64,000 bases of DNA, taken from positions 1 to 64,000 of the forward strand of contig MIBJ01000022.1 of NCBI GenBank assembly GCA_001829495.1, in the 5' to 3' direction. The notes under the pieces are model-generated. The model saw only the letters and a list, made by a program, of their open reading frames with translations, was not told where the DNA came from and did not search any database. Position numbers and translations under genes: made by a program. The stretch's first letter is position 1; each line of letters starts with the position of its first letter. This DNA is from Spirochaetes bacterium RBG_16_49_21. Lineage in GTDB: Bacteria; Spirochaetota; UBA4802; UBA5550. Below are positions 1 to 64,000 of the stretch, in pieces.

Positions 1-7
1 ATATTTA

Positions 8-42
8 ATAAAGAGCCCTCGCTTGCGGCGAGGGCTCTTTAT
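8..42 (-). terminator. hairpin terminator after the PPDK-like gene
   Basis: A perfect 15-bp stem with a 5-nt loop lies 22 bp beyond the stop codon of the PPDK-like gene. The A/T ends of the stem supply the U-rich side. It could also stop transcription arriving from the left. Confidence 0.7.
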
Positions 43-64
43 AGATCATCCTGATAAAAAAGTA

Positions 65-2671
65 TTATTCTTCCTGCTTCTGCATATTGTTGATATTAAT
101 CTGCGCTATCCCGAGCTTTGCCAGGGGTATGGCGTAGGGTGAACAGGACACGTAGTTAAGCCCCGCCTCCATGCAGAATTGTATATTATCCGGATTCGCG
201 CCGTGCTCTCCGCACAGGCCCATCTTGATATCGGGCCGCGACAGCCTTCCCCGCAGGGCTGCCACGCCGATGAGCTCCTTCACCTCTTCGCCGAGATACT
301 TGAACAGATTGAACTTCATCAGATCGAACAGGGAATAGGTGGGGAAGAAGGAGTTCGAATCGTCACGCGAGAGCCCGTACGTTGTCTGGGTCAGGTCGTT
401 GGTGCCGAAGCTGAAGAACTCGGCGTATTGGGCGATCTCGCCGGCGCCCAGGGCGGCTGCGGGAAGCTCGATCATGGTCCCGACCTCATACTCAAGATCC
501 TCGATGCCGTACTCCTCCACGACCTCGTTCTTGATGTCGCGGATACCCTTGACCTCTTTGCCTTCGATCTTTTTGCCGTTTTTGATGAACTTTATCTCCT
601 CCTTGCTCATAACGATGGGTATCATGATCTCCGGCTTGACGCGAATACCCTCTTTCCGGAGCATGCACGCCGCCTCAAAGATCGCCCGGCACTGCATCTC
701 GTATATCTCAGGATAGGTCACGCCGACGCGGCAGCCGCGGTGGCCGAGCATCGGGTTCATCTCGCTCAGCTCATCGCAGCGCATCCTGATTTCTGTCGGT
801 CTGACGCTCTGGCTCCTGCTCTGCATGTACCTGATAAACAGCTCCATGCTCTCCTCGCTCCGCGGCAGGAACTCATGGAGGGGGGCATCCAGGAGCCGTA
901 TGGTGACCGGCAGCCCTTCCATGATCTTGAAGAGATCATAAAAATCCGACCTCTGCATCGGGAGGAGAACCTTAAGGGCCCTTCTCCGCTCCTCTTCAGT
1001 CTCTGAGATTATCATCTCCCTGAATTTCATGATCCTCTTCTCATTGAAGAACATGTGCTCGGTACGGCAGAGGCCGATTCCCTTCGCCTTGAAATCCTTG
1101 GCGACTAGGGCGTCGCGCGGCTGGTCGCCGTTCGCCCGCACGTTGAACTCGCCGATGTACTTTTCCACCAGGTCCAGAAACTCAAACAGGCCGTTGCTCT
1201 TAAAATCAGGCTGAATGAGCCCGACCTTGCCCATGAATATGATCGGCGCCTCGTAATAGGGAACGCTGATCGACACGTAGTCTCCCTCGCGCACGGTCTT
1301 CCCGCCGAGGGTGAAGCCGGTGCCGCGTATCTTCATATCGGGCTGGACCATGGCGACCTTCCCGAGGCTCCGCGCCACGACCGGGGCGTGAGATGAGAAT
1401 CCACCCTCGCAGGTGATGACTCCCTGGGCCACCTCAATGGCCTTGACGTCTTCGGCGAAGGAGGCCGGCATGACCAGAATCAGGTTGGTATCCTCTCCCT
1501 TCATGATGGCGCGACGGTACTCCTCCAGAAGCTTCGGTGTGGAGAAGAAGACCCTGCCGATGGCAGCGCCGGTGGATCCGGCAATGCCGCCTTTGATGTT
1601 TTTGATCCCTTTGATCGTACCGGGGTCTATGATCGGGTGGAGAAGCTCGTTCAGCTGGTTGGGCTTGATCCGCTCGATCGTATACGTCTCGGACACGACC
1701 TTCTTCTTAGTCAGGTCAAGGAGGGCCTTTATCTGGGCCTGGGTGGATTTCTCGTCCACCTCCTTCTGCTCGACAAGCCAGAAATCGCCTTCCTCGATGG
1801 TGAATTTAATATCGCGTATCTCCTTGAAATTGGCTTCAACCTTGCGGGCTATTTCGGTAAAGTGATCGTAATATTTCTTTTCTATGTTCCGGATATCCCG
1901 TGCCTTGCCGGTCTCGATATCGAATTCATTTTGCAAAAATTCGCCCTGAATCTCCGGATCGCCGGTCACAATATTTCTGGTCTGGTAATTGCCTGCGTAG
2001 GAATTACGGCCGAAGTTGCCGTAGACCATCGCCTGGACCATGAGCGACAGGGAATTATCAACATCGATAGGAGAATCGCAGTACCGGGAGGAAGCGCCTT
2101 TCAGGATCAGGCCGAGCTGATCATACACATCCTCGCTGAACTTGTCGCCGAACAGCTTCTGGTACATCTCAATGGCCTTCTGAATATCGCTGATCTGGGC
2201 CTTTTTCGGAAGCTTGCCCTCTATCTTTTTCATCTCCTTTTCATCGACGTCGAAAATCTTGGCGGCGAGATTCCGCAGCAGAAAAAGATATTCCCCGTAG
2301 GCGAATTCCTCTCCCGTGAATTTGCCGAACGCTTTGACCGTGACGCCGTTCATGCCGATATTGTGGATCGACGGGAAGTGCGGCACGTTGAGATCGGAGC
2401 TTAACACGACCTTCAGCATCAGCGGTTTTTCGCTGTCGCCGAATTTCTTTTTCGTCTCCTTTTCCAGCTCTCCGATATGCGTCTTTAATATCTCCTTCAG
2501 GTTGACTTGGGGCAGCTTCTGCGTTAGAATCGAATCAATGATGAATCCCGGCACTATCGGCAGGCCCATCATGGCCAGATCAACGGCCCTCCTCCCCCGT
2601 ATGCCGAGCCGCTGCCTGACTGCCTCGTCGAGATCGCGCAAATGTTTATTGAAATATATGATATTTTCCAT
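65..2671 (-). CDS. ppdK: pyruvate phosphate dikinase-like protein with divergent ATP-grasp domain
   Basis: 868 aa, close to the usual PPDK length (about 875). The start is set at the internal Met 'MENIIYFN', which has AGGAG 7 nt upstream; the ORF-track start lies 19 codons earlier. The phosphohistidine domain (GGFSSHAPVVAR) and the PEP/pyruvate TIM barrel (GLCRTEHMFF, GTMIELPAAAL, SFGTNDLTQTTYG, CGEHGANP with the catalytic Cys) are well kept. The N-terminal ATP-grasp half is recognisable (GLPIVPGF, MVQAMVYGNFG), but its nucleotide-site motifs are changed: GGKG reads GIRG, VRSGA reads VVLSS, and the LQTR motif reads VEQK. PPDK normally interconverts ATP, phosphate and pyruvate with AMP, PPi and PEP. 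This copy may be unable to use ATP in the usual way. Alternatives are a specialised paralogue or a PEP-dependent phosphotransfer protein. Confidence 0.8.
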   Translation of the reverse strand: MENIIYFNKHLRDLDEAVRQRLGIRGRRAVDLAMMGLPIVPGFIIDSILTQKLPQVNLKEILKTHIGELEKETKKKFGDSEKPLMLKVVLSSDLNVPHFPSIHNIGMNGVTVKAFGKFTGEEFAYGEYLFLLRNLAAKIFDVDEKEMKKIEGKLPKKAQISDIQKAIEMYQKLFGDKFSEDVYDQLGLILKGASSRYCDSPIDVDNSLSLMVQAMVYGNFGRNSYAGNYQTRNIVTGDPEIQGEFLQNEFDIETGKARDIRNIEKKYYDHFTEIARKVEANFKEIRDIKFTIEEGDFWLVEQKEVDEKSTQAQIKALLDLTKKKVVSETYTIERIKPNQLNELLHPIIDPGTIKGIKNIKGGIAGSTGAAIGRVFFSTPKLLEEYRRAIMKGEDTNLILVMPASFAEDVKAIEVAQGVITCEGGFSSHAPVVARSLGKVAMVQPDMKIRGTGFTLGGKTVREGDYVSISVPYYEAPIIFMGKVGLIQPDFKSNGLFEFLDLVEKYIGEFNVRANGDQPRDALVAKDFKAKGIGLCRTEHMFFNEKRIMKFREMIISETEEERRRALKVLLPMQRSDFYDLFKIMEGLPVTIRLLDAPLHEFLPRSEESMELFIRYMQSRSQSVRPTEIRMRCDELSEMNPMLGHRGCRVGVTYPEIYEMQCRAIFEAACMLRKEGIRVKPEIMIPIVMSKEEIKFIKNGKKIEGKEVKGIRDIKNEVVEEYGIEDLEYEVGTMIELPAAALGAGEIAQYAEFFSFGTNDLTQTTYGLSRDDSNSFFPTYSLFDLMKFNLFKYLGEEVKELIGVAALRGRLSRPDIKMGLCGEHGANPDNIQFCMEAGLNYVSCSPYAIPLAKLGIAQININNMQKQEE

Positions 2672-2761
2672 CTTGTTTCTCCTGGTAACGAAATTAATGA
2701 AATAACGCAGGCTTTGCCCGCAACCCAAATCTGAGTCGCAGGGGAGGCCCTGCGGGGCTTT

Positions 2762-2780
2762 TAAGGGGCTTCGCCCCTTA
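2762..2780. terminator. short GC hairpin
   Basis: TAAGGGGC and GCCCCTTA form an 8-bp stem around a 3-nt loop. It lies between the unknown 302-aa gene and the PPDK-like gene. It has the look of a dispersed GC hairpin and could end transcription of the upstream gene. A second weaker repeat (gcagggg/ccctgc) lies just to its left. Confidence 0.4.
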
Positions 2781-2847
2781 GACCCCTGTAAGAAAATTTA
2801 CGCAAAAAGCGCAAAAAATACAGAGTAATACTATAATACAGCGCTCG

Positions 2848-3756
2848 TCAGAAGAGCCTCAGTATCTGGCCGACCGCGATTTTTAAGAACTGCTCAAACC
2901 GCGGGCTGGCACCCTCGTAAAGATATTTCTGAAGCTTGGATACGCCTTTGATGTCCTCCCCCGCCACCTGAAAGAATATTGAATCGCCGTGCTTGACCTT
3001 GCCCCACTTGAACAGGGAGTTTATGTCGTTGACCAGCTCTCCTCCATGGTATATGTACACCGCCAGGCTCGGATAGCTGGTCGTATAGCTTTCGATTATC
3101 TTCTTCCATGCCTCGACGTTCCCGTTATGGAAGAGCTCATTGGAAACCTCGATCGCGTACTTCGGCGTGATGTTCCCCTTCCCCTTCGCCGGCTCCTCGG
3201 CCTTTTTCTCCCGCTTCGCCGGTTTTTTATGAACGATAGAGCCGTCTATGAAGCTCTTGTTTAAAAAAACATCCTTCCCCGCCAGCATCTCCTCGAGGGC
3301 GTTGATGGCCGCCTTTTCGATTTTTCTATTCTCCTCTTTCAAATATTTTACATAGATGACCGCGAGCTGATCAGTGGCAAGCTCCCTGACGCGCTCCCAG
3401 TGGTCGATATTCTTCGGGTTGATGAGGCATATCTTGCCGCCCGGATTATAGTATACAACAACGATATCGAGGGCGCTCCATTTCGAGGCTTCGTCCGCGA
3501 TCTTCTGGAATTCAGTCACCGGCTCTACGATATTGTATGAATCATAGCTGTAATTATATTTATCGCGTATGATCGATCCGACGATCGGCAATATCTGATC
3601 CTCGGCTATCTCGTTGCTGTCCAGCTCGTCATTGACGATATCAGCGAGATTCCTGCTGGACTCCATATCGTCAACCACTCCGGAAACCTTGTAAAAATGC
3701 CTCAGAGCCTTGTTGAAATTGGATTTCGAGGCTAAGGCCAGATACGTGCTTTCCAT
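2848..3756 (-). CDS. hypothetical protein downstream of cfpA
   Basis: 302 aa, family not recognised. The start is the internal Met of 'MESTYLALASK', which has AGGAG 8 nt upstream; the longer ORF-track start adds 48 codons without a ribosome site. There is no signal peptide or clear membrane segment, so it is probably cytoplasmic. A Lys/Glu/Pro-rich stretch (KKPAKREKKAEEPAKGKG) at about residues 175-195 looks like a linker between two globular halves. The C-terminal half (EVSNELFHNGNVEAWKKI) has a repeat-like helical pattern. It follows cfpA on the same strand, but a 64-bp palindrome lies between them, so it probably has its own promoter. Function unknown. Confidence 0.7.
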   Translation of the reverse strand: MESTYLALASKSNFNKALRHFYKVSGVVDDMESSRNLADIVNDELDSNEIAEDQILPIVGSIIRDKYNYSYDSYNIVEPVTEFQKIADEASKWSALDIVVVYYNPGGKICLINPKNIDHWERVRELATDQLAVIYVKYLKEENRKIEKAAINALEEMLAGKDVFLNKSFIDGSIVHKKPAKREKKAEEPAKGKGNITPKYAIEVSNELFHNGNVEAWKKIIESYTTSYPSLAVYIYHGGELVNDINSLFKWGKVKHGDSIFFQVAGEDIKGVSKLQKYLYEGASPRFEQFLKIAVGQILRLF

Positions 3757-3900
3757 ATTCACCACTCCTCTATCTTCATTTTCGACGGCTCGAAAAAATT
3801 CTTTCGCCGCCTCAAGTGTCGATATGATACAATCTGCTTGATTAATTGCAAGCATTTTGCAGCGAGAACGCGGAATAATTGTCTTGACCCCACAAAACAA

Positions 3901-3964
3901 CGAAGCCGCCCGCTTCTGTTAGGGAGGGGTTTAAACCCCTCCCTAACAGAAGCGGGCGGCTTCG
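3901..3964. terminator. 64-bp perfect palindrome downstream of cfpA
   Basis: Each of the 32 bases in the left half pairs with its partner on the right, with no spacer. The centre is GAGGGGTTTAAACCCCTC. It begins 27 bp past the cfpA stop and is probably a strong two-way terminator. A second palindrome of the same length with the same centre lies at 8191-8254. Confidence 0.8.
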
Positions 3965-3990
3965 TGACTTTCAATACTATGGAAACAGCC

Positions 3991-5934
3991 CTAAAGCTCT
4001 TTTAATCCGGATCTCCTGGCTGTTTTGCTCTTCGGCGTCAGGCTCACCGTGCCGGTAACCTCGCTCCCCTTGCTCGATCTATAGGCTTCCTCCATTATGG
4101 TTTCGCTGGTCTCCGCAGCCGCAAACGACTGCTCGAGATCCTCCCTCGTGGTGGAGCGGCGCCTGCTGTACGTGGCAAAGGCCGCATCCGAGAAGCCCTT
4201 GGATACTCCATAGAGGAACTCATTCAGAACATTAGCCATCCCTTTCAGCATGAATTGCTTTCGCTTGATGGTGGTGATATCGACATCAAGCACCAGACCC
4301 GGCTGAATATGGTGGGGGTTAACCTTGTAGGTGAACTCATTAAACCGTTTTATAAGAAAATTAATGCGCTCGTCCAGGATCACCCGCTCGATCGGATTCT
4401 GGAACCCGTGCATCTTCTGGAGCGCGTCTTTCAGATAGTTCGTCTTGTTTCTGAGGTTCACGATCCGGTATTCATAGGTCCTGTTGTTCTTCTCTACAAA
4501 GGTATCCTCCGGATACATCTCGCCGATCTCGTTCCAGAGAACGGTTTCCGGATCCTCGTCACGCTCCTTCTTGGCCCGCCTCCAATCCCGGGCCATGATC
4601 CTGGCCGCAAGGTCGTCGAAATCCTTGAGCGCCCTGAACCGCTTCTTCGATTCGTAATATCCGTGCACGACGTCCCAGAGCAGCTTGATCTCGGTTGAGA
4701 AGGCTTCCATCTGCTTGTCAAATTCCTTCTTCTCTTCCTTAAGCTGGTTCTGATCGTAGAACGCAAGCCTCATGGCGTAGCGCTCGTCCGGAAGAGACGC
4801 ATTATCGGTCTCCTCGTACTCGCGAATGTGGCAGATCCGGGCGTTTTTCAGGTTGTTGCATACCTGGTATCCCAGCTTACTGGTATCAAGTATGGAGGTG
4901 ATGGAGTTGATGGCCGTATTATAGCCCCTGTTCCGCACGTTTTCCTCATCAATGACGAACTTGATATTTTCCCTGATATTGAGCGGATCATAATCCTCCA
5001 CGTCAATCTCGGCCCGCAATCCCTCGATTTTATCAAGAAACTTCTTGGCCAGTATGGTATAGCGCTTTGATTTCTCATCCTCCTTTTCGTCGTCGGTGAA
5101 GTTTTCGACTCTCTTGATCTTCTCGAACATCTTCTCGCTGCCGGAAAGCTCGCGCTTGCCCTGATCTACCAGCTCGTCGTTGAAAGACTGAACCTGACGG
5201 TCTATCAGGTCCTGGATATGCTTCTGAATTGCGTCTTTCAGGAGCTTTTCAACGGTCACCTGGTAATGGTAGAGCGGGCTGATGAGCTCGCTGTCAAGAA
5301 CATTGACCGACAGCTTGACGTCATATACATATTTGGGACGGAGCTCGTTGTCCTTGAATACGCACTTTAATATTGCATAGGCGTTCTGGCCGCGTACAAA
5401 GGCGCCGATGTCGGTCTTCTGGCGCAGTATCGAGTTCGTCTCTGTTTCCAGGTCGTTCATTCCCCGCTGGATATGACCATGGAGGTGTCCGTACATGTTG
5501 ATTATGGACTTTTCGATTTCTCCGGTATTGAATTTATCCGGTCCCGCGATCTTATCCATAAGCTCCACTATCTCACGCGGCGTATACCGGGCCAGACCCC
5601 GTGTCTCTTCCTTATCCACGAAATCCCTGAGTTTTTTCAGAAACTCATCTTCCATGGTGATCGTGTATCTGTTGAACATGTTGACATACGTCTGGTTTAC
5701 ATAATTATACAATTTCTCCTTCAAGCCGCCCATGATATCCATTTTAACCAGAACATCGTGAGGCAATTTGGAATAGATATCCTTCGCAACTCTTTCGGCA
5801 GTTTCACTAACTATTAATTTTTGCTCGGCGATCTTATCCCTTCCTTCCTGCGCCAGTGATTCACGCGAACCAACTGCATTGGGGATGGTTGGGTGAAACT
5901 TATTCGGACTTTTTGGGAATTGTGTAAAAGCCAT
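3991..5934 (-). CDS. cfpA: cytoplasmic filament protein CfpA-like
   Basis: 647 aa. The start has a strong AAGGAGG site 8 nt upstream. The protein is highly charged and mostly helical, with long coiled-coil stretches (for example around EEKKEFDKQMEAFSTEIK) and no signal peptide or membrane segment. It ends in a Ser/Thr/Arg-rich tail. The sequence around 'NMYGHLHGHIQRG' and 'LRQKTDIGAFVRG' matches my memory of treponemal CfpA, a protein of about 680 aa that forms ribbon-like filaments under the inner membrane along the cell and is limited to spirochaetes. The assignment is from recognition, not a search. If correct, it is the best taxonomic marker in the window. A promoter-like sequence lies about 100 bp upstream and a 64-bp palindrome lies downstream, so it is probably transcribed alone. 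Confidence 0.7.
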   Translation of the reverse strand: MAFTQFPKSPNKFHPTIPNAVGSRESLAQEGRDKIAEQKLIVSETAERVAKDIYSKLPHDVLVKMDIMGGLKEKLYNYVNQTYVNMFNRYTITMEDEFLKKLRDFVDKEETRGLARYTPREIVELMDKIAGPDKFNTGEIEKSIINMYGHLHGHIQRGMNDLETETNSILRQKTDIGAFVRGQNAYAILKCVFKDNELRPKYVYDVKLSVNVLDSELISPLYHYQVTVEKLLKDAIQKHIQDLIDRQVQSFNDELVDQGKRELSGSEKMFEKIKRVENFTDDEKEDEKSKRYTILAKKFLDKIEGLRAEIDVEDYDPLNIRENIKFVIDEENVRNRGYNTAINSITSILDTSKLGYQVCNNLKNARICHIREYEETDNASLPDERYAMRLAFYDQNQLKEEKKEFDKQMEAFSTEIKLLWDVVHGYYESKKRFRALKDFDDLAARIMARDWRRAKKERDEDPETVLWNEIGEMYPEDTFVEKNNRTYEYRIVNLRNKTNYLKDALQKMHGFQNPIERVILDERINFLIKRFNEFTYKVNPHHIQPGLVLDVDITTIKRKQFMLKGMANVLNEFLYGVSKGFSDAAFATYSRRRSTTREDLEQSFAAAETSETIMEEAYRSSKGSEVTGTVSLTPKSKTARRSGLKEL

Positions 5935-6026
5935 GAAATATTCCTCCTTATTTATTTCATTTCACTTTAAGAATCATGCTTTGTAGGCATATATTAGGGA
6001 AAAAATCTATTTTTGCAAATTGTAAT

Positions 6027-6053
6027 ATATTAATACCAAACTTTTTCTGTCAA
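6027..6053 (-). promoter_or_regulatory. putative cfpA promoter
   Basis: On the minus strand, TTGACA (perfect -35) is followed after 15 bp by TAATAT (4 of 6 to the -10 consensus). This lies about 95 bp upstream of the cfpA start, implying a long AT-rich 5' leader. Confidence 0.45.
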
Positions 6054-6068
6054 CAATATTTCTTCCGC

Positions 6069-7169
6069 TCATGATGGAAAATATTTAAAGGTGAAATTCC
6101 CTACTTTAAAAATATCCCCGTTTTGCAGAAGGCCGTCAGACTCCCTGTTCACCATCTCAATCTTCGCGCTCTTGTTTCCGGCAAGCTGCATCCGCACCGC
6201 ACCGCCCTGGCGTATCGCCCTGATGCTGAAGGGATTTTTGATATTTATGTCGCGGATATTAATAGCGCATTCAAACCCCTTGCCGATCTTCGCCTCCTTT
6301 GCAGACCTCCGCGACAGGTCAAAATGGTAAATGTACGGATCTACTATCTCATTATTCCAGTATTCCAGGCGTCCGGAAACCACAAGCCCGGATAACTTCT
6401 TGATGATGAAGATTATCGCCAAAACCAGAACAATGGAGCCCGCGGCTATCAGCAAGGGGATAAGGATGGGTCTGCTTGGGGATTCCTGTATCTTTTCGGC
6501 AGCGATCAACGCCTTCTTTCCTTTTTCCGGCTCACTGGTCTCAATGATCTTTACCTTGTCGGTTATCCGCGCCAGAGTTTTTCCCAGCTTTTTAGCTGCT
6601 TCGCTCCCTTTCATGTTGCTGAAACTGAGGACATACACCCAGAGGTTTGTTTTTTTGCCGTACCGGGCGGCAAAATCCTGGAGGTTGAACCGGTTCGCTT
6701 CTCCGGGAGGCGGATCGTCGATCGCATCCGTCATGATCACGATTTCGGTATTCCTGCCGTCTTCTTCTTTCTCAAGTTTTTCCGCCGCTTGAAAGACCTT
6801 GTATATCATTTTGTAGGTATAGGTCCATAGCCCGGCTGCTTCGGTCATGGTGATGTATTTTTTCAGAATATCGCGGTCATTGTCGTCGTCGACAAGCACC
6901 GTCGGGTATATTCTCGCGTCAGTGTCAAAGGTGACAAACGTCACACGGTCCCCGTCTTCGACGCTCTGATCAATATACTCCATGATGCTTTTCTTCACCT
7001 TGCCGAGGATGTCCCTTCCCCCCGCCTGACCGACCATGCTCATTGAGGTATCGAGCACGAGTACGATATTTTTGCTCTTGCGCGCAAAAAGGTATCCGGG
7101 GACAAACGCAAATTGTATAACCAGAATAGCGGATAATAAGAGTACGATAGGCATGAATTTAGTTCTCAA
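6069..7169 (-). CDS. von Willebrand factor A membrane protein with C-terminal FHA-like domain
   Basis: 366 aa. An N-terminal signal anchor (about residues 6-28) is followed by a VWA domain with an intact MIDAS motif DTSMSM (D40, S42, S44) and a later 'IVIMTDAIDD' strand. A second membrane span lies at about 235-257 (ILIPLLIAAGSIVLVLAIIF). The last 100 residues form a beta-rich domain ending 'NGDIFKVGNFTFKYFP', which looks like an FHA or FHA-like fold. The expected topology is a periplasmic metal-dependent binding domain with a cytoplasmic C-terminal domain, similar to BatA-like or signalling VWA proteins. No MoxR ATPase or Bat genes are adjacent. The partner is unknown. Confidence 0.75.
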   Translation of the reverse strand: MRTKFMPIVLLLSAILVIQFAFVPGYLFARKSKNIVLVLDTSMSMVGQAGGRDILGKVKKSIMEYIDQSVEDGDRVTFVTFDTDARIYPTVLVDDDNDRDILKKYITMTEAAGLWTYTYKMIYKVFQAAEKLEKEEDGRNTEIVIMTDAIDDPPPGEANRFNLQDFAARYGKKTNLWVYVLSFSNMKGSEAAKKLGKTLARITDKVKIIETSEPEKGKKALIAAEKIQESPSRPILIPLLIAAGSIVLVLAIIFIIKKLSGLVVSGRLEYWNNEIVDPYIYHFDLSRRSAKEAKIGKGFECAINIRDINIKNPFSIRAIRQGGAVRMQLAGNKSAKIEMVNRESDGLLQNGDIFKVGNFTFKYFPS

Positions 7170-7337
7170 AATTTTTCTCCTCTTTATTAAAAGAGTATGC
7201 GTTCAGTCTGAGCAAAACTGAACATTATTATATTATATCTGAAAATACTCCTCCTCCGGTCCTGCACGCTCCGAAGTCATTTCACAAATTAAATTAATTG
7301 CCTAAATTTCCTTTAAGGCTAAAAAGGACACCATATA

Positions 7338-7366
7338 GATATATATAATTTTTTTATAAATGTCAA
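7338..7366 (-). promoter_or_regulatory. putative promoter of the VWA gene
   Basis: On the minus strand, TTGACA is followed by 17 bp and TATATC, or 15 bp and TATATA, about 170 bp upstream of the VWA start. The surrounding intergenic DNA is very AT-rich and contains no gene. Confidence 0.45.
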
Positions 7367-7399
7367 GAAGATTAATGAATTTATAAGAAATTAGTCGCC

Positions 7400-8125
7400 T
7401 TAATATTCATTATAAATAACATCTTTTTTCACGTATTTCCGAAAATCAATACTGATCATCCTCTCCATATCGAGATATTCGCTCATCAGTATGTAAAACC
7501 ACATGGCGGTGTCATCCATGGTTTCCAGGGCGATAAAACTCCTTTTTTCACGCCAGTTCTTCACTACAACCCCCTTTTGTAAAACCATGAGGATATCCAT
7601 TTCATACCGGTACTCAATATTCTTCGAAAGATAATATTCAATTATATCATTCTTCAGCTCATCAAATTTATATTTCGTATTAGCGGCGATCACAAACGAA
7701 GGCAGATGTATATTATTCGGCTCCTCGGCGTCGGTGAACATGTTGAGCTTTTTTGCCGTCGCAATTATATCCAGAATCCCGGTCAGGGAATCCCTGGTCA
7801 AATCCTGAACGATATGATATAATCCGTAAACGAGCTCGCAGGGAACATATCCTCCCATAAGGCTGATGAGATCGGGACAGTATTTCCGGTATACCACAAG
7901 GTCGACGCCCTCCGGGGAAAATCCGCCGGAATCAACCGGCCGGACGGTGTCTATCGCGAGATTGAAGGGAATTATCGGAGTAAGCGCGTCCTTCAACATC
8001 AGGGCATCGATTTTTCTTTTTGCTGCGCTCTTCTTGCCTCCTTTTTTTATTGAGGCCTTTGCAGCGGTTTTACCCTTTATCACTATACCTTTTTCAAAAT
8101 TCTTGAAATAGCTGTCTATCATCAT
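7400..8125 (-). CDS. hypothetical protein, possibly a degenerate DUF6602/nuclease-like fold
   Basis: 241 aa, not confidently recognised. GAGG lies 5 nt before the ATG at 8125 (ATG-ATG-ATA). The ORF-track start is an upstream GTG that overlaps this ribosome site, so the ATG is preferred. A basic Lys/Ala-rich stretch (KKGGKKSAAKRK) at about residues 25-40 looks like a linker or nucleic-acid-binding tail. The segment 'GVDLVVYRKYCPDLIS...VPCELVYGLYHIVQDLTRD' has the layout of the DUF6602 restriction-nuclease-like family (a D near VVY, then E...V), but the catalytic E-x-K is not kept. It could instead be an unrelated spirochaete protein. Confidence 0.6.
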   Translation of the reverse strand: MMIDSYFKNFEKGIVIKGKTAAKASIKKGGKKSAAKRKIDALMLKDALTPIIPFNLAIDTVRPVDSGGFSPEGVDLVVYRKYCPDLISLMGGYVPCELVYGLYHIVQDLTRDSLTGILDIIATAKKLNMFTDAEEPNNIHLPSFVIAANTKYKFDELKNDIIEYYLSKNIEYRYEMDILMVLQKGVVVKNWREKRSFIALETMDDTAMWFYILMSEYLDMERMISIDFRKYVKKDVIYNEY

Positions 8126-8190
8126 CAACACCTCATCTTTTTAATATGCCGGGGAAACTAATGCATAGATTCATATTGATGTCAAATAAT

Positions 8191-8254
8191 AAAATAAGGG
8201 CGCTTTCGTTAACGAGGGGTTTAAACCCCTCGTTAACGAAAGCGCCCTTATTTT
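8191..8254. terminator. 64-bp perfect palindrome
   Basis: All 32 base pairs match with no loop. The centre is GAGGGGTTTAAACCCCTC, the same core as the palindrome at 3901-3964; the outer arms differ. It lies upstream of the 241-aa gene and beyond the structured RNA at 8309-8479, where it could stop minus-strand readthrough from enolase. Confidence 0.8.
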
Positions 8255-8308
8255 TCACATTATCGGGAAAAAAAACTTGATAAATTACTTTATGGTAATT
8301 TCATGAGA

Positions 8309-8479
8309 TCCGCCTGCGCTGTTGGTGATAGGAATGTATATTTTTTGAGCCTAAAGCTTTTTACGGGATCCCAATATTTGGCTGCAATGGTCACGCCCCT
8401 TACGGGGAAGACCTGATCATCCGTGCGGGAACCCACCTGGTAATCAGGTTCAAAAAGCTTTCCTACACGGCAGCGCGGA
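8309..8479. ncRNA. structured RNA candidate, possibly 6S-like; strand uncertain
   Basis: There is no gene between 8255 and 8485, but about 171 bp fold into one long rod. Terminal arms GCGCTG/CAGCGC and TAGGAA/TTCCTA are joined by G-T wobbles. Inside are AAAGCTTTTT/AAAAAGCTTT, a side hairpin ACCTG/CAGGT next to the conserved-looking GGGAACCCACC, and an apical hairpin CCCC-TTAC-GGGG closed by GGTC/GACC. A closing stem, a bubble with a small hairpin in the 3' arm and an apical stem, at about 170-180 nt, is the layout of 6S RNA, which binds housekeeping RNA polymerase. Read that way it is on the plus strand. However, a weak AT hairpin followed by eight T residues lies beyond the minus-strand 3' end, which favours minus. 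A structured enolase 3' UTR is the main alternative. Confidence 0.5.
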
Positions 8480-8485
8480 CATTAT

Positions 8486-9760
8486 TTATTTGAACGGGTT
8501 CCCAAAAACCGACGACTTGCCGAGCTCGAATTCGATCTCCATCAGACGGTTGTATTTTGCGATACGCTCGCTCCGGCATGCAGACCCGGTCTTGATCTGC
8601 CCGCCGCCCATGGCCACGGCGAAGTCGGCCATAAAGGTGTCCTCGGTTTCGCCGGATCGATGGGAAATGACAAATCCCCACCCCGCTTTTCTGCAGAGAT
8701 TGATCGCCTCAATGGTCTCCGTGACCGTACCGATCTGGTTGAGCTTTATGAGCACCGCGTTGGATGATTTTTCCACAATCCCCCGGGCTATAAACCTGGT
8801 ATTAGTAACATATAAGTCATCGCCGACTATCTGAATTTTATCACCGAGGGCGGCAGTATGCTTCTTAAAGCCTTCCCAATCGTTTTCGGCGAGCCCGTCC
8901 TCTATCGATACGATATGATATTTCTCAACCCACCTTTTGTAGAGATCGGTCATCTCCGCGCTGTTCTTATTGCCCTGGCCGGACTTTGCGAGTGCGTATT
9001 TATTATTTTCATAAAAGGAGCTTGCTGCCGGATCGAGGGCGAGGGCCACGTCCCTGCCCGGTTCATAACCGGCGGATTTGATCGCCTCGATGATTACCTC
9101 GCATGCCTCGTCGTTGCTCTTGAGATTCGGCGCGAACCCGCCCTCGTCGCCGACCCCGGTGGAATATCCTTTTTTGCCGAGTATTTTCCTGAGTGCATGG
9201 AAGGTCTCGGCTCCATAACGGAGCGCTTCACGGAACGAAGGCGCGCCTATGGGCATAACCATGAACTCCTGAAAATCGACGCTGTTCTCCGCGTGCTTGC
9301 CGCCGTTAAGAATGTTCATCATGGGGACCGGAATGCGGCAGGAGCCGGGTCCTCCAAGATAGGCGTACAGGGGAACATCGGCCGTTATCGCCGCAGCCTT
9401 GGCCGCCGCCATGGACACGCCCAGGATGGCGTTGGCGCCGAGCTTCCCCTTGTTGGGAGTCCCGTCGAGATCGATGAGAAGGCGGTCTATGTCCGCCTGT
9501 TTCGACGGGTCCATACCGGCGACCTCCGGGGCTATGATCGTATTGACGTTCGAGACCGCCTTTAATACGCCCTTTCCCTCATAGCGTTTTTTGTCGCCGT
9601 CGCGGAGCTCCACCGCTTCGTTCTCGCCGGTGGACGCGCCTGAGGGGACCGATGCCGACACGCTGACCCCGTTATCAAGCGCCATGAACACCCGCACGGT
9701 CGGGTTGCCCCGGGAATCAAGAATCTCCATTGCATTGATCGATTTGATTCTGTTCTTCAT
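8486..9760 (-). CDS. eno: enolase
   Basis: 424 aa from the second of two adjacent ATGs, 6 nt after AAGGAG; the ORF-track start is 20 codons further upstream. Enolase converts 2-phosphoglycerate to PEP in glycolysis. All standard motifs are present: the N-terminal '[10 protein letters not shown]', the flexible loop '[15 protein letters not shown]', the metal and catalytic residues in '[11 protein letters not shown]' and 'GDDLYVTN', the catalytic Lys in 'LIKLNQIGT', and the signature '[12 protein letters not shown]'. Length is normal. It is a single gene next to the 3' end of the dcw cluster, and TTGACA at 9815-9820 and TATAAT at 9782-9787 (minus strand, not ideally spaced) mark its promoter region. 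Confidence 0.97.
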
Positions 9761-9820
9761 CATACTCTCCTTATATCGATGATTATAGAGTATGTTTGAG
9801 CTACCGCTAAAGCCTGTCAA

Positions 9821-10156
9821 GAATAGTTTGAATCTCTTTGACGGTCATCTTTGAAGTATGAATTAAATTTCGGGTTGAGGAGTCTCCCCCCTTACGACTA
9901 ATCATCACATATATCTTTAAATCAAGCTCCTCGCCCCCTAAATCCCCCGGAGGGGGACTTAAAAATTTCTGTCAATTGAGCGTATAGCTGATAAACATAA
10001 ATCATTGTCTCTTTGGGGACATGGGGAGCCAATGGAAAGTGAACGTAAGCCTCCCTCTGGGGGGTTTGGGGGGCATGCTCATCTTTGACGAACGATCCGC
10101 TTAAAATCCCCCATGCCTCTTTCAACTCATCCAGCCGCGCCGGCAGCGCAGCGCTG
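9821..10156. other. enolase-ftsZ intergenic region with C/G-rich repeat DNA
   Basis: 336 bp without a convincing gene. It holds the palindromic run ccccctaaatcccccggagg and a second run, ctctggggggtttggggggc. Both look like dispersed intergenic repeats. An open frame here (the tail of the 9922-10374 ORF) is a read-through of ftsZ antisense into this repeat and is not called. Confidence 0.4.
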
Positions 10157-11320
10157 CTATTCAACGCCCCTCCGTAAAAAAGCGGGAATATCCAGGTCCT
10201 CGGTCTGGCTGTCGCGGGACCTTTTGCGCTCATAGTCAAGTGAAAAGGTCTGGAGGCTTGCCGGGACCTTCTTCTCGGTTTTGTTCTTCCCCTCGATGAG
10301 CGTAAGGGAGGTCCCGTTGCGCAGATCAGCCTGCGCAACAATGCCGCGGCCGAGCATGTTCTTTCTCCGGTCAAAGCCGGTCGCGATGACGGTCACGCGC
10401 ACCCTGTCTGAAAGGGCCGGGTCTATCGTGGTGCCGAAGATGATGTTCGCATCGGGATCGACCTGGCGGGTGATGATGTCGGTGACCTCGTTCACCTCAT
10501 GGAGGGAGAGGTCGTTTCCTCCCGCGATGTTGATGAGCACCGCCTTGGCGCCCTCGATGCTGGTTTCCTCCAGAAGCGGGCTGTTGATCGCCTGCTGGGT
10601 CGCCTCCAGCGCCTTGTTCTCTCCCGTACCGATGCCGACTCCCATGAGCGCGTCCCCGGTCTCCCGCATTACCGTGCGCACGTCGGCGAAATCGACATTC
10701 ACCAGCCCGGTGACCATGATCAGGTCGGCTATGCCCTGAACGCCCTGGCGCAGAATGTCGTCGGCAAGCTTGAATGCGTCCTCGATCGGCGTGCGCCGGT
10801 CGATGATCTTGAGGAGAAGATCGTTGTGAATAGTGATGAGGGTGTCCACCTTCTCCTTGAGGTTCGCGATACCCTGTTCCGCCTGGCCGGCGCGCTTTTT
10901 CCCCTCCACCTTAAAAGGCTTTGTCACCACGCCCACGACCAGGGCCGAATACTCCTTCGCCACCTCAGCCACGATCGGAGCGGCGCCGGTACCGGTGCCG
11001 CCTCCCATGCCGGCGGTGATGAAGACCATGTCCGCGGCCTTCAAGGCCTTGTGTATCTTGTCCCGGTCCTCATTAGCCGCCTCTCTGCCGACCGTGGGGT
11101 CGGCGCCGGCGCCCAGGCCGCGGGTGAGCTTGGTACCAATCTGGATCTTCACCGATGCGAGGCTGTCCCTGAGCTGCTGGGCGTCGGTGTTCACCACGAT
11201 GAACTCAACGCCCTCCATGCCGGTGGCGATCATCCGGTTGACGGCGTTAGTGCCCGCTCCGCCGACCCCGACCACCTTGATGAGTGTTGATAAAGGCTTT
11301 TCTTCTTCTAGTTTAAACAT
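10157..11320 (-). CDS. ftsZ: cell division protein FtsZ
   Basis: 387 aa tubulin-like GTPase that forms the Z ring. The GTP-binding signature GGGTGTG is at residues 106-112, the N-terminal nucleotide loop is '[12 protein letters not shown]', and the T7 catalytic loop is '[11 protein letters not shown]'. After a short linker the conserved C-terminal tail 'LDIPAFLRR' is present; this binds FtsA and other partners. The start has a GGGGGAG site. It is the last gene of the dcw cluster, 82 bp after ftsA. Confidence 0.97.
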
Positions 11321-11402
11321 GTCGCTCCCCCTCTCGTATTATGTCTCATTATAGTATATTTTTTCGCCGCAGCGTTTTAATATTGAATTAGCCACAGAGG
11401 CG

Positions 11403-12626
11403 CTACAGATACTCCTCGAGCCATTTCTTCATTCTGCTGAAAAACCCCTTCGTCTGCTGCGGCACGAACTTCCCCGTCCGGACCCGGCTCATCTTGAGCC
11501 CGTACTTCAAAAGCCCGGCGCCGCACGCAAACTGCGGGGTCGCCACCCGGTCGGCCAGGCCCGCGACGTCGCGCGGCACGCCTATCCTGACCGGCATGTT
11601 GAACACCCGCTCGGCGGCCTCGATCGACCCTTCAAGCATGCTTCCTCCGCCGACGAGCACAATGCCTGCCGCCAGCATGTCCCTTTTCCCCGAGAGCGCG
11701 AGCTCGCGGTCCACCATCTCCATCATCTCGGCGACGCGGGGCTCGATGATCTGGGTCAGCTCCTGGCGCAGAAGCTTGCGCGGAGGCCTTCCGCCGACCG
11801 AGGGAACCTCCACGATCTCCGAGGGATCGACCAGGCTCAACACCGCGCACCCGTACTTTTTCTTAATGAGCTCGGCCGACTCTATAGGCGTCCTGAGTCC
11901 AATGGATATGTCGTTGGTCACGTGTATCCCGCCGATCGAGAGTACCGAGGAATAGGCGACGCCCCCTTCAAGGTACACGATGATGTCGATAGTGCCGCCG
12001 CCGATGTCCAGAAGCGCCACGCCGAGCTCCATCTCGTCCCGCGACAGTACCGCATCCGCGGCCGCCAGGGTATTGAACACGATATCGCGGTATTGAAATC
12101 CGGCCTTCTCCACCACCTTGATCATATTCTGTATGTTGGAGCTCGCTCCGGTGACTATATGCACCTCTGCCTCCAGGCGCACGCCGCTCATGCCGATCGG
12201 ATCCTTGACGCCGATCTGATCATCCACCGAAAACTCCTTGGAGAGCACGTGCAGAATCTCCCGGTCAACGGGGATCACGATCGCCTGGGCCGCTTCAATG
12301 ACCCGCTTCACGTCATGGGTCGAGATCGTCCGGGTTCTGCTCGATACCGCGACGACGCCGCGCGAGTTCTGTCCCTTGACATGCTGGCCGCTTATCCCCA
12401 CGATCACGTCGGTCGCCTCGTATCCGGCCATGAGCTCGGCCTCGTCAATCGCCTTGATCACGGACGCCGCGGTATTATCGATGTTGACGATGACCCCGTT
12501 TTTCAGCCCCTTTGAGGCGGCGACGCCCGCGCCGACCACCTCCATCTGGCTGTTCTCGTTTATCGCTCCGATGACCGCGCAGGTCTTCGTGGTCCCTATG
12601 TCCAATCCGACTAATACCTCTTCCAT
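11403..12626 (-). CDS. ftsA: cell division protein FtsA
   Basis: 407 aa actin-like ATPase that ties FtsZ to the membrane. The start is 'MEEVLVGLDIGTTKT', 6 nt after AGGAG and 16 nt past the ftsQ stop; the ORF-track start (12 codons earlier) would overlap ftsQ. The phosphate-1 motif LDIGTTKT, phosphate-2 motif 'VALLDIGGGTIDI' and adenosine motif 'GIVLVGGGSMLEG' are present. The C-terminus 'GFFSRMKKWLEEYL' is the amphipathic membrane-targeting helix. Confidence 0.96.
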   Translation of the reverse strand: MEEVLVGLDIGTTKTCAVIGAINENSQMEVVGAGVAASKGLKNGVIVNIDNTAASVIKAIDEAELMAGYEATDVIVGISGQHVKGQNSRGVVAVSSRTRTISTHDVKRVIEAAQAIVIPVDREILHVLSKEFSVDDQIGVKDPIGMSGVRLEAEVHIVTGASSNIQNMIKVVEKAGFQYRDIVFNTLAAADAVLSRDEMELGVALLDIGGGTIDIIVYLEGGVAYSSVLSIGGIHVTNDISIGLRTPIESAELIKKKYGCAVLSLVDPSEIVEVPSVGGRPPRKLLRQELTQIIEPRVAEMMEMVDRELALSGKRDMLAAGIVLVGGGSMLEGSIEAAERVFNMPVRIGVPRDVAGLADRVATPQFACGAGLLKYGLKMSRVRTGKFVPQQTKGFFSRMKKWLEEYL

Positions 12627-12642
12627 ACGCTTCTCCTGCGAA

Positions 12643-13338
12643 TCACCTGATAATGGCCGCATTACCGGCTATGATTATCCGATCCGGGTATTGTCTGCGC
12701 CGGTCACAATACCCCGTGATGCACCGCAATTTTATAAAATCGCTCTCATCAGGCCTCAGGATAAAATCGGTCTTTCTTCCGCGCAAAAGTATCCTTATTT
12801 TTTCTTCATCAAGATATATTTCGGACAGCTCCCGGTATATCGGGGCATTGTTCCTCTTCACCCGGTCCAGCACCGCAAAAAGCCTCCTGACCGCGCTCTG
12901 TTGCAGATCGTCCCGGGCGTCCCGCTCGCTTATATGCAGTATCGGCACCTTCACCGCGTGCACGTCATTTCTCGAGAGTATGCGATAGCCGGAATCGAGC
13001 TCATAGATCAGGGATGTTCCCCCTTTTTCAACCGCAACGATCAGATGGGGCTTTTTCTCCGCGATGGTAATGATAAGGCTTGGGCCGCGCTCCTCGATCC
13101 GGTAGGTTTCAATAAAATAATTCCCCGCCAGTGCCTCATTGAGCGAGTCCGCATCGATAATGATGCCGTTCCCGGAAGACTTCAATCTCACTCCCCTGAT
13201 GATATCGTATTTGGACAGAAGCTTGAGCCCCCTGAATTCCACCGCCTTCACCTTCAGTATCCGATCCGGCCAGGCCGGCGCCGAAGCCGGGAACAGGAAC
13301 AGGAGCGGAACAATGATATGCATGATGCGCATTTTCAT
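12643..13338 (-). CDS. ftsQ: cell division protein FtsQ/DivIB
   Basis: 231 aa bitopic division protein of the FtsQBL complex. An N-terminal hydrophobic segment (about residues 4-22) is followed by a POTRA-type domain ('VKAVEFRGLKLLSKYDIIRG') and a divergent FtsQ domain. It starts inside the murC stop (ATGA overlap), so it is translationally coupled, and is followed by ftsA. Sequence identity to model FtsQ proteins is low, as usual for this family. The position between murC and ftsA supports the call. Confidence 0.85.
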   Translation of the reverse strand: MKMRIMHIIVPLLFLFPASAPAWPDRILKVKAVEFRGLKLLSKYDIIRGVRLKSSGNGIIIDADSLNEALAGNYFIETYRIEERGPSLIITIAEKKPHLIVAVEKGGTSLIYELDSGYRILSRNDVHAVKVPILHISERDARDDLQQSAVRRLFAVLDRVKRNNAPIYRELSEIYLDEEKIRILLRGRKTDFILRPDESDFIKLRCITGYCDRRRQYPDRIIIAGNAAIIR

Positions 13339-14711
13339 TTCAAAACACTCCGTATCTCCTCCACGATCCGGGGGGCGACTTTATATACGTCCCCGGCCCC
13401 GAGGGTGAGAACGATATCGTCCCGGCGCACGCAGCGCGCCACGCGTCCGGGAATATCCTCAAATTTCGGGATGATCTCAATGTCGCGGCCCCGGTGCCGG
13501 GCGACCGCCTCCTGAATGAGGCGGGAGGACACCCCTTCAATCGGCTGCTCGCCCGCCGGGTATATCTCGGTCAGGAAAACCTCATCCGCATCGGCGAAGC
13601 TTTGGCCGAATTCGTCCCAGAGGAGCTGCGTCCGGGTGTAGCGGTGGGGCTGGAAAACGACCACGATCCGCCTTCCGAGTTTTTTAAGCGCTTCCAGGGT
13701 GACGCGTATTTCGGTCGGATGGTGGCCGTAGTCGTCGTACACGGCCACGTTCCCCGCCTCGCCCACGAGCTCAAGCCTGCGGCCGACGCCCCGGAACTCG
13801 GCCAGCCCCTGCCTCACCGCATCAAACGTAAGGCCGAGCTCCAGAGCAACGGCGATCACGGACAGGGAATTGACCACATTGTGGTTGCCGAGCTGCCGGA
13901 TGGTCACCCCGCCCAGAGCCTCGCTCCGGTACAGGCATTGGTACCGGGTCTCGCCGTTGAGCATGGAGATGTCCCGGGCCCTGAAATCAGCCTCCCCGGA
14001 CAGACCGTACGTGACGAAGGGGCGCTCGACCCGGGGGAGCATCTCCCGGAGCACGGTATCGTCGATGCAGAGCACCGAATATCCGTAGAAGGGGATATTA
14101 TTCATGTAGGATAAAAACGCGTCCTTGAGCCCCTCAAAGTATTTGTAGTGATCGAGATGATCCGCGTCGATGTTGGACACGATCCCGATGCAGGGCAGGA
14201 GCTTCAGGAATGAGCCGTCCGACTCGTCAGCCTCGAACACGATGTAGTCGCCCTCGCCCACCCGGGCGTTGGTGTTGAAGTTCAGCACCTTGCCGCCAAC
14301 CACCGCGGTCGGCTTGATGCCGCAGTGATAGAGCACATAGGAGAGCATCGAGGTGATGGTGGTCTTCCCGTGGGTTCCGGCGACGCCGATGCCGTACTTG
14401 AGCCGCACCAGCTCCGCGAGCATCTCCGAACGGTGTATGACGGGGATACGCCGCTTCCGCGCCTCTATGAGCTCGGGATTGGCGGACTTGATGGCGCTCG
14501 AGGTGACGACCACGTGGCAGTCCCTGATATTGGACGGATAATGGCCGATAAACACCTCGGCGCCCAGGGATTTGAGCCGCCGGGTCTGGTCCGATTCGAC
14601 CAGATCGGAGCCCGACACATCATACCCGAGGTTGATCAGGATCTCGGCTATCCCGCTCATCCCGATCCCGCCGATTCCGATAAAGTGCATTTTTTTCGAG
14701 TTTCGAAACAT
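13335..14711 (-). CDS. murC: UDP-N-acetylmuramate-L-alanine ligase
   Basis: 458 aa. Adds L-Ala to UDP-MurNAc, the first step of peptide-stem synthesis. N-terminal dinucleotide-type motif 'FIGIGGIGMSGIAEIL', ATP P-loop 'GTHGKTTITSM', and 'FEADESDGSFL' with the metal site. The C-terminal ligase domain carries 'VYDDYGHHPTEI' and 'FQPHRYTRT', both diagnostic of MurC. Overlaps murG by one base and ftsQ by four. Confidence 0.97.
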   Translation of the reverse strand: MFRNSKKMHFIGIGGIGMSGIAEILINLGYDVSGSDLVESDQTRRLKSLGAEVFIGHYPSNIRDCHVVVTSSAIKSANPELIEARKRRIPVIHRSEMLAELVRLKYGIGVAGTHGKTTITSMLSYVLYHCGIKPTAVVGGKVLNFNTNARVGEGDYIVFEADESDGSFLKLLPCIGIVSNIDADHLDHYKYFEGLKDAFLSYMNNIPFYGYSVLCIDDTVLREMLPRVERPFVTYGLSGEADFRARDISMLNGETRYQCLYRSEALGGVTIRQLGNHNVVNSLSVIAVALELGLTFDAVRQGLAEFRGVGRRLELVGEAGNVAVYDDYGHHPTEIRVTLEALKKLGRRIVVVFQPHRYTRTQLLWDEFGQSFADADEVFLTEIYPAGEQPIEGVSSRLIQEAVARHRGRDIEIIPKFEDIPGRVARCVRRDDIVLTLGAGDVYKVAPRIVEEIRSVLK

Positions 14712-15817
14712 TATCCTATTTCTCCCAAAATATCCTCCACAATAACCTTCGACGCATCAACCTTCGCCAGGGACAATGCCCGTTCCGCCATCCGCTTAAG
14801 CGCGCGCGGATTGTTCAGCAGATCGAGCAGCAGGGGCATCACTTTCTCAGGCGCCGCCTCCGCGCTCCCCACCTTGACCGCGGCCCCCGCCCGGGCGAAT
14901 TCGTCCGCGTTTTTTTCCTGATGGTTGTCGGCTGCGTAGGGAAAGGGAATCTGTATCGACGGAAGGCCCATGGCAGCCAGCTCCATCATGACGCCGGCTC
15001 CGGACCTGCTTATGGCGACATCCGCTGCCCGGTACGCCAGGCCCACCTGATCGATAAAGGGCGAGAGATATACCGACCCGCCTTCAATTTCATTATGGAT
15101 CCTCTCCTTATAATTATGATACGACAATTCGCCGGTGCTCCAGATTATGCCCACGCTTTTGAGCTCCTCCGGATACGCTTTCTTAAGCCTGAACACGAGC
15201 TCGTTGATGCTCAGGGCTCCCTGGCTGCCGCCTATGACCAGAATCACCCGGCTTGCGTGTCCCAGATTGAACGCCTTTCTTGCCGCCTCCTTGCGCGCAT
15301 CGACCATTACCTTTTTTCTGATCGGGTTTCCGGCATGAAGATACTTGTCCTTTTGATTCAGATAGAGCGCGGCGGCAGCGAAGGTGCCGTATATCTTCCG
15401 CGCATGCTTTTCAAAAAATTTCGTGACCCTGCCCGGAACGGAATTCTGCTCGCACAGATACAGGGGAACCTTCATCATCCGCGCCGCGAACAGGGCGGGT
15501 GCGGACGCGTATCCGCCCATGCCGATAACCGCCGCCACATTATATTTTTTCATAAGCCCCCGCGCGAACAGGACCGCGCCGGCGAAGGCAAAGGGAAAAG
15601 TCAGAAGCCGCGCCGGGTTTTTCGAAAAGTGCGGCGCATGGTACAGGTTCAGATCATCACGGGCTATGTCGTTGAGCGAGGAAAAACGCGCGTCGCGCCT
15701 TCCCGCAAGGAAGAGAGCGCGGACTCCCGCATTCCTGAACTCTTCATACAGGGCCAGGCCGGGACTGATGTGGCCGCCCGTGCCTCCTGCGGCGATAAGT
15801 ACGCCTGCCTCATTCAT
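14711..15817 (-). CDS. murG: lipid II synthase (UDP-GlcNAc transferase) MurG
   Basis: 368 aa GT28 glycosyltransferase that adds GlcNAc to lipid I at the inner face of the membrane. The glycine-rich loop 'AAGGTGGHISPGLAL' is at the N-terminus. The second domain has 'VIGGSQGALSINELV' and the donor-site region 'SRSGAGVMMELAAMGLPSI'. The start overlaps the ftsW stop by four bases (ATGA). Confidence 0.96.
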   Translation of the reverse strand: MNEAGVLIAAGGTGGHISPGLALYEEFRNAGVRALFLAGRRDARFSSLNDIARDDLNLYHAPHFSKNPARLLTFPFAFAGAVLFARGLMKKYNVAAVIGMGGYASAPALFAARMMKVPLYLCEQNSVPGRVTKFFEKHARKIYGTFAAAALYLNQKDKYLHAGNPIRKKVMVDARKEAARKAFNLGHASRVILVIGGSQGALSINELVFRLKKAYPEELKSVGIIWSTGELSYHNYKERIHNEIEGGSVYLSPFIDQVGLAYRAADVAISRSGAGVMMELAAMGLPSIQIPFPYAADNHQEKNADEFARAGAAVKVGSAEAAPEKVMPLLLDLLNNPRALKRMAERALSLAKVDASKVIVEDILGEIG

Positions 15818-16965
15818 TCCAGCACCCCTTCATGAAGATTCACCTCCTGGTGCATGGCCCCCCGATAGCGCGAGATGTTCAATAAAATGCCGGCAGCGAT
15901 CATGTTGGACAACAGCGACGACCCGCCGTAGCTTACAAAGGGAAGCGGTATACCCGCGGTGGGGAGCACGCCGGCCACCACCCCCATGTTGATGAAGGCC
16001 TGGACCGCAATCATGAGGCTCAAGCCCATCGCCAGGAGCCGGCCGAAATTGTCCTGCGCGCCCGAGGAGATGACGATCCCCCTCCAGAGGATGACCAGGA
16101 AGAGAAAAGCGATGATCACCGTGCCTGCAAGCCCCGCTTCCTCGGCAATGACCGCGTATATGAAATCGGTATGGGGCTCCGGGAGCCGGGAAAGCTTCTG
16201 GGCGCCGTTGCCGAGCCCCACGCCGAACAGCCCTCCCTTCTTAAAGGCAATGAACGACTGTATGATATGATAGCCGATTCCGTACCGGAACTCCCATGGA
16301 TCCAAAAAGGCGAGGATCCGCTCCCTCCGGTATTCCACCAGGTAAATGAGAAGGTAGAACATCGGAATGCTGATGATGGACAGGGAGATAATGTAGATAA
16401 ACGGGAATCCGGACACGAACAGGATGAACACTGAAACCGCCAGGATATCCATCGCAGTGCCGAAATCGGGCTGGAGCATTATCATTAAAAAGACGGCGGA
16501 CACGATGAGGACCGGGACGAGAATCTGGACAAAGCGGTCTCCCTTATCGGAGGAAAACACCTTGGCGAGGTAGATCACCATGAATAGCTTGACGAATTCG
16601 GACGGCTGCAGCGACAAGGCCCCGGCACCCACCCATCGCGCCGAGCCCTTGGCGCTGTGGCCGATCCCGGGAACGAACACGAGCGCCAGAAGCACGAAGG
16701 AGAAGACGAGCATGATTTTAGTCAGCTTCAGGTAGCCGCGGTAATCGATCTCCTTGAGGACGAGCATGAGCATAAACCCGGCGGCGAACCAGAGGCTCTG
16801 CTTTTTTAAAAAATAATAGGAATCCCCGAACTCCTTCATTGCAAAAACGGCGCTTGCCGAGTAGCTCATCGCGATCCCGATTCCCGCCAGGGTCAGTATC
16901 GCCAGGAAGAAGATCAGGTCCGGCTCTTTCGAGCGCCGCGTGTCGATGAAAAATTTCAGGTCCAT
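15814..16965 (-). CDS. ftsW: peptidoglycan polymerase FtsW (SEDS family)
   Basis: 383 aa membrane protein with about ten transmembrane helices. SEDS proteins polymerise lipid II; FtsW works at the septum with a class B PBP. Family motifs seen: 'GSARWVGAGALSLQPSEFVK', 'LQPDFGTA', 'GVGLGNGAQKLSRLPEPHTD' and the C-terminal 'GIPLPFVSYGGSSL'. Position between murD and murG points to FtsW and not RodA. The partner PBP gene ftsI is not in this cluster. Overlaps murD by 10 bp. Confidence 0.95.
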   Translation of the reverse strand: MDLKFFIDTRRSKEPDLIFFLAILTLAGIGIAMSYSASAVFAMKEFGDSYYFLKKQSLWFAAGFMLMLVLKEIDYRGYLKLTKIMLVFSFVLLALVFVPGIGHSAKGSARWVGAGALSLQPSEFVKLFMVIYLAKVFSSDKGDRFVQILVPVLIVSAVFLMIMLQPDFGTAMDILAVSVFILFVSGFPFIYIISLSIISIPMFYLLIYLVEYRRERILAFLDPWEFRYGIGYHIIQSFIAFKKGGLFGVGLGNGAQKLSRLPEPHTDFIYAVIAEEAGLAGTVIIAFLFLVILWRGIVISSGAQDNFGRLLAMGLSLMIAVQAFINMGVVAGVLPTAGIPLPFVSYGGSSLLSNMIAAGILLNISRYRGAMHQEVNLHEGVLE

Positions 16966-18344
16966 GACAGCTCTCCGCTCTGAAGCCGGTGGAAAGATTT
17001 TTTGAACTCCTCCCCCCGCTCCTCATAATCCTTGAACATGTCAAAAGAGGCGCACGCCGGCGAAAGGAGGATCACGTCGCCCTCCCCGCTGGCCCGCATG
17101 GCCTTGACTACCGCGTCGTCCAGGGTTTCGGCCGGCACCTGGTCATGCCCCTTAAAGATCCGGGAAAAATAATCCTTTGATTCGCCGATGAGCACCAGGG
17201 TGCGTACCGTGCCGTCGAGCCCTGCCGCGAGCCGCGAATAGTCATCCCCCTTTGTTCTGCCGCCCAGAATGAGCACGCCCTTGCCGCGGAGGCTCCTGAG
17301 CGCGGTGAGCACCGCGCTCACCGTGGTGGCCTTGGAGTCGTTGATGAATTCCCTTCCCTTAAAACTGCCGATCCTCTCCAGGCGGTGCTCGAGCCCGGAA
17401 AAAGAATACACGGCTTCCGCGATCCTTTCATAGTCAGGGAGCATTTCTTTTTTACGCATGACCGACTGCACCGCCAGTACCGCTGCCATGGCGTTCTGTA
17501 CGTTGTGCATGCCCATGATCCGCAGCCTATCCGCCTCAAGGATTTTCCTATCACCTTCTTTTATATGCACGGCCCCGTTATGATAATAGATATCGCCTCT
17601 CCTTTCCTCAATGGAAAACGCGAGCGTCGACGCGTTGACCAGCGACGCGCCGCTCCGCGCAATCGGATCGTCCCTATTATAGATAAAGCAATCCCCGGCA
17701 TCCTGGTTCATGGAAATCCTCATCTTGGCCTGAAAATAGTCCTCCATGCTATTGTAACGGTCGAGGTGGTCGGGCGCCACGTTCAATAATACGGCCACAT
17801 CAGGCCTGAAAAGCGCAATGGTCTCCAGTTGGAACGAGGAGAGCTCGGCTACGATCACCGAATTATCCGACGTCTTCCCCGCAAAGCTGATGAGGGGCGT
17901 CCCGATGTTGCCGCCCACGAGTGTTTCCATCCCCATCCTGGTCAAGATATGGCCGGTTAAAGCGGTGGTGGTGGATTTACCGTCGGTGCCGGTTATGCCC
18001 ACGATCATCCCCCTCAGGTATCTGAAGGCGAGCTCCACCTCAGCCATGACCGGCATCTTCCTCCGGATCGCCTCAGCCACCAGCGGAACGGTTACGGGAA
18101 CGCCCGGGCTCACGATCAGGGCGTCGAATCCCTCATTGAGAAGCTCCGGCTTCTGTTCCCCGGTAACGACGCGCACCGAGGGATCCACCTTGGGAAGCAC
18201 ATCGCCAAGCTCCGCACTGCTCTTGCTGTCCGACGCCACCACGATCGCTCCCCTGCCGGCAAGGAAATTCGACACCGCGACCCCGGTGCGGTATCCTAAT
18301 CCGACAACCAGAGCTTTTTTTATGTTATTATCAGAACCAATCAT
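16956..18344 (-). CDS. murD: UDP-N-acetylmuramoylalanine-D-glutamate ligase
   Basis: 462 aa from the internal Met 'MIGSDNNIKKALVVGLG'; the ORF-track start adds 36 codons that run through an intergenic hairpin (reads PLPSREG) and is rejected. Adds D-Glu to UDP-MurNAc-L-Ala. P-loop 'GITGTDGKSTTTALTGHIL', then 'LNVAPDHLDRYNSMEDY' and the C-terminal 'FINDSKATTVSAVLTAL', typical of MurD. No good Shine-Dalgarno precedes the chosen start, which is unusual in this cluster. Confidence 0.93.
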   Translation of the reverse strand: MIGSDNNIKKALVVGLGYRTGVAVSNFLAGRGAIVVASDSKSSAELGDVLPKVDPSVRVVTGEQKPELLNEGFDALIVSPGVPVTVPLVAEAIRRKMPVMAEVELAFRYLRGMIVGITGTDGKSTTTALTGHILTRMGMETLVGGNIGTPLISFAGKTSDNSVIVAELSSFQLETIALFRPDVAVLLNVAPDHLDRYNSMEDYFQAKMRISMNQDAGDCFIYNRDDPIARSGASLVNASTLAFSIEERRGDIYYHNGAVHIKEGDRKILEADRLRIMGMHNVQNAMAAVLAVQSVMRKKEMLPDYERIAEAVYSFSGLEHRLERIGSFKGREFINDSKATTVSAVLTALRSLRGKGVLILGGRTKGDDYSRLAAGLDGTVRTLVLIGESKDYFSRIFKGHDQVPAETLDDAVVKAMRASGEGDVILLSPACASFDMFKDYEERGEEFKKSFHRLQSGELSWT

Positions 18345-18377
18345 TCTTTTATCATTAGTCCAAATTGAATCTTTTTC

Positions 18378-18398
18378 CCCCTCCCTCGATGGGAGGGG
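18378..18398. repeat. GC-rich hairpin inside the dcw operon
   Basis: CCCCTCCC and GGGAGGGG pair around a 5-nt loop in the 136-bp gap between mraY and murD, the largest gap within this otherwise tight cluster. It resembles the C/G-rich repeat at 56611-56749 and may be a dispersed repeat. It could also act as an attenuator or mRNA-stability element. Confidence 0.5.
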
Positions 18399-18480
18399 CC
18401 AGGGGAGGGTGATTCGAAACTGGTCTTGCTGATCAAGCTTAATCACCCCCACCCCGACCCTCGACCCTTATTATTACATA

Positions 18481-19566
18481 TTACAATATCTTCAACGAGC
18501 TCAACCCCAGAATCGCGAGTATTATCCCCAGTATCCACATCCGGACCACCACCTTCTGCTCCGGCCATCCGGAAAGCTCGAAATGGTGATGGAGCGGCGA
18601 CATCTTGAACACCCTCCTGCCCCTGAGCTTGAATGAGGCCACCTGTATGATCACCGACATCACCTCCATGACAAAAACCCCGCCGACGATGAAGAGAAAA
18701 ATCTCTTTTTTGATCATAACCGCGACGATGCCGATGATGCCGCCGAGGGCGAGCGACCCGGTGTCGCCCATGAAAACAGCGGCGGGATTGCTGTTGAACC
18801 AGAGAAACCCGAGGGAGGCTCCCACCAGCGCCGCAAGATACACGGTTATCTCCGCCGCTTCAGGGATATAGGGTATCCTCAAATAGGCGGCGATTCTGTT
18901 GTGCCCGGTCAGATACGCCATAATACCGAGGCTTACGCCCACGGTGACGACCGAGCCGATCGCAAGGCCGTCAAGGCCGTCCGTGAGATTGACCGCGTTG
19001 GTGGCGGCCACGATTACAACCACCGCGAAGATGATCCAGAATATCCTCATGTCCGCCAGTTCTTCATTGATGAAGGGAACATAAAAGTTCGACACCTCTT
19101 CCTTGTTTGAGGGGAAATAATAGATGATCAGCACAGCCGCAAGGGCGATGAGAATCTGAAACAGGAGCTTCAGCCTCGCCGGTATCCCCTCCTTTTTCTT
19201 TAATACGGACTTGATATAGTCGTCGACAAAGCCGAGCGCGCCCAGGAGCACGGTGGCGCTGATGAGGATCATCAGATACAGGCTCTTGAAGTTTCCCCAT
19301 AGTATAATGGAAGCAAGAACCGAACCTATTATGATGATCCCGCCCATCGTGGGAGTGCCCGCCTTCCGCTTATGCGTTTCCGGTCCGAGCGCCCTGATCT
19401 CCTCCCCCAGGTTAAGCGCCGCCAGACGCCGTATTGCCAGGTTGCCCAGGATGAGCACCAGGAGGAGGGCGGTAAGCGCGGCATACGCAGACCGGAACGT
19501 GATATACTGAAACAGCCGTAAGAATGACAGGTATTCCTTGAGCGGCAGTATAAAATGATATAACAT
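18481..19566 (-). CDS. mraY: phospho-MurNAc-pentapeptide transferase
   Basis: 361 aa integral membrane enzyme with ten predicted helices. Moves phospho-MurNAc-pentapeptide to undecaprenyl phosphate, making lipid I. Conserved motifs: 'HKRKAGTPTMGGIIII', 'LGALGFVDDYIK', the catalytic 'NAVNLTDGLDGLA', 'GFLWFNSNPAAVFMGDTGSL' and the C-terminal 'MSPLHHHFELSGW'. It is 12 bp after murF. Confidence 0.97.
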   Translation of the reverse strand: MLYHFILPLKEYLSFLRLFQYITFRSAYAALTALLLVLILGNLAIRRLAALNLGEEIRALGPETHKRKAGTPTMGGIIIIGSVLASIILWGNFKSLYLMILISATVLLGALGFVDDYIKSVLKKKEGIPARLKLLFQILIALAAVLIIYYFPSNKEEVSNFYVPFINEELADMRIFWIIFAVVVIVAATNAVNLTDGLDGLAIGSVVTVGVSLGIMAYLTGHNRIAAYLRIPYIPEAAEITVYLAALVGASLGFLWFNSNPAAVFMGDTGSLALGGIIGIVAVMIKKEIFLFIVGGVFVMEVMSVIIQVASFKLRGRRVFKMSPLHHHFELSGWPEQKVVVRMWILGIILAILGLSSLKIL

Positions 19567-19578
19567 CTGAATCTTCTC

Positions 19579-20967
19579 CTAGGTTATTCCGAGCACTACG
19601 TCTTCCATTTTCATTGAGCGCGACCCTTTGACGAGAATCACGTCATGGACATCGATGATCTTCTTCAAGACAGCGGCCAGATCCTCTTTGGTTTCAAACT
19701 GCTTTATATTACTGCGGTCGAGTCCGGCCCCGGCCGCGCCTTCCGCGTAGAACCGGGCCATATCGCCCCACACCAGGAGCATTTCGAAATCGTTCTCGGC
19801 CACGGCCCTGCCGCTTTCTCTATGATAGAGCGGAGCCGCATCCCCGAGCTCCTTCATGTCGGAGAGCACCGCTATCTTCCGCTTTTCCGGAAAAACCTCC
19901 CGTGCGGAGCGAAGCGCGTACGCGAGCGAAAGCGGATTGGAGTTATAGCTGTCGTTGATCACCAGATAACCCCGGTCGATGATCTGGCTCCTCCCCTCCA
20001 CGCTTCCGAGGCGCTCCAGCGCTTCGCGCATATTCGCCGGGGACACGCCATATTCACCGGCCACGGCAACGGCGGCGACCGCATTATACACGTTATGAAT
20101 CCCATACAGGGGCGGCCGGAGCTCTTCGCCGCCGAAAACAACCGAAACGCTGTCCCGGTAAAGGGCGTAGGAATCAGGATAAATATCAGCCGTATCGGAC
20201 AGCCCGAAGGTCTTGACCGCAAGCCCCAGCCCGGCCGCCTTCCGCGCGATGAGATCCAGGCAGTTCATGTCGCGGTTCAGGAGCAGCGTTGATCCCTTTT
20301 TCATGCCGTGCAGGATCTCCGATTTCGCCAGAGCGACATTCTCCAGGGTGCCCAGGAATTCGAGGTGTCCCTCGCCCACGTTCGTGATGAGAGCCGTGTC
20401 CGGCCGCGCGATCCGGGAAAGCCGGTCCAGCTCCCCGGAATGATTCATCCCCATCTCGATTACCGCCATTTCATGTGAATCTTTCAGCCCGAGCAGGGTT
20501 ACGGGCACGCCGATCTCATTGTTATAGTTCTTTTCATTCTTCAGGCAGTTCCCGGCCGTACTGAGCAGCGCATACACGAGCTCCTTGGTCGTGGTCTTGC
20601 CGCTCGTGCCGGTGATGCCGATCACCGCCGGGGCCATCCGCTCCCGGTGATGCGCGGCGATCGCGCCCAGGGCCTTCAGGGTGTCGTCGCACCGGATCTC
20701 CGCGATATCGTTTCCGGCGGCCACGTCCGTATATCCGTCCCTCATGGCGAGAAAGGAGCTGATCCTTCTTTTTTCCGAAAGAGGCCTGATGAAATCGTGG
20801 CCGTCGAACTTTCCGCCGACAAGCGAAATGAACAGATTGTTTCTCCCGAGCTCGCGGGAGTCGGTGGTAATGGTTTCTATGACCATGGCGGAGTCCCCGC
20901 TTCTGATCTTCCCCCCGCACCGCTGTGCTATTTCCCCTACCGTCGATGTATGATCTACTATCACCAT
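19579..20967 (-). CDS. murF: UDP-N-acetylmuramoyl-tripeptide-D-alanyl-D-alanine ligase
   Basis: 462 aa. Adds D-Ala-D-Ala to the tripeptide stem. P-loop 'GITGTSGKTTTKELVYALL', 'EMGMNHSGELDRLSRI' and the C-terminal 'VINDSYNSNPLSLAYALR' are MurF hallmarks. It starts 5 bp after the murE stop, so coupled translation is likely. Length is normal. Confidence 0.96.
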   Translation of the reverse strand: MVIVDHTSTVGEIAQRCGGKIRSGDSAMVIETITTDSRELGRNNLFISLVGGKFDGHDFIRPLSEKRRISSFLAMRDGYTDVAAGNDIAEIRCDDTLKALGAIAAHHRERMAPAVIGITGTSGKTTTKELVYALLSTAGNCLKNEKNYNNEIGVPVTLLGLKDSHEMAVIEMGMNHSGELDRLSRIARPDTALITNVGEGHLEFLGTLENVALAKSEILHGMKKGSTLLLNRDMNCLDLIARKAAGLGLAVKTFGLSDTADIYPDSYALYRDSVSVVFGGEELRPPLYGIHNVYNAVAAVAVAGEYGVSPANMREALERLGSVEGRSQIIDRGYLVINDSYNSNPLSLAYALRSAREVFPEKRKIAVLSDMKELGDAAPLYHRESGRAVAENDFEMLLVWGDMARFYAEGAAGAGLDRSNIKQFETKEDLAAVLKKIIDVHDVILVKGSRSMKMEDVVLGIT

Positions 20968-20972
20968 AGCAC

Positions 20973-22496
20973 CTATAGATACCGCGCCGCGACTTCCTTG
21001 TCGTCGAAGTGTATTTTTTCAGTACCGATGATCTGATAATCCTCGTGCCCCTTGCCCGCTATGACGACGATATCGTCCCTTTCAGCCGAAGAAAGGGCGC
21101 GGGCGATCGCCTCCTCCCGGTCCGGCAGTATCTCATGGTTTTCGCCGGTGATGCCCGCGGCTATGTCCCTGATGATCCGATCCGGATCCTCGGTGCGGGG
21201 ATTGTCGCTCGTGACGATAACCAGGTCGGAATTTTCCTCGGCGGCCCTGCCCATGAGCGGCCGCTTGCTCCGGTCCCGGTCGCCGCCGCAGCCGAACACG
21301 GTGATGATGCGCCGGTGATCCAGCTCATTCACGGATTTAAGGAGCTTGGAGAGCGCGTCAGCCGTATGCGCATAGTCCACGATCACGGTAAAGCCTTTTG
21401 CCGCCGTGAGCACGTCGAACCTGCCGGGCACGGACGAGAGCTCTTCGAGCCCGGCTGTGATCTCGTCGCCGGCTGCGCCCATCTGATGCGCGGCGGCAAA
21501 AGCGGCGATCGCATTATAGAGCTGGAACCTTCCCGGAAGCTTCAGATTGATCGGCAGGCCGGGAAACGGCCGTTCGAGCCTGAAGCTTAATCCCCTGATG
21601 GAGTTGTTCACGCTCCCTTTTTCAGGCATATAATCGGACTCCGCGTCGACGCCGAAAGATTTCAGCGGATAGGCGTACTGGTTTTTTATCAGATAAATCT
21701 CCTTGCCGTAACGGTCGTCGGCGTTCACGATCCCGCATCTCCCCTTTTTGCGGCTCGCATTGAGAAGATCGAACAGCCTCTTCTTTGCGTAAAAATAGCT
21801 CTCAAAATCGTGATGGAAGTCGAGATGATCCCCGGTCAGGTTGGTGAACACCGCTGCGTCGAAATCGATATCGTTCGCCCGGCTGAGCTCCAGCGCATGG
21901 GACGAAGCCTCCATGATGACGACCGCGATTCCGTCCTGTTTCATCCGGTACAGCGTCTCCTGGAGATCCTTCGACTCCGGGGTCGTGTTCAGGGCGGGAT
22001 AGCTTCGGTTCCCCCAGCGGTAATTGATCGTCCCGATCACGCCGGTATTGAGGCCATGACGCCTCATAATCGATTCAAGCATGTAGGTGACCGACGTCTT
22101 GCCATTGGTGCCGGTGACACCGATCACCATCATGGATCGGGAAGGGAATCCGTAGAAGGCCGCCGATAGCCGCGACAAGGCCTTTCGCGGATCCTGCGCG
22201 GCCAGCACACCGGCTCCCGCGGCGCTCAGGCCGGAAAAATCGTGCGTCCTTTCCCGCGCAATAAGAACCGCCGCTGCGCCCTTTTCGACAGCGGCACCGA
22301 TATACGCGTGCCCGTCGCTTTTGAATCCTTCAACCGCTACAAAAAGGCTCCCCTTTCTGACGCTGCGGGAGTCGTACTCTATCGAGCAGATCTCCGCTGT
22401 GCCGCTTCCGGCGTACAGATCGGCAATGCCGCCGGCCTCCCGTAGGAGCGCAGCCAAAGGCATCCTGATTTTATTGCTGAGCATTATTTTCATCAA
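20973..22496 (-). CDS. murE: UDP-MurNAc-tripeptide synthetase MurE (meso-DAP type)
   Basis: About 507 aa. Adds the third stem residue. P-loop 'GVTGTNGKTSVTYMLES', 'DHLDFHHDFESY', 'VIVDYAHTADAL', and 'VTSDNPRTEDP'. DNPR is the motif linked with meso-diaminopimelate use; lysine or ornithine enzymes usually differ. This fits Leptospira-type peptidoglycan better than the ornithine type of Treponema and Borrelia. The start is not certain: four Met codons lie in the first 12 codons, none with a clear ribosome site, and the ORF overlaps ftsL by up to 26 bp. Confidence 0.95.
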   Translation of the reverse strand: MMKIMLSNKIRMPLAALLREAGGIADLYAGSGTAEICSIEYDSRSVRKGSLFVAVEGFKSDGHAYIGAAVEKGAAAVLIARERTHDFSGLSAAGAGVLAAQDPRKALSRLSAAFYGFPSRSMMVIGVTGTNGKTSVTYMLESIMRRHGLNTGVIGTINYRWGNRSYPALNTTPESKDLQETLYRMKQDGIAVVIMEASSHALELSRANDIDFDAAVFTNLTGDHLDFHHDFESYFYAKKRLFDLLNASRKKGRCGIVNADDRYGKEIYLIKNQYAYPLKSFGVDAESDYMPEKGSVNNSIRGLSFRLERPFPGLPINLKLPGRFQLYNAIAAFAAAHQMGAAGDEITAGLEELSSVPGRFDVLTAAKGFTVIVDYAHTADALSKLLKSVNELDHRRIITVFGCGGDRDRSKRPLMGRAAEENSDLVIVTSDNPRTEDPDRIIRDIAAGITGENHEILPDREEAIARALSSAERDDIVVIAGKGHEDYQIIGTEKIHFDDKEVAARYL

Positions 22497-22716
22497 CTGC
22501 CATTACGTCGAAATCTTCCGGAAGAACCGGCTTAAAGCCCCTTCTCCGGGCATAATCCTGGACCACCTCCATTCTCCGGTACAGCTCGATCTCATACCGG
22601 AGATGGTCGTTGTCCTTAACGATCTGCTCTTCAATGTCCGACAACTTTTGATACTGGAGCCCTATCTTCATGATCTCGATGTTCTGCCATACGTACAGGG
22701 TCACGAACAGACTCAT
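22471..22716 (-). CDS. ftsL: FtsL-like division protein, start uncertain
   Basis: 81 aa from the first ATG. Lies between rsmH and murE, the standard place of ftsL. A coiled coil (IGLQYQKLSDIEEQIVKDN) follows the membrane part, as in FtsL/FtsB. From this ATG only about ten hydrophobic residues remain. The open frame continues upstream for 14 codons and reads VERFVIKYIIIILF, completing a normal transmembrane helix. No ATG, GTG or TTG occurs there, but an AGAGAGG site sits 6 nt before an ATC codon at 22743. A non-AUG start is therefore plausible; alternatively, ribosomes ending rsmH (stop at 22755) re-start at 22716. FtsL bridges FtsQ and FtsW/FtsI in the divisome. Confidence 0.75.
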   Translation of the reverse strand: MSLFVTLYVWQNIEIMKIGLQYQKLSDIEEQIVKDNDHLRYEIELYRRMEVVQDYARRRGFKPVLPEDFDVMAVDENNAQQ

Positions 22717-22754
22717 GAATAATATGATAATGATATATTTGATGACGAACCTCT

Positions 22755-23690
22755 CTACAGCTTCTCACAAACCCGCAATCGCGCGCTCCGGGCCCTGCTG
22801 TTCGATTCAACCTCTTCAACGTGAGGACGCAGGGGCTTTTTCGTCAATATTTTTACCAGCCCCTCTCCGGCGCACCGGCAATCCCGCTCCCCTTCCGCGC
22901 ACTCGCAACCGCGCGAGAGCCTTCTGAACTTCTCCTTGACGATCCGGTCTTCCAGGGAGTGAAACGATATGGCCATGATCCTCCCGCCCGAAGCCAGAAG
23001 CCGGTACGCCTGGCCCAGGCTTTTTTCTATGCATGCAAGCTCGTCGTTCACAAATATTCTGACGGCCTGGAATACCCTCGTTGCCGGGTGTATATTCCTT
23101 ACGTGAAATTTCTTCGGGATTGCGCGAAGAACTATGCGGGCGAGCTCTCCGGTCGTCCCGACCGGCCCGTCCACCCGCGCCCTGCGGATCGCGGCTGCGA
23201 TCCTCCGCGCCCACCGCTCCTGCCCGAGCCGGAAAAAAATATCGGCCAGACGCTTCTCATCAAAGGTATTTACGACATGATACGCGCTCACCCCGCTCCC
23301 GTCCAGCCTCATGTCCAGTTTTTCGTCTCTGGCAAAAGTAAACCCTCGTCCGCTTCTCTCAAGATGGAACGAAGATACGCCGAAATCATATAAAAAATAG
23401 TGTATCTTCCCTCTCAACGTATCGAGATGCCGAGAAATATAAGAAAAATTATCATTAATGTAATCAATTCTAGCTGCATACGGCTTAAGCCTCCGCCTTG
23501 CTGCCTCAAGAATGTCTGCGTCCCTGTCCATGGCGATGATCCTTAGACGCGCAAACCTCGATAATAATAGCTCTGAATGACCTCCTTCACCGACCGTACA
23601 ATCAACCAGAATGCCTGCGCCCCGGCTGGCCGAGCTCTCAATGAAATGGAGCAGCTCGTTGGTCATCACCGGGATGTGCGCGTATTCCAA
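22755..23690 (-). CDS. rsmH: 16S rRNA (cytosine1402-N4)-methyltransferase
   Basis: 311 aa, formerly MraW. Methylates C1402 of 16S rRNA using SAM. N-terminal 'HIPVMTNELLHFI', SAM motif 'LVDCTVGEGGHSELLL', 'DRDADILEAARRRL', 'YDFGVSSFHLE' and the C-terminal 'AISFHSLEDRIVKEKFR' are all family signatures. Second gene of the dcw cluster, 62 bp after mraZ. Confidence 0.97.
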   Translation of the reverse strand: MEYAHIPVMTNELLHFIESSASRGAGILVDCTVGEGGHSELLLSRFARLRIIAMDRDADILEAARRRLKPYAARIDYINDNFSYISRHLDTLRGKIHYFLYDFGVSSFHLERSGRGFTFARDEKLDMRLDGSGVSAYHVVNTFDEKRLADIFFRLGQERWARRIAAAIRRARVDGPVGTTGELARIVLRAIPKKFHVRNIHPATRVFQAVRIFVNDELACIEKSLGQAYRLLASGGRIMAISFHSLEDRIVKEKFRRLSRGCECAEGERDCRCAGEGLVKILTKKPLRPHVEEVESNSRARSARLRVCEKL

Positions 23691-23752
23691 ATATGACCTC
23701 GTAAATTATGTCGCATTATGCAGGGGCAGGCCTCAAGCCTGGCCCCCTACGG

Positions 23753-24190
23753 TTATATGCCGAGATCACCGGCCAGGGCGTTCAGGGAATCCTGGTCAGG
23801 CCGGTACTGGTTGTATATCTCGGTCGCCCAGATCTCGATCCTGTCGTTCAGTCCCAGGATGGTAATGTCGTTTTTTATCCGGGCGTATTCCAGGTGGCTG
23901 CCGGGGATCAGTATCCTCCCCTGCCGGTCCAGCTCCTGGTCCCTGGCGCCTCCCATAAGGTGGCGGATCCAATTCCTGTTGGTGGGATTCGATTGAGGCA
24001 GCGGCACCAGCTTCTCCCTGACGAAGCGCGTCCAATCCTCTTCCCTGAAAGCCATGATGCATTGGTCAAATCCATACGTGAGCACGAGCGTGTTAAGAAT
24101 GTAATCTTCGCCAAAAGCCTTGCGCAAGGTGATCGGGATCGACACCCTTCCTTTTTCATCAAGAGTCGGATGATATTCACCCATGAACAT
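23753..24190 (-). CDS. mraZ: transcriptional regulator MraZ
   Basis: 145 aa with two AbrB-like SpoVT/MraZ repeats: 'GEYHPTLDEKGRVSIP' near the N-terminus and 'ARDQELDRQGRILIPG' at about residue 80. MraZ forms a ring and binds repeats upstream of its own operon; in E. coli it represses dcw. The expected TGGGG repeats are found upstream (24204-24243), supporting autoregulation here. First gene of the cluster. Confidence 0.97.
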   Translation of the reverse strand: MFMGEYHPTLDEKGRVSIPITLRKAFGEDYILNTLVLTYGFDQCIMAFREEDWTRFVREKLVPLPQSNPTNRNWIRHLMGGARDQELDRQGRILIPGSHLEYARIKNDITILGLNDRIEIWATEIYNQYRPDQDSLNALAGDLGI

Positions 24191-24203
24191 TGTCGTGCCT
24201 TCA

Positions 24204-24243
24204 CCCCAAGGATTAGATCAACAAAAATCCCCACTTTTCCCCA
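24204..24243 (-). promoter_or_regulatory. MraZ operator repeats
   Basis: Reading the minus strand, TGGGG occurs at 24243-24239 and again at 24233-24229, exactly 10 bp apart (one helical turn), with a third at 24208-24204, 25 bp further on. TGGGN repeats with 10-bp phasing are the known MraZ-binding pattern. They sit between the promoter and the mraZ start. Confidence 0.75.
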
Positions 24244-24246
24244 TTA

Positions 24247-24273
24247 ATTACCAAATGAGACATAATTTGTCAA
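24247..24273 (-). promoter_or_regulatory. dcw cluster promoter
   Basis: Minus-strand TTGACA (24273-24268, perfect -35), 15 bp, then GGTAAT (4 of 6). Its downstream edge touches the MraZ operator, so bound MraZ would block transcription start. No other promoter-like site with a perfect -35 was seen in front of mraZ. Confidence 0.5.
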
Positions 24274-24374
24274 GACTAAAATGAAATTTTTATAACTTTT
24301 GTCTATAAATAATATTGTAGCAAATTTTCCTTGACGAGATTACGGTAACTCCTGAAAAATGGGCTGCCTTCGAG

Positions 24375-24462
24375 GGGGTCAGAGCAACTGTTGTTCGCGA
24401 GTAACGGTTTGTTTGTGTTTTGGGGGTCAGAGCAACCCGATATTATGGGAAGGGTCAGAGCC
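24375..24462 (+). repeat. three copies of GGGTCAGAGC
   Basis: GGGTCAGAGC occurs three times within 88 bp, at about 24378, 24425 and 24453, between the mraZ promoter and tRNA-Gly; the first two copies continue as AAC. A related GGTCAGAGCAA lies at 58172. Short GGTCAGA-type words are common in REP-like intergenic repeats. Function unknown. Confidence 0.45.
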
Positions 24463-24481
24463 CTAGCACAATTTAATATAT

Positions 24482-24552
24482 GCGGGTGTAGTTCAGTGGT
24501 AGAACTTCAGCCTTCCAAGCTGGCCACGTGGGTTCGATTCCCATCACCCGCT
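24482..24552 (+). tRNA. tRNA-Gly (anticodon TCC)
   Basis: Acceptor arms GCGGGTG/CACCCGC, D-arm GTTC-AGTGGTA-GAAC, anticodon loop CTTCCAA giving anticodon TCC, and T-arm with TTCGATT. 71 nt with no encoded CCA. All stems pair. Confidence 0.96.
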
Positions 24553-24781
24553 CATGGAATGCCGCGAAAAACGGCCGGCATCCTTCACCGCTTTTTTAAT
24601 CGCCTTCCAGATATCAGTTCCCTGTGATTGTTTCAGGGTGCGGGGACAAATACGGCCCGGCGAAAATGAATCAGGGGAATATATTCCCTTCAAAAATTAC
24701 AGCAATCCCTTTTTTAGTCAAATTGACGACATCATCCTGAGCTCCGGCCGGGAACGGTCGGGCTCGGTCCTCGCGCCGCAT

Positions 24782-25558
24782 CTAATTCAATATTGTAAAA
24801 TATCTCCCATTGAGCCTTGTAACGCTTATCTTTCTTTTGTACAGGGAGCTTAAAATTTCGTCGTTGATGGCGTCATCGATATCACCGCAGAAATAACATT
24901 CCCCGTTTTCTATGATCAGAATCCTGCTAAAAAGCGGTGTTATCTCCTCAATATGATGGGTGACAAATATAATTGATGTTTTTTTAAATCTACTGATTTT
25001 ATCAATCGACAATAATAAATCCTCTCTTGCTGAAAGGTCTAATCCCATGGTCGGCTCGTCGAACAAGAGGAGTTCCGGTTGATTTATGGAGGCCCTCAGC
25101 ATGAGAATCTTTTGCTTTTCGCCATCAGAGAGGACATTAAATTTATCATTGGCCCGTCCGTTCATGTTAATGGTATCCAATAATTCGTGTGCATAAGAAA
25201 TATCAACGCCTGATGGCTCAACATACAAACCGATCGATGCATAAAGACCGCTCAATATAACATCAATGGTGCTTTCATTTTTTGAAATCATATCCTTAAG
25301 CGAGATACTAATATATCCTATTCTTTTTCTGATATCCCGTATATCATTCCCAAATGTTTTGCTCGCGAAGCGTATAACCTCGCCCATGCTTGGATAAAGA
25401 TATCCCGCGATGATCTCGAGGAGTTTTGTTTTACCGGAACCATTTTTCCCATAAAGAATCCAGTTTTCGTTCTCTTGAATATGCCAGGATATATTTTTTA
25501 GAATATGTTTTTCTGTTTTATCAAAAAAATATAATGAGATGTTTTTCAGCTCAATCAT
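24782..25558 (-). CDS. ABC transporter ATP-binding protein (orphan)
   Basis: 258 aa single ABC ATPase. Walker A 'GKNGSGKTKL', Q-loop region, signature 'LSDGEKQKIL' (LSDGE instead of LSGGQ), Walker B 'LLLFDEPTMGLD' and H-loop 'VTHHIEEI' are intact. No permease or binding protein is adjacent. The signature and the C-terminal 'ENGECYFCGDIDD' are of the ModF/YlmA type, a group of stand-alone ATPases. The substrate cannot be told. The gene is AT-rich compared with the dcw cluster, which may point to a different origin. Confidence 0.88.
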   Translation of the reverse strand: MIELKNISLYFFDKTEKHILKNISWHIQENENWILYGKNGSGKTKLLEIIAGYLYPSMGEVIRFASKTFGNDIRDIRKRIGYISISLKDMISKNESTIDVILSGLYASIGLYVEPSGVDISYAHELLDTINMNGRANDKFNVLSDGEKQKILMLRASINQPELLLFDEPTMGLDLSAREDLLLSIDKISRFKKTSIIFVTHHIEEITPLFSRILIIENGECYFCGDIDDAINDEILSSLYKRKISVTRLNGRYFTILN

Positions 25559-25794
25559 AGCGGGAAATTTATTATTGGATAATAATTATTCAAGTACTTA
25601 TTTTTAATGCGATGGGCTGTTTACGGGTAACATCTCCAAAAATGCGGCGATTCCAATAATTATTATCGACGATTGTCCTTATTTTGCTTGACTAATGCAA
25701 TTTTATATCATCCAGCATATGGATGACCGGCAGGCAAGAGTACCAATGGTAAAAATTATTTCATGCATCAATACTATTATTAGGAGGGAACCAT

Positions 25795-26964
25795 ATGGCT
25801 GGTGAAAACGGAGATTCCTATACCGAAACCACATCACAATCCTGGGGATCGCGCCTCATGGAATCCATCAAGGGTGTTCTCGTTGGCCTTGTTTTGTTTA
25901 TCGCGGCCTTCCCCGTTCTCTGGATGAATGAAGGCTGCGCAGTCAAAACCGCAAAGGGGCTGGACGAGGGAGCAAAGATCGTCACATCGGTTAAGGCCGA
26001 AACGGTTGATCCCGCCAATAACGGCAAGGAGGTGCACCTGTCCGCATTGGCGACAACGGACGAAGTCCTTGCAGACAAGAACTTTGGAATCAACCAGAAG
26101 TGCATCAAGCTCATACGCAACGTCGAGATGTACCAATGGAAAGAGGAGTCACATTCGGAAAAAAAGAAAAAACTGGGCGGCGGCGAAGAAACGGTGACGA
26201 CCTATACGTACAAAAAGGAATGGTCCTCAAACCCGATAGATTCAAGCAAATTCAAAAAGCCCGGATACAAAAACCCGGCTATGCCTTACAAGGGAGAAAC
26301 CTTTACCGCGAATTTGGTCAAACTTGGCGCTTTCAGGCTCAGCCCCTCACTCATAAGCCAGATCACCAAGAGCGAACCCATGGCACTGCAGCAGGAAAAC
26401 ATATCGAAACTCTCTGCCGAGATCAGGGGGAAAGCCAGGATTCTTGACGGCGGGATATTTGTCGGCAAAAATTCCCCGGAACCGAACATCGGGGATTTCA
26501 AGATCAATTATTCGATCGTAAAGCCCCAAACGGTATCCGTAGTCGCTAAGCAGATAAACGATACATTCGAGGCCTATGCGACTAAACAAGGTACCGAGAT
26601 AAACCGTCTCGAACATGGCGAGCGATCGGCTGAATCCATGTTCCAACAGATGCAGAAGGAAAACACCGTTCAGACCTGGATACTGCGACTTGTCGGGCTG
26701 ATCCTAATGGCATCGGGCATTGGATTAATATTCAGGCCGCTGTCGACTTTCGGCGACGTTATTCCCCTTATCGGCAGCGTTTTGAACATGGGCATTGGAA
26801 TTTTCGCGTTCATCATGGGGCTTGTCCTCTCGCTGATAACCATTGCCATCGCCTGGATCGCCCACCGGCCGATTCTCGGAATAGCCATCCTGGTCATCGG
26901 CGCAGGCATATTTGTCGCGATATGGTTGATAGGCAAACAAAAGAAAGCAAAGGCGGCCGTTTGA
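25795..26964 (+). CDS. TMEM43 (LUMA)-family membrane protein
   Basis: 389 aa with AGGAGGG 7 nt upstream of the start. One N-terminal membrane span (GVLVGLVLFIAAFPVLW, about 26-44), a large soluble domain of about 240 residues with 'YKKEWSS' and 'ARILDGGIFVG', and three to four C-terminal spans (from 'TWILRLVGLILMASGIGLIF'). This is the layout of the TMEM43/DUF1625 family, shared by bacteria and animals (human LUMA, an inner-nuclear-membrane protein). The bacterial role is not known. It is followed by a strong two-way terminator and seems to be a single-gene unit. Confidence 0.82.
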   Translation: MAGENGDSYTETTSQSWGSRLMESIKGVLVGLVLFIAAFPVLWMNEGCAVKTAKGLDEGAKIVTSVKAETVDPANNGKEVHLSALATTDEVLADKNFGINQKCIKLIRNVEMYQWKEESHSEKKKKLGGGEETVTTYTYKKEWSSNPIDSSKFKKPGYKNPAMPYKGETFTANLVKLGAFRLSPSLISQITKSEPMALQQENISKLSAEIRGKARILDGGIFVGKNSPEPNIGDFKINYSIVKPQTVSVVAKQINDTFEAYATKQGTEINRLEHGERSAESMFQQMQKENTVQTWILRLVGLILMASGIGLIFRPLSTFGDVIPLIGSVLNMGIGIFAFIMGLVLSLITIAIAWIAHRPILGIAILVIGAGIFVAIWLIGKQKKAKAAV

Positions 26965-26980
26965 TGCCGGAGCGACGCTG

Positions 26981-27019
26981 CATGATAAAACTCCCTTCAA
27001 AAAAGGGAGTTTTATCATG
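26981..27019. terminator. two-way terminator hairpin
   Basis: A perfect 17-bp stem (CATGATAAAACTCCCTT and its complement) encloses the 5-nt loop caaaa. It starts 17 bp after the TMEM43-family stop. On the opposite strand it lies 9 bp past the stop of the leucine-rich-repeat remnant. Confidence 0.85.
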
Positions 27020-27027
27020 GGCTATAC

Positions 27028-27240
27028 TCAACTTGACGGATGTTCAACTATTGGAGTCCCTTTTTTAATCAAATTATCGATAACAGAATAATCCCGAATA
27101 GGATTGCCGATCAGATTTACATATTCCAGCTCTTCAAGATTCTCAAGCACGCTGATGTCGGAAATATATTAAAGCTGATATCCAGCTCTTTCAAATGCGC
27201 CAGGTTTTCAAGGCGTTTTACCGGATACCGCCTAATTTTT
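27028..27240 (-). pseudogene. leucine-rich-repeat protein remnant
   Basis: On the minus strand two frames join into LRR-like sequence. One reads RLENLAHLKELDISFN, and after a one-base frame change the next reads SVLENLEELEYVNLIGNP, then 'VIDNLIKKGTPIVEH' and a stop at 27028. The LxxLxxLxLxxN pattern is clear. There is no start and the frame is broken, so this is the C-terminal stump of an LRR protein. The ORF track shows it only as out-of-frame pieces. Confidence 0.6.
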
Positions 27241-27579
27241 AAGAAAAAGACTGTCAATAGGCCCGGACAGGCCGATAAGGTGATAGAATTCATCGATCCC
27301 AATTCGGAGTTGGCGAAAACCATAGATAAGGAGTATTGGGTAAAGAAGGAAGTCGAGAGACCTAAGTACTTGGCAACCCAAGTAGTTGAAGAGGTCAAAA
27401 AGGCCGGGTTCTCCAAGTTTCGGAGACAACCTAAGCACCTACGCATGTGGAAAGCAGAGGATGCCAAGAATCCGGCGAGGGGGTATGGCACCCTGGTAGC
27501 CGGCACCTGGTACTGGTACGAGTCTTGGGTAAACCGATGTCTCGAACTATGCCAACTAGCCGGTGACAGGTACAAATGA
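27235..27579 (+). pseudogene. C-terminal fragment of an unrecognised protein
   Basis: The ORF-track entry 27040-27579 is a chimera: its first 65 codons are antisense to the LRR remnant. From 'LIFKKKTVNRPGQ' on it reads like real protein, with 'EFIDPNSELAKTIDKEYWVK' and 'YWYESWVNRCLELC'. The layout recalls the C-terminal regions of DUF3644 or EC042_2821-type proteins, but I cannot name it. No start codon or ribosome site fits, so I take it as a truncated gene end at the edge of the accessory region. Confidence 0.45.
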
Positions 27580-27782
27580 CTCATTGACCCGATAAGTGAA
27601 TCGATTTGCTCCAGAAATTAGAATCCTTATGCCCACCGTGTTAGATAATATTTGGCTACAAATAACCATAAAAAGTATAAATAATGTATAAACGTGCTTT
27701 ACCCTTTGCCCTTTGCGAGAATATAACACAGTTTATTGATGGCTCCCTATTCACCCTCTGCAAAAAACGCTGAATAAAAAAT

Positions 27783-27839
27783 ACTTGTTTATTCTATAGT
27801 TAATAGGCAATTTTTTTTGACATATTGATAAAGCTCTTC
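27783..27839 (+). repeat. leader repeat, copy 1 (truncated)
   Basis: Shares 'CTATAGTTAATA', the T-run, TTGACA and 'AAACTCTT'-like sequence with copies at 34213 and 36251. Here the repeat stops at 'CTCTTCGGATTA', where the fosA-like gene begins, so its -10 region is missing. DNA from 27580 to here (about 200 bp) shows no gene. Confidence 0.65.
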
Positions 27840-27848
27840 GGATTAGAA

Positions 27849-28256
27849 ATGATAAAAGGCCTTAATCACATTACCTTTGCGGTAAACAATCTTGAAAAGT
27901 CCTTTGCATTCTACAAGGACATATTAGGCCTAAAACCCATCGCAAAATGGCAAAACGGCGCCTATTTCACCACAGGCAATACCTGGATCGCCCTAAATCA
28001 AGATTCAAAAGTATCAGAAGCCAGACGCCCCGATTATTCTCATATTGCATTCACCTGCACTGCCTCTGATTTCCAAGCCTTAAAAGCCAAACTTGTAGAT
28101 CATGGATGTAAAAAATGGTCCGAGAATAAATCCGAAGGCGATTCTTTCTATTTTCTGGACCCTGACGGACACAAACTTGAAATACATGTCGGTGACCTGC
28201 AATCACGACTAAAAGAAATGCAGGACAATCCCTGGGATATGTTCGAGTACTACTGA
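27849..28256 (+). CDS. FosA-like glyoxalase-fold transferase, copy 1
   Basis: 135 aa from 'MIKGLNHITFAV', which lines up with the start of copy 2; the ORF-track start is 8 codons earlier. Vicinal-oxygen-chelate fold. The FosA pattern is strong: H7 (GLNH), H65 (DYSHIAF) and E111 (HKLEIHVG) match the Mn ligands, and 'SEGDSFYFLDPDGHKLEIHV' with 'LQSRL' match the potassium loop and phosphonate-binding end of FosA, the fosfomycin thiol transferase. The Lys before the loop in FosA (WKQN) is Ser here (WSEN), so activity on fosfomycin is not certain. About 85% identical by eye to the copy at 32985. Confidence 0.8.
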   Translation: MIKGLNHITFAVNNLEKSFAFYKDILGLKPIAKWQNGAYFTTGNTWIALNQDSKVSEARRPDYSHIAFTCTASDFQALKAKLVDHGCKKWSENKSEGDSFYFLDPDGHKLEIHVGDLQSRLKEMQDNPWDMFEYY

Positions 28257-28421
28257 ATAGTGTCACATAATAGGGCGATTTTATCTGGCAAAGAACGGAT
28301 TTAATAAAAGACTTTCAAATTTCCTGCCTGCTTCGATAAGATCCATACACTAAATAGCTTTTTTGTTAATTTCTTATTGACAAGTTTACAAGTTTTAACG
28401 ATATTATTTTTATCATCCCTG

Positions 28422-28480
28422 TAAGACGTGAGTGTCTTATAGGCCCCGGGTAGCTGGTGCTCCCGGGTTTTATATTTATA
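28422..28480 (+). promoter_or_regulatory. structured leader before the NYN gene
   Basis: Two hairpins in a row: TAAGAC/GTCTTA around 6 nt, then CCCGGG-t-AGC/GCT-CCCGGG around a 4-nt loop, followed by TTTTATATTTAT. The second looks like a Rho-independent terminator but sits 24 bp in front of the NYN start codon. It could be an attenuator, or the terminator of a short RNA made upstream. Confidence 0.6.
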
Positions 28481-28490
28481 GGGGATATTA

Positions 28491-29099
28491 TTGACACGTA
28501 TCGCCTTTTTTATTGACGGGTTCAATTTATATCATTCTCTTGACGATAACAAGTCATACCATAAATATAAATGGCTCAATCTTGCCCGGCTATCCAATAA
28601 CTTAATAAAGAAATCCGATACAATTACAAAAATTTATTACTTCACCGCCCTGGCTCATTGGGATCAAAAAAAAGTCGCTAAACATAAATTGCTTATTCGC
28701 GCACTCGAACTTCAGGGTGTGGAAATAGTATATGGCAAGTTTAAGATGCGAGATAAAACGTGCTTTAAATGCGGCCATACATACAGGAGTCATGAAGAAA
28801 AACAAACTGACGTCAATATAGCCATTACATTGTTTTCAAGCGCTATAAATGATGTCTATGATAAAGCAATAATACTATCAGGTGACAGCGACCTTATCCC
28901 GGCGATCAAAGCAGTTAAAAACACTTTCCCGGCAAAAAACATAGGCGTCGCCATACCCATAGGGAGGACAGCCCAGGAATTAATTAATGTTACTGATTTT
29001 CATATCCGCATCAAAGAAAAACATCTTCGAACCAGCTTGTTTCCACAGGAGATTGATATTGACGGGAAAAAACTATTGTGCCCTGCTACATGGAAATAA
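28491..29099 (+). CDS. NYN-domain (DUF88/LabA-like) putative ribonuclease
   Basis: 202 aa, TTG start 6 nt after a GGGG site. PIN-like NYN fold with acidic residues in 'FFIDGFNLYHS' (D9), 'QTDVNIAITLF' and 'ILSGDSDLIPAI', the expected metal-site positions of the family. A zinc-knuckle-like insert 'CFKCGHTYRSHEE' precedes the second motif. NYN proteins are linked with RNA cleavage; some sit in toxin or defence contexts. AT-rich compared with the core genome. The structured leader directly upstream suggests RNA-based control. Confidence 0.85.
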   Translation: MTRIAFFIDGFNLYHSLDDNKSYHKYKWLNLARLSNNLIKKSDTITKIYYFTALAHWDQKKVAKHKLLIRALELQGVEIVYGKFKMRDKTCFKCGHTYRSHEEKQTDVNIAITLFSSAINDVYDKAIILSGDSDLIPAIKAVKNTFPAKNIGVAIPIGRTAQELINVTDFHIRIKEKHLRTSLFPQEIDIDGKKLLCPATWK

Positions 29100-29120
29100 T
29101 TGTCATGTGCCGGATTAAAA

Positions 29121-29261
29121 ATGATAAAAGGAATTAATCACATTATGTTTGCAGTAGAGAATCTTGAGAAGTCCTTTGAATTCCATAAGGCCCTATTGGG
29201 ATTAAAACCTGTCGCAAAATGGAAAAACGGAGGCTATTTTACCACAGGCGAGACTTGGTGA
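29121..29261 (+). pseudogene. FosA-like gene, copy 3, truncated
   Basis: Begins 'MIKGINHIMFAVENLEKSFE' just as the two intact copies do, and keeps the 'GYFTTGETW' segment. It then meets a stop (TGG-TGA) where the intact copies continue 'IALNQDSK'. The last base of that TGA is the A of the next gene's ATG. The remaining 90 or so residues of the fold, including H65 and E111, are absent, so it cannot be active. Confidence 0.85.
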
Positions 29262-29536
29262 TGGACACGCCAAAATCTTCACGCCTTAAAAGACCCCGCT
29301 ATCCAATGCCCGCCTTTGTTAAAGAAGCTCTTCTTCAGAGCGGTCTGATGGAGGCATATCGCAGCCGCCCGCCATATCAGCAAAACGATTACATCGGCTG
29401 GATAAGCCGCGCAAAGCGGGAAGAAACAAAGGATAAGCGGCTGGCCCAGATGCTGGACGAGCTTGCGCAAGGCGATAAATACATGAACATGACATATCGT
29501 CCGAAGAAGCTTACCGAGAAAAAAAGCCTGCATTGA
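29261..29536 (+). CDS. YdeI/OmpD-associated (OmdA) family protein
   Basis: 91 aa from the ATG at 29261; the ORF-track start lies inside the FosA remnant in another frame and is rejected. The segment 'MPAFVKEALLQSGLMEAYRS' then 'PPYQQNDYIGWISRAKREET' and 'RLAQMLDELAQG' is the OmdA (bacteriocin-protection, YdeI) domain, often found alone or as the C-terminal part of longer YdeI proteins. No good ribosome site is present; translation may be coupled to the remnant through the TGATG overlap. Its insertion seems to have cut FosA copy 3. Confidence 0.7.
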   Translation: MDTPKSSRLKRPRYPMPAFVKEALLQSGLMEAYRSRPPYQQNDYIGWISRAKREETKDKRLAQMLDELAQGDKYMNMTYRPKKLTEKKSLH

Positions 29537-29567
29537 ATGATCATGATTTATTTATAGGAAGATAAAT

Positions 29568-30278
29568 ATGAAATTACATATTTATACCGTTAAAGTTGCC
29601 GCGCTGGGAATTACAGCATCACTCCTGCTGGCCGGCTGTGCTCTTTCAGCGGCACAAAAAGAAATCCTGTGCTTAAATACTCTTGGCTCTCCAATCCCTG
29701 AATTCTGCGAGGTGAAACCGAATGTGCTCTGGCGCGGGTCCAAGCCTGACAGGAATACCGCCGCATGGCTTATCAATAAAGGCGTTAGCACGATCGTAAA
29801 TCTTGAATTGCTGCATGATGATATGGATACGATTACTCAGGAGACGATCACCGGCACGGGTACATATAAAATTGATTACTTTCGGGTAAAGACCTGGGAG
29901 CCCCTGTACGCAGTTACCAAATCGAATGCGGATGAGGATGTCATTCACTTCCTTGCAGTTGTGAGCCGGGCCAAACAGCCGGTTTATGTCCATTGCCGCG
30001 CCGGTGAGAACCGGACCGGGGTCATGGTTGCCGCGTATAAAATAATTCTCAATGGTCAAACGAGTAAGGCAGAGATGGCCAAAATACTGGATGAAATGCA
30101 GAGCTATAAAGGCGCCTGGTCTGAATCCACCACTAAGTATATCAAAGGCTTATTTCTCAGGCGTGACGAAATTATCAAGAAGGTCAGGGCATTTAAGGTG
30201 GAAGACCCCATTCAAATTATTTGCAATAAGGGGAAGTGCGTGAGCAATCCTCGACAATTTCGAGACGTTTTGTATTAA
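29568..30278 (+). CDS. lipoprotein tyrosine/dual-specificity phosphatase
   Basis: 236 aa. Signal peptide with lipobox LLLAGC (Cys at about 23), so anchored to a membrane facing the periplasm. Phosphatase fold of the cyclin-dependent kinase inhibitor-3/Siw14-like type: 'LWRGSKPD', 'STIVNLEL', and the P-loop 'VHCRAGENRTGV' with catalytic C143 and R149 (CX5R). A ribosome site (AGGAAG) precedes the start. The substrate may be phosphotyrosine or an inositol or lipid phosphate. It is followed 28 bp later by an attC-like structure. Confidence 0.85.
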   Translation: MKLHIYTVKVAALGITASLLLAGCALSAAQKEILCLNTLGSPIPEFCEVKPNVLWRGSKPDRNTAAWLINKGVSTIVNLELLHDDMDTITQETITGTGTYKIDYFRVKTWEPLYAVTKSNADEDVIHFLAVVSRAKQPVYVHCRAGENRTGVMVAAYKIILNGQTSKAEMAKILDEMQSYKGAWSESTTKYIKGLFLRRDEIIKKVRAFKVEDPIQIICNKGKCVSNPRQFRDVLY

Positions 30279-30306
30279 TTGATTAAAACAATATGGGTTA
30301 GCAAAG

Positions 30307-30370
30307 GCATAATAAGCGGCTCCACCAGATCACCGGGAAGCCCGGCTCCCGTAGAGCCGCAGCGTTATGT
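30307..30370 (+). repeat. attC-like recombination site candidate
   Basis: GCATAAT and GTTATGT can pair (with two G-T wobbles), and inside them GCGGCTC and GAGCCGC pair perfectly, with unequal 2/3-nt gaps between the two stems and a central CCGGG/CCCGG hairpin. This matches the R''-L''...L'-R' plan of integron cassette sites, which fold as single strands. It lies exactly between two plus-strand genes. Imperfect, and not confirmed by an integrase. Confidence 0.45.
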
Positions 30371-30397
30371 GTCTTAATGAGGAATGCGGAGGAAATC

Positions 30398-31180
30398 ATG
30401 GATGAATTAATAGAAACGACACAACACGAGAATATTGTTGAAGTTGCTTTGAACCGGCCCAAAGCATTTAACGCATTCAACCTTGAAATGATTTCAGAGT
30501 TAGCGAACGTTTTAATAAGGCTATCTACGGACAGTTCCGTGAAAGGTATAGCCCTTACGGGAAGAGGAAAGGCCTTTTGCGCCGGAGGAGATCTTAAATG
30601 GGCTGTGCATTTTTCCGAGAAGCCCGGTTCTTCATTCCACAGGCTGGCGTCACAATTAAATCTAGCTGTTGTTGAAATCCGGCGAATGAATAAACCCGTT
30701 GTGGCGGCCATTAATGGTCCGGCAGCCGGAGCAGGTTTTGCCCTGGCATTGGCCTGCGACTTTCGTATCATGGAAGAATCGGCGGTTCTCATGCAGGCAT
30801 ACACCTCAAATGGTCTTAGCATTGACGGAGGCGGTACATTCACATTGCCGAGAATTGTCGGTTTTGCCCGCGCTTTGGAAATTGCCGCATTTGACAAACC
30901 TATATCGGCGAAACAAGCATTGGAATTGGGGTTGGCGACCAGGGTAGTTGAAGATGGGACGGCTTTGAAGGGAGCAATCGATATGTTGAATGAATTGGCA
31001 AAGGGCTCACTTCATTCTTTTGGCTGGTCAAAAAAACTGCTTAATGATTCTTTCAGCAGTTCATTTGAATCGCATATAGAATTAGAAAGAGAGGGACTTT
31101 CTGACTGCGCAAACCATCCTGACGGAAAGGAAGGGCTGAATGCTTTCATTGAAAAGCGTAAACCTCTCTTTAACCGCTAA
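30398..31180 (+). CDS. enoyl-CoA hydratase/isomerase family protein
   Basis: 260 aa from 'MDELIETTQHENI', 5 nt after GGAGG; the ORF-track start is 7 codons earlier. Crotonase fold: 'VALNRPKAFNAFNLEM', oxyanion-hole segments 'GRGKAFCAGGDLKW' and 'INGPAAGAGFALALACD', and 'SNGLSIDGGGTFTLPRIVG'. The usual hydratase Glu pair is only partly kept (GLSIDGGG has Asp), so isomerase or another CoA-ester reaction is possible. It lies in the cassette-like run of plus-strand genes without fatty-acid genes nearby. Confidence 0.85.
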   Translation: MDELIETTQHENIVEVALNRPKAFNAFNLEMISELANVLIRLSTDSSVKGIALTGRGKAFCAGGDLKWAVHFSEKPGSSFHRLASQLNLAVVEIRRMNKPVVAAINGPAAGAGFALALACDFRIMEESAVLMQAYTSNGLSIDGGGTFTLPRIVGFARALEIAAFDKPISAKQALELGLATRVVEDGTALKGAIDMLNELAKGSLHSFGWSKKLLNDSFSSSFESHIELEREGLSDCANHPDGKEGLNAFIEKRKPLFNR

Positions 31181-31452
31181 AAGGTGAAACAGAAATGTAT
31201 CACACATAACCGGTCGCTGAATCAGGACAATGGAATCGCGCTCACCCGCTGGCTATGGATCGGCCAAATCGAGATAAGGATTTTTTTTGCTTCGCTGAAA
31301 AGCCAATGGGTAAATATCGGCTTTACTGTCAAGAACGCAGATCGTGTGGAGGCGATCTTCAGAGAGAAATATCTCATAAGGTAAAGAGTAACACCCGACA
31401 AACGAATCAGCCGGAAGGCTAATCGCCGCCGCTGATTCGCAGCATTGCACAC
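31181..31452 (+). other. cassette junction without a clear gene
   Basis: The 66-codon ORF at 31184-31384 is not called. Just after the hydratase stop there is ACATAAC followed by CGGTCGCTG, which looks like the left half of an attC-type site with no right half. Further on, CGAATCAGC and GCTGATTCG form a perfect 9-bp inverted repeat with a 19-nt spacer, 13 bp before the methyltransferase start. Confidence 0.35.
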
Positions 31453-32106
31453 ATGAATACCATGAACGAGCTTGATAATCAAAAAGCATACTGGGATGGC
31501 GTCACCGTTGAAAAAAAATTCACGCATCCGATCCGGCTGGACCTCTTTCGGGAATTGGTACCGCTCGGAAGCAATATATTGGACTACGGGTGCGGGTACG
31601 GCAGAACGTGCGCTGAACTGGTGAAATCCGGCTATAAAGACATTGTCGGAGTTGATATTTCATCTGAAATGATCAAGCATGGGCTGTTATTGTACCCTAG
31701 CCTGAATTTACAGTATATTGAGGGCAGCATATTACCCTTTTCTGATAATACCTTTGCCGCTTGTACGCTGCTTGCGGTCTTGACCTGCATACCAACCGAT
31801 GCCGGGCAAAAGGAACTTATCAATGAGCTGCACAGAGTATTGCATCCGAATGGAATTCTCTACCTTAGCGACTACCCTTTGCAGAAAGACGCCAGAAACA
31901 ATGAGAGATACAACCAATTTAAAGATGCGTATAAAAAATTTGGGGTCTTCCGGCTCTCTGACGGAGGCGTAGTCCGGCATCACGACATGCCGTGGATATA
32001 CGCGCTCTTATCGCGGTTCGATATCATAAAGGAAGACAACATTGAAGTCACTACGATGAACGGGAACGCGGCGGAAGCGTTCCAGATAATCGCGAAGAAA
32101 AGATAG
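31453..32106 (+). CDS. class I SAM-dependent methyltransferase
   Basis: 217 aa. Motif I 'ILDYGCGYGRTCAEL', an acidic end to strand 2 ('GVDISSEMIKHG'), 'LPFSDNTFAACTLLAVL' and 'HRVLHPNGILYLSD' make a Methyltransf_11/25-type Rossmann methylase. The substrate is not shown by context. Part of the plus-strand accessory run. The start of 'MNTMNELDNQ' has no strong ribosome site; Met-4 is an alternative start. Confidence 0.85.
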   Translation: MNTMNELDNQKAYWDGVTVEKKFTHPIRLDLFRELVPLGSNILDYGCGYGRTCAELVKSGYKDIVGVDISSEMIKHGLLLYPSLNLQYIEGSILPFSDNTFAACTLLAVLTCIPTDAGQKELINELHRVLHPNGILYLSDYPLQKDARNNERYNQFKDAYKKFGVFRLSDGGVVRHHDMPWIYALLSRFDIIKEDNIEVTTMNGNAAEAFQIIAKKR

Positions 32107-32438
32107 CGCGGCCGACAAGGACGCGCGCCTGATCCCAAAAGCCCGGCGATTTTTTGTCCAGGCGATGCACCCTCCCCCAATTGCCAGAATGGCAAGGTGC
32201 GGATGCTTGCGAGGACATAAGGAAAAGCATCTGCCATCGAAAGGATGCAATATTTATAATTGACAGAAATATAAAATTGACTTGTTATTATATTTAGATA
32301 AATAATTACCGCCACACTATCAACAGTAGCAGAAGTGAAAATACAAACCTATAAGCAGTTAAGCAACATGTCTCTTAAATGTTATTAGAGGCAGATTTAT
32401 TTAAAAAAACTTTAGCAGATAATTGTAAGGAGCAAATC
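32107..32438. other. 332-bp intergenic region
   Basis: No supported gene. The left half is GC-rich and resembles dispersed non-coding repeat DNA: it holds the small inverted repeat TTGCCAgaaTGGCAA. The right half, from about 32260, is very AT-rich and holds promoter-like TTGACT and TATAAT-type words in front of the lipoprotein gene. Confidence 0.35.
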
Positions 32439-32873
32439 ATGAACACAAAAATTCTTGCATCATTCATTTTATTAGCACAATGTGCATTAATATCCTCCTG
32501 TCTTACACATTATCAAACCAACACGTGGCTTAATACACAGAAAGGTGTTCCAACTATTAATATCACCGGAGGGTGGGATGCCGGTTCTGTATTCGGCGGA
32601 GGATGGGGCGGAGCCAGTATTGTTCAAAACGGCAACGAGATTATTGGGACAATAGGCTTGTATAATATCAAAGGCGTGATTAATGGTGACAATATTTATC
32701 TGATATTCACATCAGGTGCAAAAATATATTATACCGGCCATCTCAAGCCCTCTCAAGATGGTAGTCTGGTAGGAATTACGGTTGAAAATGCAATAGTAGA
32801 TACCAATGGGGCTCAAAATGCCATGAAGCATCCGATTATCATGAAAAAATATGGTCAAATCGAAAAAAAATAG
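32439..32873 (+). CDS. small hypothetical lipoprotein
   Basis: 144 aa from 'MNTKILASFILLAQC', with AAGGAG 7 nt upstream; the ORF-track start is 20 codons earlier and has no site. The signal peptide ends in LISSC, a lipobox. The mature part is Gly- and beta-rich ('GGWDAGSVFGGGWGGA', 'YYTGHLKPSQDGSLVG') and may form a small beta-barrel or sandwich. Family not recognised. AT-rich and placed in the cassette-like region. Confidence 0.7.
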   Translation: MNTKILASFILLAQCALISSCLTHYQTNTWLNTQKGVPTINITGGWDAGSVFGGGWGGASIVQNGNEIIGTIGLYNIKGVINGDNIYLIFTSGAKIYYTGHLKPSQDGSLVGITVENAIVDTNGAQNAMKHPIIMKKYGQIEKK

Positions 32874-32950
32874 GGTCTGGAAATCCTATTGGACTGAAAC
32901 TTAGTGGTGTTAAATGAAAAATTTTTTCTCAGTGCTTGCCACCCTTCAGA

Positions 32951-32972
32951 CCGCTCATTGTGAGCGTTATAT
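32951..32972 (+). repeat. GCGTTA-type site with hairpin, before FosA copy 2
   Basis: CGCTCA-ttg-TGAGCG forms a 6-bp hairpin whose right arm runs into GCGTTATAT. The sequence after GTT (TATATGCCGGATTA) is nearly the same as that before FosA copy 3. It is a possible half or degenerate cassette site. No left partner was found. Confidence 0.3.
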
Positions 32973-32984
32973 GCCGGATTAAAA

Positions 32985-33389
32985 ATGATAAAAGGCCTTA
33001 ACCACATTACGTTTGCAGTAAAGAATCTTGAAAAGTCCTTTGAATTCTATAAGGACATATTAGGCTTAAAGCCCGTCGTAAAATGGAAAAACGGAGCGTA
33101 TTTTACCACAGGCGATACCTGGATTGCTCTTAATCAGGATTCAAAAGTACCAGAAGTTACGCGACCCGATTATTCTCATATTGCATTCAGCTGCGCCGCC
33201 TCTGATTTCCAAGCTTTAAAAGCCAAACTTGTAAAGTATGGATGTGTAGAATGGTCAGAGAATAAATCTGAGGGAGATTCATATTATTTTTTGGATCCCG
33301 ACGGGCACAAACTTGAAATACACGTCGGGGACTTGCAGTCACGACTAAAAGAAATGCGGGAAAATCCCTGGGATACGTTCGAGTACTAG
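32985..33389 (+). CDS. FosA-like glyoxalase-fold transferase, copy 2
   Basis: 134 aa, a close paralogue of the gene at 27849. The metal-ligand positions (GLNH, DYSHIAF, KLEIHVG), the 'SEGDSYYFLDPDGHKLEI' loop and the 'LQSRL' end are all kept. As in copy 1, the Lys that precedes the potassium loop in FosA is Ser. FosA enzymes inactivate fosfomycin by adding glutathione or another thiol; environmental relatives may act on other epoxides. The upstream boundary CGGATTA is shared by all three copies, so the unit moved or was duplicated as a cassette. Confidence 0.8.
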   Translation: MIKGLNHITFAVKNLEKSFEFYKDILGLKPVVKWKNGAYFTTGDTWIALNQDSKVPEVTRPDYSHIAFSCAASDFQALKAKLVKYGCVEWSENKSEGDSYYFLDPDGHKLEIHVGDLQSRLKEMRENPWDTFEY

Positions 33390-33476
33390 GGCAAGTTAGT
33401 CTTAAAATGCAAGCCCGACTAGACGGTGAAGCCGGAGCGTCCGCGCGGCTGAGCTCGACCATTCTGGGGAGGAAAA

Positions 33477-33944
33477 ATGAAAAAACTAATTCTATTTATT
33501 GCACTATCGGTCTTAAGTATTACCATTGGCGCCGCTGCGCAAGAAAATTGTTCCAAGGAAAAAACAGAAGCCATAATTGAATACTTACGGGTTAATTCAA
33601 TCGATGATCTTATGGACCAGATGCTTATCGAAATACAAAAACAAATACCGCCTGAACATCGCGAGGTTTTTGCTAAAATATGGAAATCTGCATTCGATAC
33701 AAAGGAGCTAAAAGAAATGATATTAAAGTCGATGTGTAAAATTTTCACTATAGAGGAGATCCAAGCATTAACAAAATTTTATAACAGCCCCGAAGGCAGA
33801 TCAGTAATGAAAAAAATTCCACAATATATGACTGAATTAATGCCCTATTTGCAAGTGATAAATCAACGAGCAATGCAGAAAGCCATAGAAGAAATCAATA
33901 AAACGCAAAATAAGGAAAAATTAAAACCGGAGAAATCTTTATAA
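33477..33944 (+). CDS. secreted DUF2059-family protein
   Basis: 155 aa with GGGGAGG 6 nt before the start. Signal peptide of about 21 residues ending near 'GAAAQE', so periplasmic. The helical body with 'EIQALTKFYNSPEGRSVMKK' is typical of DUF2059, a small domain of unknown function common in Gram-negative bacteria. The Lys-rich C-terminus is disordered. Sits between FosA copy 2 and a SRPBCC remnant. Confidence 0.75.
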   Translation: MKKLILFIALSVLSITIGAAAQENCSKEKTEAIIEYLRVNSIDDLMDQMLIEIQKQIPPEHREVFAKIWKSAFDTKELKEMILKSMCKIFTIEEIQALTKFYNSPEGRSVMKKIPQYMTELMPYLQVINQRAMQKAIEEINKTQNKEKLKPEKSL

Positions 33945-34059
33945 CCTCCTCATTTCAGAATGTATTTCCCGATCCTCCGTGAGGGCGTCGGCGATGCTTC
34001 CCGGGAGATTCCATGCATAATGCCTTATGTTCTGATATCCCGAAGCAGGACGTCGGTAG

Positions 34060-34230
34060 AGGTATTTGCTTGCAATTGCCAACGGCAAAGGCAGCGAAAT
34101 CATTTTTACGCTTATTCGCCAGCCGGAAATGTCCGATGAGAAGTTCGCGGAAGATGCCAAGTGGGTGGAGAAAGGATCGATCAAAAAAAGATTGATTAAT
34201 AAAACAAAGACACGCCTGCTTATTTTATAG
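34060..34230 (+). pseudogene. SRPBCC (AHSA1-like) C-terminal remnant
   Basis: The plus-strand frame reads 'ANGKGSEIIFTLIRQPEMSD' followed by 'EKFAEDAKWVEK', the typical last strand and helix of SRPBCC/AHSA1 proteins, then loses similarity and stops at 34230. There is no N-terminal part. It was missed by the ORF track because the frame has no start. The end runs into leader repeat copy 2. Confidence 0.6.
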
Positions 34231-34322
34231 CTAATAAACTATTTTTATTGACATTTTTATAAAACTCTTCTTTAAATTTAAATAAGTAAAAAATTATAAA
34301 ATTTCTATATAATAATTGTTTA
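34213..34322 (+). repeat. leader repeat, copy 2
   Basis: About 110 bp similar to 36251-36354, including 'AATAAACTATTTTTATTGAC', 'ATTTTTATAAAACTCTT' and a later AT-rich part ending 'TAATAATTGTTTAGG'. It carries TTGACA (34248), 17 bp, then TTTAAA (34271), a promoter for the DUF1304 gene. Confidence 0.75.
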
Positions 34323-34344
34323 GGCTCACAAAAGGAGGAGAAAC

Positions 34345-34701
34345 ATGTTCATAGCCGCCAATATCGTCGTTGCTCTCGTCGCGCTACTGCACGTCTGCTT
34401 CCTGGTGCTCGAAATGTTCCTGTGGGACAAACCAATAGGTCTGCGGGTTTTCGGCCAAACAAAAGAGGCGGCTGCGGCCACCAAGCTCCTGGCCGCCAAT
34501 CAGGGTCTTTACAATGGCTTTCTCGCCGCCGGCTTGGTCTGGGGTCTGAGCCTTGGCCCGGATGGCACCGGCATCAAGGTCTTCTTTCTTTGTTGCGTGC
34601 TTATTGCAGGCCTGTTCGGGGGAGCTACCGCCGGCCGGAAAATTCTCATTGTTCAAGCGATTCCCGCAGCCGTCGGATTGGCGCTGGTGTTGCTTTCCTA
34701 A
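34345..34701 (+). CDS. DUF1304-family membrane protein
   Basis: 118 aa, AGGAG 5 nt before the start. Four membrane helices; 'LVALLHVCFLVLEMFLWDKP' and 'AANQGLYNGFLAAGLVWG' are the DUF1304 signature. The role of the family is unknown. It is expressed from the repeat-borne promoter upstream and is the GC-richest gene of this stretch, unlike its AT-rich leader, which suggests gene and leader have different histories. Confidence 0.82.
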   Translation: MFIAANIVVALVALLHVCFLVLEMFLWDKPIGLRVFGQTKEAAAATKLLAANQGLYNGFLAAGLVWGLSLGPDGTGIKVFFLCCVLIAGLFGGATAGRKILIVQAIPAAVGLALVLLS

Positions 34702-34897
34702 GCTGCGGGTTGCACAAGCCTTAATAAGGCATTGCACGCTTTTAACCTGACCTGATTCGAGGGTCTTTCCTGAAAGATATTTTTGTCCTGAACATTGGTT
34801 GAGTAATCTGATTCGAGAGAGCCGTTGCAAAAAATATTTTGCAAAGTCCTCCCCGTGCTCGTATATTTAAAAAATATTAATATTTAAGAGGTAAGCT

Positions 34898-35305
34898 ATG
34901 GCAGATTTAAAGTCATTCGTTGCGAAATGGTCCCCTGTTGTGCACAGTATCATGAGGATCATGATTGCGCTTCTTTTCATGGAGCACGGGGCGCAGAAGC
35001 TTTTCGGACTCCCGGTTGCCATGGAAGGCTTCACGTTGTCGTTATTCTCGCTCCTTGGTCTTGCGGCTATTCTTGAATTTTTCGGAGGGTTATTCGTCCT
35101 TGTCGGTCTCTTCACCAGACCTGTCGCGTTCATCCTGTCAGGTCAAATGGCGACTGCCTATTTCATGGCGCACGCGCCGAAAAGCTTCTGGCCGGTCGTG
35201 AATCAAGGAGAGCTTGCGATCATCTATTGCTTTGTGTTTCTCTACCTTGCATTCGCCGGAGGCGGCTCATGGAGCCTTGACCGTGCATTGCGTAAAATAG
35301 ATTAG
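34898..35305 (+). CDS. DoxX-family membrane protein
   Basis: 135 aa with an AAGAGG site upstream. Four membrane helices. 'MRIMIALLFMEHGAQKLFG', 'LEFFGGLFVLVGLFTRPVA' and 'NQGELAIIYCFVFLYLAFAGGG' are the DoxX signature. DoxX proteins are small quinone- or stress-linked membrane proteins, and some work with redox partners. Placed after DUF1304 in the same direction, but 196 bp apart. Confidence 0.88.
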   Translation: MADLKSFVAKWSPVVHSIMRIMIALLFMEHGAQKLFGLPVAMEGFTLSLFSLLGLAAILEFFGGLFVLVGLFTRPVAFILSGQMATAYFMAHAPKSFWPVVNQGELAIIYCFVFLYLAFAGGGSWSLDRALRKID

Positions 35306-35571
35306 CGATCAGATGCAAATTCCGCCGCGCTCCATTCGCACCGGTTATTTGCGGCGTTAGACGTTTATTGCGCCGATGGGCATGCCGACTGTCTCAAGGC
35401 TATGAACCCCTTATGCTTCATGAAGTTGGACATCACTGACATTGCCGACATGGCGCTGCACCGGTTGCACCACCCGCTGTGCGGGCTTTACGCCGGCGAG
35501 CAGGGGCGTTATACTTCAAATCCACGATCAAGGGTGCTGAAAGCAGGTAATTTCTCCGGCAGGGATTTTAG
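35306..35571 (+). other. intergenic region with two GCGTTA sites and a coding remnant
   Basis: GCGTTAGAC at 35354 follows CCGCCGC...GCGGCG arms and fits the classic GTTRRRY cassette core; its left core is not well matched. GCGTTATAC lies at 35506. Between them the frame reads 'ADCLKAMNPLCFMKLDITD' and continues without a stop through the second site. This may be a broken gene; no start or family is evident. Confidence 0.35.
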
Positions 35572-35757
35572 TTAAATACCATTATCTGTTGTTTTATCTT
35601 CATTTTCAGCATTTTTTACATCTTCACCGGTAATTTCTGAATTTTTTTCGCCCGTGCCGGAAGTTTTATTTAACTTTCTCCGGCGCTTTTCATCCTGCTT
35701 TTTCTTCTTTGCTATATCTCTCTGACGTTTTTCATACTGATAGTTATTTCTGGCCAA
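35572..35757 (-). CDS. small basic protein
   Basis: 61 aa. The N-terminal half is strongly basic ('YEKRQRDIAKKKKQDEKRRR') and the rest is acidic and Ser/Thr/Asn-rich, so it is probably disordered and may bind RNA. It lies 102 bp after the RRM gene on the same strand; similar small Lys/Arg-rich proteins are often found beside bacterial RRM genes, which supports a real gene. Confidence 0.6.
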   Translation of the reverse strand: MARNNYQYEKRQRDIAKKKKQDEKRRRKLNKTSGTGEKNSEITGEDVKNAENEDKTTDNGI

Positions 35758-35859
35758 TTTTTCATCCTTACTGTGTTAATTTTACAGAATTAAAGATACC
35801 GTTCCGGAAAACAGTTTAATTTTCCGGAACGGAAATAATAAGAGCAAGAATTCAGTTTA

Positions 35860-36132
35860 TTAATATCGCTGACTTCTCCGTGGTCTATCTTCCTTAGGTT
35901 TAGCAACGTTTACTTTAATGTTTCTCCCATCGATCTCTTTACCATCGAGCTGTTTGATTGCCTCATCGCCTTCTGCCTGATTTGGCATTTCAACAAATCC
36001 AAATCCTTTTGAACGTCCGGTTTCTCTGTCGATAACAATTTTGCTTTCCGACACTGAACCGAAAGTCTTGAACAATTTTTCCAGATCTTCATCCGTCATC
36101 TTATAAGACAGATTGCCTACATAAATATTCAT
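35860..36132 (-). CDS. RRM-type RNA-binding protein
   Basis: 90 aa from 'MNIYVGNLSYKMTDED', with AAGGAG upstream; the ORF-track start adds 30 residues without a site. A single RNA recognition motif with RNP2 'IYVGNL' and RNP1 'KGFGFVEM', then a short Arg-rich tail. This is the small glycine-poor RRM family seen in cyanobacteria, spirochaetes and deltaproteobacteria, often linked to cold or stress response. Confidence 0.93.
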   Translation of the reverse strand: MNIYVGNLSYKMTDEDLEKLFKTFGSVSESKIVIDRETGRSKGFGFVEMPNQAEGDEAIKQLDGKEIDGRNIKVNVAKPKEDRPRRSQRY

Positions 36133-36250
36133 CTTTGCTTTTCTCCTTAAATGCACATGGCTTAATAATTGATATATGCAAGATTTTGGATTACTGATTA
36201 CACAGAGCGGTCTTTTTGTCAAGGATGAATTCTCTCTCTGGCGAGTATTT

Positions 36251-36354
36251 ACAACTGCTTATCCTATAGTTAATAAACGATTTTTATTGACATTTTTATA
36301 AAACTCTTTTGTAATTAATGGGAAATTATGGAATTCCTGTATAGTAATTGTTAT
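36251..36354 (+). repeat. leader repeat, copy 3, with promoter
   Basis: Best match to copy 2 over about 100 bp. It carries TTGACA (36287-36292), 17 bp and TGTAAT (36310-36315), five of six to the -10 consensus, in front of the cupin gene. It ends 'TAGTAATTGTTATG', similar to the cassette-core words seen elsewhere in the region. Confidence 0.75.
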
Positions 36355-36378
36355 GTGCAGCATAAAAAGGAGCGAAAA

Positions 36379-36795
36379 ATGAAAAGACTACTCTGGGCTC
36401 TATGGTTTGCATTATTGTTGTCAAGTACCGTTCAAGCCGATGATCCCGCCGGCATCGGCGTTGTGGTGTTGGCAAAGACGGGCTCAAGCTGGGACGGAAC
36501 TTCCCTGCCGGCATATCCGTCCGGCAAGCCTGAAATAACGATTTTGCGAATAACAATTCCGGCAGGAACCGCCTTGCCGCTGCATCAGCATCCGGTGATA
36601 AATGCAGGTGTATTGCTGAGCGGAGAGCTGACGGTCATAACCGAAGATAACAGAACACTGCATCTCAAGGCCGGAGATCCAATCGTTGAGGTTGTGAATA
36701 AATGGCACTACGGAAAGAACACGGGAAATGGCCCCGCAGTGATCCTGGTTTTCTATGCCGGCGCTCTGGACACGCCGATAACCATCAAGAAATAG
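36379..36795 (+). CDS. secreted cupin-domain protein
   Basis: 138 aa from 'MKRLLWALWFALLLSS', AGGAG 7 nt upstream; the ORF-track start is 17 codons earlier. Signal peptide ending near 'VQADD'. One cupin domain: 'LPLHQHPVINAGVLLSGELT' carries two metal-type His residues, and 'HYGKNTGNGPAVILVFYAG' is motif 2. A periplasmic small-molecule-binding or enzymatic role is likely but not known. The kinase gene begins 7 bp later. Confidence 0.82.
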   Translation: MKRLLWALWFALLLSSTVQADDPAGIGVVVLAKTGSSWDGTSLPAYPSGKPEITILRITIPAGTALPLHQHPVINAGVLLSGELTVITEDNRTLHLKAGDPIVEVVNKWHYGKNTGNGPAVILVFYAGALDTPITIKK

Positions 36796-36802
36796 GCGCC
36801 CC

Positions 36803-39800
36803 ATGCTCAACGTATCCATTCTTGTCGCTGCACACGATCGGGAAACCGTGCAGCACATAGCAACCTTACTCCAAGACGCGGGTTATCCGGCGCCGGCAAC
36901 GGCATCATCGGCGTCCGACGCGGTCAGAAAGATAAAAGATCTCTATCCCGGACTGGTGATCATTGAAACCACGCTTCGCAAAAAAAATGACGGCGTCGAG
37001 GCAATCAAGAAAATCAAAAAATCGCTCGAGGTGCCGGTGATCTACCTCGCCTCGCAGGACACCCCGGAGCCGTTCCGGCTGGCCCGCGGGTCCGATCCGC
37101 TCGGATACTTGCCCCTGCCGGTAACCCAGGGTGAATTGTGCATCGCTGTGGAAGCGGCGCTCCGCTGCGTCGCTGCGGAAAAAAAGCTTCGCGAAGTGGA
37201 AAAACTGCGCAAGAGCCGAGAGGACCTCAACCGCGCCCAAGCCGTGGCTCATACCGGAAACTGGCGGCTGGACGTACGGAAAAATGAATTGCTCTGGTCC
37301 GACGAGGTATACCGGATATTCGGCATTTCGGTCGGGACGCCGCTCACGTATGAGTCGTTTCTGGCCGCCGTACACCCGGAGGACCGGGAGTTCGTGGATA
37401 GATCATGGCAAGCCGCCTTAAGCGGCACGCCGTACGACATCGAACACCGCATTGTCACGGGACCGGAAGTAAAATGGGTCCGCGAGCTGGCGGAGCTGGA
37501 ATTGGATAAGGACGGCTCGCTGCGCGGCGGTTTCGGCATCGTTCAGGACATCAGCGAGCGCAAGCGGATGGAAGAGGCGCTGCGCGAAAAAACCAACGAG
37601 ATCGAAAATTTCTTTTCGATCTCGTTGAACCTGATGTGCGTAGCCGATACCGCCGGATATTTCCGTCGTCTCAACCAGTCATGGGTGACGCTCCTCGGCT
37701 ATTCCCTGGAAGAGCTGATGGAGCGCCGTTTTCTCGACTTCATCCATCCCGACGACGTACCGTCCACCCTTGACGCCATCGACCGGCTGGCTTGCCAGGA
37801 AGCGGTCGTCAATTTCGTGAACCGGTACCGCAGCAAGGACGGAGCATACCGCTGGCTCGAGTGGTACGCGCAGCCATCGGGCGACATCATCTACGCGGCT
37901 GCCCTGGACATCACTGATCGGAAAAAAGCTGAGACCGCCCTCTTGAGCAGCGAGGAAAATCTGAAAAGAGAGCTCTCAACCAGCAGGACGCTGGCGGATC
38001 TGTCACAAACCCTCATCAGCTCCGATCTGACCATTCAGCAGATATCCGTGGAAGTATTCAACCACGCCAGAAATCTCACCGGCAGCCGGCACGGGTACGC
38101 GGCGTACATCGACCCGGAAACGCGCGAAAGCGTGGCCTACCATCTCACCGAGATGATGGGCGGCGAATGCGAAATCGCGGCACCCGACCGCAGGGTTGCC
38201 TTTCCGTCCGGGCCCGACGGCCGCTATCCCGGACTATGGGGGCACGCTCTCAACACGCGCGCGCTTTTTTACGACAACGACGCCCGGCGGCATCCATCCG
38301 CCAAAGGCACCCCGCCGGGCCACGTCCCGATCGAGCGGTTCCTCTGCGTACCGGCGCTTATCGGCGACACCCTGCTCGGCAACATCGCGCTGGCAAACCC
38401 GTCGCGCGACTTCAACGACCATGACCTGGAAATCGTAAAGCGCATCGCCGACCTGTACGCCCTGGCGATCCAGCGGGTCCATTACGAAATCGCCCTGGAA
38501 GAGGCGAACGAAACCCTGGAGCAGAAGGCGCGGGAGCGCTCCCAGCAGTTGTACCAGACGAACGACAAGCTGATCAGGGAGATCGAGGAGCGCAAAAAGG
38601 CGGAAGAGGCGCTCCGGCGGAGCGAATTCAAGTTCCGCACCGTGGCTGACTTCACCTACGCGGGCGAGTACTGGGTGGATGCGCTGGGCAATTATATTTA
38701 CGTTTCGCCGTCGGTCGAGCGCATCACCGGATACCGGCCCGACGAGTTCATGGCGGACCGGGATCTGCTGACGAACATAGTCCATCGCGACGATCGCGAG
38801 AAATTCATCAACCACATACACGATGAATATAACGCCCGGGAGCCGCGGGAGATCGATTTCAGGATCATCCGGAAGGACGGCGCGGTACGCAACATCGCGC
38901 ACGTGTGCAACCCCGTGTACGGTGAAGCCGGGGAATTCATCGGCCGGCGGGCCAGCAACCGGGACGTGACCGTGCAACGGCAGGCGGAGATCAGGCTGCG
39001 CGAGGGTGAAGAGGTGGCCAATGCCCTTATCAACACCCCGACGGAGCCGGTACTCCTGACTGGCACGGACGGCACCATCATCGACGCCAACGATGAACTG
39101 GTGAAACGGCTCGGCCGGAAGAGGAAGGATATAATCGGGACTTCCATGTACGATATAATCAGCGAGGACATGGTGCTGCCGAGGCGGAACAAGATCGACG
39201 CCGTGCTGAAGGCCGGGAATGCCCTGCGGTTCGAGGAAGGCTCCGGCGAGAACTGGTTCGACACTATCATATACCCGGTATGCGACCACCAGGGCATGAT
39301 AACCAAGCTGGCCATCTTCTCCCATGACATAACCGAGATGCGGCGGATGCAGAAGGACATCATGGCGATCAGCGAGCTTGAGCGGCGGCGCATCGGCCAG
39401 GAGCTCCACGATTCCCTGGGGCAGAAGCTGACCGGCATCGGCTTCCTCGCGGAGGCGCTCAAACAGACCATGCAGGAGAAATCATACCCTGAGGTAGCCG
39501 ATATCGAGGAAATCATTTATAACGTCACGGATTCCATCGATCATGCACGGAAAATATCAAGCGGCCTCTGGAGCGAGCGCTTCGAATCATACGACGCGGT
39601 CCAGGCGCTGGAGGAGCTGGCCGCTGACACCCGGAATCTCTTCAAAATAGCCTGCCTGTTTAATTACGAAATCGCCAAGCCGATCAAGAACAAGACGGTG
39701 GTGACCAACCTGTACTACATTGCGCGGGAATCGGTCAATAACGCCATCAAGCACGGCAAGGCCGATCTGATCGAATTGACTCTCAAGGAGGATGATGAAC

Positions 39801-39994
39801 AGATTTACCTGAAAATAGAAAACAACGCCAGGAGTGCGGCCGGAGAATTCGAAAAAAAGAAAGGGATCGGCTTGCGCATCATGCGGTGCCGGGCCGCCAT
39901 CATCGGCGGCACCGTGGACGCGGGATCCGACAAGAAGGGGTTTGCGGTCTTTGTCGCCATAAAAAAGGAATTCATCAGGAATTACCTTGATTGA
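36803..39994 (+). CDS. PAS/GAF sensor histidine kinase with pseudo-receiver
   Basis: 1063 aa, soluble. Domains in order: receiver-like (about 1-120), PAS (145-255), PAS (265-375), GAF (395-560), coiled coil (565-610), PAS (612-735), PAS (745-855), HisKA_3 dimerisation domain with phospho-acceptor H869 in 'RRRIGQELHDSLGQ', and an HATPase domain with N-box 'ARESVNNAIKHG' and 'GIGLRIMRCRAAIIGG'. This is the NarL/LuxR-partner kinase type. The receiver has Glu where the phospho-Asp should be (IIETTL), lacks the N-terminal acid pair and reads LPLP where a Lys is normal, so it cannot be phosphorylated. No response regulator is adjacent. Confidence 0.93.
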   Translation: MLNVSILVAAHDRETVQHIATLLQDAGYPAPATASSASDAVRKIKDLYPGLVIIETTLRKKNDGVEAIKKIKKSLEVPVIYLASQDTPEPFRLARGSDPLGYLPLPVTQGELCIAVEAALRCVAAEKKLREVEKLRKSREDLNRAQAVAHTGNWRLDVRKNELLWSDEVYRIFGISVGTPLTYESFLAAVHPEDREFVDRSWQAALSGTPYDIEHRIVTGPEVKWVRELAELELDKDGSLRGGFGIVQDISERKRMEEALREKTNEIENFFSISLNLMCVADTAGYFRRLNQSWVTLLGYSLEELMERRFLDFIHPDDVPSTLDAIDRLACQEAVVNFVNRYRSKDGAYRWLEWYAQPSGDIIYAAALDITDRKKAETALLSSEENLKRELSTSRTLADLSQTLISSDLTIQQISVEVFNHARNLTGSRHGYAAYIDPETRESVAYHLTEMMGGECEIAAPDRRVAFPSGPDGRYPGLWGHALNTRALFYDNDARRHPSAKGTPPGHVPIERFLCVPALIGDTLLGNIALANPSRDFNDHDLEIVKRIADLYALAIQRVHYEIALEEANETLEQKARERSQQLYQTNDKLIREIEERKKAEEALRRSEFKFRTVADFTYAGEYWVDALGNYIYVSPSVERITGYRPDEFMADRDLLTNIVHRDDREKFINHIHDEYNAREPREIDFRIIRKDGAVRNIAHVCNPVYGEAGEFIGRRASNRDVTVQRQAEIRLREGEEVANALINTPTEPVLLTGTDGTIIDANDELVKRLGRKRKDIIGTSMYDIISEDMVLPRRNKIDAVLKAGNALRFEEGSGENWFDTIIYPVCDHQGMITKLAIFSHDITEMRRMQKDIMAISELERRRIGQELHDSLGQKLTGIGFLAEALKQTMQEKSYPEVADIEEIIYNVTDSIDHARKISSGLWSERFESYDAVQALEELAADTRNLFKIACLFNYEIAKPIKNKTVVTNLYYIARESVNNAIKHGKADLIELTLKEDDEQIYLKIENNARSAAGEFEKKKGIGLRIMRCRAAIIGGTVDAGSDKKGFAVFVAIKKEFIRNYLD

Positions 39995-40013
39995 ACCGCA
40001 GAAGAATTAAAAA

Positions 40014-40086
40014 AGCCAGCAGCCGGAATCGAACCGGCGACAGGTCGATTACGAATCGACTCCTCTACCAACTGAGGTATGCTGGC
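40014..40086 (-). tRNA. tRNA-Thr (anticodon CGT)
   Basis: Acceptor arms GCCAGCA/TGCTGGC, D-arm CCTC-AGTTGGTA-GAGG, anticodon stem GTCGA/TCGAC with loop TTCGTAA (anticodon CGT), T-arm GCCGG-TTCGATT-CCGGC. 73 nt. A run of T follows on the minus strand. Convergent with the kinase gene, 19 bp away. Confidence 0.97.
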
Positions 40087-40174
40087 GGATGAATGCTTTT
40101 CAAAATGGAAGATACCGATAGCCTGTCAAGTTATTAAGGGCTCCGGCGGTGGTTTTTTTATTCATCTAAAAAAA

Positions 40175-40687
40175 TTATTGTGCCTGGGCTTCCTGGAATC
40201 CGGCAAACCAGTACATCTCGGATTCGGTGAAATTATTGACTATCCCCACATTTTCATAATAATCCATTAAAATCCTGAGATGGATTATCTCTTCCTCATC
40301 CGGGGTGAAGTCAGCCTCTTTGTGGTTCATGATGGTCATGTACGTCAGCTCAACCCACTCAAAAAATGATCTGTCCTTTTCAGAAAAAATAGTATAGCTT
40401 GCGATAATATCAAACTTCAGGGTATCAACGGCCCGGTCAAATTCATCATCCGAAAGCACATGCAAGGTGGTGGCCATCTGAGTCTGGAAATAGTCACCCC
40501 AGGTGATAATATTCGGACGCACGCCGTATTTCTTTTCCAAATTCATGACCGCTTCTTTATCGATAAATTTTTTTGAAGCCACCCTATCAATAAAACTTTT
40601 GATGAATATGAGATTGTTTATGCCTCTCATGCTCAGTATTCCGTCATTCACCATCTCAATAATTGAATCATTCAGTAATTCTTCCAT
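40175..40687 (-). CDS. hypothetical protein
   Basis: 170 aa, family not recognised. GGAG lies 7 nt before the start. Acidic and largely helical, with no signal peptide or membrane segment. Contains 'KKYGVRPNIITWGDYFQTQM' and a late acidic run 'DFTPDEEEIIHLRILM'. It is divergent from the adenylate cyclase gene, with about 196 bp of shared AT-rich upstream DNA between them, so they could share control. Confidence 0.75.
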   Translation of the reverse strand: MEELLNDSIIEMVNDGILSMRGINNLIFIKSFIDRVASKKFIDKEAVMNLEKKYGVRPNIITWGDYFQTQMATTLHVLSDDEFDRAVDTLKFDIIASYTIFSEKDRSFFEWVELTYMTIMNHKEADFTPDEEEIIHLRILMDYYENVGIVNNFTESEMYWFAGFQEAQAQ

Positions 40688-40883
40688 GATTTTTCTCCGC
40701 GGATATTTAATGAATTCACTACTATAATCGGCAAATTGCTGAATTTAACCTTAGTAATAAAATGATTTTTGCCGCAAGTCTGGTAATTATACGACAAGTC
40801 TGATATATTATAATTGACTAATAACAAACAATTTATACTCTGAGATAGCTGCGGAGACAATCTGCTGGAATGTCAGATTTACT

Positions 40884-43691
40884 ATGGAAGCAAATCCCGA
40901 TATCATACATAATATTAGAATATACCAGGAAAAATTCAAAAAATATAACGATATACGGCTGGCAAATCTTTTCAGGGTATTGTCCGAACAACAGATCATC
41001 ATCCTGGCGGAATTCATACCCTATCTGCTGAACGTGAACGTGCCGCAATTGCCCGGTTATATACAATCAGATAAAATCCCCCATGGCGTATTCGATTACA
41101 TCCCTTCCCCGAAAATCATTGATTTCGTCTCAAAAAGATTCCCCGATGCCGGAATCCTCCGGGAAAGAATAAAAAATCCCTTCATCCAGATGACGGCCCT
41201 CATAGGCAGTTGCGGCACCATCGCGTATACAAAACAATCCGACTTCGACTACTGGATCTGTTACCTGGAAAGCGGGTACGACCGGGAAGCCATCACGCAG
41301 TTCAAGGCAAAGCTGCGGAACATCGAGAGCTGGATGTACGACAAGTTTAACATAGAGATACATTTCTACCTGAACGAGATCAACCGGGCGAGGAATAATA
41401 TCTTTGCCGACGACAAGGAAGAGCTCTCGGGCTCATCCATCGGCGAGCTTCTCAAAGAAGAATTCCTCAGGAGCTCGATCATCTTAAACGGCAAAATACC
41501 CTTCTGGTGGATGACCCCCTCCGACTCGGATAATCCGACTTACGACAAATGGCTCGCGGCAATAAAAGAATCGGATCTGGTTGATAAATTCATAGACCTG
41601 GGAAATATTTACAGTATCAAGCCGGAAGATTTTCTTGCGGGCGGCTTATTCCAGATTCTCAAGTCGCTGGGCAATCCCTTCAAATCCATCATTAAGCTCG
41701 GCCTGCTGGTGCGGTACATCAACAATTTCATGGACAATCCCTTTATCTGCAATATAATTAAAAAGAACATCCACCATGACAAGCTCAACTACAATGAAAT
41801 CGACGCCTATGTAATCATGTTCGATTACGTGTACGACTACTACAGCACTATCGTGAAGGACATGGATGCCCTGGAGGTGCTCAAGACCGCGTTCTACCTC
41901 AAGGTTGAGCCGCAGCTGTCAAGGCTTCTTACGAATAAAGCCGAGGAGGGATACGATCCTGAAAAGGGTCGTATCATGATCGAATATGTTAAAAAATGGA
42001 ATTGGACGGGAACGAAGATCCGGGAGATGGACGATTTCCACAACTGGAACATCGAACCGGTCAGCAAGCTCTTAAATAACGCAAAAAAATTCGTGCTTCA
42101 GGAATACCGGAGGATACAGGGCAATATAGAGACCCATAAGATCAAACACAAGTTCACCGATGAGGAGATCAAGAGCATTAGTAGAAAAATCTACTCCCAC
42201 TTCTCGATCACCGAAAATAAGATCGACAATACCCTTTCCTTTAAAAGTTACCCTCCTGAAAAGCTTCTCAAGATTGAATACCTGAGAGACCAGAAGGGCA
42301 ACGAAACCTGGCTTCTATCGAAGCGGCTGATAATCGACAATTACCCGGACAAGGTGATTATACACAAAGACAGGACGCTGCTCGGCCTGTCGGTATGGAT
42401 CAGTCTGAACGGTCTTTTCAAGAAGGATTATACCCGGCTTGAGATTGACGCAGGTCTTCATAACCTGGAAACGAATTTCCTCCGTGAGCTCATCGCCGAT
42501 ATTTCATCCAACTTCATGTTCAAAAAGATCATTGCCTTCCAGGAGGAATTTCTCAAAGATCCCTACCCGGTCATGAGCTTCATAATCTTCAATCTCTATT
42601 CCAAGTATTCACGGAAAATCGACGATACGTTCTTCCTGTATCATGACAGCTGGGGATCGACGATGTTCGAAAACTTCAGCAACGAAATGGACCTCGTCAA
42701 TATCCTGGTAAGGATCCTGAATGGAAGCCTTATCACCAAGGCTGACTTCGACAGCGTGGTCAACATTATATCCTCATCCCCGTTTAATTCAACCAAGGAG
42801 TTCCTCAGACTGAAATCCTTCATCAAGGACCTCTTCACCTTTTTCATCAACAGCAGTCCCGCTGCCAAAAAAAGCTATGCGACCATGATGGGCAACCAGT
42901 ACCTTATTTTTTATACGAAAAAGTCAGGCGCAGCAACGACCGTCAGCACGATACTCTGCGAAACCGAGGCGAAGATGCTCTACAGCCTTTCATTCAATTA
43001 CGGATTGAATAACATTATTGAAGCCGATCCGACCATCAAGGAGATGAACCTCCTGAAGACGATCATCGATAATGCGGAGCGGAACTGCATACAAATATAC
43101 TTTGACAGCGATAAAAAATACTGTCACTTTTACGTGATAGACGAAAGCGGTTCCCTGTTCTATTACCGCAAGCCGGCGGAGATTCTCATTGATTATCTCA
43201 CCCGTTTGTATATATTCGCACGGAATGTCTCCTCACAGGTGATCAGGCAAAATCCGGAATCTCTCCTTGCCTATACCCGGCCTGAAAAGCTCATCGAGTT
43301 GTTTCAGGTAAAAAAAGACCAGTACCAGAACTATTCCGTGCATAAAATCGACCCCGAACATTCCATCAGAATCGAGGATGTACAGAATAAGATAATCTCC
43401 TGCGAGCTGGAGGTCTCAATGGACGCCAACAAGGAGATCAATTACCGGATAACCCTCCCCGGCGACAGGCACTCTGAAAAATTCTCCAAAAAGAATATCA
43501 ATGAATTCGTTAAAAAGCTCCTGCCGATACTCCGGGGCTCAAAAGACTACCGGCCGGTGATTACCGGAACGGATCTCTCAAATCTGCAGCATAAGTATTT
43601 CAGATACTACTCCTCATATTCCTTCTCTGAAAAAATCCGCGTTGAGCTTATGCTCGAAAACGGGTTGAAATTGCACTTAAAATCTTTATGA
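40884..43691 (+). CDS. cyaA: class I adenylate cyclase homologue
   Basis: 935 aa. The N-terminal third matches enterobacterial CyaA: 'LIGSCGTIAYTKQSDFDYWI' is the GSx(n)SDxDxW nucleotidyl-transferase motif (G108, S109, D120, D122, W124), followed by 'INRARNN', the 'PFWWMTPSDSD' segment and 'LGNIYSIKPEDFLAGGLFQI'. Class I cyclases make cAMP from ATP and are best known from gammaproteobacteria, where the C-terminal half responds to PTS IIA-Glc. Here the C-terminal 550 residues differ and have no recognised domain. No strong ribosome site was seen before the ATG. DUF2007 follows 13 bp later. Confidence 0.85.
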   Translation: MEANPDIIHNIRIYQEKFKKYNDIRLANLFRVLSEQQIIILAEFIPYLLNVNVPQLPGYIQSDKIPHGVFDYIPSPKIIDFVSKRFPDAGILRERIKNPFIQMTALIGSCGTIAYTKQSDFDYWICYLESGYDREAITQFKAKLRNIESWMYDKFNIEIHFYLNEINRARNNIFADDKEELSGSSIGELLKEEFLRSSIILNGKIPFWWMTPSDSDNPTYDKWLAAIKESDLVDKFIDLGNIYSIKPEDFLAGGLFQILKSLGNPFKSIIKLGLLVRYINNFMDNPFICNIIKKNIHHDKLNYNEIDAYVIMFDYVYDYYSTIVKDMDALEVLKTAFYLKVEPQLSRLLTNKAEEGYDPEKGRIMIEYVKKWNWTGTKIREMDDFHNWNIEPVSKLLNNAKKFVLQEYRRIQGNIETHKIKHKFTDEEIKSISRKIYSHFSITENKIDNTLSFKSYPPEKLLKIEYLRDQKGNETWLLSKRLIIDNYPDKVIIHKDRTLLGLSVWISLNGLFKKDYTRLEIDAGLHNLETNFLRELIADISSNFMFKKIIAFQEEFLKDPYPVMSFIIFNLYSKYSRKIDDTFFLYHDSWGSTMFENFSNEMDLVNILVRILNGSLITKADFDSVVNIISSSPFNSTKEFLRLKSFIKDLFTFFINSSPAAKKSYATMMGNQYLIFYTKKSGAATTVSTILCETEAKMLYSLSFNYGLNNIIEADPTIKEMNLLKTIIDNAERNCIQIYFDSDKKYCHFYVIDESGSLFYYRKPAEILIDYLTRLYIFARNVSSQVIRQNPESLLAYTRPEKLIELFQVKKDQYQNYSVHKIDPEHSIRIEDVQNKIISCELEVSMDANKEINYRITLPGDRHSEKFSKKNINEFVKKLLPILRGSKDYRPVITGTDLSNLQHKYFRYYSSYSFSEKIRVELMLENGLKLHLKSL

Positions 43692-43704
43692 TCAATGATC
43701 CGCC

Positions 43705-44190
43705 GTGAAAAATGCCCGAGCCATGAAAAACAATTTCATTAAAATATATTCCACGCTTAACGCGACAGAAGCCTATATCGTCAAGTTCCTGTTCGAGAAC
43801 AACGGGATTGAAACGATCATGGACAATGATGAAATTAATTTCTTTTTCGGCATTGTTTCGGCAAAGGATGCGATGGCCGAGCTCTGGGTCCCGGCCGACA
43901 AATACAAACAGGCGGCCGACCTCCTGATCCAAAAATCTTCTATTGATTTGTCGTCATACGAACAGGTACGGTGCGCCCATTGCGGCGAAAAAAATTGCGG
44001 GTTATTTGACTATTGCTGGAACTGCCTGACCAATTTGAAAACCGGCGAATTGTACCGGTACGATCAGCCTGAAATCAGTGACGCGCCTCGTAAAGCCGCA
44101 AAACGTCCGCGGACATTATATCTTTTGATCATACTTATCGCCATGGTTGTTTTCGGTTATTTAACCTGTTTTTATTTCGGCATCCGCTGA
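43705..44190 (+). CDS. DUF2007/zinc-ribbon membrane-tail protein
   Basis: 161 aa. It may start at GTG (43705) or at the ATG six codons later; neither has a strong ribosome site. The N-terminal 70 residues ('YIVKFLFENNGIETIMDND', 'ELWVPADKYKQAADLL') fit the DUF2007 putative signal-transducing fold. A four-Cys zinc ribbon ('CAHCGEKNCGLFDYCWNC') follows and then a C-terminal membrane helix (YLLIILIAMVVFGYLTCFYF). It is likely co-transcribed with the cyclase and could be a sensing or docking partner. Confidence 0.75.
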   Translation: MKNARAMKNNFIKIYSTLNATEAYIVKFLFENNGIETIMDNDEINFFFGIVSAKDAMAELWVPADKYKQAADLLIQKSSIDLSSYEQVRCAHCGEKNCGLFDYCWNCLTNLKTGELYRYDQPEISDAPRKAAKRPRTLYLLIILIAMVVFGYLTCFYFGIR

Positions 44191-44201
44191 TTGCCGTATG
44201 A

Positions 44202-44272
44202 AACGATCGCTCGTAGGAACGATCGCTCGTAGGAACGATCGCTCGTAGGGAACGGTCGCGACCGTTCCCTAC
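44202..44272. repeat. three tandem 16-mers and a 28-bp palindrome
   Basis: AACGATCGCTCGTAGG is repeated three times without change (44202-44249). The third copy runs into GTAGGGAACGGTCG and its exact complement (44245-44272), a 28-bp perfect palindrome. It follows the DUF2007 stop and is a likely terminator. The tandem part contains repeated CGATCG words. Confidence 0.8.
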
Positions 44273-44358
44273 AGGCAATCAATAAAAAACGTCCTGTATA
44301 AGTATTGACAAAAAAAGTAACCGTATAAACGTCGACATTAATGCACGGGTGATCTTTA

Positions 44359-45936
44359 TTGCAGACTCAGGTACTCATAATCGGCGGCGGCGCCACCGGA
44401 ACAGCCCTTTCCCGGGATCTGGCTTTGCGCGGCGTCAAAAGCATTCTGGTTGAGAAAGGCGATCTGAACGCAGGCGCTTCAGGCGGCAATCATGGACTGC
44501 TCCACAGCGGCGGCCGCTATGTCTCAAACGACCGGGAAGCGGCGCGGGAATGCAAGCTGGAGGGAGACATCATAAAAAAACTGATGCCGCAGTGCGTGGA
44601 AAACACCGGAGGGCTCTTCGTGGCTGTGCAGGGAGATGATGAGGCGTACATAGCCGATTTCCCGTCATACTGCGCCCCGTGCGGGGTCCCCTGCGAACGG
44701 ATCACGCCCCGGGAAGCGCGGCAGCTTGAGCCGACCCTCTCGGACAAGGTCATAGCGGCATATATTGTCGAGGATGCCTCCATAGACCCCTTTAAGCTCT
44801 CTCTTCTCAATATGAGCCAGGCTATTTCCCTCGGCTCCCGGCTTATGAGAAGAACAAAAGCGATCGGCTTCGACATCCACAATAAGAAGATAAATCGGGT
44901 CCGGGTGCGGAGTAAGGACACGGGCGAGGAATTTTACATACAAGCGGACCAGGTCGTAAACTGCGCCGGCGCCTGGGCGAACCAGGTGTGCGGACTGGCG
45001 GGGATAGAGATAGACATTTTGTATTCAAAGGGTACGCTTCTGGTGACCAATGACCGGATCAACCACCGGATAATTAACCGGCTCAGGCGGCCTTCCGACG
45101 CCGATATCCTGGTCCCCGGCGGCACCGTTTCCATAATCGGCACAACCTCAATCCGGGTCGACAGCCTTGATGACATCCATCCGACGATCGAGGAGACGGA
45201 CCTGATAGTTCGGGAGGGGGCCGCCATGGTGCCTGCGCTGGAGCGGACCAGGTATGTCCGGGCCTACTGCGGCGTCCGGCCCCTCTTCCGCACCAGCGGC
45301 AGCGGACACGAAGCAGACGCACGGGCGGTGAGCCGCGGCATCGCCATCCTTGACCACTCTCATGAAGGTGTCGAGAATCTCACTACCGTAACCGGAGGGA
45401 AGCTGACCACCTTCAGGCTTATGGCCGAAAGGACGGCGGGCATGGTTTGCGGCAAAATAGGAGTGTCCGAGCCGTGCCGGACAAGAACCGAACCGCTTCC
45501 CGCGGCTGAAGAATGCCAGTGGACCGAGCCGGGCCTGTCCCCGAAAAAATGGATGAGGTCGCATACCACCGACGATATCATGATATGTGAATGCGAGATG
45601 GTAACTAAAACCGCGATGGATGAAACGATAGCGTCGCTTAAAAATAACAATGAAAAACCGAGCCTGGTGGACCTGTGCATGAGAACCCGTCTCGGCAGGG
45701 GCGCCTGCCAGGGAGCCTTCTGCGGCACCAGGGCCCTGGCGTATCTGTATGAGTGCGGGGAGGAGAAAACCCGACACGGGCTGGCCGACATCGGGAATTT
45801 TTTTCAGGAGCGGTGGAAAGGGATTCGATCCATTCTCTGGGGGGATCAGCTTATCCAGGCGGAGCTGACGGAATCGATTCATTGCGGCCTTTTCGACGAA
45901 GAGCTGTATACACCATCGGAAGGGGAGGCGGATTAG
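44359..45936 (+). CDS. glpA: anaerobic glycerol-3-phosphate dehydrogenase subunit A
   Basis: 525 aa, TTG start. FAD-dependent oxidation of glycerol-3-phosphate to dihydroxyacetone phosphate. FAD loop 'LIIGGGATGTALSRDLALRG', DAO-fold motif 'SGGNHGLLHSGGRYV', 'VNCAGAWANQV', and a C-terminal BFD-like [2Fe-2S] domain with 'MICECEMV' and 'GRGACQGAFCGTRAL', as in E. coli GlpA and not GlpD. TTGACA and TATAAA words (44305, 44324) upstream mark the promoter region, although their 13-bp spacing is short. First gene of a four-gene run. Confidence 0.92.
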   Translation: MQTQVLIIGGGATGTALSRDLALRGVKSILVEKGDLNAGASGGNHGLLHSGGRYVSNDREAARECKLEGDIIKKLMPQCVENTGGLFVAVQGDDEAYIADFPSYCAPCGVPCERITPREARQLEPTLSDKVIAAYIVEDASIDPFKLSLLNMSQAISLGSRLMRRTKAIGFDIHNKKINRVRVRSKDTGEEFYIQADQVVNCAGAWANQVCGLAGIEIDILYSKGTLLVTNDRINHRIINRLRRPSDADILVPGGTVSIIGTTSIRVDSLDDIHPTIEETDLIVREGAAMVPALERTRYVRAYCGVRPLFRTSGSGHEADARAVSRGIAILDHSHEGVENLTTVTGGKLTTFRLMAERTAGMVCGKIGVSEPCRTRTEPLPAAEECQWTEPGLSPKKWMRSHTTDDIMICECEMVTKTAMDETIASLKNNNEKPSLVDLCMRTRLGRGACQGAFCGTRALAYLYECGEEKTRHGLADIGNFFQERWKGIRSILWGDQLIQAELTESIHCGLFDEELYTPSEGEAD

Positions 45937-45942
45937 TCTGCC

Positions 45943-47271
45943 ATGGCGCTGCCCAAATCACATAATTACGATCCGAAGCACGTTTTTGACATCATGGTCA
46001 TCGGATCCGGCATTGCGGGCATGGCCGCTTCACTCTTCTCGGTAAACCGCAAGCTCTCCACGGTTCAGGCAGGAAGCGTCGGCGGCACCCTTTTCGCCAG
46101 CGGACTATTCGATTTGATGGCGATTCATCCCGTTGAAGAAAAGAGGGTGTGGGCCGATCCGTGGGAGGCGATCGCCGCTCTGCGTAAACAGGGCTCGCTG
46201 CATCCATACGCGCGCATCAGCGATGACGCCATTCAGAGCGCATTTGAAGAGATAGCCTCATTTCTAAGTTCTGCAGGAATGGCCTACCGGTTTGAAAAGA
46301 ACCGAAATCTCCCGGTGATAACATCCATGGGCACCATAAAGCACACCTACTGCGTGCCGGAATCGATGTGGCACGGCGTCGAGGCCTATAACGAGAAGGC
46401 CCCGTGCCTCATCATCGATTTTAACGGGCTCAGGGAGTTCAGCGGCCGCCAGATATCATCAACGTTGCGGGAAGAGTGGCCCGGCCTGCGCGCGGTGCGC
46501 ATCTCCTTCCCCGACACCGAGGGGCTGAATGAGGTGCACCCGGTTCACCTTGCCCAGGCGCTGGAATTATCGGCAGTGCGGGAGTCTCTGGCCGCTCGTA
46601 TCCAACCGGAAATACGGGAGGCCCGCTACGCAGGTTTCCCCGCGGTGCTGGGGATAAAAAAGACCGCGGCGATTTGCGCTCATCTGGAAAAGCTGCTCGG
46701 GATTCCGGTGTTCGAGATTCCGATGATGCCCGCGTCCGTTCCCGGATTCAGGCTGAAGGAGATTTTCGATTCCGTGCTTCCCCCAAAAGGCCTCCTCAGG
46801 CTCATCGACAAAAGGGTGGAATCCGTGGCCCGCTTGGACAACGGAAATTTCATTTTAAATATCGGGGGACCGGATCAGGAGCAATTCATCCAGGCCCGGG
46901 GCGTGATACTGGCGACCGGAAGGTTCATGGGAAAGGGGCTGCTATCGGACCGGAAGGGCATTTACGAGCCCCTTTTTCACCTTCCGCTCCATCAGCCTGA
47001 AAGCAGGATCTCATGGCACCATGAGCGGTTTCTCGATCCGTCAGGCCACCCCATCAACAGCGCCGGGGTTGAGGTGGATGATTCATTCCGCGCCGTTGAC
47101 GGCACGGGAAAGACCATTTACGACAATCTATTCATCGCCGGCTCGATACTGGCCCACCAGGATTGGATGAGGATGAAGTGCGGCTCCGGCCTGGCGATTG
47201 CAACAGCCTATGCAGCGGTCAACGCCTTCATAAACAATTTTATGAATAAATCGGACAGGATTACCGCATAA
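45943..47271 (+). CDS. glpB: anaerobic glycerol-3-phosphate dehydrogenase subunit B
   Basis: 442 aa flavoprotein. FMN/FAD loop 'IMVIGSGIAGMAASLFSVN', 'GTLFASGLFDLMAIHPVE', and C-terminal 'YDNLFIAGSILAHQDWMRMK', all typical of GlpB. In E. coli GlpB takes electrons from GlpA and passes them to GlpC. It starts 6 bp after glpA and its last base is the first base of the next gene, so the operon is tightly coupled. Confidence 0.92.
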   Translation: MALPKSHNYDPKHVFDIMVIGSGIAGMAASLFSVNRKLSTVQAGSVGGTLFASGLFDLMAIHPVEEKRVWADPWEAIAALRKQGSLHPYARISDDAIQSAFEEIASFLSSAGMAYRFEKNRNLPVITSMGTIKHTYCVPESMWHGVEAYNEKAPCLIIDFNGLREFSGRQISSTLREEWPGLRAVRISFPDTEGLNEVHPVHLAQALELSAVRESLAARIQPEIREARYAGFPAVLGIKKTAAICAHLEKLLGIPVFEIPMMPASVPGFRLKEIFDSVLPPKGLLRLIDKRVESVARLDNGNFILNIGGPDQEQFIQARGVILATGRFMGKGLLSDRKGIYEPLFHLPLHQPESRISWHHERFLDPSGHPINSAGVEVDDSFRAVDGTGKTIYDNLFIAGSILAHQDWMRMKCGSGLAIATAYAAVNAFINNFMNKSDRITA

Positions 47272-48998
47272 TGGAGAGGACGTTACTCGGCTCGACATTT
47301 CTTTTCACGTTTCTTTTCGTTTCACTCGGCATATGCCTGGCGGGAATTATCTTCCGCATTGCGCGGTGGTTTGCCGTGGATACCGGTCCCGAGGCCGGGT
47401 TTATCCCGGTAAAAAAAAGAGTCTCTGCCGTACTGAAGGGCACGGCTGCGGCCCTTTTCAGCCTTAAATTTCTAAAAATCTTCAAGGTTCTTTTTTTCGA
47501 TCTGCTCCTCCAGTCCCGGATACTCAAGACGAGTCTTTCCCGATGGATAATGCATTTCAGCATATTTTTCGGTTTTATGATGCTCCTCTTGATGCACGCG
47601 CTGGACGAAATCATTACGAAACGGCTGTTCCCCGGCTATTTCCCGACCCTTGATCCGTTTCAATTCCTGAGAAATCTGTTCGGCGTCATGGTCATTGTCG
47701 GCGTGGGTATCGCCGTATACCGTCGCCTGCGATACCGCGGACCGATGCTGATTACCCGGTACACGGATCGTTACGCGGTGGCCCTTCTGGCCGTGATAAT
47801 CGTATCCGGCTTTCTGGAAGAGAGCTCGAAAATGATTTCTGAAAGCTCGTTTAACCGGATGATGAGCGGATACTTTTCTGCCTGCGAACCGCACGATGAA
47901 ACCGCGCTGAAGGCATTCTGGTCTCGTGAGTACGGATCGGTGTTTCCCACCATGAAATTCAGGATAACCCCTGAGCTTCTTGCCAGGGGAAAAAAGCTGA
48001 GCGAGGAGTCCTGCGCCTCCTGTCATGCTGATACGAGAACCGCCTTTATATCATACCCTGCAGCCGGGTTCATGAAGCCATTTGCTCTTAGTTTGAGCAA
48101 GTCCCGTGCGGAAGTCTGGCTCTATTACATTCACGTGCTGGCATGTTTCATCGGCCTGGCGTATCTTCCCTTCAGCAAGTTCTTTCATCTGATCACCGAC
48201 CCCCTCACCCTGCTGGTGAACGGCATATCCGATAAAAAGAAGGTCAATCCGCTTACGGCAATGCCCCGGAGGGCGATGGAGCTCGATGCGTGCACCGAAT
48301 GCGGCACGTGCAGCAGATATTGCTCGGTAGCGCCTGTTTTCAGGATGCTGCAAAATACGGAGATACTTCCGATGCACAAGCTCCGCACCGTAAAAAGGCT
48401 CGCATCCGGAAAAGATATGGATAGCGCGGAATTGCAGATAATCTCCGAAGGGGCGTTCATCTGCACCACCTGCTTCAAATGCACCGAGGTCTGCCCCGCA
48501 GGCATCAATCTCCAGGACCAGTGGCTTGCTTCACGGGAGCTCCTCTCTGAGACGGGGCATCCCCTCCCGCACGTGTGGCTTAAAAAATTCAACGCCTCCG
48601 AATGGTCCGACCGGATGCGCTATTTTGAAGCATCCTGGAAGGAAGCCGATGCCGGTAAAGAGCGCTATTATAATCTTACCGATGATTCGAATGTGTTCGC
48701 ACCCTGCATCCAGTGCCAGACCTGCACCAACGTGTGCCCGGTCGTGGCGGCCAGAACAGACCCGAAAGACGCGGTCGACATCACGCCGCATAAGATCATG
48801 AACCTTCTTCGGCTGGGGCTGCACGATCTCGCGCTGGGATCGCGGATGGTCTGGGATTGTACGACCTGTTACCAGTGCCAGGAAAACTGCCCGCAGGGCA
48901 TAAAGGTCACTGATATCATTTATGAGTTGAAAAACAGGGCTTATGAGCATTTTAAGAAAATCGACCGCACCGCTGAAATTAATGAGGATCCCTGCTGA
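47271..48998 (+). CDS. cytochrome b / haem c / four-cluster Fe-S fusion protein (GlpC/HdrE-HdrC-like)
   Basis: 575 aa. Five membrane helices (about 8-28, 93-114, 132-150, 168-187, 285-307) resemble NarI/DsrM/HdrE cytochrome b subunits. A loop between helices 4 and 5 holds a CxxCH haem-c motif (SCASCHADT, C248-C251-H252). The soluble C-terminal half has four CxxCxxCxxxC clusters: 'CTECGTCSRYC', 'CTTCFKCTEVCP', 'CIQCQTCTNVCP' and 'CTTCYQCQENCP'. The location after glpAB suggests it is the membrane anchor and electron acceptor of the dehydrogenase, passing electrons to quinone or through the haem c to the periplasm. E. coli GlpC has only two clusters plus CCG domains; here the CCG part is a separate gene. 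Confidence 0.85.
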   Translation: MERTLLGSTFLFTFLFVSLGICLAGIIFRIARWFAVDTGPEAGFIPVKKRVSAVLKGTAAALFSLKFLKIFKVLFFDLLLQSRILKTSLSRWIMHFSIFFGFMMLLLMHALDEIITKRLFPGYFPTLDPFQFLRNLFGVMVIVGVGIAVYRRLRYRGPMLITRYTDRYAVALLAVIIVSGFLEESSKMISESSFNRMMSGYFSACEPHDETALKAFWSREYGSVFPTMKFRITPELLARGKKLSEESCASCHADTRTAFISYPAAGFMKPFALSLSKSRAEVWLYYIHVLACFIGLAYLPFSKFFHLITDPLTLLVNGISDKKKVNPLTAMPRRAMELDACTECGTCSRYCSVAPVFRMLQNTEILPMHKLRTVKRLASGKDMDSAELQIISEGAFICTTCFKCTEVCPAGINLQDQWLASRELLSETGHPLPHVWLKKFNASEWSDRMRYFEASWKEADAGKERYYNLTDDSNVFAPCIQCQTCTNVCPVVAARTDPKDAVDITPHKIMNLLRLGLHDLALGSRMVWDCTTCYQCQENCPQGIKVTDIIYELKNRAYEHFKKIDRTAEINEDPC

Positions 48999-49043
48999 TA
49001 TAAGCTGAGAATACCGGAGTATACAAATTCAGGAACAGGCTTT

Positions 49044-49904
49044 ATGAAATTCGCTTTTTTTAAAGGATGCAAGATTCCTTACTATCTTGAACAATACGGG
49101 AGCTCAACGAGGGCCGTGCTCAAGACCTTCGGCGTCCGTCTTTTGGAGCTCGACTTTTGTTGCTGCGGTTATCCGAACCGGGACCTGCATTTTGAATCAT
49201 TCGTCCTTTCAGCAGCGAGGAATATGGCCCTCGCCGAGAAAAAAAACCTCGATATCCTTACCCCGTGCAAATGCTGCTACGGCAGCCTGAAGCATGCCTT
49301 CCATTTTTTACATGAAAACGAGAGGCTGCGGAGGGATATCAACGCAGAGCTCGCGAAAGAGGGCCTTGTCTGGAAAGGAAAGAGCACGGTCAAGCATCTG
49401 TTGACCGTGCTCTGCGACGATATCGGCCTGCCGGCGATATACGCAAGCATCGTTAAGCCGCTGGGAGGACTCAGCGTTGCCGCCCACTACGGGTGCCATG
49501 CGCTGCGGCCCAGCAATATCGTCCATTTCGACGATCCCCTGGCGCCCTCCATATTCGAGGATCTCATATCAGCTACCGGGGCAAAGCCGGTTGGCTGGCC
49601 CCGCCGGCTTGACTGCTGCGGTAACCCGCTCTGGGGCAAAAATAACGCCATCTCGCTCGCGCTGATGCGCACCAAAATCGCGGATGCATACGAATCGGGC
49701 GCTGACTGCATCTGTACGGCCTGCACCTATTGTCAGCTCCAGTTCGACGCGATCCAGAGCTCCGTAAAGACGGATAACGCCGCTTCGCCGGAACTGCCCT
49801 CGATCCTTTATACCCAGCTTCTCGGTCTGAGCATGGGCCTGCCGGAGAGGCTCCTCGGGATAAAGCGGAATATCATTCCGGTAGAGAAGCTGAAAATAGT
49901 ATGA
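49044..49904 (+). CDS. HdrB-like CCG-domain protein (GlpC C-terminal part)
   Basis: 286 aa. Two CCG domains: the first has 'LDFCCCGYPNRD' and 'TPCKCCYG', the second 'HYGCHALRP', 'RLDCCGNPLWG' and 'CTACTYCQ'. In HdrB these bind the unusual non-cubane [4Fe-4S] clusters that reduce disulfides; in GlpC and related proteins they take part in electron transfer to quinone. It is 45 bp after the fusion protein. Together the two genes equal a split, enlarged GlpC. Confidence 0.88.
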   Translation: MKFAFFKGCKIPYYLEQYGSSTRAVLKTFGVRLLELDFCCCGYPNRDLHFESFVLSAARNMALAEKKNLDILTPCKCCYGSLKHAFHFLHENERLRRDINAELAKEGLVWKGKSTVKHLLTVLCDDIGLPAIYASIVKPLGGLSVAAHYGCHALRPSNIVHFDDPLAPSIFEDLISATGAKPVGWPRRLDCCGNPLWGKNNAISLALMRTKIADAYESGADCICTACTYCQLQFDAIQSSVKTDNAASPELPSILYTQLLGLSMGLPERLLGIKRNIIPVEKLKIV

Positions 49905-50040
49905 AAATCAACCGGCTGCATTTTTTCGTGAGTCTCCCAAATTTTGTATTGACCATAAAAGCCTGTATTGCTATGGTATATTCTATCTTTCTCAGATAAA
50001 ATAAATAAACATAAGACTTGTTTCTTAACTAAACTATTTA

Positions 50041-50080
50041 ATATTTTCCTCCCGCCGCTTCGGCGGCGGGAGGAAAATAT
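50041..50080. terminator. 18-bp hairpin with TTCG loop
   Basis: ATATTTTCCTCCCGCCGC and its exact complement enclose TTCG, a very stable tetraloop. It ends the glp run, 137 bp after the HdrB-like stop; the start of the small cytochrome gene is 42 bp further on. Related GC cores occur at 50421 and 61697. Confidence 0.8.
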
Positions 50081-50121
50081 ATAAAATTATAATTTTTTAC
50101 AATTTATCTAATGGAGGATTC

Positions 50122-50391
50122 ATGAAGAAGAAATTAGCATTACTCTTATCGATCTTTATGCTACTTACGGTAAGCGCCGTTCTGCTGGCAAATGTAAAAA
50201 TCATGAATAAAGAGGTCGGCGGTAAAAAAGTGCATGATGCAACGAAGAACGGCCAAAAGGTGAATACCTGCAACTACTGCCATGTTACGGCAAAACTTGA
50301 GAAAAAGAAGCTGGGATATTTGAAAGGTCAGCCGAAGTTCGCGACACTGAAAAGTATAGCCCAGTGCGCGGGACCAACGTGCCATCATTAA
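50122..50391 (+). CDS. small periplasmic c-type cytochrome (two haem motifs)
   Basis: 89 aa with GGAGG before the start. Signal peptide of about 24 residues. The mature part of about 65 residues has CNYCH (CX2CH) and, at the very end, CAGPTCHH (CX4CH, the spacing seen in some cytochrome c3 sites). A His near 'KVHDATKNG' could be an axial ligand. It is probably a very small dihaem electron carrier in the periplasm. It lies just after the glp/Hdr module that contains a membrane haem c, so it could accept electrons from that protein. This is inferred from position only. Confidence 0.75.
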   Translation: MKKKLALLLSIFMLLTVSAVLLANVKIMNKEVGGKKVHDATKNGQKVNTCNYCHVTAKLEKKKLGYLKGQPKFATLKSIAQCAGPTCHH

Positions 50392-50420
50392 ACTTGTTGC
50401 ATAGCTACTGATAATTATTT

Positions 50421-50456
50421 ATTTTTACCCCCGCCGAAGGCGGCGGGGGTAAAAAT
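50421..50456. terminator. GC-rich hairpin after the small cytochrome
   Basis: ATTTTTACCCCCGCC pairs with its complement around 6 nt, giving a T-flanked terminator on both strands. It lies 30 bp past the cytochrome stop. Confidence 0.8.
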
Positions 50457-50570
50457 GATTGATTAGATATACTCGTTCACCCGCTTCTCAAAAACATCCG
50501 CAGGCCTCAAAGCTTTTTGCAGAGGCTCCTTTAACGTACGCGATAAGCAATAATACAAAAGGAGAAAACC

Positions 50571-51356
50571 ATGCATCTCAACGATCTCTTCAGCCTTAAA
50601 AAAAAGGTGGCGCTGGTCACGGGCGGAGGCAGGGGTATAGGGAAATTCATTGCAACGGGGCTTGCGGAGGCCGGAGCTGATATTATAATCGCCTCCCGCA
50701 AGATGGAAAATTTGCAAAAGACCGCCCAGGAAATACAAAAACTCGGCGTCAAGTGCCTGCCGGTACAGTGCGATATCGGGGTCAAAGAGGATATACACAA
50801 GCTGGTGAACACCGCCAAGAAGGAATTCGGCGGCGTCGATATTCTGGTAAACAACGCCGGAGTCACCTGGGGCGCACCGACGCTCGATTTTCCCCTGGAT
50901 AAATGGGAAAAGGTGTTCGACGTCAACGTCAAGGGGGTATGGATCATCACCCAGGAGATTGCCAAAATCATGAAAGAAAAAGGGGGCGGGAAGATCATCA
51001 ACATATCGTCCATAATGGGATTCAGGGGATCCCCTGAAGAGGCGCATCCGGCAGTGCCCTACAACTCATCAAAGGCGGCCATTAACCTCCTTACCATGAA
51101 CCTCGCCATCAAGCTTGCGCGCTACAAGATATACGTGAACGCCATTGCTCCCGGCTTCTTCCACACTGATATGATGGGCTATCTTGACAAGCCGGAGATG
51201 AAGCAGCTCAAGGATGTCATGATCATGTCCATACCGATACCCAAGATCGGGGAAGAAGACGACGTCAAGGGTCTGGCGGTATTCCTCGCATCAAAGGCTT
51301 CTGATTACGTTACCGGCGTTGTCATACCGGTCGACGGGGGAATGCTGGCGAAATAA
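50571..51356 (+). CDS. short-chain dehydrogenase/reductase (SDR)
   Basis: 261 aa with GGAG upstream. Classical SDR: cofactor loop 'VTGGGRGIGKFIA', 'NNAGVTWG', catalytic Ser in 'NISSIMG', and YxxxK in 'YNSSKAAINLL'. The Arg in 'ASRKME' after strand 2 favours NADP(H). The C-terminal 'VTGVVIPVDGGMLA' is of the FabG-like type. The substrate is unknown. Convergent with the ThDP enzyme gene; 53073 is a related SDR on the other strand. Confidence 0.92.
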   Translation: MHLNDLFSLKKKVALVTGGGRGIGKFIATGLAEAGADIIIASRKMENLQKTAQEIQKLGVKCLPVQCDIGVKEDIHKLVNTAKKEFGGVDILVNNAGVTWGAPTLDFPLDKWEKVFDVNVKGVWIITQEIAKIMKEKGGGKIINISSIMGFRGSPEEAHPAVPYNSSKAAINLLTMNLAIKLARYKIYVNAIAPGFFHTDMMGYLDKPEMKQLKDVMIMSIPIPKIGEEDDVKGLAVFLASKASDYVTGVVIPVDGGMLAK

Positions 51357-51477
51357 GCCCGGTGCCTCATGGCCATTGACCGTGAGTACTTTGTTGCGGC
51401 GGCCGGGGAAAGAATAAGATTACAGATTTTAAAAACAAGGGCGGCCGGAGATCCGGTATGCGATACGCTGTACACGC

Positions 51478-53025
51478 TTACAGGAACATCTCAATAAGGT
51501 GCGGCCCATCCTCCGCGAGCGCCTTTTGCAGCTCAACCGCCAGCTCCTGCGCGGTGCGTACTCTCGTCGAAGGCACCCCTAAACCCTGACCGATGCTTAC
51601 CCAGTCTATACCGGATAGATCCAGGAGATTTGCGGTATTTCCCCCCTTATAGGACACGCCGGCGCGCGCCAGCTCGACCTTGAGTATATTATAGCTGCGA
51701 TTCGCGCAGATCAATGTAGTGACATTGAGCCCCTCCCGGGCCTGCGTCCATAGTGCCTGGACGGTGTACATGCAGCTGCCGTCCGCCTCCAGATTGATCA
51801 CCGGCCGGTCAGGGCAGGCCACCGCAGCCCCGACCGCACAGGACGGCCCCAGTCCGAGGGAGCCGCCCGTAAGGGTCAGGAGGCTGAACTGCGGCGCGCC
51901 CCCGCTCTGGGGATAATAGTGGGCGCCGCTCGTGATCGACTCGTCAACGATGATGGCGCCCTCAGGCTGGAGAGCGGCGAGGAGCGTGCAGATAATAGCC
52001 CCTGACAGAGGACCCTCCGGCAGGCCGGGGCGCTTCAGCCGGGCAAGAATGCTCCGGTCAGGAGACGCGGGAGCGCCGAGCGCGTCCGCGAGGTCTTTCA
52101 ATCCCTTTTGCATGTCCCTGCCGTCGCCCAGATAAATGCATCTCTGGTCATCGCGCAGGAGGGGGCTTTCCATCCCCTTATAGCCGAAAAAGGCCACCGG
52201 CTTTTGCGCACCGGCCAGAATGACGCATTGATAAGCTGCCAGCATGGTGATCGCCATCTCCGGGAAGTACGGAATGCGCTGCAGATCCGGCAGGCCCGCG
52301 CCCCTCTCCATGTGAGCGGGGAAACATTCAGCAAGAAGGTCGCATCCGGCGACTGCCCTGATTCGCGCAGCCTGGACGAGCCCCTCCCTTTGCAATCCCC
52401 TGCCTCCAATAATGAGCGCCGTCTTCTTTCCGCTCCGGAGAACTCTTACCGCATCTTCAAGGGGAAACTCCCTTGTTTGCATAGGATACTCCGGCATCGG
52501 TGAAATACCATCGTCTTCGCACTCGCTCCATTGATGGTCCTGGGGAACGATGAGCGTGGCTATCTGCCCCTTGAGGGAGGCGGCAACCGCCTCGGCCGCG
52601 TCCCGGCCGAGGCTCTCGGCTGACGTGCTCGTACGCCGCCACCCGGATACGGCCGCGGCCATTGACTCGATATCCATGGCAAGAGGCGGGTCAGCCGGGC
52701 GGTGCCAGGTTACATGCTCGCCGATGACATTGAATACGGGCGTGCCCGCCCTCCGGGCGTTATGGAGATTCGAAATTCCGTTGGCGAGTCCGGGACCCAG
52801 ATGAAGAAGGGTCATAGCAGGCTTGCCGAGCATACGGCCGTATCCGTCAGCCGCTCCGGTGCACACCCCTTCAAACAGACCCAGGTAGGCGCGCATGCCG
52901 GGGACCGAATCCAAAGCGGCAACCAGCGGCAGCTCCGTGGTTCCGGGATTGGAAAAACAGACCTCAACTCCGGATGCAACGGCGGACCGGACGAGCAGAT
53001 CCGCTCCCTTTACGGCATTTCCCAT
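51478..53025 (-). CDS. ThDP-dependent enzyme, acetolactate synthase-like
   Basis: 515 aa from 'MGNAVKGADLLVRSAV', 4 nt after GGAGG; the ORF-track start 85 codons earlier is out of place and low-complexity. ThDP enzyme fold: N-terminal 'CFSNPGTTELPLVAALD' with the catalytic Glu, 'GPGLANGISNLHNARRAGTP', and the C-terminal ThDP/Mg motif beginning 'NLEADGSCMYTVQALWT'. Close to acetolactate synthase large-subunit-like and benzoylformate decarboxylase-like proteins of unknown substrate. There is no small regulatory subunit, so a role in branched-chain synthesis is unlikely. It follows an SDR by 47 bp, probably as an operon. Confidence 0.85.
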   Translation of the reverse strand: MGNAVKGADLLVRSAVASGVEVCFSNPGTTELPLVAALDSVPGMRAYLGLFEGVCTGAADGYGRMLGKPAMTLLHLGPGLANGISNLHNARRAGTPVFNVIGEHVTWHRPADPPLAMDIESMAAAVSGWRRTSTSAESLGRDAAEAVAASLKGQIATLIVPQDHQWSECEDDGISPMPEYPMQTREFPLEDAVRVLRSGKKTALIIGGRGLQREGLVQAARIRAVAGCDLLAECFPAHMERGAGLPDLQRIPYFPEMAITMLAAYQCVILAGAQKPVAFFGYKGMESPLLRDDQRCIYLGDGRDMQKGLKDLADALGAPASPDRSILARLKRPGLPEGPLSGAIICTLLAALQPEGAIIVDESITSGAHYYPQSGGAPQFSLLTLTGGSLGLGPSCAVGAAVACPDRPVINLEADGSCMYTVQALWTQAREGLNVTTLICANRSYNILKVELARAGVSYKGGNTANLLDLSGIDWVSIGQGLGVPSTRVRTAQELAVELQKALAEDGPHLIEMFL

Positions 53026-53072
53026 GGTTCCTCCGGAAAGCGGCGAATTAAGAATTAATCCTGATGCCGATC

Positions 53073-53885
53073 TCACCCCTCCTCTGCCTTGAGCATTGAA
53101 GCCAGGAGCACGCCGCCGTCGATGACGATCTCCGCGCCGGTGGTATAGTCGGAGGCGTCCGAAGCAAGATAAACCGCTGCGCCGGCAATATCGTCCGGGT
53201 CGCCGATGCGTCCCGCCGGAATGAGTTTCCCGGTCAAATCTTTCGCCTTTTTGGCTTCTTCGGGACTGAGGTGAAACCAATGCGAGTTCATCATTTTAGT
53301 GTCGACCGCTCCTGGTGCGATTGTATTAACCTGTATGTTGAACTGAGCAAGCTCAGATGCAAAGGCATGGGTAATCATGCGGACGCCGGCCTTTGAGATG
53401 GAGTAGACGCTCACGCCCTGCTCCGGTTTGAAGCCGTCGATCGAGGCTATGTTTATAATCTTGCCCTTACCCTGTTTTTTCATGATACGGGCGGCGGCCT
53501 GGCTGGTGAAGTAAACTCCCTTCAAGTTAAGGTTCATAATGGTCTCCCAGAGCCGCTCCTCGGCGTCAAGCACCGAGGCCATGGCCGGGCTGGCCCCGGC
53601 ATTGTTCACCAGGATGTCGATCCTGCCGAATTTATTCATCACCGCTTCGACCATCTTTTGTATCTCTTCGATCTTACCCAGGTGAGACTGGATCGGCACT
53701 GCTTCCCCGCCGAAGGATTTTATCTCCGCTGCAACGGCATTAAGATCATCAATTTTGCGGCTGGTGACCGCCACACGGGCGCCCGCTTTTGCGAGGCCCT
53801 GGGCTATCGCCTTCCCTATGCCGCGGCTCCCCCCGGTAACCACAGCCACCTTCCCTTTTAATGAAAATTTTGAAAGATCAAACAT
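53073..53885 (-). CDS. short-chain dehydrogenase/reductase (SDR)
   Basis: 270 aa from 'MFDLSKFSLKGKVAVVTGG', 8 nt after AGGAGG; the ORF-track start runs 25 codons into the palindrome upstream. 'TGGSRGIGKAIA', 'NNAGASPAM', 'NIASIDG' and 'YSISKAGV' (YxxxK) are intact. NADP-type 'TSRK'. The C-terminus 'TTGAEIVIDGGVLLA' is normal. First gene of the SDR-ThDP pair. Confidence 0.92.
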   Translation of the reverse strand: MFDLSKFSLKGKVAVVTGGSRGIGKAIAQGLAKAGARVAVTSRKIDDLNAVAAEIKSFGGEAVPIQSHLGKIEEIQKMVEAVMNKFGRIDILVNNAGASPAMASVLDAEERLWETIMNLNLKGVYFTSQAAARIMKKQGKGKIINIASIDGFKPEQGVSVYSISKAGVRMITHAFASELAQFNIQVNTIAPGAVDTKMMNSHWFHLSPEEAKKAKDLTGKLIPAGRIGDPDDIAGAAVYLASDASDYTTGAEIVIDGGVLLASMLKAEEG

Positions 53886-53922
53886 CGGACACTCCTCCTG
53901 AAATAGTAACAATATATTTCCC

Positions 53923-53966
53923 CGAACCATGAAGGCGGGGATGATCATCCCCGCTTTCATGGTTCG
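53923..53966. terminator. 44-bp near-perfect palindrome
   Basis: 22 base pairs with one G-T mismatch and no loop; the centre is GGGGATGATCATCCCC. It starts 8 bp beyond the Rieske gene stop, which makes it that gene's terminator in front of the SDR gene. Confidence 0.8.
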
Positions 53967-53973
53967 CCTCGGC

Positions 53974-54285
53974 TCAAATTAAAAAAATATCCTGGTTATC
54001 GTCAATCTTGAGCTTCAAACCGGTTAGATTGTCCATCTTGTCGAAAACCGAGCTGAATTTATATACGGAACCATCGTCAACATTAAAAATTGAAAGATGG
54101 CATTCACACAGCAATTTATTCAGTGCCCCGTCCCATACAATTTCCCCCCCTTCGTGGGGGCAGACCGAATTATACGCCACAATCCTGCCGTTGTTTGTTT
54201 TCACCAGAATATAGCTTTTCCCCTCATGTTCAAAATTAATAGATGCGCCCCGCTTCAGGTCCTTGACATCAGTGATCTTTTTCAT
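53974..54285 (-). CDS. Rieske [2Fe-2S] ferredoxin
   Basis: 103 aa from 'MKKITDVKDLKRGASINF', 7 nt after AGGAG. Cluster motifs 'CPHEGG' (CxH) and 'CECHLSIF' (CxxH) are 20 residues apart, typical of small soluble Rieske ferredoxins such as those of dioxygenase or nitrite reductase NirD type. No oxygenase is nearby, so the partner is not known. Transcribed toward the SDR-ThDP pair but separated from it by a palindrome. Confidence 0.9.
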   Translation of the reverse strand: MKKITDVKDLKRGASINFEHEGKSYILVKTNNGRIVAYNSVCPHEGGEIVWDGALNKLLCECHLSIFNVDDGSVYKFSSVFDKMDNLTGLKLKIDDNQDIFLI

Positions 54286-54393
54286 AGTATATCTCCTGCC
54301 GAGCCGGAAAAAATTAATTAGATTAAAATACAATTGATTGTTAAAAGCGTCAATCTATTTTGCAACGGTAAATTTGACTTATTGCAAAACTAA

Positions 54394-54521
54394 CTGTCAT
54401 TGCGAGGAGCGCCAGCGACGAAGCAATCCGCATCAGAAAAGAAAAAAGGCCTTATTAAATATTAACAACAGGCGTTTTTTTGTAGCATTAGCAGATTGCT
54501 TCGCTACGCTCGCAATGACAG
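54394..54521. mobile_element. MITE-like inverted-repeat element
   Basis: CTGTCATTGCGAG at the left end and CTCGCAATGACAG at the right end are exact complements, and pairing continues imperfectly through GAGC...GCGACGAAGCAATC and GATTGCTTCGCTACGCTC. About 128 bp, no ORF. The 'CATTGCGAGGAGC...GAAGCAATC' pattern is a well-known dispersed element in several phyla. It fills the gap between the Rieske and DinB-family genes. Confidence 0.75.
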
Positions 54522-54586
54522 GGTAGATACGTTTAATCAGTACACTATCGAAGGAACAAAAAACATTCTTTGACAGGATTACCAGA

Positions 54587-55153
54587 ATGAACCCCAAAGA
54601 ACTCATCGAAACATTGAACGCGCAAATCGAGGATACCTTCAGTCTTCTTGAACTCTGGTTTTCCAAGGATATACGTTTACGAAAATTCCGCTCCGGCGAT
54701 GAGGAGATGACTATTGACCTGATTCTCGAGCACATTTCCCTTGCTAACCGTTATCTCTTGATCTTAATAAGAAAAGGGACGAAAAAGGCATTGCGCAAGG
54801 CGAGCCGGGCCGATCTCGAAAAAGAGCTGAAAGACTACAGGCTGTCCAGTCAAGGGCTTGAGCAGATCGGGATTAACAATTCCTTCATCTGGAAAAGTCC
54901 GAAACATATGATCCCCTCCGGGGAAAGATCTTTATCTGAAATACGGAGGGAGCTTGCAAAACAACAAGGCCTGCTTCTTGAAAATCTTTCACTGCTTAAA
55001 AACGGAGAAGGAGTATTGCATAAAACCTCGATGTCGGTCAATTCATTGGGCAGGCTGGACGTGTATCAGTACATCTATTTTCTGCTCAAGCATGCGCGGC
55101 GGCACCTGCAACAGATGGAACAGATCGAAAATGAATACAACAGCAGGCGCTAG
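54587..55153 (+). CDS. DinB/YfiT-superfamily protein
   Basis: 188 aa. Four-helix-bundle pattern with metal-type His residues: 'LILEHISLANRYLLIL' (first His), 'LHKTSMSVN' and 'FLLKHARRHLQQMEQI' near the end. This fits the DinB superfamily of small metal-binding proteins, some of which are thiol transferases. The start has no strong ribosome site. No functional neighbours. Confidence 0.75.
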   Translation: MNPKELIETLNAQIEDTFSLLELWFSKDIRLRKFRSGDEEMTIDLILEHISLANRYLLILIRKGTKKALRKASRADLEKELKDYRLSSQGLEQIGINNSFIWKSPKHMIPSGERSLSEIRRELAKQQGLLLENLSLLKNGEGVLHKTSMSVNSLGRLDVYQYIYFLLKHARRHLQQMEQIENEYNSRR

Positions 55154-55183
55154 TGCCGCTCCCGCATGATTATTCCAGTGATT

Positions 55184-56551
55184 TTATCGACCCTCCTTTC
55201 TGATCCGGTTCTTCACATATTTTCGTATGGCTTCATGGTACGCCCGGGCGACAAGCTTCACCCTTTCGGGTACCTTTCCCTCGGTGATCGAAGAAAGCTC
55301 GACCGCCTCTCTCATATTGTTCTGCTGAAGCGGCTCGCCCAGGCAGAGGACGCCCCGCACCAGGCGGGTCATCCTGAAATTGCGGGCGTACAACCCCTTC
55401 GAACAAAAGTCAGCCGGCAGGGCGTTCGGAAACGACTCATGCGCCGGCGGCACATCCAGTAATTTTTCGAAATTCTCAAGCACATATTTCGCATAGAGTA
55501 TCGAATTCTCGAGATCTGGTGATATGATAAGCCTGAGAAATTCGATCCGCGACTCGACTGCATCGAGCTCTCCCCGGAGAAAGCCGCCGGGCACATACAC
55601 CGAACAAAAATCCCTGCCGGTCTCCGATATCGATTTCACGACATCTTCGATCTCTTTAAGCCTTTGTGTCGCTGTGGCTGATTTGTTGCCGAGGATATTC
55701 TTGATCCGGAGATACTTGCTGCGGTACGCCGGATCATCGTCCATTGCGTCATAGTGCACGAGAACCGTGATGTGGGGGTGGAAGGCGTTGATGAGCCTCG
55801 CCCGGTACGGCATCTCGATCTCGCTGTTGAAAAACTTCAGCTTCTCCTCTTCCCGGGCACGGTTAAGCAGGCTGGCGGCCGTCTCGGCGCTGATATGCCT
55901 ATCGCGCAATTTTTCATATACGGCCTGACGGAAGTTCCCCCGGAGCCAGGAGCCATACGGCACCGGATAAACCTGCCTGCCGGAATTCCTGGTGAGCATC
56001 ACCCGTGCCCCGTCTTTTTCCAGCATATCTTTCAGAGTCCGGGCTGTGGCTAAATTAAGCGCTGCCTCGTAAAATTTAATTGATGATCCTTGGGAATTGA
56101 TGAGCCACATAAACTTTCCCTCGCGGATCGCCTCATCAAACGAACCGGCGCTGTGTCCGGGATCGACGGCCACACGGATCCCCTCCAGAGGCATTGACGG
56201 ATTTTCGCCGGTATGCGTAATCCTCTTGTCCTGAGATTCGATTTTTTTAATGAAATCACCGGTGAACCTTGACGATCCCTTGCTCCGGTAAGCCCTATTG
56301 ATAGAGGAATCATCAAGCACGCCGAGCATTTTGAGAAACACCTGATATTCATCCTCATAAATTCTGCACTCTATCCTCCCGGTTTTTTTATCTTCAGGAG
56401 ATGCATACATGGTGACGGAATCCCGCTCAAGCGAAACGAAGCCTTCAAGAGAGGGATCGCCGACAAGCAGGGCAAGGCGGCGGCTCCGCCGGTCACATCC
56501 GACTGAAAGGACGACTAAGAATATCCAGATAAAAACATATTTTTTTTTCAT
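55184..56551 (-). CDS. N-acetylmuramoyl-L-alanine amidase-like lipoprotein
   Basis: 455 aa. Signal peptide with lipobox VLSVGC. The amidase_3 fold starts near residue 125: 'IRVAVDPGHSAGS' (zinc His), 'YEAALNLATARTL' (zinc Glu) and 'ITVLVHYDAMD' (zinc His; usually SIHANA). The final catalytic Glu of the family (normally in VLVE-x-GF) is Pro here (VYVPGGFLRG). A long insert of about 60 residues separates the Glu and the second His. It may be a non-catalytic or altered peptidoglycan-binding protein, or use another acid residue. Confidence 0.78.
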   Translation of the reverse strand: MKKKYVFIWIFLVVLSVGCDRRSRRLALLVGDPSLEGFVSLERDSVTMYASPEDKKTGRIECRIYEDEYQVFLKMLGVLDDSSINRAYRSKGSSRFTGDFIKKIESQDKRITHTGENPSMPLEGIRVAVDPGHSAGSFDEAIREGKFMWLINSQGSSIKFYEAALNLATARTLKDMLEKDGARVMLTRNSGRQVYPVPYGSWLRGNFRQAVYEKLRDRHISAETAASLLNRAREEEKLKFFNSEIEMPYRARLINAFHPHITVLVHYDAMDDDPAYRSKYLRIKNILGNKSATATQRLKEIEDVVKSISETGRDFCSVYVPGGFLRGELDAVESRIEFLRLIISPDLENSILYAKYVLENFEKLLDVPPAHESFPNALPADFCSKGLYARNFRMTRLVRGVLCLGEPLQQNNMREAVELSSITEGKVPERVKLVARAYHEAIRKYVKNRIRKEGR

Positions 56552-56610
56552 GACTTATGACTCTTCAGATATCTGATAATTTCTCGCAAAGGCGCGGCAA
56601 ACTCACTCCC

Positions 56611-56749
56611 CGACCTCCCCCCCCCCCGCCCCCTCTCCCATTAAGAAATGAAAAAAGGAGAGGGGGGGTCTAAGGATGAAGCTTGGTATTTCGAAAACCC
56701 TCTCCTTTCTTCCGAGATTAATGGGAGAGGGTGCGCGGAGCGCGGGTGA
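56611..56749. repeat. C/G-rich inverted repeat region
   Basis: CCCTCTCCCATTAA occurs, and its near-complement TTAATGGGAGAGGG lies about 100 bp later, with GGAGAGGG and CCCTCTCC between them, so several alternative hairpins are possible. It also contains a run of 11 C. REP-like intergenic DNA; no gene. Confidence 0.6.
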
Positions 56750-56751
56750 GG

Positions 56752-57762
56752 TCAAGGACTCGCCGCTTTGCCGAATAACCGTCCGATCCTTGCTCTTAAA
56801 TCCGGTACAACGACCGCTTTATGGATCGAGCAAAATTCATGGATGACCTCAGACACCGCGGGCGCGCGGAGATATCCATACACCTTATGAGCGTCTTTTT
56901 TCCCTTTATACTCGTAATTATTGCAGATTATCATATCCTCCGGCCCGACCCCCCGGGAATTCTTTTGAAAATCATCCGCGAGATTATAATTCAATGCGAT
57001 CGGATCGTCCAGATCGGAAAAATTATACCATTTATTCCTGATATTTTCCGGAGACGGAGTCAATTTATCCTTCTGGAAATCCCTTCCCTGTTCATGAAAT
57101 ATCTTCTTGCGTATTACCGGAAATCCGAGGGGAGAGCCCATGGTGATTAAAGTATGGATAGGGATATAGGGAACCGCCTGGGTCAGTACATCGTAGGCTA
57201 TAATCGTCCCCATGGAATGGGCTATAAGAAGTATGTCCCTGTTCCGGTATTTCTCAAGCACATCAGAAAGCCTCGCGCGAATAGCGTCCCGGGCGCGCAA
57301 GCCTTTGCATTTCGGCACGGCGCAGACATGATGATAATAGAGATTCAAGTCCTTGAAAAGGCCCCGAATCACCAGATCCGCGATCTTATCGTAGTTGATG
57401 AAACTCTTCTCCTGGAAAAAAATTGTATCGATCCCTTTTTCAAGCTTATCCAGGAGCTTTTTTTTGATCCAGTTTGGAGAAAAACCATCGTAGCTTCCCT
57501 GTTTCCCCGGAATATAGCGATCATTCAGATATAGATCGCTCTTCTTATTGGTTACATCCGGATCCAGCGGCGATGCATGAACGAGATCCGCCCAGTACAC
57601 CAGCTCAAAACTGAACGGTGTCCGTTTATAGCCCAGGTTTGCCAGCCCCTCCCCGAGGGAGGTCTTCCACCATTTTTCCAGCAATTCCTTGGGCGGCTTA
57701 TTGCCAAGGCCGTGGATACCAATGACAACCCCTCTTTTCAATATTTTATCAATGAGATGCAT
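56752..57762 (-). CDS. alpha/beta-hydrolase (esterase/lipase-like)
   Basis: 336 aa, no signal peptide. 'VVIGIHGLGNKPP' forms the oxyanion-hole side and 'ILLIAHSMGTIIAYDVL' the nucleophile elbow (AHSMG). A following 'LITMGSPLGFP' is common in large lipase-like hydrolases. The acid is probably in 'FSDLDDPIA' and the His in 'YKGKKDAHKVYGY'. The substrate is unknown. No operon partners. Confidence 0.8.
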   Translation of the reverse strand: MHLIDKILKRGVVIGIHGLGNKPPKELLEKWWKTSLGEGLANLGYKRTPFSFELVYWADLVHASPLDPDVTNKKSDLYLNDRYIPGKQGSYDGFSPNWIKKKLLDKLEKGIDTIFFQEKSFINYDKIADLVIRGLFKDLNLYYHHVCAVPKCKGLRARDAIRARLSDVLEKYRNRDILLIAHSMGTIIAYDVLTQAVPYIPIHTLITMGSPLGFPVIRKKIFHEQGRDFQKDKLTPSPENIRNKWYNFSDLDDPIALNYNLADDFQKNSRGVGPEDMIICNNYEYKGKKDAHKVYGYLRAPAVSEVIHEFCSIHKAVVVPDLRARIGRLFGKAASP

Positions 57763-58015
57763 CCGGAATACGCTTTGTTTATTTAACCTTTGAGCTGTTT
57801 AAAAATTAACACCGGATAAATTCAAGTTAAATTCATTAAATGATAGAGAAAATGTCCATTCAAGCCTCACGGCCCACTAAATACTCTTCGACGGGCTCAG
57901 TGCGTGAAATGAGTTTAGGAATTAATTCAGTAATAAGTTTAGAAGCTAATCTGAATAAAATTTGATTATCCAAGCTTTATTGAGTATTTTTATTCATTCC
58001 AGAGGGAGGTGTAGT

Positions 58016-58162
58016 ATGAGCGTAGATCCTGTATGCAAAATGTCGATCGATGACAAAGAAACATCATTACAACACGATTTTAAGGGTAAAACATATTACT
58101 TCTGCTCTGACGGGTGTTTGGAGAGATTCCGGTCAAGCCCGGATAAATTTATCGTCGCGTAA
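58016..58162 (+). CDS. YHS-domain protein
   Basis: 48 aa from 'MSVDPVCKMSID', with GGAGG 7 nt upstream; the ORF-track start adds 18 codons with no site. 'DPVCKM' and 'YFCSDGCLERF' are the YHS signature, linked with heavy-metal binding and often found at the end of copper ATPases. Here it stands alone. It may buffer a metal in the cytoplasm. The 253 bp upstream (57763-58015) shows no gene. Confidence 0.88.
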   Translation: MSVDPVCKMSIDDKETSLQHDFKGKTYYFCSDGCLERFRSSPDKFIVA

Positions 58163-58184
58163 TTTCCCCGCGGTCAGAGCAATA

Positions 58185-58233
58185 CGGTAACATTGCAGGG
58201 GCGGGGTTGAACCCCGCCCCTGCAATGTTACCG
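58185..58233. terminator. 49-bp palindrome containing the flgJ stop codon
   Basis: Two perfect 24-bp arms (CGGTAACATTGCAGGGGCGG...) around a single central base. The flgJ stop (58228-58230) lies inside the right arm and the YHS stop is 23 bp to the left, so it should end transcription from both sides. Confidence 0.85.
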
Positions 58234-58656
58234 GCTTCTTCCCTTGAGTTGATCATACAGCATATTTGCAAGCCCCAGATTTGAATTTTTCGACAAGGAA
58301 AGGGCATATTCGTCATAGAGCATATCCTCAAATATGCTTTCTGCAAAGCCGCCGTCAATCCATCCGGTCTTATGAACGGTAGTGCGCATCTCTTTGAGCA
58401 TCTTTGCAACGAGAAGAGATTCCATCTGGATACAGGTATCCATGAGCTTTTTATCTTTCCCGGCTCCTTTCTCCTTTTCGATAATTCCGCTGCCGTGCTC
58501 CTTTCCTAAAACCTTGTTCACGGCATCATCAAATGAAGACCCGCCGGCTTTTGCGCCGGTCTGAGTCCGGTCCGGGATTCTAATAAGCTTCGCTGCATAG
58601 TCGATCCCGTCAAAGTTTGCATCTGAAATTACAACATCCTTACCGAGCATGATCAC
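58228..58656 (-). CDS. flgJ: flagellar rod-binding protein FlgJ (N-terminal type)
   Basis: 142 aa. Matches only the rod-capping half of FlgJ ('QMESLLVAKMLKEMRTTVH', 'FAESIFEDMLYDEYALSLSK'); there is no muramidase domain, as in most non-enteric bacteria. It helps rod assembly in the periplasm. Start codon ATG overlaps the flgI stop by four bases. Last gene of the flg operon. Confidence 0.9.
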   Translation of the reverse strand: MIMLGKDVVISDANFDGIDYAAKLIRIPDRTQTGAKAGGSSFDDAVNKVLGKEHGSGIIEKEKGAGKDKKLMDTCIQMESLLVAKMLKEMRTTVHKTGWIDGGFAESIFEDMLYDEYALSLSKNSNLGLANMLYDQLKGRSR

Positions 58657-59654
58657 CTCACTATGAGTTCAGCATGGAGGGCGCCGGACGCCTTAAGCGC
58701 CTTGAGAATAGAAATTATATCCGCGGTGGTTGCACCTGTGGCGTTCAGGGAGTCGACAAGCTCCTTGACCGTGGCGGAATCTTTTACATATGACGCGGAC
58801 GCCTTCCCCGCACTCCCCTTGATCTCAACCGTGAGCCCCTCCCTGCTCACCAGCGCTTCGGAAATTTTTACCTCACCGCCGGTTACTATGGTGCCGTCCC
58901 GCTCATTCACGACAACCTTCGCCTTGTAGGCGGGCGTAACCTCGATATTTTCGATCGAGGAAACGAACTCGGGCAGGCTTATATTCGAAGGAAGATGGAT
59001 CTGTATCTTCCCCGCGTTGGTCATTTCCGGTTTCGAGTCCGGATATTTTCCCGCAACGGCCTTGATGATGCTGTTGGCGAGGGAATAATCCCACTCCTTG
59101 AGCACGATATAGATATTGTTATCGGTCACGATGTCCGCACCGATCTCCCGCTCAACAAGCGCGCCGCCTGAAATCTGGGCGACGGTCCGGACCGACCTCC
59201 GGTTCCCGGCTGCCCGTGAAACCGACAGGGGGCCCTGCGCTACCGCGTAGATCGCGTTATCCGCGCCGCGCAGCGGCGACTGAACCAGTATTCCCCCCTC
59301 AAGCGATTTCGCATCCCCGATCGAGGATACCGTCACGTCAATCCGGTCTCCCACGCGGACAAAGACCGGCAGCCGGGCGGTCAACAGCACGGCCGCAGTG
59401 TTGGCGGAGACTATCTCCTCGCCTTCCATGCCGAGATTCTTAAGCAGGTTCTTGAGCGACGACCGGGCGAGCGGCGATTTTCCCGTGTCGCCGGTGCCCT
59501 GGAGCCCCACAACAAGGCCGTAACCGAATATCTGATTTTCTTTCAGTCCGTCGATAGAAGAGATATCTTTAATCTTAACCGAAACCTCCGAGAAAAGAGA
59601 GGCGCTGAAAATAAGAATTAGTGCGCCGAAAATGCCTGAAATTATTCTTTTCAT
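58653..59654 (-). CDS. flgI: flagellar P-ring protein FlgI
   Basis: 333 aa, somewhat shorter than typical FlgI (about 365). Signal peptide, then 'VKIKDISSIDGLKENQIFGY' and 'GLVVGLQGTGDTGKSP', which are family hallmarks; 'VVNERDGTIVTGGEVKISE' is the conserved C-terminal part. P-ring around the rod in the peptidoglycan layer. It starts 4 bp after flgH. Confidence 0.95.
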   Translation of the reverse strand: MKRIISGIFGALILIFSASLFSEVSVKIKDISSIDGLKENQIFGYGLVVGLQGTGDTGKSPLARSSLKNLLKNLGMEGEEIVSANTAAVLLTARLPVFVRVGDRIDVTVSSIGDAKSLEGGILVQSPLRGADNAIYAVAQGPLSVSRAAGNRRSVRTVAQISGGALVEREIGADIVTDNNIYIVLKEWDYSLANSIIKAVAGKYPDSKPEMTNAGKIQIHLPSNISLPEFVSSIENIEVTPAYKAKVVVNERDGTIVTGGEVKISEALVSREGLTVEIKGSAGKASASYVKDSATVKELVDSLNATGATTADIISILKALKASGALHAELIVR

Positions 59655-59658
59655 ACAA

Positions 59659-60288
59659 TCACCGCGTAAGCTCTCCGAGCATTTTCCTCAAATAGTCCAG
59701 AATGATCTGCCGCTTCTCCTCCTCGGTGAGGTTTGCATTCGCAGCTTCGTCCTTCTTGAGCGGCGGTCTTTGTAAATTTATACCCTGCTTCACTCCCCTG
59801 ATCTCAAGAGCAAAGTCCACCACGCTGTTGGAATCGATCGCCCTCCCCCTGACCAGAGCGGGGTCTATAAGCCCGGTCACGGTGATGATGTTTGTTGCGC
59901 CGCTGAAGGTATACGTGCGGCTTCCGGCCACGGCCAGAAGCGTGCCGCCGGGAACCCTGTTGATAACCCGAACGGCGATGGAAAAGCTTATTTTCCCTCT
60001 CCCGGAAAACTGGGTGCTGTCGTCGCTCCCTATCCTTTTATCGGCCGATACCTTGGGCAAAAAACCGGTGATGGTCACGTCAGGATTCGAAGATACGCTT
60101 GAGTTGCTCCTGTTGTTCACCGAATAGGTAAACCGCATGTCTGAGATGTCATTTATGGCAACGAGTATGACGGATCCGACCTTGACATCCCCTTCCGAGG
60201 TGTACGGATTTTTATCCTGCCAAATCGATTTCGCGCTCAGATTCAAGCTCAGCGCGAGAACGATTGCCGCTGTAAATAAATTCCTCAT
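59659..60288 (-). CDS. flgH: flagellar L-ring protein FlgH, without lipobox
   Basis: 209 aa. Signal peptide 'MRNLFTAAIVLALSLNLSA' with no Cys at the cleavage site, whereas enteric FlgH is a lipoprotein. The core has 'GKISFSIAVRVINRVPGGTL' and 'ITVTGLIDPALVRGRAIDSN', typical of FlgH. The last 40 residues are a charged tail ('KKDEAANANLTEEEKRQ'). In a spirochaete the filament stays in the periplasm, so an outer-membrane ring is not needed; loss of the lipid anchor fits this. Confidence 0.92.
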   Translation of the reverse strand: MRNLFTAAIVLALSLNLSAKSIWQDKNPYTSEGDVKVGSVILVAINDISDMRFTYSVNNRSNSSVSSNPDVTITGFLPKVSADKRIGSDDSTQFSGRGKISFSIAVRVINRVPGGTLLAVAGSRTYTFSGATNIITVTGLIDPALVRGRAIDSNSVVDFALEIRGVKQGINLQRPPLKKDEAANANLTEEEKRQIILDYLRKMLGELTR

Positions 60289-60785
60289 AGCTCGAGCTCG
60301 ACCGTTCTTTCATTCAATACTTTGCCGTTTGCCGTCTTCGCTCCTTTAAGCTTCACCGGAATGACGTCGCCGACAGCGCCGTCCTTCATCGCCGTTCCCC
60401 GGAGCTCTATCACGATGAAGGAGCTTGCTACCTGGAACCTGACCGTGTCGCCCTTCTTTACGGTTGCCTGCCGCCGGGGGATATCGGAATCCCCCTCTGT
60501 TATCCGCACGCCGCTGCCGACAATATGTATCTTCCCGGCTTTTTTTTCCGCGAGCATATCCATGAGCTCTTTCCGGTCAAGATAACCGTCTGCAAAAAAA
60601 CGCCCTTCAATGCGCAGATCCCTGATCCTCGCAACGCTTTCCGGATCTCCCTCAATGCTCGCGACATCTGAAAGCTGAATCTCAGTCGCATGATTAACCC
60701 GCGGATACAGGTACAGGGTGATATCCGCAAAACAGCTCCCGGACAAAAAAAGGAGGAAGATGAAGATAAACAAAATCCTCTGCAT
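60285..60785 (-). CDS. flgA: flagellar P-ring assembly chaperone FlgA
   Basis: 166 aa. Signal peptide, then an SAF-like domain with 'RRQATVKKGDTVRFQVASS' and 'GAVGDVIPVKLKGAKTANGK', conserved in the C-terminal half of FlgA. Periplasmic chaperone for FlgI. Coupled with flgG (TAATG) and flgH (4-bp overlap). Confidence 0.9.
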   Translation of the reverse strand: MQRILFIFIFLLFLSGSCFADITLYLYPRVNHATEIQLSDVASIEGDPESVARIRDLRIEGRFFADGYLDRKELMDMLAEKKAGKIHIVGSGVRITEGDSDIPRRQATVKKGDTVRFQVASSFIVIELRGTAMKDGAVGDVIPVKLKGAKTANGKVLNERTVELEL

Positions 60786-61579
60786 TACCGCTTCAGTCCT
60801 ATCGCGGTTCCCAGCATTGAATCGGACGTCTGGATGGCTTTTGAGTTCACTTCATAGGCCCGCTGAGCCACGATCATATTGACCATCTCCTCAACGATCC
60901 TGACGTTGGACATCTCAAGAAACCCCTGGTGCGTCTTTGCCATGCCGTCGATACCCGGCCTTCCCGGAATCTCCTCGCCTGATGCGGGGGTCGTCTTATA
61001 CAGGTTGCCGCCTATGCTCTGCAAGCCCGCAGGATTGATGAAGCGGTATATCTCAAGCTGGCCCACCTCGATCGGATCATCCTCCCCCACGACTTTCACG
61101 GTTACCCTGCCGTCCTGGCTTATCCCGAGCGTATCCATGATAAAGTTTTCAGGCAGGACTATGGGGGGCTCAAGCAGATAGCCGTTTGAGGTGACGACCT
61201 GCCGGCTGGAATCGACCTTGAATGAGCCGTCGCGGGTATAGGCGAAGGTTCCGTCATAGAGCTGGATTTTGAAAAAACCTTCCCCTTCCAGGGCCAGGTC
61301 AAGCTTGTTTTCAGTGCTCTGTAAAGAGCCCTGTGCGAACATCTTCTGCGTGGCGGCCACCTTGACCCCATGGCCCACCTGTATCCCCGTGGGCACCTCC
61401 GAAACCTCGGTTGCCGGCGTGCCTGCCATGAGCAGGGTCTGGTAGATCAAGTCCTCGAACTCCCCTCTCATTTTTTTAAACCCGGTCGTGTTCACGTTCG
61501 CAAGGTTGTTGGATATGGTATCAATATTAAACTGCTGTCCCACCATGCCCGAAGCCGCAGTCCACAATGATCTCATCAT
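60785..61579 (-). CDS. flgG: flagellar distal rod protein FlgG
   Basis: 264 aa. N-terminal 'MMRSLWTAASGMVGQQFNID', 'SNNLANVNTTGFKKMRGEF' and 'YTRDGSFKVDSSRQVVTSNG', with the C-terminal 'EMSNVRIVEEMVNMIVAQRA' coiled segment, are hallmarks of FlgG. Length is standard. First gene of the operon; flgF is not adjacent. A promoter with an inverted repeat lies upstream. Confidence 0.96.
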   Translation of the reverse strand: MMRSLWTAASGMVGQQFNIDTISNNLANVNTTGFKKMRGEFEDLIYQTLLMAGTPATEVSEVPTGIQVGHGVKVAATQKMFAQGSLQSTENKLDLALEGEGFFKIQLYDGTFAYTRDGSFKVDSSRQVVTSNGYLLEPPIVLPENFIMDTLGISQDGRVTVKVVGEDDPIEVGQLEIYRFINPAGLQSIGGNLYKTTPASGEEIPGRPGIDGMAKTHQGFLEMSNVRIVEEMVNMIVAQRAYEVNSKAIQTSDSMLGTAIGLKR

Positions 61580-61611
61580 AGTTGTTCACCCCTTCGTCGA
61601 TCAGTATCTTT

Positions 61612-61640
61612 AATTTAAAAAATTATTGACTTATGGTCAA
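61612..61640 (-). promoter_or_regulatory. flg operon promoter with TTGAC-n5-GTCAA inverted repeat
   Basis: Minus strand: TTGACC, 17 bp, TAAATT. The -35 is itself part of an exact inverted repeat TTGAC-CATAA-GTCAA (61626-61640), so a dimeric regulator could bind there. It lies 33 bp upstream of flgG. It does not look like a sigma-28 site. Confidence 0.45.
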
Positions 61641-61696
61641 TGTTTCAAAATGATTGCGAATTCGTTTCAGTTTTAATTCCTTAAAATTTAATTTAA

Positions 61697-61735
61697 TAAA
61701 TTCCCCCCGCCGCCTTCGGCGGCGGGGGGAATTTA
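61697..61735. terminator. 18-bp GC-rich hairpin between divergent genes
   Basis: AAATTCCCCCCGCCGCC pairs perfectly with its complement around TTC, and one more T-A pair closes it. It sits between the flg promoter and the MORN gene promoter, where it may insulate the two. Its core is shared with 50041 and 50421. Confidence 0.75.
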
Positions 61736-61775
61736 AATATTATTACAGTTCTGCAATTAGTTCATTTTAATATTC

Positions 61776-61828
61776 CCTCATTATATTTTCGGATAAAAAT
61801 AATGAGGAAAGTAGTATTTTTATATAAT
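61776..61828 (+). promoter_or_regulatory. inverted repeat and promoter of the MORN gene
   Basis: CCTCATTAT (61776) and ATAATGAGG (61799) are exact inverted repeats 14 bp apart. A TATAAT lies at 61823-61828, so the right arm covers the -35 zone. This looks like an operator. The MORN gene starts 43 bp later with an AGGAG site. Confidence 0.45.
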
Positions 61829-61870
61829 CCCCTCTGAGATCGGGAAAAGTCAAGTCAGGAGTAAACGACC

Positions 61871-62572
61871 ATGCGAAAATCAAAAATTGTCCTATTACCC
61901 TTAAGTATCGTGATATTTTTTTCATGCATGGGGGGTAATATGAAAGATGTTGCCGCTGACCTTTCCCGGGACATCAAAATCACCGGACCGGCAAATGCCG
62001 GCCTCTATAAAACGTACTGGCCCGACAGATCTTTGATGGCCGAGGGGCCGGTGATATCCAATAAAAAAACCGGGCTCTGGAAAATATACTATGAGGGAAC
62101 AGACGGCAAAAAAATCATGGCCGAGATCAATTTCAAGGAAGACGTTACTGATGGAGAAATGAAAGAATACTATCCGTCCGGCAGGCTCATGCGGAAGACA
62201 ACTTATAAAAACGGCATTCTGAACGGAGCCAGAACCGTATTTTATGAAACCGGATTCGGCAAATTGGAAGAACATTATAGAGACGGAAAAAAATGGGGCA
62301 AATCGTTTGAATACTATGAAAACGGAAATACCAGAGAAAACTCATATTTCCAGGACGGCCTGAGGCACGGCATGTCAACCGCCTTTCACCCTAACGGAAA
62401 AAGAAAATCGTTCGGCAGATACCTCATGGAAAAAAAGAACGGTATGTGGGAATTTTATTCCGAACAGGGCGTGATCGAGTCACGCGGGAATTACAAAGAC
62501 GACGAAAGGACCGGGGTATGGAGCTTTTATGATACGAAAGGGGTTAAAGTCGGGGAGAAGAAATACGATTAA
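61871..62572 (+). CDS. MORN-repeat lipoprotein
   Basis: 233 aa. Signal peptide with lipobox IFFSC. The rest is a row of MORN_2-type repeats of about 22 residues: 'TGLWKIYYEGTDGKKIMAEI', 'DGEMKEYYPSGRLMRKTTYK', 'GKSFEYYENGNTRENSYFQD', 'NGMWEFYSEQGVIESRGNYK' and 'TGVWSFYDTKGVKVGEKKYD'. Related to YwqK-type proteins. It is probably a surface or periplasmic beta-sheet protein of unknown role. Its stop codon touches the stop of the DAHP synthase gene. Confidence 0.85.
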   Translation: MRKSKIVLLPLSIVIFFSCMGGNMKDVAADLSRDIKITGPANAGLYKTYWPDRSLMAEGPVISNKKTGLWKIYYEGTDGKKIMAEINFKEDVTDGEMKEYYPSGRLMRKTTYKNGILNGARTVFYETGFGKLEEHYRDGKKWGKSFEYYENGNTRENSYFQDGLRHGMSTAFHPNGKRKSFGRYLMEKKNGMWEFYSEQGVIESRGNYKDDERTGVWSFYDTKGVKVGEKKYD

Positions 62573-63601
62573 TCATAAGAACTCCGCCAGCTCCAGAATC
62601 AGCTTCTCCGAATCCTCCCACCCGAGGCAGGGATCGGTGATCGACTTCCCGAACTCCTCGCCTGACGGGTCCTGCGCTCCCTCAAGGAGAAAGCTCTCGA
62701 TCATGAATCCCTTTACCAGCTTCCTGAGAATATCGGAATGCTTCAGACTCCTCATCACCTCCATTACGATGCGCGGCTGTTCGCCGAATTTTTTTCCTGA
62801 ATTTGAATGGTTGGTATCCACAATGATCGAAGGGTTCTGCAGCGACCGCTTCAGGTACATCTCCGCAAGGAGGATCAGATCCTCATAATGGTAGTTCGGG
62901 AAATGATTTCCGTACCGGTCCATGGCCCCGCGCAGCACGCCGTGGGCCAACGGGTTGCCGCTGGTTTCCACTTCCCAGCCGTTATATACGAACACATGGG
63001 AACTCTGGGCTGCATAGATCGAGTCGATCATGACGCGCAGGTCGCCCGACGTTGGATTTTTCATGCCCACCGGCACGTCAAGGCCGCTCACCGTAAGGCG
63101 GTGCTCCTGGTTCTCCACCGAGCGGGCGCCGATGGCTACATAGGAGAGAAGATCGGCAAGATACGGATAGTTCCCCGGATACAGCATCTCATCCGCGGCC
63201 GGCAGATGCGACAGCGACAGGGCGGTGATATGCATCTCCCGGATCGCCTGAAGGCCCTTGCTCATGTCGGGCTTATCCCGGTGATTGGGCTGATGCAGCA
63301 TTCCCTTGTATCCCTTGCCCGTGGTGCGCGGCTTGTTGGTGTAGATCCTCGGTACCAGCACCATCTTATCCTGTACCTGCTCCTGAAGCCGCGAAAGCCT
63401 GGTTGCGTATTCATATACCGCCTCCGCATGGTGTGCGGAGCAAGGGCCGATGAGCACGACAAGCCGCTGGTCGGCGCCGCTCAAGATATTCCTGATTTCC
63501 ACATCCCGCTTGTTCTTGATTTCCTGCAGATCCGCGGCAAGGGGCTGGCTCTCAAGAATGTCCCCCAGTGAGGGGTATTTTCGTATATACGTGAGATTCA
63601 T
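62573..63601 (-). CDS. aroG: 3-deoxy-7-phosphoheptulonate synthase (class I, AroG type)
   Basis: 342 aa. Joins PEP and erythrose-4-phosphate, the first step of the shikimate pathway. 'LVVLIGPCSAHH' (metal Cys), 'YTNKPRTTGKGYKG', 'AIGARSVENQEHR' and 'DTNHSNSGKKFGEQ' are type I-alpha motifs. The C-terminal 'GKSITDPCLGWEDSEKLI' is also typical. It ends base-to-base with the MORN gene. Confidence 0.95.
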   Translation of the reverse strand: MNLTYIRKYPSLGDILESQPLAADLQEIKNKRDVEIRNILSGADQRLVVLIGPCSAHHAEAVYEYATRLSRLQEQVQDKMVLVPRIYTNKPRTTGKGYKGMLHQPNHRDKPDMSKGLQAIREMHITALSLSHLPAADEMLYPGNYPYLADLLSYVAIGARSVENQEHRLTVSGLDVPVGMKNPTSGDLRVMIDSIYAAQSSHVFVYNGWEVETSGNPLAHGVLRGAMDRYGNHFPNYHYEDLILLAEMYLKRSLQNPSIIVDTNHSNSGKKFGEQPRIVMEVMRSLKHSDILRKLVKGFMIESFLLEGAQDPSGEEFGKSITDPCLGWEDSEKLILELAEFL

Positions 63602-63614
63602 AGGATCACCCTTT

Positions 63615-64000
63615 TTATTTAAAATACCCTACGGCATTCTTAAATATTTTGAATCCGTCAGCCTCTTCAGGTATATCCCCGCCTTCCCGGACAAGCTTTT
63701 CTTTTAAATAGGTCCAATCATCGCGCTGGTAGAAGAACATGCCGCGCTCCGGATGCGGCATCATGCCCATGATCCTGCCGCTCCGGTCGCACACTGCCGC
63801 GATATCGTTTACGGAGCCGTTGGGATTATACGGAAATTCTTTGCGCGCCCGTGATCCGTCCGGTTTTATATACCGGATACAGACGAGATTGTTCTTTTCC
63901 ATATCGTCAAGAACATGCTGCTCGGCAAAAAAATTCCCCTCACCGTGGGCCACCGGAATGTGAAGCCGATCCATGCCCTTGGTAAACACCGAAGGAGAAC
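63615..64000 (-). CDS. purQ: phosphoribosylformylglycinamidine synthase, glutaminase subunit (partial)
   Basis: The C-terminal 128 codons or so of PurQ; the N-terminal part, including the catalytic Cys, lies beyond the window. 'LHIPVAHGEGNFF' carries the catalytic His-region motif, and 'YNPNGSVNDIAAVCDRSGRI' and 'GMMPHPERGMFF' contain the final His-x-Glu of the triad. PurQ supplies ammonia for purine synthesis. It could be the end of a fused PurL, but the ending matches stand-alone PurQ. It is 13 bp from the aroG start on the same strand. Confidence 0.9.
   Translation of the reverse strand, partial: SPSVFTKGMDRLHIPVAHGEGNFFAEQHVLDDMEKNNLVCIRYIKPDGSRARKEFPYNPNGSVNDIAAVCDRSGRIMGMMPHPERGMFFYQRDDWTYLKEKLVREGGDIPEEADGFKIFKNAVGYFK

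Follow-up and report, generated by a model that had tools for sequence, protein, structure and literature searches.

The window, a 64,000-nt stretch of DNA from Spirochaetes bacterium RBG_16_49_21, carries between a gene for a 243-amino-acid (243-aa) protein and an enolase gene an RNA gene whose parts and surroundings are collected in Table 1. FlaA homologues are found in the same genome, in agreement with a spirochaete. A first-pass annotation, made from the letters alone, had described positions 8309-8479 as a gene-free, rod-folding 171-bp region next to enolase, possibly encoding 6S RNA, with conflicting evidence on strand, and had named a covariance-model search against Rfam RF00013 and comparative folding as checks. 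We found no credible gene inside 8309-8479, and the flanking coding sequences, both on the - strand, end (enolase, 8486) and begin (243-aa gene, 8131) outside it, confirming that the region is gene-free.

Table 1 Features of the 6S RNA locus (window coordinates).
Feature	Position	Strand	Basis or remark
243-aa protein gene	7400-8131	-	divergent from 6S; starts at 8131
Putative promoter	8277-8304	+	-35-like TTGATA 8277-8282, weak -10 TTTCAT 8299-8304, A/T tract just upstream
6S RNA gene (ssrS)	8312-8485	+	RF00013 match 8308-8485; probable start from conserved G before CCTG
Closing stem P1, 5' arm	8314-8326	+	pairs with 8467-8478; Rfam alignment, covariation
Helix P2, 5' strand (UUUUUUGAGCC)	8341-8351	+	expected product-RNA template; Rfam alignment, covariation
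Likeliest product-RNA start, template U	8352	+	candidate; pRNA 5'-AGGCUCAAAAAAUA
Predicted central bubble collapse helix, 5'-bubble strand AAAGCUUUUU	8353-8362	+	pairs with 8452-8461
Upper arm, including apical hairpin 8396-8407	8365-8434	+	two-sided covariation, helices 4-6
3'-bubble hairpin ACCUG-GUAAU-CAGGU	8435-8449	+	three pairs compete with P2
Helix P2, 3' strand (GGUUCAAAAAG)	8447-8457	+	common to P2, 3'-bubble hairpin and collapse helix
Predicted collapse helix, 3' strand AAAAAGCUUU	8452-8461	+
Closing stem P1, 3' arm, within CACGGCAGCGCGG	8467-8478	+	Rfam alignment, covariation
Enolase	8486-9763	-	convergent with 6S; stops at 8486

The locus is a 6S RNA gene

The small RNA 6S is known to park RNA polymerase once growth stops. 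In a scan of the whole window against Rfam, the 6S model RF00013 matched positions 8308-8485 of the + strand over its full length (model positions 1-187 of 187) with 77.1 bits (E = 1.8e-13), compared with a gathering score of 46.4 bits, and the - strand had no 6S match. Three matches in the window exceeded their thresholds: two tRNAs and the 6S RNA. The guess of a 6S RNA was therefore right, as was the region assigned to it, although the gene extends slightly beyond 8309-8479 (Rfam, 8308-8485; likely RNA start, 8312). An RF00013 search of the 3.8 Mb assembly returned this single match and no second copy. Among 59 relatives, 48 had a 6S match, above cut-off in 46; across the phylum the match was present in at least 64 of 197 genomes, a lower bound, since this survey used a stricter filter and missed one genome (G006) that was positive in the search of relatives.

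The conserved GAGCC, CCCACCUGG and CACGGCA motifs fit the 6S model end to end. Together with the fact that RF00013 was the sole non-tRNA family above cut-off in the window, they argue against another polymerase-binding RNA of the Ms1 kind, or a cis-regulatory rod serving the neighbouring genes. Ms1 is structurally related to 6S RNA and also binds polymerase, and it is described in Actinobacteria (PMC9130861); we attach next to no credence to either reading.

Covariation settles the structure and the strand

Consistently with the end-to-end rod of the first-pass annotation, the + strand of 8309-8479 folded at -67.1 kcal/mol (dinucleotide shuffles -49.5 ± 3.8; z = -4.6), and none of 200 shuffles folded as well. 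The - strand folded less well (-59.7, z = -3.0), and an RNA from that strand was rejected on this weaker fold and its missing 6S match. We then used the Rfam structure, mapped onto the window sequence, as the tested structure in a MAFFT alignment built without a structure reference from 40 sequences of the same order. Under this structure 83.4% of cells were paired and 28 of the 50 pairs showed two-sided changes, with a covariation score of 0.317 against a shuffle mean of 0.166; structures slid by 1 to 3 columns scored 0.068-0.113. Comparative folding was thus in favour of the structure, and RNAalifold independently recovered the closing stem, the upper arm, the apical hairpin and the 3'-bubble hairpin. 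Helix 1 (P1) had 6 invariant pairs and 7 with two-sided changes, and two-sided covariation was also seen in helices 4-6. The tetraloop-type apical hairpin noted earlier is present (CCCC-UUAC-GGGG) and has covarying pairs in relatives. This strong two-sided covariation settles both structure and strand, resolving the earlier conflict in favour of a + strand gene convergent with enolase.

RNA ends and putative promoter

In the 40 members of the order, the sequence upstream of the gene has a conserved TTG box, mostly 35 to 38 bases before an invariant CCTG and preceded by an A/T tract, and a T-rich stretch at the expected -10 location. The base directly 5' of CCTG is G in 88% of the aligned genes, and bases farther upstream are poorly conserved. 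Because this G is conserved and conservation is lost just upstream of it, the alignment suggests that the RNA starts at G8312, and we infer a housekeeping-type promoter from the sequence at 8277-8282 and 8299-8304. A simple consensus scan upstream of 6S returned no promoter, the -10 element being weak.

The 3' end of the RNA probably falls within the T-rich stretch that follows GCGG, at about 8480-8488. In most relatives the gene closes with GCGGGT and then runs into T-rich sequence. The window has an imperfect T-tract behind the closing stem (ACATTATTTATTT), which makes the 3' end uncertain there, and this weaker 3' version, GCGGACATTATTTATTT, overlaps the last enolase codons on the opposite strand. 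Judging from the sequence, the closing stem and the T run may serve as a terminator.

A 6S pseudogene, left by a rearrangement that put enolase at the 3' end, would agree with the occurrence of the enolase junction in this genome only, with the non-standard outer closing-stem pairs of the window and with its GCGGAC in place of the GCGGGT found in nearly all relatives. Against this, the core positions are all intact, as are the two competing folds, and the genome has no other 6S; the chance of a pseudogene is in our estimate negligible.

Enolase is an incidental neighbour

The placement next to enolase, noted in the first-pass annotation, is true of this genome but unique to it among the loci examined: no other locus of 30 had enolase within 1.5 kb of 6S, and in other members of the genus the two genes lie on different contigs. 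We therefore rejected enolase linkage as a functional clue. The adjacency is incidental and says nothing about function, which corrects the impression of an enolase-6S linkage. Since the window enolase is 86% identical to one copy in one genus member (which also has a 61% copy), only 60-63% identical to the enolases of the remaining genus members and 75-81% identical to those of metagenome-assembled genomes (MAGs) carrying the labels of various other phyla, it appears to be of a transferred type that landed beside 6S.

From the enolase stop to the palindrome at 8191-8254 (window 8254-8486), the - strand showed no strong terminator, so that read-through from enolase would give an RNA antisense to the whole 6S gene, apparently in this species only. 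The same lack of any other strong terminator, and an enolase stop only one base off the 6S match, would suit a rod that belongs to enolase, as its 3' untranslated region or terminator, rather than to a separate RNA gene. This is very improbable given the poorer fold of the - strand and its lack of a 6S match, the retention of the rod in relatives without enolase within 1.5 kb, and the conserved promoter-like sequence at the 5' end of the rod on the + strand.

The region 8308-8485 is thus a canonical 6S RNA gene of Spirochaetes bacterium RBG_16_49_21, an ordinary occurrence of this family. A single ssrS gene (8312 to about 8485, + strand), encoding a rod that mimics an open promoter and is expected to release polymerase through product RNA (pRNA) synthesis, is almost certainly the best explanation of the locus, and its annotation adds a global polymerase regulator to a spirochaete-like lineage.

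The conserved neighbour of 6S is the divergent 243-aa gene, not enolase; it lies upstream of 6S in 16 loci, all apparently from the family of the window. The protein had no Pfam match, and a gene for a VWA-domain protein (window 6069-7169) adjoins it in many loci. Downstream of 6S, 13 loci share a homologous gene that is encoded on the opposite strand; its product in the one member scanned contains TPP-enzyme and 4Fe-4S domains, as pyruvate:ferredoxin oxidoreductase does in its C-terminal part. The convergent downstream gene elsewhere in the family is thus pyruvate:ferredoxin-oxidoreductase-like, and the window has enolase in its place.

Positions 8191-8254 are a perfect palindrome of 64 bp, made of two 32-nt arms with no spacer; flanked by T-rich sequence on either side, it resembles a terminator on both strands. 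About ten related copies occur elsewhere in the genome, one of them at window 3911-3954, and this dispersed element may terminate transcription in both directions, separating enolase/6S from the 243-aa gene. Rfam also gave sub-threshold matches to it (miRNAs, BTnc060 and others), which we rejected as hits that a perfect hairpin yields by chance.

Predicted refolding upon pRNA synthesis

We take U8352 to be the pRNA start, as a pyrimidine template beside GAGCC, like that of E. coli 6S. The pRNA-bound state was represented by barring the template bases from U8352 from pairing, in folding of the naked RNA with polymerase outside the model. Between the free and the pRNA-bound state, the predicted probability of helix P2 fell from 0.99 to 0, that of the 3'-bubble hairpin rose from 0.01 to 0.97 and that of the collapse helix rose from 0 to about 0.8; a 6-nt pRNA from 8352 downward already sufficed for the predicted switch. 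The bubble-side hairpin proposed in the first-pass annotation (ACCUG/CAGGU) is conserved, but is predicted to be part of an alternative state and not of the ground-state rod, as it wins over P2 only once the 5' bubble strand is taken up. It occurs widely across the order, with 90% of cells paired in the 40 sequences, and in 30 of the 40 it is predicted to be closed when pRNA is bound.

The collapse helix comprises 10 perfect pairs, starts at the base adjoining the presumed pRNA start, and was matched in stability by none of 200 shuffles. Each of the six genus members has such a helix, of 8 to 10 bp, which 0 to 1.5% of shuffles equalled in stability, and members of another family have one with different sequence (AAGCGAAA/UUUCGCUU and similar). 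As an order-wide feature it was rejected, reaching p < 0.05 in 12 of 40 rows and missing in many. Given its absence from much of the order, the helix may be a trait of the genus, and in part of the family, that has no function. A local 5'-bubble hairpin replacing it was rejected as a general feature, being strong in two loci only, L002 (1501-1683) and L012 (1501-1682). These two have, instead of the collapse helix, a perfect local hairpin of 8-9 bp (arms UGCAGUAUU/AAUACUGCA and UGUCGUAU/AUACGACA); as it spans the 5' strand of P2, their free RNA is predicted to disfavour P2.

By analogy with known 6S RNAs, we infer polymerase binding, pRNA synthesis and release for the RNA of the window. Its rod would mimic an open promoter and, when growth is slow or stationary, would bind the housekeeping sigma holoenzyme and keep it inactive. 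When nucleotides return, polymerase would start pRNA at about U8352 and proceed toward the RNA 5' end through P2. The 3'-bubble hairpin would take up the GGU end of the freed P2 3' strand, and the 5' bubble strand would pair with its AAAAAG end to give the 10-bp collapse helix, abutting the pRNA hybrid; this double capture would close the bubble and release polymerase.

Comparison with known 6S RNAs

6S RNA has already been reported in spirochaetes: Barrick et al. (2005) predicted Bb6S of Borrelia burgdorferi, and RNA-seq has detected it (PMC6041397). Likened by description, not by sequence, Bb6S and the RNA of the window are both spirochaete 6S RNAs but come from different lineages. With the RF00013 family (SsrS) the window shares the full-length match, the rod with its central bubble, P2, the GAGCC and CACGGCA elements, the covariation and the single copy per genome. 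Nothing excludes membership, and the window sequence is specific to its order.

In the published release model, polymerase copies a short pRNA from the bubble and unwinds P2, and the RNA refolds (PMC8876501). In E. coli the freed P2 3' strand is predicted to join a 9-bp hairpin in the 3' bubble upon pRNA synthesis, and in B. subtilis and A. aeolicus it pairs with the 5' bubble, forming a "central bubble collapse helix" (PMC8876501), an exact phrase that our limited literature search found in this source only. We put forward tentatively, as a possibility that we would not yet favour, that in the 6S RNA of this genus pRNA synthesis would free both together, the E. coli-type hairpin and a long B. 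subtilis-type collapse helix abutting the pRNA hybrid, and that the collapse helix has been retained, re-invented or lost in related families. What is new is the prediction that both release elements occur together in one natural 6S RNA, for which a limited literature search found no earlier description. If true, both known release modes would occur in one natural RNA, and relatives would provide a natural RNA series in which to ask whether the 3'-bubble hairpin or the collapse helix drives 6S release, a question until now divided between E. coli and B. subtilis.

With the gamma-proteobacterial type of E. coli, the window shares a 3'-bubble hairpin that competes for the P2 3' strand (PMC8876501), of 5 bp rather than 9 bp, and it differs in having in addition a predicted strong collapse helix. 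With B. subtilis 6S-1 and A. aeolicus 6S, it shares a collapse helix between the 5' bubble and the P2 3' strand (PMC8876501), which in the window is 10 bp long and without G-U pairs. Its 3'-bubble hairpin is predicted to close only after pRNA binding, whereas in B. subtilis a hairpin is already formed in the free RNA.
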